A DNA stretch of 21,316 nt from a virus, in the IMG/VR virus record IMGVR_UViG_3300001848_000082, positions 1-21,316 of that record; one strand, written 5' to 3'. Both the position numbers and the translations under genes were made by a program. The notes under the pieces are model-generated. The model did not search any database. It was not told the DNA's origin and was given only the letters and a program-made list of their open reading frames with translations. Below, one piece after another: positions 1 through 21,316 of this stretch. Every line of letters begins with the position of its first letter. The stretch's first letter is position 1.

Positions 1-111
1 CTGGTTTCCCGCCGGCTCACATCGGATGACAAAAACAATTTGTTCGTAGGGGCCGTTCGCGCGGCTGAGATCCCCATGGGTGAGTGCGAGATCGTGGTGA
101 GGGCGGCATGA
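1..111 (+). CDS. 3' end of an upstream phage gene (partial, unknown)
   Basis: Frame 1 is open from the first base of the window to a TGA at 109-111 and encodes 36 residues ending in EIVVRAA. The stop overlaps the ATG of the next gene as ATGA (108-111), the coupling style seen throughout this window, which is the main reason to believe it is coding. The beginning lies outside the window, and the visible tail shows no recognisable domain, so no function is proposed. Confidence 0.55.
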   Translation: MVSRRLTSDDKNNLFVGAVRAAEIPMGECEIVVRAA

Positions 112-929
112 GCCAGCCGTGGATGAAATTCTATCCTTCCGACTGGCGGGCTGACCCGGCGCTGCGCACGTGTTCGCTCGCCGCCCGCGGCCTATGGATC
201 GAGATGCTCGCGCTCATGCACGAAGCGCAGCCGTATGGGCATCTGCTCATCAACAGCAACAAGGTAACGCCGGAGCAATTGGCAGTTCTTGTCGGAGCAC
301 CGGCTAAACAGGTCCGCGAGATGCTTTTGATGCTGGCCAAGGCTGGTGTCTATTCGATCGATGAAAAGACAGGGGACATCATCAGCCGCCGAATGCTGCG
401 GGATAAGGCCAAAGCCGAGCGGGATAAAGCCAACGGTAAGGGCGGCGGCAACCCAAGGCTTAAGCAGGGGGTTAACCCACAAGATAACCGGGTGGATAAA
501 GCCCAAATACCAGAAGCCAGAAGCCAGAAGCCAGAAAGTAATTCCGAGCTTCGCTCGGGCGCTGACGCGCCACGCGACTTCCGGGCCGAATTGTTTTCCG
601 AAGGCTTGAAGAAACTCGCAGCAATCACGGGCAAGACGCCCGATAGCAGCCGATCTCTGGTCGGCAAGTGGCTGAAATCTGTCAACGACGAGGCAATTCA
701 CGTGCTTGGCGCCATCGAGGACGCCGAGCGAAACCGCGTGGCCGATCCGGTTGCGTGGATCAATCGCGCGCTCCAACCGAGGATGAATCAGAATGCAAAC
801 GGCAGGCGAAGCGTACAAGACGCGGCAGCAGACCTCCACGCACGAGTCGCAGCCTTCGACGAACCCCCGCCAGGTGGCCTACGCGACGGAACGGGCAAGG
901 CTGATGTTCGGCTGCTACCGGCGCGGTGA
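108..929 (+). CDS. Phage replication-initiation-like protein (winged-helix N-terminus, DUF1376-like)
   Basis: Predicted 273 aa. The N-terminus (WMKFYPSDWRADPALRTCSL, then a helical stretch to about residue 110) resembles the winged-helix N-terminal module of phage replication proteins annotated as DUF1376 or Lin1244-like. A basic, lysine/arginine-rich linker (about 110-160) follows, then a C-terminal helical part with PVAWINRAL, a pattern I associate with DnaT/replication-adaptor-like proteins. I chose the ATG at 108, because it overlaps the upstream stop as ATGA and is preceded by a GAGGG stretch; a GTG at 84 would add eight residues. The likely role is DNA binding and helicase recruitment for phage replication; this is inferred from family resemblance only. 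Unusual points: a heptamer tandem repeat sits in the linker codons (511-538), and the last 137 nt overlap the next gene in another frame. Confidence 0.6.
   Translation: MSQPWMKFYPSDWRADPALRTCSLAARGLWIEMLALMHEAQPYGHLLINSNKVTPEQLAVLVGAPAKQVREMLLMLAKAGVYSIDEKTGDIISRRMLRDKAKAERDKANGKGGGNPRLKQGVNPQDNRVDKAQIPEARSQKPESNSELRSGADAPRDFRAELFSEGLKKLAAITGKTPDSSRSLVGKWLKSVNDEAIHVLGAIEDAERNRVADPVAWINRALQPRMNQNANGRRSVQDAAADLHARVAAFDEPPPGGLRDGTGKADVRLLPAR
511..538 (+). repeat. Four tandem copies of a CAGAAGC heptamer inside the replication gene
   Basis: Three exact CAGAAGC units at 511-517, 518-524 and 525-531 are followed by a fourth degenerate unit (CAGAAAG) at 532-538. The unit length is not a multiple of three, so the translation cycles through all frames (about PEARSQKPES) and the repeat is unlikely to be selected for the protein sequence alone. 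It lies in the low-complexity linker of the replication-like protein, a position comparable to the iterons within the lambda O gene. It could therefore be an origin element, or simply a slippage product. Confidence 0.75.
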
Positions 930-1353
930 CGCCAACGAACCGGACGTGTACGTGGCCGCGATAGCCTCTGTGCTCTCACGCTACGAAATGGACGTGATCC
1001 ACGAGGTTACGGACCCATTCAGCGGGCTCCCTGGTCGGAAAAAAGAAAATGGATTTTCCGGGTTGCCGGATGTCGCGGATGTCAAAGAGGCCTGCGAGTT
1101 ATCAGCAAGTCGCAAGGCGCGGATAAGCGAGCTGGGCGCCGCGCGCTTCAAGCCGAACCTTCGCATTGCGCGAGACCCATATCCAGGCCAGCGGGCAAAT
1201 CTCCTGGTTCGCCGGGAGTCACCGCAATACGCGCGCATGGTCGAGAAATCAAAAACCAAGGAGGCGTCGGCCTTGGATTGGAAGATGGACGATGCGGGAA
1301 TTTGGGTTCGTTACGACTGGCTACCGACGATGAAACAGGCGGGACCAAACTAA
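793..1353 (+). CDS. Conserved-looking phage protein of unknown function, overlapping the replication gene
   Basis: Predicted 186 aa from the ATG at 793, which has a GAGG at 779-782 about 10 nt upstream. The segment from about residue 30 (VAYATERARLMFGCYRRGDA) through DVADVKEACE resembles an uncharacterised protein found next to replication genes in rhizobial phages and prophages. No catalytic motif or membrane segment is visible; the protein is mixed charge and soluble. The start is uncertain: from 793 the gene overlaps its neighbour by 137 nt, whereas an in-frame ATG at 904 would reduce the overlap to 26 nt but would cut into the conserved-looking stretch. The stop is one base before the next ATG region, so it is in an operon with its neighbours. 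Confidence 0.65.
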   Translation: MQTAGEAYKTRQQTSTHESQPSTNPRQVAYATERARLMFGCYRRGDANEPDVYVAAIASVLSRYEMDVIHEVTDPFSGLPGRKKENGFSGLPDVADVKEACELSASRKARISELGAARFKPNLRIARDPYPGQRANLLVRRESPQYARMVEKSKTKEASALDWKMDDAGIWVRYDWLPTMKQAGPN

Positions 1354-1354
1354 A

Positions 1355-1948
1355 ATGCCTACTGTCAAGGTCATCCGCGTTGGGCGGAAGCGTAAACAGA
1401 ACATTCGCCGTCATCCAGGTGGCCAGCCTGTTGATGAAAAGATCAACGTGGCTGCGATCTGCATTGTTCACCCCGAGCGCCAAGGGCTTCCGCCGGCGAA
1501 GCGTCACGACGAGCGCGCGGGTACGTTTCTTGGCCGGCTGATGCTGCAGGGATTGCTGTCAGAGGAACAGGTTGAAGGGATTCGGCTTTTTGCGCAGGCA
1601 GCCCGCAGGCTTCAGCAGGCCGTCGGTGCGCCAAAGCCAAACGCGCAGGCGATGAACTTGTTGGGCTCGTCGGGCGGCTTTTTGATTTTGAGCCCGGAGG
1701 AAATTGAAACGAGGCGCAAGGATTACGACGATGCGTTTTGTGCCCTGAACAGTCACGATCACAAGGACGAGGAAGGCTACACTGTGCCCGGTCACAAGGC
1801 GCTGCGGGCAGTTTCTCGCGTCGGCATCTATGGCGAGGGCATTCCGGATGGCTGCACGTTTCGCCACCTATCCACAGGAGCTACCGTGCTTGTCCACCAC
1901 TACGGTTTGACAACCCGGAAAAATTTCCGCTACAACAATGCAACATGA
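1355..1948 (+). CDS. Hypothetical phage protein
   Basis: Predicted 197 aa. The ATG lies two bases after the upstream stop, with a GGGA (1341-1344) about 10 nt before it. The N-terminus is strongly basic (VIRVGRKRKQNIRRHPGGQP). The middle is helical and alanine/glutamine-rich (LLSEEQVEGIRLFAQAARRL), and the C-terminus holds several His/Tyr residues. The basic N-terminus would suit nucleic-acid binding, but I do not recognise the family and propose no function. Its position between the replication-like gene and the terminase block suggests an early or middle-expressed accessory role. It is the last gene before the only sizeable non-coding gap in the left part of the window. Confidence 0.6.
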   Translation: MPTVKVIRVGRKRKQNIRRHPGGQPVDEKINVAAICIVHPERQGLPPAKRHDERAGTFLGRLMLQGLLSEEQVEGIRLFAQAARRLQQAVGAPKPNAQAMNLLGSSGGFLILSPEEIETRRKDYDDAFCALNSHDHKDEEGYTVPGHKALRAVSRVGIYGEGIPDGCTFRHLSTGATVLVHHYGLTTRKNFRYNNAT

Positions 1949-2024
1949 AGTGATTTGCCCGCCCGAAATTCATTGTACTCATCGCTCAAAAATCCTGAAA
2001 CCTTTCACTGGGTCTAGGGACCAA

Positions 2025-2057
2025 GCCCCGGTTGCGGTCTGAACACCGCTCCGGGGC
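2025..2057. other. Strong hairpin in the 1949-2138 intergenic region
   Basis: GCCCCGG (2025-2031) pairs with CCGGGGC (2051-2057), and GCGGT (2034-2038) pairs with ACCGC (2045-2049). A small internal loop separates the two stems and the apical loop is CTGAAC. No T-run follows on either strand, so it does not look like an intrinsic terminator. It lies inside the minus-strand HTH-like frame, so the pairing could be a by-product of coding sequence. It could also be an RNA or packaging-region structure just ahead of the terminase block. Confidence 0.5.
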
Positions 2058-2098
2058 GCTACGTTTGATCGCCTCATAAACTGTTGTGCGACCGCAGC

Positions 2099-2119
2099 GC
2101 GAAGCCGAACAGGCTTCGC
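2099..2119. repeat. Perfect 8-bp inverted repeat upstream of the terminase-block genes
   Basis: GCGAAGCC (2099-2106) and GGCTTCGC (2112-2119) flank a 5-nt loop, ending 19 nt before the ATG at 2139. There is no trailing T-tract. It could be an operator-like dyad, a small RNA hairpin or a chance result of the overlapping HTH-like coding frame. Apart from this dyad, the hairpin at 2025-2057 and the HTH-like frame, I see nothing further in 1949-2138 and no convincing sigma-70 promoter. Confidence 0.45.
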
Positions 2120-2138
2120 TAATCTTGAGCGCTATTGC

Positions 2139-2363
2139 ATGACCGATAACGTGATTAAATTCTTCGGCGAAACTTGCGACGAGATTGACCCGGACAAGAT
2201 TCTGGATGGCGCGTTGCAAACCAAGCTTTCAGTCGCAATCGTTATCGGGTTGACGGAAGACGACCAAACCTATTTCGCCTCATCGACTGGCGACATTGGC
2301 GAAAATCTATTTTTGGTTGAGTTGTTCAAGCAATCGCTAATGACCTATGCAACGGATTCCTGA
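2139..2363 (+). CDS. Small phage protein of unknown function
   Basis: Predicted 74 aa, acidic, with an N-terminus of NVIKFFGE followed by DPDKILDGAL, a two-stranded hydrophobic stretch (SVAIVIGL) and a helical C-terminus (LFLVELFKQSLM). This resembles a family of short alphaproteobacterial proteins of about 70 aa in which a VIGYD...YFASS-like core precedes a helix; I know no function for it. The ribosome site is weak (TTGAG about 9 nt upstream). Its TGA overlaps the next start as TGATG (2361-2365), placing it at the head of the terminase operon. Confidence 0.65.
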   Translation: MTDNVIKFFGETCDEIDPDKILDGALQTKLSVAIVIGLTEDDQTYFASSTGDIGENLFLVELFKQSLMTYATDS

Positions 2364-2527
2364 TGCCCAGCAAATCTCCAGCTCAGGCCAGATTGATGGC
2401 TGCTGCCGCTCATACCAAGGGCGGCTACGGTGGCGTTCCACAATCAGTAGGCAAGGAATTTAACAAGGCCGATAAGCGCGAAGGATTGCTATCTGGTCTT
2501 AAGCGTAAGACAACCCGAAAACGCTAA
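2363..2527 (+). CDS. Small basic phage protein (54 aa)
   Basis: This short gene starts at the ATG that overlaps the previous stop by one base and ends one base before the next ATG, so the reading frame exactly fills the gap. The product is lysine-rich, opens with MPSKSPAQARLMAAAAH, contains GVPQSVGKEFNKADK and ends in a basic tail. The opening and the SVGKEF core match a family of small KSKAQ-type proteins (compare DUF3008-like) often found beside terminase or head genes. Their function is unknown; the basic charge would allow DNA or RNA contact. Confidence 0.7.
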   Translation: MPSKSPAQARLMAAAAHTKGGYGGVPQSVGKEFNKADKREGLLSGLKRKTTRKR

Positions 2528-2758
2528 ATGTCTAAAACTCCAACGCAAATTAAATCTTTGGCACGCTCTCACACTGAGACGGCCATCAATGTCCTTGTCG
2601 GCATTATGAACAAGGAAAGCGCTCCCGAGTCATCGCGAGTGACGGCAGCAGAGGCGTTGTTGTCGCGCGGGTGGGGTAAGCCATCGCAGGCGATTGATGG
2701 CGATGGTGACGGCGGACCAATCGAACTCAAGGTCACATGGCAGAACAGCGGATCGTAA
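2528..2758 (+). CDS. Candidate small terminase subunit or terminase-adjacent protein
   Basis: Predicted 76 aa. Two helices (IKSLARSHTETAINVLVGIM and SSRVTAAEALLSRGWGKP) resemble the repeat found in phage proteins encoded directly before the large terminase in rhizobial phages. The C-terminus is glycine/aspartate-rich. Immediate position and a 22-nt overlap with the large-subunit gene suggest a small terminase or packaging-recognition role. The protein is short for a full small terminase, which usually has a DNA-binding domain plus oligomerisation core, so this is an inference from context. No clear Shine-Dalgarno is present; translation may be coupled to the gene before it, whose stop is adjacent. 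Confidence 0.6.
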   Translation: MSKTPTQIKSLARSHTETAINVLVGIMNKESAPESSRVTAAEALLSRGWGKPSQAIDGDGDGGPIELKVTWQNSGS

Positions 2759-4020
2759 TTCCGTACACGCCTCGACCTCAATTTCTGGCCTACCACGAAC
2801 GAACGGAACGCTTTTCTAAAATTGTGGCCCATCGCCGCTTCGGTAAGACGGTGGGCTGCATCAACGACAAAATCCGGGCCGCTCTAAGCAATACGAGGCA
2901 GTATCCGCCGCCGCGATATAGCTACGTTGCCCCGACCTATGCTCAAGCCAAGGACATCGCCTGGGGCTACCTGAAGCACTACAGCGCGCCGATCCCGGGC
3001 ATCAAGATCAGCGAAAGCGAGCTTTGGGTTGAATACCCGAACGGGGCGCGTGTCAGGCTCTATGGCGCCGATAACTATGACCGAATGCGTGGTCTCTACA
3101 ACGATGGCGTGACCGTCGATGAGCCGTCGCAGATGGATCCTAGGGCGTGGCCCGAGGTTATACGCCCGACGCTAAGTGATTATAACGGATGGGGTACATG
3201 GATCGGCACGCCGCAGGGCCGTGACTGGTTTTACAAGATTGATCGAGACGAGAAGGGCGAATTGCTCCCGGATTTCTTTCGGTTGACGCTCAAGGCTAGC
3301 GAAACGGGCATCATCAAGCCGGAAGAACTAGCAAGCCTTCGCGACGGTCTTTCCGAAGAACAATACGCTCAAGAATTTGAATGCAGCTTTGATGCAGCCG
3401 TCGTCGGTGCTTACTACGGCAAGCTGATGACGCAGGCTGAGGCCGACAAGCGCATTACGGGCGTTCCGTATGAGCCTACAGCGCAAGTCTGGACCGCCTG
3501 GGACTTAGGTATCAGGGACGCGACGGCAATCTGGTTTGCGCAGGTTGTTGGGCGTGAGATTCGGATTATCGATTATTACGAGGGTTCTGGCGTCGATCTT
3601 GGACATTACGCCAGAGAGTTGCTGAACAAGCCTTATATTTACGCCGGTCACATTGTCCCGCACGACGCACAAGCTAAAGAACTTGGGACTGGAAAGAGCC
3701 GGTTAGAGGTTCTGGAATCGCTAGGGCTGAAGAACCTTAACGTTGCGCCGATGCACCGTGTTGAAGACGGCATTAACGCGGTTCGCGTGATGCTTCCGAA
3801 GTGCTGGTTCGATGGCAAATGCGCCCGAGGTATTGAGGCGCTGAAGCTCTACAGAGCCGAGTTTAACGATAAGTTGCGGGCATTAAAGCCGCGCCCGGTC
3901 CACGATTGGACGAGCCATGCGGCGGATGCCTTTCGCTATCTGGCGATGACATTGGACGGCGTTGCAGTTCAGGCCGGATTTAACCGCCAGCTGGAATATC
4001 CACGGCTAGGAATTGCTTAA
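2737..4020 (+). CDS. terL: Terminase large subunit (packaging ATPase/nuclease)
   Basis: Predicted 427 aa. This is the DNA-packaging motor that docks on the portal and cuts concatemers. The N-terminal ATPase has a Walker A variant at residues 32-39 (HRRFGKTV) with Lys37. Walker B is at about 124-129 (GVTVDE), with Asp128 and Glu129. A coupling-motif stretch lies around 153-159 (GTWIGTP). The C-terminal RNase H-like nuclease begins near residue 252 with WTAWDLGIRD (Asp256), and the final catalytic region contains DWTSHAADAFRY near the C-terminus. Length and motif order match a complete short terminase. AAGG lies 4 nt before the ATG, which sits within the upstream gene (22-nt overlap). The stop is directly followed by the portal start. 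Confidence 0.95.
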   Translation: MAEQRIVIPYTPRPQFLAYHERTERFSKIVAHRRFGKTVGCINDKIRAALSNTRQYPPPRYSYVAPTYAQAKDIAWGYLKHYSAPIPGIKISESELWVEYPNGARVRLYGADNYDRMRGLYNDGVTVDEPSQMDPRAWPEVIRPTLSDYNGWGTWIGTPQGRDWFYKIDRDEKGELLPDFFRLTLKASETGIIKPEELASLRDGLSEEQYAQEFECSFDAAVVGAYYGKLMTQAEADKRITGVPYEPTAQVWTAWDLGIRDATAIWFAQVVGREIRIIDYYEGSGVDLGHYARELLNKPYIYAGHIVPHDAQAKELGTGKSRLEVLESLGLKNLNVAPMHRVEDGINAVRVMLPKCWFDGKCARGIEALKLYRAEFNDKLRALKPRPVHDWTSHAADAFRYLAMTLDGVAVQAGFNRQLEYPRLGIA

Positions 4021-4617
4021 TTGGCTGACAAAATTTCAACCGACGAATTGAAGGCAATGCTTGCGTCTCAGAAATCTGATGCGCTTGCCTCGATGTCGGC
4101 GGCTTACCTGATGGAAGACCGAGCCAAGGCGCAGGATTACTACCTTGGGCGCATGGATCAGGACATGCCTGCCCCTGAAGGGCGCTCGCAGGCTGTATCA
4201 ACGGACGTGGCCGATAGCGTGGAAGGCTTGATGCCGGCCCTGATGGATATTTTTGCAGGTTCGGATGAAGTGGTCCGCTTTGAGCCGGTAGGCCCGGAGG
4301 ACGAGGAAGCCGCGGAGCAAGAGACGGATTACGTCAATCACGTCTTCATGCAGCAGAACGACGGCTTCATGACGCTTTATAATTTCATCAAGGACTCGCT
4401 GATTTCCAAAACCGGCATCGTCAAGATCTGGTGGGATGAGCGGGAGCTTGAAGAGCGCGAAACCTATTACGGATTGACGGACGAGCAGTTCGCCATGCTG
4501 GCGCTGGCTGTTCAGCAGTCGAATGGCGCAATGAAGGTGGTTGAGCATACCGCAAGGGATGCCAATCACGAGGCCAATGAGACCCCGGCGCAAGAGCAGA
4601 AAGAGGACGCCTATTGA
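4021..4617 (+). CDS. Portal protein, N-terminal part (split gene)
   Basis: Predicted 198 aa, starting with TTG at 4021 directly after the terminase stop. TAGGAA (4007-4012) lies 8 nt upstream, which supports this unusual start. Residues 1-160 (SMSAAYLMEDRAKAQDYYLG, then PEGRSQAVSTDVADSVEGLM and FIKDSLISKTGIVKIWW) are the N-terminal body of P22/SU10-type portal proteins. These form the dodecameric ring at the unique vertex through which DNA passes. In the family, portal is normally a single chain of about 700 or more residues; here the frame stops at a TGA in an acidic, low-complexity segment and continues in the next gene. The stop and next ATG share a base (TGATG, 4615-4619). Confidence 0.85.
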   Translation: MADKISTDELKAMLASQKSDALASMSAAYLMEDRAKAQDYYLGRMDQDMPAPEGRSQAVSTDVADSVEGLMPALMDIFAGSDEVVRFEPVGPEDEEAAEQETDYVNHVFMQQNDGFMTLYNFIKDSLISKTGIVKIWWDERELEERETYYGLTDEQFAMLALAVQQSNGAMKVVEHTARDANHEANETPAQEQKEDAY

Positions 4618-6266
4618 TGGCCTCCCTTGCTCCGTTGCCTGCGCCTCAGTTGCATGACGTTACCGTAGTCTCTACCCGCAAGCTGGCCCAAGCCAAGGTC
4701 ATGGGCGTGCCGCCGGAAGAGTTCGGTATCGAGCGCGCTGCGCGTAACATCCGCGATTGCAATTACTGCTTTCACGAGGTTGTAACCAAGACCGAAGCGC
4801 AGTTGATCGACGAAGGGTACGACGAAGACCAAATCAAGGCCCTGACGGATTACACGGGCCTGAATGAAATTGAGACGATTGAGCGCGATACTGTTGCCGA
4901 GCACCTGACGAACAACGGCAGCGGGCTTAATTCAGCCGCTCGCATCGTCAAGGTGACTGAGCATTACATCCGTATGGATTATGAGGGCAACGGTCGCCCT
5001 TGTCTGTACCAGGTTGTGACCGGAGGCGAGCAGGGCGAGGTTCTGCGCAAGGACGGCAAGGACTGTGTAACGCCGTTCGACGCCATTCCGTTTGCTGCGA
5101 CGTGTCCGATTCCGCAACCGCATCGTTTCTTCGGTCGTTCGATTGCCGACATTGTTATGCCGTTGCAGCGCGAGAAAACGGCGCTCAAGCGCGGCATTCT
5201 CGACAACATTTACCTGCATAACAACGCCCGGACTGTTGTTGCCGAAACTGGGGCATCGAATAACACCCTCGATGACCTGCTTTCTTCGCGCATTGGCGGC
5301 ATTGTGCGGGCAAAGACGACGGATGCGATTGTCCCGCTGCAGGTTCAGGATGTGACCACATCGATCTATCCGGTCTTGCAATACATCGACGCGGAACTTG
5401 CAACCCGCACGGGTGTCAGCAAGCAATCGCAGGGCATCGACGCCAACGCCTTGCAGAACCAGTCGGCAACGGCTGTTGCGCAGGTGTTTTCGGCCTCGCA
5501 GATGCGCACCAAGCTCATTGCGCGTGTGATCGCGGAGGGTGTGAAAGACATCTTCTCGCTGCTTCATGCGACGATCCGCAAGCACGGCCAGCAGGCTCAG
5601 ACGGTTCGGTTGCGCAATCAATGGGTCAATATCGACCCGCGTCAGTGGCGTACCCGTAACGACATGACCATCCATGTCGGGCTGGGCAACGGCGGCAAGG
5701 CGCAGCAGTTTGCGCAGCTCATGGCGATTGCGAACTTTCAAAAAGAACTGATCCTCGGCAAAAGGACCAATCTTGTTGACGATAAGAAAATTTACAATCT
5801 GGGTGAGGAAATCATAAAGCTGACGGGGCACAAGAACCCCGACCGCTTTATAAACGATCCGAACGCAAAGAAACCGGACGGGTCGCCTAAATATCCAGCC
5901 CCGCAGCCTGCGCCTGACCCAAAGCTGCAAATCGAGCAGATAAAGCAGCAGGGCAAGCAGCAAGAGGTTCAGATCAAGGCGCAAGCTGACCAGCAAAAGG
6001 CTCAGCTCGGTGCCTATCATGAGCAGATTCAGGCCATGGCGGATATTGAGGTTGCCAAGTTCAAGGCTCAGGTCGATCAGCAGTTGGCGTTGCTGGATGC
6101 GAACCTGAAAGCACAGCTTGCGGCGCAGCAGCATCAGCACGCGGCGCAACAGCATCATGCCGACTTGGCAAGCAAGGCGCTGGACATGGTTGCTACGGCT
6201 CACGCGCACGACACGAAAATGGAAGTGATGCGCGAGCAAACAAAGAATAAACCTAAGAATGACTGA
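4617..6266 (+). CDS. Portal protein, C-terminal part (split gene)
   Basis: Predicted 549 aa from the ATG at 4617; a TTG at 4614 is possible. AAGAGGA (4601-4607) lies 9 nt before this ATG, a good ribosome site. The early residues (LHDVTVVSTRK, VPPEEFGI, IRDCNYCFHEV) continue the portal fold exactly where the N-terminal gene stops. The middle (FFGRSIADIVMPLQREKTAL, then GVSKQSQGIDANALQNQSAT) is the conserved portal core. Residues about 436-549 form a long Gln/Ala/His-rich helix, matching the coiled barrel at the portal C-terminus in P22. Together the two parts reach 747 residues, the size of an intact relative. The last 8 nt overlap the following gene. Confidence 0.88.
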   Translation: MASLAPLPAPQLHDVTVVSTRKLAQAKVMGVPPEEFGIERAARNIRDCNYCFHEVVTKTEAQLIDEGYDEDQIKALTDYTGLNEIETIERDTVAEHLTNNGSGLNSAARIVKVTEHYIRMDYEGNGRPCLYQVVTGGEQGEVLRKDGKDCVTPFDAIPFAATCPIPQPHRFFGRSIADIVMPLQREKTALKRGILDNIYLHNNARTVVAETGASNNTLDDLLSSRIGGIVRAKTTDAIVPLQVQDVTTSIYPVLQYIDAELATRTGVSKQSQGIDANALQNQSATAVAQVFSASQMRTKLIARVIAEGVKDIFSLLHATIRKHGQQAQTVRLRNQWVNIDPRQWRTRNDMTIHVGLGNGGKAQQFAQLMAIANFQKELILGKRTNLVDDKKIYNLGEEIIKLTGHKNPDRFINDPNAKKPDGSPKYPAPQPAPDPKLQIEQIKQQGKQQEVQIKAQADQQKAQLGAYHEQIQAMADIEVAKFKAQVDQQLALLDANLKAQLAAQQHQHAAQQHHADLASKALDMVATAHAHDTKMEVMREQTKNKPKND

Positions 6267-7635
6267 TATTGCTGCGGCTTACCGGAAGATAGCCGCAGAG
6301 CTTCTAAAAGACCCGGATAACGCCGAACAATTGGCGAGCCAATACACGATCCTGAGTAGCGGGCCTCGTAATCCGGCTCAGTTGGCAATCGCGCGGCGGT
6401 GTGCCGCGGTTGCTCCGAACGAGTTCATCGCGGTTTTCAATTACGCTTCGGCGCTCTCGCGTAACGGAGAGAATGCCATCGGTACTTTTCGGCGCGCTTT
6501 GGAGATTGCGCCACCAGATCAGCGCGGCACGACGCTGCATCATATCGGTCTAGCCTATCACGATCAGGGCGAATATGAGACCGCGCTGAGCTACTACGAA
6601 ATGGCCCGCAAGATCGCGGACAGTCGGTTACTGGGCCAGTCGATTGCGATTGCCAAGCTTGCCTGCGGTCGATTGCAGGAAGGTTTGTACGAGTTCGAGG
6701 TCAAGCATCACCTGAAGCCTAGAAAGGCCATCAGCGATAGCGGCATTCCGTGGTGGAATGGCGAAGACTTGACCGGCAAAACCGTCATCCTGACCCATGA
6801 ACAGGGGTTCGGAGACACGCTGCAATTCATTCGCTTTGCGCCCCGTCTCAAGGAATGGTGCAAGACGCTGATATTCTCGGGCAGCGAGCCTATCGCGCCG
6901 CTGATTGCCGAGCAGTTCGATTGTTTTGATGACGTGATTAACGAGGTCGGCCCGTTCAAGGCTGATTTTGTTACTTCGCCCATGGCGGCGGCTGCCTTGA
7001 TGGGCCTCGAATACGAGGATGTATCTGGTGAGCCTTACATGAAGGTCGAGCCCTTAAAGCTTCCGGCGCGCGGCAAACTGAAAGTCGGTTTGTCGTGGAA
7101 AGGATCGCCCGGCTACCAGAACGATGCGCTTCGGTCGGCAAGTCTGAAGGATTTCTGCCCGTTGTTCGATTTGCCGGGCGCTGCGTTCTATTCGTTACAA
7201 GTCCGACCGGGGCCGGCTGAGATTTCAGAACTGGGCCTCGACGGTTTTATTGCCGACATGGGCTCGCACTTTACGGACTGGCGCGATACGGCGGCTGCCA
7301 TTGCGGCCATGGATGTGATTGTCGCGACGGATTCAGCGAATGCTCACATGGCCGGCGCGCTTGGCGTTCCTGTCATGCTGCTACTTGGCAAGAACCCATG
7401 CTGGCGCTGGATGCGCGGCGACACAACGCCTTGGTACGACAAGACCAAAATATTCCGTCAGGAGAAGGTTGACGAATGGCCGATGCGGCAGGTTCGGAGC
7501 GAATTGCAAAGACTTGTATCAACTGTTCATTCGGCAACTTTGGCCTCTCCGAAAGCTTCGTCGCCTGCAAGCGGTATCCTGCCGAAATACAGAAGCGCAC
7601 TGATGACTGGTGCGGCGAATGGAAGCTGGCACTGA
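6259..7635 (+). CDS. TPR-containing glycosyltransferase (GT9/heptosyltransferase-like)
   Basis: Predicted 458 aa. N-terminal helical repeats (about 36-150) include a clear TPR, GLAYHDQGEYETALSYYE (97-114). The C-terminal half resembles glycosyltransferase-B enzymes of the heptosyltransferase/GT9 group fused to TPRs: HEQGFGDT at 180-187 at the start of the domain, VGLSWKGSPG at 276-285, ATDSANAHMAGALG at 356-369 (the nucleotide-sugar-side motif) and CWRWMRGDTTPWY at 381-393. It would transfer a sugar to a protein or glycan; donor and acceptor are unknown. It is translated from an ATG overlapping the portal stop by 8 nt and lies between portal and scaffold, where no enzyme is expected. No signal peptide or membrane segment is seen. 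The family-like part ends near residue 426; the remaining 30 or so residues are low-complexity because the DNA also encodes the next gene. Confidence 0.75.
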   Translation: MTDIAAAYRKIAAELLKDPDNAEQLASQYTILSSGPRNPAQLAIARRCAAVAPNEFIAVFNYASALSRNGENAIGTFRRALEIAPPDQRGTTLHHIGLAYHDQGEYETALSYYEMARKIADSRLLGQSIAIAKLACGRLQEGLYEFEVKHHLKPRKAISDSGIPWWNGEDLTGKTVILTHEQGFGDTLQFIRFAPRLKEWCKTLIFSGSEPIAPLIAEQFDCFDDVINEVGPFKADFVTSPMAAAALMGLEYEDVSGEPYMKVEPLKLPARGKLKVGLSWKGSPGYQNDALRSASLKDFCPLFDLPGAAFYSLQVRPGPAEISELGLDGFIADMGSHFTDWRDTAAAIAAMDVIVATDSANAHMAGALGVPVMLLLGKNPCWRWMRGDTTPWYDKTKIFRQEKVDEWPMRQVRSELQRLVSTVHSATLASPKASSPASGILPKYRSALMTGAANGSWH

Positions 7636-7661
7636 ATGGACGAAGCAAAACTCGGACGTGA
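7476..7661 (+). CDS. Small four-cysteine, probable zinc-binding phage protein
   Basis: Predicted 61 aa, nested over the 3' end of the glycosyltransferase gene in another frame. It has Cys14, Cys17, Cys31 and Cys46 in the order C-x2-C ... ACKRYPAEI ... DDWCGEW, a pattern I recognise from short phage proteins that end in a WCGEW-like motif. The spacing could hold one zinc ion; the function is unknown. The start is well supported: AGGAG at 7460-7464 and GAAGG at 7464-7468 lie 7-11 nt before the ATG. It overlaps the upstream gene by 160 nt and the downstream gene by 26 nt. Confidence 0.7.
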   Translation: MADAAGSERIAKTCINCSFGNFGLSESFVACKRYPAEIQKRTDDWCGEWKLALNGRSKTRT

Positions 7662-7923
7662 CGTATCCCGCGCTTCGCAAGCGCAAAGCCTCCTTGAAAA
7701 CGAATTGTTCAATGAGGCGATTACCACGCTTAAGCGCGAACTCATGGACGCTTGGGAGGCTACTCAGCCGCGCGACGTAGACGGCAGGGAGCGCTGCTGG
7801 GCAGCGGTACAACAGGTCGGCAGGCTGAAAAGTTATCTGCAATCCGTCTTGAATGACGGCAAGCTTGCCAATGCCGAACTTAAGGAACTGACCGAACGCC
7901 AGAAGCGCTTCGGGATCGTTTAA
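7636..7923 (+). CDS. Small helical phage protein encoded before the scaffold
   Basis: Predicted 95 aa, starting right after the glycosyltransferase stop. It is almost wholly helical and charged (SLLENELFNEAITTLKRELM, then RCWAAVQQVGRLKSYLQSVL). It resembles a family I recall in the portal-scaffold interval of rhizobial podophages and prophages, with no known function. A role in head assembly is inferred from its position only. Its ribosome site is weak (GGAAG about 12 nt upstream), so it may depend on translation of the overlapping cysteine protein. Confidence 0.75.
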   Translation: MDEAKLGRDVSRASQAQSLLENELFNEAITTLKRELMDAWEATQPRDVDGRERCWAAVQQVGRLKSYLQSVLNDGKLANAELKELTERQKRFGIV

Positions 7924-7941
7924 CCAGCACAAGGAAAACTT

Positions 7942-9054
7942 ATGACGACCGAAACCGGCGCCCCCGCGACGGAGCAATCCGCTGCGCCCGCCATTCAGGA
8001 TGACGGTGTTTCCGAACTTTCACTCGAAGATGCTCGCGCGCTACTTGATGCGCAGATGGCCGAACCGGAGGCCGAAGAAGAGCCGGTAAAGAAAAAGGCT
8101 GCAGAGCGCGCGGAAGAACCCGCGACCGCAGAACAGGAATCCTCGCAAGAGGACGGCGACCCGGAAACGGACCCCGCTGAAGAGACGCAGGAAAGCGATC
8201 AGGAAGAGAACCTTCCTCCCATCGAGCGTCCGAGGTCTTGGGCAAAGGAACTAGACGAGGAATGGGCTTCCTACCCTCGCGCTGCGCAAGAGAAAATTGC
8301 AAAGCGTGAGTCGGAACGAGATTCCGCGCTACGACGAAGCCAGAATGAAGCTGCTGAAGCCCGCAAGGCCATTGAAGCCGAGCGTCAGCAGATGGAACAG
8401 GCGCGTAAACAGTACGAGGCACGACTACCTTCGCTAGAGCAGGCGTTGCTGGACGTTCAGTTTAACCAATTTCCCGACATCAAGACGATGGCGGATGTTG
8501 AACGGATGGCCCAGGAAGACCCTTTCCGCAAAATTCAATGGGACACGCACCAGCAAAAGCTGCAGGCGCTCGCCTATGAAAAGCGGCAAGCCGACGAACG
8601 TCTGGCAAATGAAAAGGCAATTAAACGCAACGAGTACGAGACGGAACAGAACAAAAAACTGGTCGAATACCTTCCCGAAATGGCCGACGCAAAAAAGGCA
8701 AACGAATATCGGGATCGTGCCGTCAAGCTACTTACTGACGACTTGGAACTAAGCCGCGATCAGCTCTCACGCTGGATGCAGGACGATACTGGACATGAAA
8801 TTCTGTCCAACGCCTCCATTCAACGTCTCATTGTTGACGGCTTGAAACTCCGGGACATTCAGAACGCGCCAAAGGCCATCGCTGCCAAGCCGCTTCCGCC
8901 CGTTCAAAAGCCTGGTGTCCCGCGTGGAAACGCGAACGATACCAACATACAGAACCTCGAACGAAAACTCGCATCCTCCGGCTCCGAAGCGGATGGCTGG
9001 GCTTTGCTGCAAGCAAAAATGGCCCGCTCCGAACGAGGCCGCAGGGCATCATAA
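7942..9054 (+). CDS. Head scaffolding protein
   Basis: Predicted 370 aa. The N-terminal 100 or so residues are very acidic and low-complexity (runs of Glu/Asp with Pro and Ala). A long heptad-rich coiled coil covers about 110-170 (RRSQNEAAEARKAIEAERQQ), with further helices to about 300 and a basic C-terminus (KMARSERGRRAS). This composition, its length and its position directly before the major capsid gene are typical of P22-like scaffolding proteins. These act inside the procapsid and leave it before DNA packaging, and their basic C-terminal helix binds the coat. AAGGA (7931-7935) lies 6 nt before the ATG. Confidence 0.88.
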   Translation: MTTETGAPATEQSAAPAIQDDGVSELSLEDARALLDAQMAEPEAEEEPVKKKAAERAEEPATAEQESSQEDGDPETDPAEETQESDQEENLPPIERPRSWAKELDEEWASYPRAAQEKIAKRESERDSALRRSQNEAAEARKAIEAERQQMEQARKQYEARLPSLEQALLDVQFNQFPDIKTMADVERMAQEDPFRKIQWDTHQQKLQALAYEKRQADERLANEKAIKRNEYETEQNKKLVEYLPEMADAKKANEYRDRAVKLLTDDLELSRDQLSRWMQDDTGHEILSNASIQRLIVDGLKLRDIQNAPKAIAAKPLPPVQKPGVPRGNANDTNIQNLERKLASSGSEADGWALLQAKMARSERGRRAS

Positions 9055-9066
9055 GGAACTATTGAA

Positions 9067-10035
9067 ATGGCTTTCCAAGCAAATACCCTCGCCACCTATC
9101 AGGCGATTGGCAACCGAGAAGACCTCTCGGATATGATCTACCGCATTGCGCCGACCGTGACCCCGTTTGTTTCGGGTATTGCGCGTGAATCGGCAAATGC
9201 AACGAAGCACGAATGGCAGACCCAGGATCTCGCCGCTGCGGCCTCGAACGCCCAGCTCGAAGGTGACGATCCGTCCACCAACGCGACGACCGTTACCGTT
9301 CGCCTCTCGAACGTAACGCAGATCAGCTACAAGGTTGCCCGCGTGTCCGGCACTCAGCAGGCCGTTCGCCATGCTGGCCGCTCGAACGAGCTTGCCTATC
9401 AGGCCATGTTGAAGGGCCTTGAACTTAAGCGCGACATCGAGTTCAACTGCCTTGCCAACCAGACGCAGGTCGCTGGCGATACCACCACGGCCCGTCAGAC
9501 GGCTGCGGTTCTGTCGTGGATCAAGACCAACACGGACAAGGCATCTGACGGCACTACGCCATCCACTTCTGGTTCAAACAGCCGCGGCGATGGTACACAG
9601 CGCGCGTTCCTGGAATCGCAGCTCAAGAGCGTGTTGCAGCAGTGCTTCACACAGGGCGGCAATCCGGACACGATTATGGCTGGTCCGTTCAATAAGCAGG
9701 TCTTCTCGACCTTTACGGGCCGCTCTTCGCCTATCCAGGATGCCAAGAGCAAGAAGATCACGGCGTCGGTTGACGTGTACGAGTCGGATTTCGGCAGCCT
9801 GAAGGTTGTTCCGAACCGCTTTCTGCGCCTCGATGGTTCGAGCCGCATCGGTCGCGAAGTTCTCGTTCTTGAAATGGAGAAATGGGCGCTCGCGTTCCTC
9901 AATGGCCGCAACACGATACAGATCCCGCTTGCGAAGACCGGCGACAGTGATCGTCGTCAGGTTCTCTCCGAATGGACGCTCGTCTCGCGCAACGAGAAGG
10001 CGTCTGGCGGTATCTTCGATCTCACCACGGCTTAA
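9067..10035 (+). CDS. Major capsid protein (DUF5309/SU10-like, HK97 fold expected)
   Basis: Predicted 322 aa. The opening (MAFQANTLATYQAIGNREDL, IYRIAPTVTPFVSGI) and the middle (HEWQTQDLAAAASNAQLEGD) are characteristic of the DUF5309 coat family, to which SU10-type podovirus capsids belong. The C-terminal stretch (VVPNRFLRLD ... SEWTLVSRNEKASGGI) is also typical. This should be the most abundant virion protein. AAGGA (9053-9057) lies 9 nt upstream. A strong terminator follows, consistent with a separately controlled high-level head transcript. Confidence 0.93.
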   Translation: MAFQANTLATYQAIGNREDLSDMIYRIAPTVTPFVSGIARESANATKHEWQTQDLAAAASNAQLEGDDPSTNATTVTVRLSNVTQISYKVARVSGTQQAVRHAGRSNELAYQAMLKGLELKRDIEFNCLANQTQVAGDTTTARQTAAVLSWIKTNTDKASDGTTPSTSGSNSRGDGTQRAFLESQLKSVLQQCFTQGGNPDTIMAGPFNKQVFSTFTGRSSPIQDAKSKKITASVDVYESDFGSLKVVPNRFLRLDGSSRIGREVLVLEMEKWALAFLNGRNTIQIPLAKTGDSDRRQVLSEWTLVSRNEKASGGIFDLTTA

Positions 10036-10060
10036 TCGCTGTAATCCTTTCAACATCGCT

Positions 10061-10090
10061 GGGCGGCTTTCGAGCCGCCCTTTTCCTTTT
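10061..10090 (+). terminator. Rho-independent terminator after the capsid gene
   Basis: A perfect 8-bp GC-rich stem, GGGCGGCT (10061-10068) with AGCCGCCC (10073-10080), closes a TTCG tetraloop and is followed by TTTTCCTTTT (10081-10090). It begins 25 nt after the capsid stop. It is the only clear intrinsic terminator in the window and may reduce read-through into the downstream tail genes relative to capsid. Confidence 0.92.
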
Positions 10091-10108
10091 CAGAAAGGTT
10101 AGAGCGAA

Positions 10109-10477
10109 ATGGCCTATCCAAATAACCGCGTTTTCAGTGAAGAGCGCGTTAGCACTTCCACGACTTCCATCGGCGGCACTCCGGTTGCCTGTTATGTCGG
10201 CGTTCCGTTCCGTGGACGTATTACCAAATGGTCCCTTGTTGCTCAGGGCGCCATTACCACTGCGGACGCGGCAATTGCCGTTGCCGTCAATGGTACGGCC
10301 AACAGCGCCATGGCAGGCACTCTGCCGGTTGCGAGCGCAGCGGCGGGACAAATCCTGACTGTGGTTCCGACCTCGCCTGTCTATGTCAACGAAGACGACG
10401 TTGTGAAGTTCACGCCATCGGGTGCTTCTGGCGCGTCCATTGGCGGGCTGTTTACGATCTACGTTCAGGAGCAGTAA
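10109..10477 (+). CDS. Capsid-associated beta-rich protein (decoration or minor head protein candidate)
   Basis: Predicted 122 aa. It is small, neutral, rich in Ala/Gly/Thr/Val and almost certainly all beta (VACYVGVPFRGRITKWSLVA, then AAIAVAVNGTANSAMAG). The position directly after the major capsid gene and the size fit head-decoration or vertex proteins, but I recognise no specific family fold. An AAAGG-like site lies about 10 nt upstream. It is the first gene after the capsid terminator. Confidence 0.75.
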   Translation: MAYPNNRVFSEERVSTSTTSIGGTPVACYVGVPFRGRITKWSLVAQGAITTADAAIAVAVNGTANSAMAGTLPVASAAAGQILTVVPTSPVYVNEDDVVKFTPSGASGASIGGLFTIYVQEQ

Positions 10478-10479
10478 TC

Positions 10480-10968
10480 GTGCAGATCAACAATCCATCG
10501 GCTACGTTTACACGCCCGGCGGATACGACTGCCTATGCTTCCGGCGATCTTGTGGCTAATTCCACAACCGCCGGAAGCGTAACGCCGATGTCGTTTCAGC
10601 TCGGCAACTCCTTCGGTCCCGGCTGCTTCCGTCTGACCCGCGCCCGCATTTCCAAAAGCGGGACGTCAACAACTAACGCCAACTTCCGCCTGCATCTTTA
10701 TGCGTCGTCGCCCGTTCCGGCGAATGGCGACAATGGCGCGTGGTCTACTACTAAAGCAGCCGACTGGCTCGGCAATATTGATGTGACTTCGATGCTTGCG
10801 TTTACGGATGGATGCTGCGGCACTGGTTCGGCTGCTGCTGGCTCCGAATTGTATATTCGTCTGACTGCCGGGTCGATTGTATATGGTCTGCTTGAAGCCA
10901 AGGCGGCATATACGCCGGGCAACGCCGAAGTATTTACGGTCACGCTTGAGGAAGTGGACGCATTTTAA
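10480..10968 (+). CDS. Phage structural protein of unknown role, beta-rich
   Basis: Predicted 162 aa. I chose the GTG at 10480 because AGGAG (10467-10471) lies 8 nt before it and translation from there gives the family-like opening QINNPSATFTRPADTTAYAS. The frame is open further upstream, but that part is antisensical shadow of the previous gene. The body contains FRLTRARISKSG and FRLHLYASSPVPANGDNGAW, which I recognise from proteins encoded next to the capsid gene in rhizobial and caulobacterial phages. A minor capsid or surface protein is likely; no enzymatic motif is visible. The stop overlaps the next ATG (TAATG). Confidence 0.75.
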   Translation: MQINNPSATFTRPADTTAYASGDLVANSTTAGSVTPMSFQLGNSFGPGCFRLTRARISKSGTSTTNANFRLHLYASSPVPANGDNGAWSTTKAADWLGNIDVTSMLAFTDGCCGTGSAAAGSELYIRLTAGSIVYGLLEAKAAYTPGNAEVFTVTLEEVDAF

Positions 10969-11297
10969 TGTCCGATCTCGGCGTCAAGGTCCACCTGGAT
11001 AGCAATGGCAATGATCTTGCCGTCGAGCATTTTCAGGATGTCGAAGCCATTATTCATAACAACAAAGAGCTGCAGAAAGAACGGCAGACGAGTGATGGAT
11101 TTCGCCACAAGGCCAGCATCCCTGAAGTGATTTTGGTCAAATGGCTGGATGAGGAATACGCACGCGGAAATTCCACGATCAGTTGGGGCTCCAAAGAATT
11201 TGATGAGCTTATCAGGCGCAAGCTTAACGATTCCGAATGGGCCTATTTGAGGACCGATAACTCTGCCGTTCAGGGCTTTCTAGGGTTCGGCTCATAA
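10968..11297 (+). CDS. Conserved phage head-region protein of unknown function
   Basis: Predicted 109 aa, acidic. It contains VHLDSNGNDLAVEHFQDVEA, KASIPEVILVKWLDEE and RRKLNDSEWAYLRT, a set of short conserved-looking blocks seen in phage proteins encoded between capsid and adaptor genes. Its function is not known; a head-completion or assembly role is a context-based guess. It is coupled to both neighbours by one-base TAATG overlaps (10966-10970 and 11295-11299). Confidence 0.7.
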   Translation: MSDLGVKVHLDSNGNDLAVEHFQDVEAIIHNNKELQKERQTSDGFRHKASIPEVILVKWLDEEYARGNSTISWGSKEFDELIRRKLNDSEWAYLRTDNSAVQGFLGFGS

Positions 11298-11941
11298 TGG
11301 CTATCACGACCTATTCCGAACTCCAGACAGCAGTCGCCAACTGGATGGATAGGACAGACCTGACCGCACGCATTCCAGAGTTCATCGCGCTTGCCGAGGC
11401 AAAATACAATCGCGACCTGAGTTGCATTCAGATGGATAAGCGAGCAACCGCATCCATCAACATCAACTCTACAGAACCGCAATACCTCGCGTTGCCAGAC
11501 GACTTTAATTTCATGAAGCGTTTGCGTATTACGAGTGTAGCTGGAAGGCCACTGCTCGCTTATCGCACGCCAATCCAGCTTGCAGAATTTGTTGCAGCTC
11601 GCGGAGATGCTACCGGCCAGCCTCTTTACTTCACTGTATTCGGGCCAGAGATGGAATTGGCGCCGGTTCCAGACCAGTCATACACGCTTGAGATGACATA
11701 CAAGCGCGACATCCCCGCGCTTTCCAATACTCAGACGACCAATTGGCTGTTGACGCAGGCGCCCGACGCTTACCTATACGGCGCTCTGCTGGAAGCAGAG
11801 CCGTTCATGAAAAACGATTCACGCATTTCAGTTTGGACGGCTGCCAGACAGTTCGTGGTCGATCAGCTCAACGCGCAGAGCCAAGACAAGATGTTCGGAG
11901 CCAGCCCCATTCAAATGATGCCGTCAGGCTATACCCCCTAG
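11297..11941 (+). CDS. Head-tail adaptor protein (SU10 adaptor / T7 gp11-like)
   Basis: Predicted 214 aa. The N-terminal helix (TYSELQTAVANWMDRTDL), the beta-rich LPDDFNFMKRLRI block and the C-terminal helices (YLYGALLEAEPFMKNDSRIS) match the adaptor family of podoviruses whose subunits bind under the portal. They form a ring between portal and nozzle and help retain DNA. Length fits the family. It starts within the stop of the preceding gene (TAATG) and ends just before a beta-rich gene with its own TAGGAA site. Confidence 0.8.
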   Translation: MAITTYSELQTAVANWMDRTDLTARIPEFIALAEAKYNRDLSCIQMDKRATASININSTEPQYLALPDDFNFMKRLRITSVAGRPLLAYRTPIQLAEFVAARGDATGQPLYFTVFGPEMELAPVPDQSYTLEMTYKRDIPALSNTQTTNWLLTQAPDAYLYGALLEAEPFMKNDSRISVWTAARQFVVDQLNAQSQDKMFGASPIQMMPSGYTP

Positions 11942-11953
11942 GAATTTCAAAAC

Positions 11954-12373
11954 ATGGCTGCATTCAACAAGTTCAATTCGTACACAAAGGACTTGGCGAC
12001 CAAAGTCCACAATCTCAATTCTGACACGCTCAAGATCATCCTGACCAATACTGCTCCGTCCTCGTCGAACACTGTTCTTGCCGACATTACGCAGATCGCC
12101 AACGGTAACGGCTACACGACGAACGGCACGATTGCGACGTTCACCAGCGGCAACACGTCGTCAGGCACCTACAAACTCATTCTTGCCGACGTGACGTTCA
12201 CGGCCTCTGGCGGGTCCATTGGTCCATTTCAATACGCGGTTCTCTACAACTCGACGGCGGCGAGTGGAAATCTCATTGGATGGTGGGATTACGGATCTGG
12301 TCTGACGGTAACAACCGGGAACTCATTTACGGTCGATCTCGATCAAGTCAACGGCGTTCTGACGATTACCTAA
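11954..12373 (+). CDS. Small beta-sandwich virion protein (tail/fibre-associated candidate)
   Basis: Predicted 139 aa. The pattern MAAFNKFNSYTKDLATKVHN, LKIILTNTAP, ADVTFTASGGSIGPFQYAVL and IGWWDYGSGLTV is one I recognise from widely distributed small phage proteins placed near fibre genes. Its role is unknown; receptor contact or fibre attachment is inferred. TAGGAA (11939-11944) lies 9 nt before the ATG. The protein is Ser/Thr/Asn-rich with no cysteines and no signal peptide. Confidence 0.75.
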   Translation: MAAFNKFNSYTKDLATKVHNLNSDTLKIILTNTAPSSSNTVLADITQIANGNGYTTNGTIATFTSGNTSSGTYKLILADVTFTASGGSIGPFQYAVLYNSTAASGNLIGWWDYGSGLTVTTGNSFTVDLDQVNGVLTIT

Positions 12374-12374
12374 C

Positions 12375-13250
12375 ATGGCATCATTTCTCGACGTTTGCCG
12401 CTTTACTGCGGTTTCATCCGGCACGGGTGATTTCGTCGTATCCGCCGCCGTTACCGGCTATCAGACTCCGGCATCTGCCGGCGCAACCAATGGCGCAACC
12501 TATCGCTATCGGGCTGAAAGTGCCGACCTTTCACAATGGGAGGTTGGTTATGGCGCATATACGACTGGCAGCACGACGCTGGCTCGCACGACTATTCTAT
12601 TTAGCTCGACGGGGTCAAAGGTTTCTTTTTCTGCGGCACCCCAAGTCGCAATTGTCGCGCTTGCCGAAGACCTAAATACGTTTGTCGTCGGCGTTATCGG
12701 AACCGACGTTCAGGCTTATGATTCAGATCTCGCAGCGCTTGCTGTAAACAGCACCAACGGATTATGGGCTCGTACTGGGACGGGAACGGGTTCTGCGCGC
12801 ACTATTACTGGAACGTCGAACAAGATCAGCGTTACCAACGGCGATGGCGTTTCTGGCAACCCTACGCTCACTGTTGGTAGTGACGTTCTTGACAAGACTG
12901 CGACCGCAACTCTCGCCGTTGGCTATAGCGCCACTTCGTACAGCGGCGGTTCACAGACCGGCTCAAGTCCGACATATACGCCAGCCGCAGCCAATGGAAA
13001 CTTCCAGCATATTACACTTAATGGGTCGTCTTTGACCGGCACGTTCACCGTAGGTGTGCCATCAACGGTTTGCTCGATTTTGCTTGAAATTGTTAACAGC
13101 GGAAGCGGATCGGTCGCTGCATCCTTCTCAACTAGCGGATTTACAAAGGTGACTGGCGATACTTGGGCCAGCACAAACGGCAATAAGTACGCAGCTTATA
13201 TCACAAAAACGAACAGCTATAGCCACTTGCATCTGCAAGCGCTGCAATAA
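12375..13250 (+). CDS. Tail fibre-like protein
   Basis: Predicted 291 aa. The N-terminal part (about 1-110) holds FRYRAES/YGAYTTGSTTLARTTIL-type strands common to fibre attachment domains. It is followed by the fibre-like linker VQAYDSDLAALAVNS and a GTGTGSARTITGTSN / KISVTNGDGVSGNPTLTVG repeat region (about 133-168). The C-terminal 120 residues are a beta-rich, possibly receptor-binding domain. This composition marks a short fibre or fibre adaptor. There is no strong ribosome site before the ATG, which lies two bases after the upstream stop, so translation is probably coupled. Confidence 0.75.
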   Translation: MASFLDVCRFTAVSSGTGDFVVSAAVTGYQTPASAGATNGATYRYRAESADLSQWEVGYGAYTTGSTTLARTTILFSSTGSKVSFSAAPQVAIVALAEDLNTFVVGVIGTDVQAYDSDLAALAVNSTNGLWARTGTGTGSARTITGTSNKISVTNGDGVSGNPTLTVGSDVLDKTATATLAVGYSATSYSGGSQTGSSPTYTPAAANGNFQHITLNGSSLTGTFTVGVPSTVCSILLEIVNSGSGSVAASFSTSGFTKVTGDTWASTNGNKYAAYITKTNSYSHLHLQALQ

Positions 13251-13259
13251 GGACTCGCC

Positions 13260-13625
13260 ATGCAGGTTGACGGTTTCGCGCTCAAATTGCGCGCGGATAA
13301 TTCCGTTTTGCAGCAGTGGACCACTATTCCAGACCGCGTGGAATTTCCTTCGGGTGATGTTGTTTTTTCCGCATCCCCCGGTTGGCAATCAGAAACATTC
13401 GAAATCGTGCCTTATTCGTGGAGCGAGCCAGACCCGCCAGCGGCGCCGTCTCGCATAAACAAGTTCACCGTCCTTTCGCGCCTTGATGCTGATGGCCTTC
13501 TGCAAGCCATGGCAGGTGAACTTTGGGGTGCGGTGGAGCGACAGACTATCGCGATTGACGATCCAAGCCTGACATCCATGTTGGATAAAATTGGCGCCAA
13601 CGCTGCAAAGATTTTGGCGCAATGA
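13260..13625 (+). CDS. Hypothetical protein in the fibre block
   Basis: Predicted 121 aa. AAGGA (13249-13253) is 6 nt before the ATG. The N-terminal two-thirds look beta-stranded with several Trp residues (LQQWTTIPDRVEFPSG, PYSWSEPDPPAAPSR), and the C-terminus is helical (DADGLLQAMAGELWGAVERQ). Position between two fibre-like genes suggests fibre assembly, a chaperone or a minor fibre subunit, but I do not recognise the family. The stop overlaps the next ATG as ATGA (13622-13625). Confidence 0.65.
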   Translation: MQVDGFALKLRADNSVLQQWTTIPDRVEFPSGDVVFSASPGWQSETFEIVPYSWSEPDPPAAPSRINKFTVLSRLDADGLLQAMAGELWGAVERQTIAIDDPSLTSMLDKIGANAAKILAQ

Positions 13626-14296
13626 CTTTTCCAAAACTCATTTTCGTTCCGTCGAAGGCTGCTGGCCCTGTTACATTTGACGCAAAAAATACGTCCGGGA
13701 CGACGGCGGGTTCAGCGACAACGCTTGATAACGGAAACCTGACTATTGGTTCTGGAGCAAATCGGCTGCTCGTTGCCGTTTTGATAATGAGTAATACGGC
13801 GCCGTCCAGCGAAACGATGGTGTGGGATCCATCCGGAGCAAATCAGTCACTTACGCTGATACAAGGCTTTAATGGTGGTAGCGGGCGAATTGAATTTTGG
13901 TGTCTTCCGGCCCCAACCTCCGGGAATAAGATTCTCCGCTATACGCAAGGGGGAGCAGCAGGAAATCTGATTCTCTCATGCATAAGCTTTACTGGAGCAA
14001 ATCAAGTCGGCGGCTCCACTTCTTGTCCGAACGCAACAAGCAATACTGGCACGGGCGTCACATCTAGCGTTACCGTGACGTGTCCGGCCAATGGCGCTGT
14101 TGTTGAAGGCACCATAAACCCAAGCTCTGTCACCTCTGTCTCCGGTACCGGACAAGTCGAAATTTATAAAAATAGCGCGCTTTCGGTCGTTGCCGGTGGT
14201 TCAAGTTACAATGTAGGCAATGCAAATCCGACTCTAAGCTGGAACATAACAAGTAGTTCATGGATGTCGGCTGGCGTTTCCATTGCCCCCGGATAG
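13622..14296 (+). CDS. Beta-sandwich protein, probable fibre or receptor-binding component
   Basis: Predicted 224 aa, very rich in Ser/Thr/Gly/Asn and beta strands. The block NLTIGSGANRLLVAVLIMSN followed by VWDPSGANQSLTLIQGF and GRIEFWCLPAPTSGNKI has the look of the lectin-like (concanavalin-type) domains in phage surface proteins. A GAN[RQ] motif recurs three times, encoded by near-identical GGAGCAAATC segments near 13755, 13837 and 13997. Carbohydrate or host-surface binding is plausible but inferred. Three cysteines (around CISFTGANQVGGSTSC and VTVTC) are unusual in a cytoplasmically assembled virion protein. Confidence 0.65.
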   Translation: MTFPKLIFVPSKAAGPVTFDAKNTSGTTAGSATTLDNGNLTIGSGANRLLVAVLIMSNTAPSSETMVWDPSGANQSLTLIQGFNGGSGRIEFWCLPAPTSGNKILRYTQGGAAGNLILSCISFTGANQVGGSTSCPNATSNTGTGVTSSVTVTCPANGAVVEGTINPSSVTSVSGTGQVEIYKNSALSVVAGGSSYNVGNANPTLSWNITSSSWMSAGVSIAPG

Positions 14297-14306
14297 GCGA
14301 AATTGA

Positions 14307-14615
14307 ATGCTTGGATTTGACGCAATTGGACGGCAGGCGTTGGGTCAAATTACCAGCCTCCGAACATTTACGCTTACTGCGTCTGCGTATGCTTTCGTTT
14401 TGTCGGGGCAGGCCGCGCTTTTCCAGACCAATATGGTCAGCATAAAAGCCACTTACACACTAACGGGCATGGATAGCATCCCAGTCATGCTCGGAACCGC
14501 AAGCACCGGAACATTTACGGTTGCCGGGAAGGACGCGGTGTTAACGCGAAACACTCTTTGGACCGAGTCTGCGCAGCAGAACGAGGTCTGGACAGAAAAG
14601 ATTTACGGCTCCTGA
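14307..14615 (+). CDS. Small beta-rich phage protein
   Basis: Predicted 102 aa. The opening MLGFDAIGRQALGQI is one I recognise from short proteins in phage tail regions, followed by repeated Thr/Ala-rich strands (FTLTASAYAFVLSGQAALFQ, ATYTLTGMD, TFTVAGKDAVL) and a charged end (ESAQQNEVWTEKIYGS). It may be a fibre-tip or tail-surface protein. The ribosome site is weak (TAGGCGA). Its TGA shares a base with the next ATG (TGATG, 14613-14617). Confidence 0.7.
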   Translation: MLGFDAIGRQALGQITSLRTFTLTASAYAFVLSGQAALFQTNMVSIKATYTLTGMDSIPVMLGTASTGTFTVAGKDAVLTRNTLWTESAQQNEVWTEKIYGS

Positions 14616-16075
14616 TGCCACTTGTCCCTTTTCCGGAATATCGACCAGATGTTTCGGATTATCAAAGCGCAACAACTCAATCCATTCTCAACGTTCTTCC
14701 GCGCGGCGATGGTTATGGGCCATTTCAATCGTTTTCGGTTTATACCAGCAGCATCGGCGCTACCTGCCGTGGGTTCTTTCGAGGGATCAAGTCTGACGGA
14801 ACGGCGGCAATTTTTGGCGCCACGGCGACGCGGCTTTATAAGTTCAACGCAACGACGCTCGGATGGGATGACGTAAGCAAGGGAGCTACGACTTATTCGT
14901 CCGTTGCATCAACCGATCAGTGGCAGTTCGAGCAGTTCAACAATTACATTATTGCGGTTCAGGCCAATACGGTGCCGCAGTATTTCGACTTGTCATCCTC
15001 GACGGCGTTTGACGATCTCGGTGGTTCGCCGCCGAATGCAAAGTACGTTTCGACGGTCGGTCGGTTTCTTGTCCTGTCCGGTCTGGTTGCAAATCCGTTC
15101 CGCATTCAGTGGTCCGGCCTCAACGCAATTACGACGTGGACCTCTGGCGTTAATCAGTCGGATTACCAGGATCTGCCAGACGGCGGCATTGTTCGCGGCG
15201 TAGCGGGCGGCGAGTTCGGAAACATTTTTCAGGATACGGCAATTCGTCGGATGACCTACGTTCCGGGTTCTCCGGTCATCTTTCAGATCGAGCGGTTGAC
15301 GCAGGATCGTGGTCTGTATGCCCCTTATTCGCTGGTTCGCGCCGGCGAGCGCATTTTCTTTCTGTCTGCTGGCGGTTTTTACGGGATGATAAATTCCGGG
15401 TTTCCAGAGCAGATTGGAAAAGAAAAGGTTGATCGGACGTTCCTTGCGGACCTCGACACAGCCAACCTGCAGCTTGTGATTGGCGCTGCCGATCCGCGGT
15501 CATCGCGCGTGTTCTGGGCGTACAAATCGAAGTCTGGCGCTGTCGGACTTTTCGACAAAGTTCTTTGCTACGACTGGGCGCTACAGCGGTTCGCGCCAAT
15601 TTCGCTCATGGGCGAATACCTTGGCTCTATCTCGCAGCCCGGCATCACGCTTGAAGGTCTGGACGCCATCTCGTCATCAATCGACGCGCTGCCTCAGTCG
15701 CTCGATGCCTATACGGGCAGTGTGACGCCGGAGCTGGCGGTCTTCAATGCGTCGCATGTCATGGGATTCTTGCGCGGCGACAACCTCGAAGCCACGCTGC
15801 AGACGGCAGAGCAGGGGACGGACGGGCGGCGCATCGCCATTACCAATATCCGCCCGGTGACGGATGCCGCCAGCGTGTACGGGTCGGTTTCGACGCGAGA
15901 GAACATCCAGGATAATCCGGTGTGGTCGTCGGAAAGCCTGGTCAACGGGCGCGGCCAGTGCAACGTCCGCGTATCGACGCGATATTCGCGCTATCAGGCG
16001 CGCATTCCGTCAGGAACATCCTGGGCCTATATCGCGGGGATTGAGCCACAAGTGGTTGCGGAAGGCTTGCGGTGA
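14615..16075 (+). CDS. Tail nozzle / hub-like protein (P22 gp10-type role)
   Basis: Predicted 486 aa from the ATG overlapping the previous stop; the frame is open a little upstream, but TGATG coupling and the family-like opening MPLVPFPEYRPDVSDYQSAT support this start. Repeated blade-like beta blocks (TRLYKFNATTLGWDDVSKGA, WQFEQFNNYIIAVQANTVPQ, FLVLSGLVANPFRIQWSGLN, RIFFLSAGGFYGMINSG) resemble the beta-propeller of podovirus nozzle/DNA-stabilisation proteins such as P22 gp10. Those extend the adaptor ring and plug or anchor the tail. The role is assigned from the propeller pattern and from its place after the adaptor. The last four bases overlap the next gene (GTGA). Confidence 0.75.
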   Translation: MPLVPFPEYRPDVSDYQSATTQSILNVLPRGDGYGPFQSFSVYTSSIGATCRGFFRGIKSDGTAAIFGATATRLYKFNATTLGWDDVSKGATTYSSVASTDQWQFEQFNNYIIAVQANTVPQYFDLSSSTAFDDLGGSPPNAKYVSTVGRFLVLSGLVANPFRIQWSGLNAITTWTSGVNQSDYQDLPDGGIVRGVAGGEFGNIFQDTAIRRMTYVPGSPVIFQIERLTQDRGLYAPYSLVRAGERIFFLSAGGFYGMINSGFPEQIGKEKVDRTFLADLDTANLQLVIGAADPRSSRVFWAYKSKSGAVGLFDKVLCYDWALQRFAPISLMGEYLGSISQPGITLEGLDAISSSIDALPQSLDAYTGSVTPELAVFNASHVMGFLRGDNLEATLQTAEQGTDGRRIAITNIRPVTDAASVYGSVSTRENIQDNPVWSSESLVNGRGQCNVRVSTRYSRYQARIPSGTSWAYIAGIEPQVVAEGLR

Positions 16076-16380
16076 CGGCACTCGCTCTTAATCCGGAAGA
16101 GAAAGAACCGCGCAGGTTTGTTTTAGCAATCAATCAACTTGGGCAAGGCAGGTCCAACGCGGTTGGTAGTGTAACGCTTACTGCCAATGCCGCTTCTACG
16201 ACAGTCACGGCGCAAAATTGCGGTTCCGGTTCTTCGGTGTTTTTGTTTCCCAAAACCGCAAATGCAGCGGCAGCCTTAGCTACTACATACGTCGGTACGG
16301 TCTCAAACGGATCGTTCGTTATCACGCACGCAAACAATTCGCAGTCAGATAAATCATTCTTCTGGGTCGCGCTTGGTTGA
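16072..16380 (+). CDS. Small beta-rich phage protein
   Basis: Predicted 102 aa with a GTG start that overlaps the nozzle stop (GTGA, 16072-16075). The core GRSNAVGSVTLTANAASTTV, then TVTAQNC / VFLFPKTANAAAA / SFVITHANNSQSDKSFFWVA is a pattern I recognise as a widespread short protein downstream of tail genes in many phages. Its function is not known; it may be a fibre or surface subunit. It is followed by an eight-base overlap with the GNAT-like gene. Confidence 0.7.
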   Translation: MTALALNPEEKEPRRFVLAINQLGQGRSNAVGSVTLTANAASTTVTAQNCGSGSSVFLFPKTANAAAALATTYVGTVSNGSFVITHANNSQSDKSFFWVALG

Positions 16381-16771
16381 GCTGCTTTGCATCGAGCCCG
16401 GCAAAGTAGACGAGTTCTGGCCGCACGTTTCGCATTTCATATTCGAGGCGATGGAGCGCGGCGGCGGCGATTACAGCTCGGTAGAAGAAAGCGTGAAGAG
16501 CGGCCCTGCGCTTCTCTGGATAGCGTGGGACGGCGACAAGATTCTGTCAGCGGCGGTTACATCGCTGCACAAAATCAACGGCAAAAGAATTTGCACCATC
16601 GTTGCCTGTGGCGGCGATGAGTGGACGCGCTTCGGTCATCTGATCGAGGGACTTGAGAAATACGCAAAAGACGAAGGCTGCGCAGCGGTTCGCATTAACG
16701 GGCGATCCGGCTGGCAGCGCGTGCTTTCCGGCTACCGGACAAGACAGGTTGTTATCGAAAAGGCACTTTAA
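16373..16771 (+). CDS. GNAT-like phage protein
   Basis: Predicted 132 aa with a TTG start overlapping the upstream stop region; the exact start is not certain, as no good ribosome site is visible. The fold order is GNAT-like: an N-terminal helix (FWPHVSHFIFEAMERGGG), strands LLWIAWDGDKILSAAVTSLH, a central strand CTIVACGGDEWTRFGHLIEG and a C-terminal CAAVRINGRSGWQRVLSGY. The classical acetyl-CoA-binding Q/RxxGxG/A loop is not clear. Similar short proteins occur before ejection-protein genes in other podophages and prophages, so it may be a structural or assembly protein that has kept only the fold. The TAA overlaps the next ATG. Confidence 0.65.
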   Translation: MVELLCIEPGKVDEFWPHVSHFIFEAMERGGGDYSSVEESVKSGPALLWIAWDGDKILSAAVTSLHKINGKRICTIVACGGDEWTRFGHLIEGLEKYAKDEGCAAVRINGRSGWQRVLSGYRTRQVVIEKAL

Positions 16772-17628
16772 TGGGCGGCGAAAGCAGTCAGCAAACACAA
16801 CAGTCTAGCCAAACTAGTCCATGGTCGGCGGCGCAGCCCGCACTGACCGGCATTCTGGATAAGCTCAATCCGCTCATCAATAACAGCGGTTTGTCGAACA
16901 CGTCGCAGAACGCGCTTTCCCAGCTTGAAAGCAATGCCAGTGGCGGCAATCCCTATGCCACCCAGATCAGCGGCGTTACGTCCAATCTGTTGAACGGCGG
17001 CGGCGCGGCGGCGCTTACGCCAGGCGTTAATAACGCTTACTCTACGTTCCAGAGCCAGACCAATCCGCTTGCGTCCAATACCGATTACAATCCGTACAAC
17101 ACGCCAGGCTTTTCCGATGCCATCAAAACGATGACCTCGGACATCACGAACAACGTCAACGGCATGTTTGCCGGCGCGGGCCGAGATCTGAGCGGCGCTA
17201 ATCAGCAGGCGTTGGCGCGTGGATTGTCGCAGGGCTTGGCGCCGACGATTGCGGCTCAATACAATCAGAACGTCCAGAACCAACAGGGCGCGGCTGGCAA
17301 TCTCTATAACGCCGGTAACAACACGGCGGGGCTTCTGTCCAACCTTCAGCAGACGGGCCTTGGCAATCAGTTGCAGGGCGTTCAGTCGGTCAGCGATGCG
17401 CTCGCGGCGCAGAATTATGCACCATCCACGTTATTGCAGCTTGAGCAGATGAAGCAGCAAATTCCTGCGCAAAATCTCGGCTTGCTTGCTCAGATCGGCA
17501 TTCCGATTGCGGGCCTTGGTTCGCAGTCCACTGGCACGAACAACACGACGAACAATATGTCTGGCGCGCAGCAGTTCGCCACCATCGCGGGCGGTGTGGG
17601 TTCACTCTTTGGTGGGGGCAGGCGCTAA
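16771..17628 (+). CDS. Ejection (internal virion) protein 1 candidate
   Basis: Predicted 285 aa, rich in Asn/Gln/Gly/Ser, starting MGGESSQQTQQSSQ. It has long polar stretches, alanine-rich helices (GANQQALARGLSQGLAPTIA, then AAQYNQNVQNQQGAAGNLYN) and a glycine-rich hydrophobic C-terminus (FATIAGGVGSLFGGGRR). This composition and the position after the nozzle block are those of small podovirus ejection proteins, which leave the virion with the DNA and help build a channel across the envelope. Function is assigned by composition and order, not by a specific motif. Confidence 0.7.
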   Translation: MGGESSQQTQQSSQTSPWSAAQPALTGILDKLNPLINNSGLSNTSQNALSQLESNASGGNPYATQISGVTSNLLNGGGAAALTPGVNNAYSTFQSQTNPLASNTDYNPYNTPGFSDAIKTMTSDITNNVNGMFAGAGRDLSGANQQALARGLSQGLAPTIAAQYNQNVQNQQGAAGNLYNAGNNTAGLLSNLQQTGLGNQLQGVQSVSDALAAQNYAPSTLLQLEQMKQQIPAQNLGLLAQIGIPIAGLGSQSTGTNNTTNNMSGAQQFATIAGGVGSLFGGGRR

Positions 17629-19077
17629 ATGGCCGGTCTTCTCGATACGATTTCTTCTCGCTGGCCGGAAGACGGCTCGCGTCAGCCGGGCCTGCTTGAT
17701 GCGCTGGTCCAGTCCTTTGCTGGTCAGGCCCCATCGCAGGGCTTTGCTGGACCGCAGCTTGCGCAATCGGCAATCCCTCAGAATGCACAGCCTGCCATCG
17801 GCCAAATGCCCATGCAGCAGCAGGCGCCGCAACCCAACGCGAACGCAGTATTCGGCAGTGAGGGCGGGAATCTGTTTGACCGGCTGAATGCCGGTTTCCA
17901 AGGCTTTGCGAACGCTGGCAGTCCCATGCAGGCGCTCGGCAATCTCATCGGCGGCCTCACGACCGGCCAGCGTAGTGACCCTCAAGGCATGATGCTGGCC
18001 CAGCAGCGCGCAACATTCGAATCCCTGCGCGGGAGTGGTGTGCCGCCGAACCTTGCCATGGCAGCGGCACTTAATCCGAAAGTGCTGGAAACGATTGCAC
18101 CTGCGTATTTTGATACGAAGCCGCAACTCCAGGAAACTGGCGTTGACCCGCTTACTGGTCAGAAGAGCTTCGGCGTTTACCGGCCTAATCAGGGGACGCT
18201 GACGCCGATCAATGCTGGCGAAAATTCGTCTGGCATTCCGGGGCAAACTGGCTTTTTGAATAAGGGCGTTGGCGCGGTAGATAGCAACCTGAGCGGCGAA
18301 GCTTATCTCAAGCAGTTCTCTCCAGAAGTTCAGTCTGCGGTCAAGAACTACGTCGAGGGTCTGACGATGCCGACCGGCAATGCCCGCCAAGGCTTCACGC
18401 AGGCCGTTAAAATGATTGCCGCGAAGTACGGCAACGATATTGGCGTACCGGCGGACGACACGAATTTTGCGCTACGCCGTAAGATGCAAACCGATATTGC
18501 GTCGTCATCGAATAATTCAATGGGCGGCATTCTATCAAACGGCAAAAGCTCATTCTCTCATCTTGGAGAGCTTGCCGATAATTTTGCGAAACTTGGCAAT
18601 TTCAATGGCCCGAACATGCCGGGCGGCGGCATGATCGGTAGTGCTGGAAATTATATCGGCAACTTCATGGGCACGCCGGAAACGAAAGGCAAGATTGCCG
18701 CAGTGAACGCGGCGGCTCTTAAGTATGGTCAGGAGTCCACAAAATTCTATGCTGGCACTGGCGGCGGCGAAGCCGAGCGTATGCACGCCCTGAAAGCGAT
18801 GGACCCGATCTCAACGAACGGAACCGAGCAGGCCGCATTCCTCGAAACGGAAAAGAGCCTGATGCTTGATCGTCTACGCGAGAAAGAACGCCAGATTAAG
18901 GACGTAATGGGGCAGGCTTATCTCGATAAGCATCCCGTGTTCACGCCGGAAATCCAGGCCAACATCGACAAGATCGACAAGAACATTGCGATTTTGCGCG
19001 GCGACGGCACCAAAACGACTGCTCCTGAAACGAAGCCGTCAAGCCTTCCGAACGGCTGGTCCGTGCAGGTCAAATAA
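17629..19077 (+). CDS. Ejection (internal virion) protein 2 candidate
   Basis: Predicted 482 aa. The N-terminal 80 residues are Gln/Ala/Pro-rich. The middle (FDRLNAGFQGFANAGSPMQA, then GSGVPPNLAMAAALNPKVLE) is the pattern I associate with internal virion proteins of rhizobial podophages. A conserved-looking helical domain follows (VDSNLSGEAYLKQFSPEVQS, ARQGFTQAVKMIAAKYGN). The C-terminal third is helical with a charged coiled coil (SLMLDRLREKERQIKDV). There is no signal peptide. It starts directly after the previous stop and its own stop overlaps the next start (TAATG), placing it in the ejection operon. Confidence 0.75.
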   Translation: MAGLLDTISSRWPEDGSRQPGLLDALVQSFAGQAPSQGFAGPQLAQSAIPQNAQPAIGQMPMQQQAPQPNANAVFGSEGGNLFDRLNAGFQGFANAGSPMQALGNLIGGLTTGQRSDPQGMMLAQQRATFESLRGSGVPPNLAMAAALNPKVLETIAPAYFDTKPQLQETGVDPLTGQKSFGVYRPNQGTLTPINAGENSSGIPGQTGFLNKGVGAVDSNLSGEAYLKQFSPEVQSAVKNYVEGLTMPTGNARQGFTQAVKMIAAKYGNDIGVPADDTNFALRRKMQTDIASSSNNSMGGILSNGKSSFSHLGELADNFAKLGNFNGPNMPGGGMIGSAGNYIGNFMGTPETKGKIAAVNAAALKYGQESTKFYAGTGGGEAERMHALKAMDPISTNGTEQAAFLETEKSLMLDRLREKERQIKDVMGQAYLDKHPVFTPEIQANIDKIDKNIAILRGDGTKTTAPETKPSSLPNGWSVQVK

Positions 19078-20639
19078 TGCCGACTTTTGAATTTACTTCG
19101 CCAGAGGGAAAAACCTATTCCGTTAACGGGCCGGAAGGCGCGACTGCGGAACAGGCTTTTCAAATTCTGCAAAGCCAAATCGGCAAGCCGCAGGAATCCA
19201 CGGGCGTTGCTGCGGACGTGGCGAAGTCTGCCGGTGTTGGTATTGCCAATGGAGCGATTGGCCTTGTTGGAATGCCCGGCGACGTTGGCTCAATGGTTAG
19301 TTCAGCCACGGATTATGCGGGCAAGAAATTGGGTATTGCCCCTGAAAGCATCGATAAGTTCAAAAACGTGGCGCGTTCAGTCGCGCGTGTGCTGCCGGTG
19401 GTAAACGCTACCCTTGGCCCCGGTTCGCAAGACATTCAGCGCGGCATTGAAAAATATACTGGCGACTTTTACCAGCCTCAGACGGTGCCGGGTGAATATG
19501 CAAAGATGGCGGGCGAGTTCCTTCCTGCCTTGATTGGTGGCCCTGAAACCATTGGCACAAAACTGGTTACAAGGGTTGCTGCTCCCGCCGTTGTCAGCGA
19601 AACCGCAGGCCAGCTTTCCAAGGGAACCGATGCAGAGCCCTATGCACGTCTGGGCGGCGCTATTGTCGGCGGTGCGGCAGCTACCAAGGGCTTGAATGCG
19701 CTGGAAACCGCGCAGCGTGCCAAGCAAGTAACCCCGACGATTGCCGATACTAAAGCGGCAGCCGATGTGCTGTATAAGAACACGACAAGCGCCCATGTGG
19801 CGCAGCCAATTGCTCAATCTACGCTGGATTCCTTAGCAAACGACATTACAACTCGACTTAACCGAGAGGGTATTAGGCCGTCGAATGCCAAGGGTATCCA
19901 TGATGCTTTGGCGGAAATTAAAACGCCTGCAACCGCTGGCGCTCCAGATGTTGCCGATTTAGCCGCTGCTCGGCAGAGCATTAAAAATCTTCTCGGTTCG
20001 TCTGACGCGTCTAAGGCTGGCGCATTCATTGCGCTTCCAAAGATCGAAGCCGCGATTGAAGCAGCATCGCCCGGCACGATGAAAACACTCAAGGAGGCCG
20101 ACAAGAACTGGGCTTCGATGAAGGCCGCTGAAGCGCTCGACAAGCGCATGGCGCGCGCTGACCTCCGGGCGGCTGGTGAGCATTCTGGCGCCAACGTCGG
20201 CAACAAGGTTCGCCAGCAGGTAACGAGTTATCTTCTGAGCAACGAAGCACGCTATTTGCCGGATGCGACGAAAAAAGAACTTGAGAAAATCGTTCGCGGC
20301 ACTGCTTCCCAAAATACGGTGCGCTTTGTCGCCAATCTTCTGGGCGGCGGTGGCGGCTTGGGAATGTTGGCGGGCGGCACTGCTGGCTATGAAGCCGGCG
20401 GCATCCCCGGTGCGCTGGCGGGTGCCGTTGCCGGAAAGACGCTCAAGCACATCAACAATCGTTCGGTTGTCAATCAGGCGCAGCGAGTGCAGCAGGGCAT
20501 TCTGGCGCGTTCTCCGCTTGGTCAGCAGATCGGCTCAATCATGCCGCCGCTAAAACAAGTCAACCCGCTCCAGATCGGCCTTCTGTCCGGTCTTATGTCG
20601 ATGCACCCAGCGGGCAGTCTCGCTAATTCCAACCGTTAA
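19077..20639 (+). CDS. Ejection (internal virion) protein 3 candidate, with hydrophobic segments
   Basis: Predicted 520 aa. The N-terminus (FEFTSPEGKTYSVNGPEGAT, then AEQAFQILQSQIG) is a short beta-helix module common at the start of large phage internal proteins. Alanine/glycine-rich, membrane-prone stretches occur around GVGIANGAIGLVGMPGDVGS and in the C-terminus (LLGGGGGLGMLAGGTAGYEA, GALAGAVAGKTL). These would suit insertion into the host membrane during ejection. A central helical region (about 250-420) is charged. Its 3' end overlaps, in antisense, the last 90 nt of the minus-strand gene that follows. Confidence 0.75.
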   Translation: MPTFEFTSPEGKTYSVNGPEGATAEQAFQILQSQIGKPQESTGVAADVAKSAGVGIANGAIGLVGMPGDVGSMVSSATDYAGKKLGIAPESIDKFKNVARSVARVLPVVNATLGPGSQDIQRGIEKYTGDFYQPQTVPGEYAKMAGEFLPALIGGPETIGTKLVTRVAAPAVVSETAGQLSKGTDAEPYARLGGAIVGGAAATKGLNALETAQRAKQVTPTIADTKAAADVLYKNTTSAHVAQPIAQSTLDSLANDITTRLNREGIRPSNAKGIHDALAEIKTPATAGAPDVADLAAARQSIKNLLGSSDASKAGAFIALPKIEAAIEAASPGTMKTLKEADKNWASMKAAEALDKRMARADLRAAGEHSGANVGNKVRQQVTSYLLSNEARYLPDATKKELEKIVRGTASQNTVRFVANLLGGGGGLGMLAGGTAGYEAGGIPGALAGAVAGKTLKHINNRSVVNQAQRVQQGILARSPLGQQIGSIMPPLKQVNPLQIGLLSGLMSMHPAGSLANSNR

Positions 20640-20756
20640 TCCGTAGGCGAGCGCATAGCCGACCATGCCCGGAATAACCGGGTTGGGCGTCAGCTCGTAA
20701 TGAATGTTGACGGCATATACGCCGAATATCACTGAACCTTGCAGCAAAAACCACAT
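20550..20756 (-). CDS. Small two-helix membrane protein on the minus strand
   Basis: Predicted 68 aa from the ATG at 20756-20754; an ATG at 20777 would add seven residues. Two hydrophobic helices, WFLLQGSVIFGVYAVNI and PGMVGYALAYGLTVGI, are joined by a short HYELTPNPV loop and followed by a charged C-terminus (RWVHRHKTGQKADLERVDLF). I recall a family of short phage proteins with an SNI-like end to helix 1 and a WTPN-type loop, often near lysis genes, so a holin-like role is possible but unproven. It is the only likely intact minus-strand gene in the window. It overlaps the ejection gene by 90 nt (tail to tail) and shares CATG with the transglycosylase start. The ribosome site is modest (GGAG 12 nt upstream). 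Confidence 0.5.
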   Translation of the reverse strand: MWFLLQGSVIFGVYAVNIHYELTPNPVIPGMVGYALAYGLTVGISETARWVHRHKTGQKADLERVDLF

Positions 20757-21316
20757 GAGCCTGATCGACTCCATCATTGCCGCAGAAAGCGGCGGTGATC
20801 CTTACGCCAAAAATCCAAATTCATCGGCAAGCGGCCCCGGTCAATTCATCGACTCCACTTGGCTATCGACCATCAAGGCCGCGCGTCCTGATCTCGCGAA
20901 TGGAAAATCCGATAGCGAACTTCTTGCGCTGAAAACCGATCCCGATCTCTCCCGGCAGATGACCGAAGCCTATGCCGCGCAGAATGGCGATAGGCTCACC
21001 AAGGCCGGGTTCGATGCCAATCCGGGTAACATTTATCTAGCACATTTCGCCGGTCCTAACGGGGCGATCAATGTCCTTTCGGCTAATCCGAACACCCCGG
21101 TAGTCGAGATTCTAGGCGCAAAAGTCGCGGCGGCAAACCCGTTTTTGCGAAACATGACTGCCGGACAACTGGCTGGATGGGCGGCAAATAAGGTGGGTGG
21201 CAGCGCAGCCCCCGTACAGACGGCGCAAGCCGCCACGGGTTCCTTGCAGCCGCCCGCACAAGCCCCAGCGCAGCAACCGGGAGCCCCTTTACCGGCGGTA
21301 CAGCCCGCATCCGGGG
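20755..21316 (+). CDS. Lytic transglycosylase (SLT-like), 3' end outside the window
   Basis: The frame is open to the last base, giving at least 187 residues. The opening LIDSIIAAESGGDPYAKNPN followed by ASGPGQFIDSTWL is the signature of the SLT/goose-lysozyme-like fold: Glu11 is the expected catalytic acid and GPGQF (27-31) the conserved loop. Later AYAAQNGDRL and AHFAGPNGAINVL match the rest of the domain. From about residue 145 a Pro/Ala/Gln-rich linker begins, so a further domain is likely. After the ejection genes, it is probably a virion-borne enzyme opening the peptidoglycan at DNA entry. The ATG at 20755 gives the family-like start, but its ribosome site is poor; an in-frame ATG at 20704 would add 17 unlike residues. 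Confidence 0.88.
   Translation, partial: MSLIDSIIAAESGGDPYAKNPNSSASGPGQFIDSTWLSTIKAARPDLANGKSDSELLALKTDPDLSRQMTEAYAAQNGDRLTKAGFDANPGNIYLAHFAGPNGAINVLSANPNTPVVEILGAKVAAANPFLRNMTAGQLAGWAANKVGGSAAPVQTAQAATGSLQPPAQAPAQQPGAPLPAVQPASG

Follow-up and report, generated by a model that had tools for sequence, protein, structure and literature searches.

Why does a glycosyltransferase equipped with its own TPRs lie among the head-assembly genes of a phage? We examined this question in a 21,316-nucleotide stretch of viral DNA (IMG/VR record IMGVR_UViG_3300001848_000082; the whole stretch is referred to as the window), from a virus whose hosts we take to be Bradyrhizobium-type bacteria of soil and water. 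The genes concerned run in the order SU10-type portal, TPR-glycosyltransferase (GT), small conserved ORF (7636–7923, p95), scaffold and SU10-type major capsid protein (MCP). With a portal matching PF23899, a scaffold in PHROG 3927 and an MCP matching PF17236 in this order, the region has the composition of an SU10-type head operon. The portal of the window is split over two overlapping ORFs. The features are as follows:

4617..6266, + strand: C-terminal part of the SU10-type portal, the upstream neighbor of the GT gene (PF23899, E = 3.5e-129; its ATG at 4617–4619 lies in TGATG).
6259..7635, + strand: TPR-glycosyltransferase gene (458 aa), an ORF with an ATG start, with homologues at the equivalent position in about 35 contigs and dN/dS of 0.02–0.15.
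6259..6266, + strand: overlap of the GT start with the stop of the C-terminal portal part, ATGACTGA, read from the sequence (ATG 6259–6261, TGA 6264–6266).
6259..6705, + strand: N-terminal TPR-type helical repeat domain, residues ~1–149 (Pfam TPR_12 at 61–121; helices over residues 2–149 in the model, pLDDT mostly >90).
6751..7533, + strand: GT-B domain, residues ~165–425, with the GD motif (D186), R292 and the D358/H363 motif, placed by structural and profile alignment and invariant columns.
7534..7635, + strand: C-terminal tail of the GT, missing in most relatives and overlapping a separate small ORF with a Cys motif (7476–7661).
7636..7923, + strand: p95, small conserved head-operon ORF (95 aa; PHROG 8161/2346), directly 3′ of the GT gene and kept in nearly all GT-carrying loci.
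7942..9054, + strand: scaffolding protein (PHROG 3927, E = 4e-8).
9067..10035, + strand: SU10-type MCP, a candidate acceptor (PF17236, E = 8e-96; GT distance tracks the MCP, rank r 0.88).
10061..10080, + strand: terminator-like hairpin after the MCP gene, a consensus match only.
10109..10477, + strand: p122, small ORF after the MCP gene, a second candidate acceptor by its position and by GT distance, which tracks it (r 0.74).

An earlier note on this DNA had placed the GT gene between portal and scaffold, with an ATG overlapping the portal stop. The overlap was confirmed, as the GT ATG (6259–6261) lies inside ATGACTGA, and translation of the GT may be coupled to that of the portal at ATGACTGA. 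The gene does lie inside the head operon, but p95 separates it from the scaffold gene. A phage moron (lysogenic conversion gene) would typically bring its own promoter and terminator and a deviant G+C content; at the borders of the GT gene, crude consensus scans found nothing promoter-like and nothing resembling a + strand terminator, and its G+C content (0.56) is level with that of its neighbors. The operon from portal to MCP (portal-GT-p95-scaffold-MCP) may end at the hairpin at 10061..10080. Beyond it, p122, which had no PHROG match, is possibly a capsid decoration protein.

The protein has the architecture that the note had proposed, TPRs combined with a GT9/heptosyltransferase-like domain. 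In Pfam, TPR_12 matched residues 61–121 above the cut-off (E = 5e-8), and Glyco_transf_9 (PF01075) matched residues 344–403 just under it (E = 1.7e-4; 21.4 bits against a cut-off of 22); the homologue in prophage L114 (40% identity to the window GT) scored 23.5 bits with PF01075, over the cut-off. The sole PHROG placement of the GT was PHROG 36377, an unnamed family. Glyco_transf_41 (PF13844, GT41) matched neither the window GT nor the L114 homologue in Pfam, although it did match a host neighbor gene. An AlphaFold model built from 39 homologues reached a mean pLDDT of 92.5 and a pTM of 0.89 (a model from nine close sequences, with a pLDDT of 45, was set aside) and contained TPR-type helix pairs (~2–149) and a GT-B domain (~165–425). 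Structure prediction and fold search, which the note had recommended, yielded GT9 heptosyltransferases as the best match of the GT-B domain: VIA-align gave a Z of 17.8 for WaaF (1psw; 238 residues, 3.2 Å), 16.8 for a Veillonella GT9, 16.4 for TibC and 16.3 for WaaC. The top Foldseek matches of the model were the O-GlcNAc transferases of GT41 (OGT, XcOGT and SPINDLY); however, whole-chain superposition of OGT/SPINDLY on the model was poor (rmsd ~17 Å), so the domain arrangement differs.

The residues expected of an active enzyme are conserved. E181, G183, G185, D186, R192, R292, S293, D352, H363, A367, G369 and W384 were invariant in 39 GT homologues, and D358 was present in 34 of the 39. Among these, E181, G183, G185 and D186 lie within HEQGFGDT, and H363, A367 and G369 lie within DSANAHMAGALG, the two motifs that the note had described as looking intact. 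The C-terminal motif aligned with E. coli WaaF/WaaC/WaaU (hhalign, E = 4e-8), and the D-x4-H motif of the WaaF/WaaC type is present (D358/H363). By motif and aligned range, D186 appears to be the counterpart of WaaF/WaaC D13 in the GD motif; the equivalence of the active sites of the GT and WaaC is our assumption, made from the alignment plus general knowledge. A search of PDB sequences with the GT-domain profile returned nothing useful. Purifying selection acts on both halves of the GT (dN/dS 0.02–0.15). Together with these ratios, the invariance of E181, D186, R292 and H363 indicates selection on the gene and probable activity of its product. The motifs are intact and the GT is probably active, as the note had suggested it may be.

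GT-led and MCP-led scans gathered about 35 distinct contigs that carry the GT, including a prophage of Bradyrhizobium frederickii CNPSo 3426 (L114). In every GT-carrying contig with enough context, the gene lies upstream of p95, scaffold and MCP, and wherever the portal is included, it lies 3′ of the portal. The shared locus plan is portal, in some loci an FkbM methyltransferase, TPR-GT, small ORF, scaffold and SU10-type capsid protein. Near relatives carry a GT that is 62–75% identical over its full length in the same place, and this conservation in place is far above chance. The phage GTs fall into clade A, which contains the window (62–75% identity to the window GT), and clade B (36–43%, including prophage L114); in the tree, both join in a single clade (support 98/96) that excludes the chromosomal homologues.

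The survey of related phages that the note had called for also revealed the opposite state, which goes part of the way toward its objection that relatives might lack the gene: 87 distinct MCP sequences came from loci with upstream sequence but without the GT. In GT-less loci the portal often runs directly into p95, and the GT is likewise absent from the nearest phage with a name, Bradyrhizobium phage ppBeUSDA76-2. As many relatives are without it, the GT is not essential; head assembly can in general do without it. GT presence changes few times on the MCP tree; four changes were counted, two of them from false labels. L066 and L107, which are weak TPR-only matches, were relabelled as not GT-carrying. 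Within the head operon, the GT is optional, yet it is stably inherited.

In clade B, an FkbM methyltransferase gene lies 5′ of the GT in 18 of the 20 loci with distinct MCPs, and in the remaining two (L133 and L175) the contig starts at the GT. As these loci were mostly found through GT similarity, the count of 20 GT carriers among 20 is biased; the MCP-led search, which covered the nearest 80 only, added no GT-less member to the clade. FkbM (PF05050) was matched with E values of 1e-21 to 3e-13 in the six loci scanned. The clade A contig L008 also carries FkbM, whereas L006 and L009, close relatives with an identical MCP, lack it. In L134 and L173 the portal lies kilobases away, yet FkbM-GT-p95-scaffold-MCP is unbroken. 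FkbM proteins are often sugar O-methyltransferases, and for this reason the FkbM + GT pair looks like "add sugar, then methylate".

Furthermore, the divergence of the GT was compared with that of its neighbors by rank Mantel correlations on tree distances in up to 28 loci (an identity-based version was also made). GT distance correlated with MCP (r 0.88), FkbM (0.83), p122 (0.74) and p109 (0.66), and only weakly with scaffold (0.29), p95 (0.28), portal (0.16), the tail-side gene at 11297–11938 (0.14) and terminase (0.07). As p95 and scaffold sit between the GT and the MCP, linkage alone is not the full story. Within clade B, the GT-MCP correlation was 0.85, equaled or exceeded by FkbM (0.91), portal (0.86) and p109 (0.86); within clade A it was a modest 0.53, which terminase or p95 equaled or bettered, so that it is not specific. 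The tracking of the MCP stems largely from the single contrast between clades A and B. In the MCP tree, the MCPs of clade A and those of clade B do not group as sisters, and no MCP residue common to both GT-carrying clades and absent elsewhere was found. The Ser/Thr content of the MCP loop near residue 160 was 0.50 in clade A against 0.31 in GT-less loci and was not raised in clade B; as clade A is one lineage, this is only a lead. Taken as it stands, co-divergence supports a tie between the GT and the capsid without proving the acceptor. The note had argued from the late-operon place for a virion-related role, and this argument gains some support from the linkage to p95-scaffold-MCP, the tracking of the MCP and the FkbM neighbor in relatives, as well as from the lack of promoter-like and + strand terminator-like matches at the GT borders.

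Chromosomal homologues of the GT (~27–41% identity, mostly longer proteins) were carried by 51 of the 99 Bradyrhizobium genomes sampled. A pattern scan of genome contigs with the phage GT alignment, which is blind at ~27–41% identity, found no relative. Two of the nearest Bradyrhizobium homologues have a TPR-GT41 (OGT-type) gene adjoining and an FkbM gene 8–10 kb off; at one of these two loci, a type II/IV secretion ATPase is close by. No flagellin genes were co-located with the host homologues in the ten genomes compared.

Several known enzymes resemble the phage GT in part. In Caulobacter crescentus, the TPR half of FlmG binds flagellins, and the GT half alone fails to restore modification (PMC7591256). 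FlmG shares with the phage GT its domain plan, N-terminal TPRs and a C-terminal GT-B domain, in an alphaproteobacterial setting and with no sign of secretion; in contrast, it is 596 residues long, its TPR domain is longer and the sugar that it adds to flagellins is pseudaminic acid, whereas the phage GT lies in a head operon. The E. coli GT9 enzymes WaaF and WaaC share the GT-B fold, the GD motif with its Asp and the C-terminal D-x4-H motif, but they are without TPRs and act on LPS, and the PF01075 score of the phage GT is just below the cut-off. TibC, a bacterial autotransporter heptosyltransferase, is to our knowledge not a TPR protein. It has the GT-B fold (Z 16.4) and a protein acceptor, but it is dodecameric and iron-containing according to its PDB title and only 13% identical. 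The O-GlcNAc transferases of GT41 combine TPRs with GT-B and act on proteins; however, the phage protein has no Pfam GT41 match, and the whole-chain rmsd is ~17 Å. The TPR-GT of cyanophage S-SRM01 (QPX48303.1) likewise combines TPRs with GT-B (TM-score ~0.7 to our model, 22% identity), but it does not lie in a head operon in the annotated stretch and falls in a separate tree clade. A few mycobacteriophages are described as having sugar-coated capsids; in Che8 and Rita, phage-encoded glycosyltransferases were linked to MCP glycans (Freeman et al., 2023, as cited in PMC11256854 and PMC12691614). According to these citing passages, however, the GT genes of the relative Maravista lie near the genome 3′ end, outside the head operon, in a phage of an unrelated host, and the passages mention no TPR or FkbM link.

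The main rival to glycosylation of a head protein is surface modification in the lysogen: the GT would modify LPS, capsule or another glycan of the infected or lysogenic cell and cause superinfection exclusion or antigen conversion. The LPS-acting GT9 heptosyltransferases are the best structural matches, and phage-borne LPS GTs have a precedent in a temperate phage of rhizobia for which an LPS glycosyltransferase was predicted (PMC5537653). Moreover, a tyrosine integrase was found in three of the four GT-carrying viral contigs tested, and L114 is a Bradyrhizobium prophage; as GT-carrying relatives encode integrases, lysogenic conversion is possible. Nevertheless, we regard this explanation as unlikely, if far from negligible. 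It fits poorly with the head-operon place and the even G+C, and a start overlapping the portal stop with no promoter-like match in the crude scans means that expression in a lysogen would not be expected. The TPRs suggest a protein partner, and GT divergence follows the capsid genes and not the tail-side gene tested. An FkbM neighbor fits surface modification and head-protein glycosylation alike. The same divergence bears on the tail proteins, for which the note had proposed the Ser/Thr-rich fiber block at 11954–14615 as an acceptor. In its favor, the ORFs further downstream are rich in Ser and Thr and in part structural (PHROG 697 among others), and both cyanophage BUCT-ZZ01 and a marine virus have TPR-GTs situated among fiber or repeat-protein genes. 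However, GT distance gave an r of only 0.14 with the one tail-side gene compared, which lies outside the fiber block, while tracking the MCP, and the GT remains with p95-scaffold-MCP; this weakens the proposal, and glycosylation of tail fiber or other tail proteins seems distinctly improbable.

We consider it very unlikely that the GT glycosylates a host protein in infection, such as flagellin, secretion or defense proteins, in favor of the phage. Alphaproteobacterial FlmG-type enzymes do glycosylate flagellins (PMC7591256), and homologues at ~27–41% identity occur in 51 of 99 Bradyrhizobium genomes, but those examined in ten genomes are not beside flagellin genes, and linkage to the capsid genes would be left unexplained. 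Finally, the protein might be catalytically dead, an assembly chaperone or adaptor in which the GT fold is a relic. TPR proteins are often adaptors, and the place among head-assembly genes would suit this role; against it, all 39 homologues keep the same active-site-type residues, strong purifying selection acts on the GT half and FkbM linkage indicates sugar chemistry, which leaves the idea hardly credible. DNA-base glycosylation was set aside, as the gene showed no link to genes for DNA modification and the TPRs indicate a protein acceptor.

The explanation that we favor, with the chances of its being right about evenly balanced, is that the GT is a late, cytoplasmic, FlmG-like TPR + GT9-like protein glycosyltransferase that decorates a phage head protein. 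It would be made late, in the cytoplasm, together with the head proteins; its TPR domain would dock a phage head protein, most likely the MCP or the small protein encoded after it (p122), and its GT-B domain would transfer a host-supplied nucleotide sugar to the docked protein before or during assembly. In FkbM-carrying relatives, the added sugar would then be O-methylated, and the virion would presumably benefit. Head-protein glycosylation is based on an intact and selected gene, a confident TPR + GT9-like model, a fixed place, a single phage lineage, FkbM linkage and divergence that tracks the MCP. It is further supported by the existence of TPR + GT-B protein glycosyltransferases (FlmG), by TibC as a structural neighbor, by the Bradyrhizobium homologues beside a TPR-GT41 gene in two genomes and by the precedent of mycobacteriophage capsid glycosylation. 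Against it, the 87 MCP sequences from GT-less loci make the GT optional, no MCP residue is specific to both GT-carrying clades, whose MCPs are not sisters, and the classical acceptor of GT9 enzymes is LPS.

A more specific version, which we put forward tentatively and would not yet rely on, is a capsid-glycosylation cassette: an FlmG-like TPR-GT9 enzyme, with or without FkbM, which overlapping genes would wire into the head operon of temperate podoviruses of the SU10 type that infect Bradyrhizobium and related bacteria. Its TPRs would dock the capsid protein, and the shell would receive its sugar coat while it is being built. The annotation itself, a TPR + GT9-like enzyme, is ordinary; its conserved place is unusual. 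A single protein that combines an enzyme with a putative docking domain is encoded within a phage head operon, while many relatives with similar capsids are without it. As a cultivable Bradyrhizobium harbors one of the known carriers as a prophage, the acceptor, the benefit of the sugar to a soil phage and the way in which the TPRs would choose a viral acceptor become testable.

The SU10-type portal of the window is encoded by two ORFs that meet at a TGATG junction, and such a split portal was found in 86 of the 111 loci with both halves, the portal being fused in 25 (near-duplicates counted).

Window 4021-6266: SU10-type portal, two ORFs, junction TGATG at 4615-4619

The break point falls in one hypervariable linker. 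In 16 loci, a stretch of 0.5-5.4 kb carrying other ORFs separates the two halves; those of the 16 that were scanned gave no Rfam intron. The portal of SU10 itself is a single 85 kDa protein (PMC4281155). Besides the window, the loci concerned include L066, L097, L098, L107, and the Bradyrhizobium phage ppBeUSDA76-2 (L260), whose GenBank record leaves the portal C half (L260 5925-7586) unannotated, yet this frame is open.

In Bradyrhizobium (pro)phages that lack the TPR-glycosyltransferase (GT) gene and are called GT-less here, accessory ORFs close to the portal halves share a C-terminal tag resembling GGLLGMIQDYMRNNGY.

Accessory ORFs with the C-terminal tag
L066 5161-6297: tagged accessory ORF
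L107 4389-5144: tagged accessory ORF
L097 5439-6341: tagged accessory ORF
L098 4958-5770: tagged accessory ORF
L023, L031, L236, and others: tagged accessory ORFs

The tag sits on proteins otherwise unlike each other, one of them M23-peptidase-like, and was found as 27 distinct C-termini in 28 loci, with no match among 45,817 reversed ORFs; it was absent from all GT-carrying loci. The tag resembles a signal for sorting or packaging.

In the window, GT lies between the portal and the 95-aa ORF p95. In the fused-portal relatives L048/L050, L079, L018, L070, L080, and L081, other ORFs occupy this position, mostly without a Pfam match, one (L079 2477-3409) being lectin-like by a very weak match. 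The site between portal and p95 is therefore a slot for variable insertions. A small ORF overlaps the variable C-terminal tail of GT, with similar ORFs at the same position in L003 and L004 only.

Window 7476-7661: 61-aa ORF, CxxC...C...C pattern

Clusters on two Bradyrhizobium chromosomes (L261 and L262) are similar to each other; they contain genes for an FkbM methyltransferase, a PBP-like protein, a TPR-GT41, and a TPR-GT9, with a type II/IV secretion ATPase in L261, and look like a protein-glycosylation and secretion locus. A distant TPR-GT family occurs in marine viruses (L146, L180-L192), in which cysteine replaces D358 of the GT-B C-terminal motif in 5/5 aligned members; its neighbours in L146, assigned by eye, are RCC1-like repeat, oxygenase-like, and sulfotransferase-like genes.

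The major capsid proteins of clade A, the GT-carrying loci including the window, have a Ser/Thr-rich loop near residue 160 (KASDGTTPSTSGSNSRGDG in the window), with a Ser/Thr fraction of 0.50 versus 0.31 in GT-less relatives. This richness is absent from the loop in the second GT-carrying clade, B; the clade A loop is a possible acceptor site, proposed from the sequences of a single lineage.

Window 2737-4020: terminase

The terminases of the other loci show identities of 0.29 to 0.78 to that of the window, with little relation to capsid similarity, so the packaging gene has apparently been swapped among these phages.
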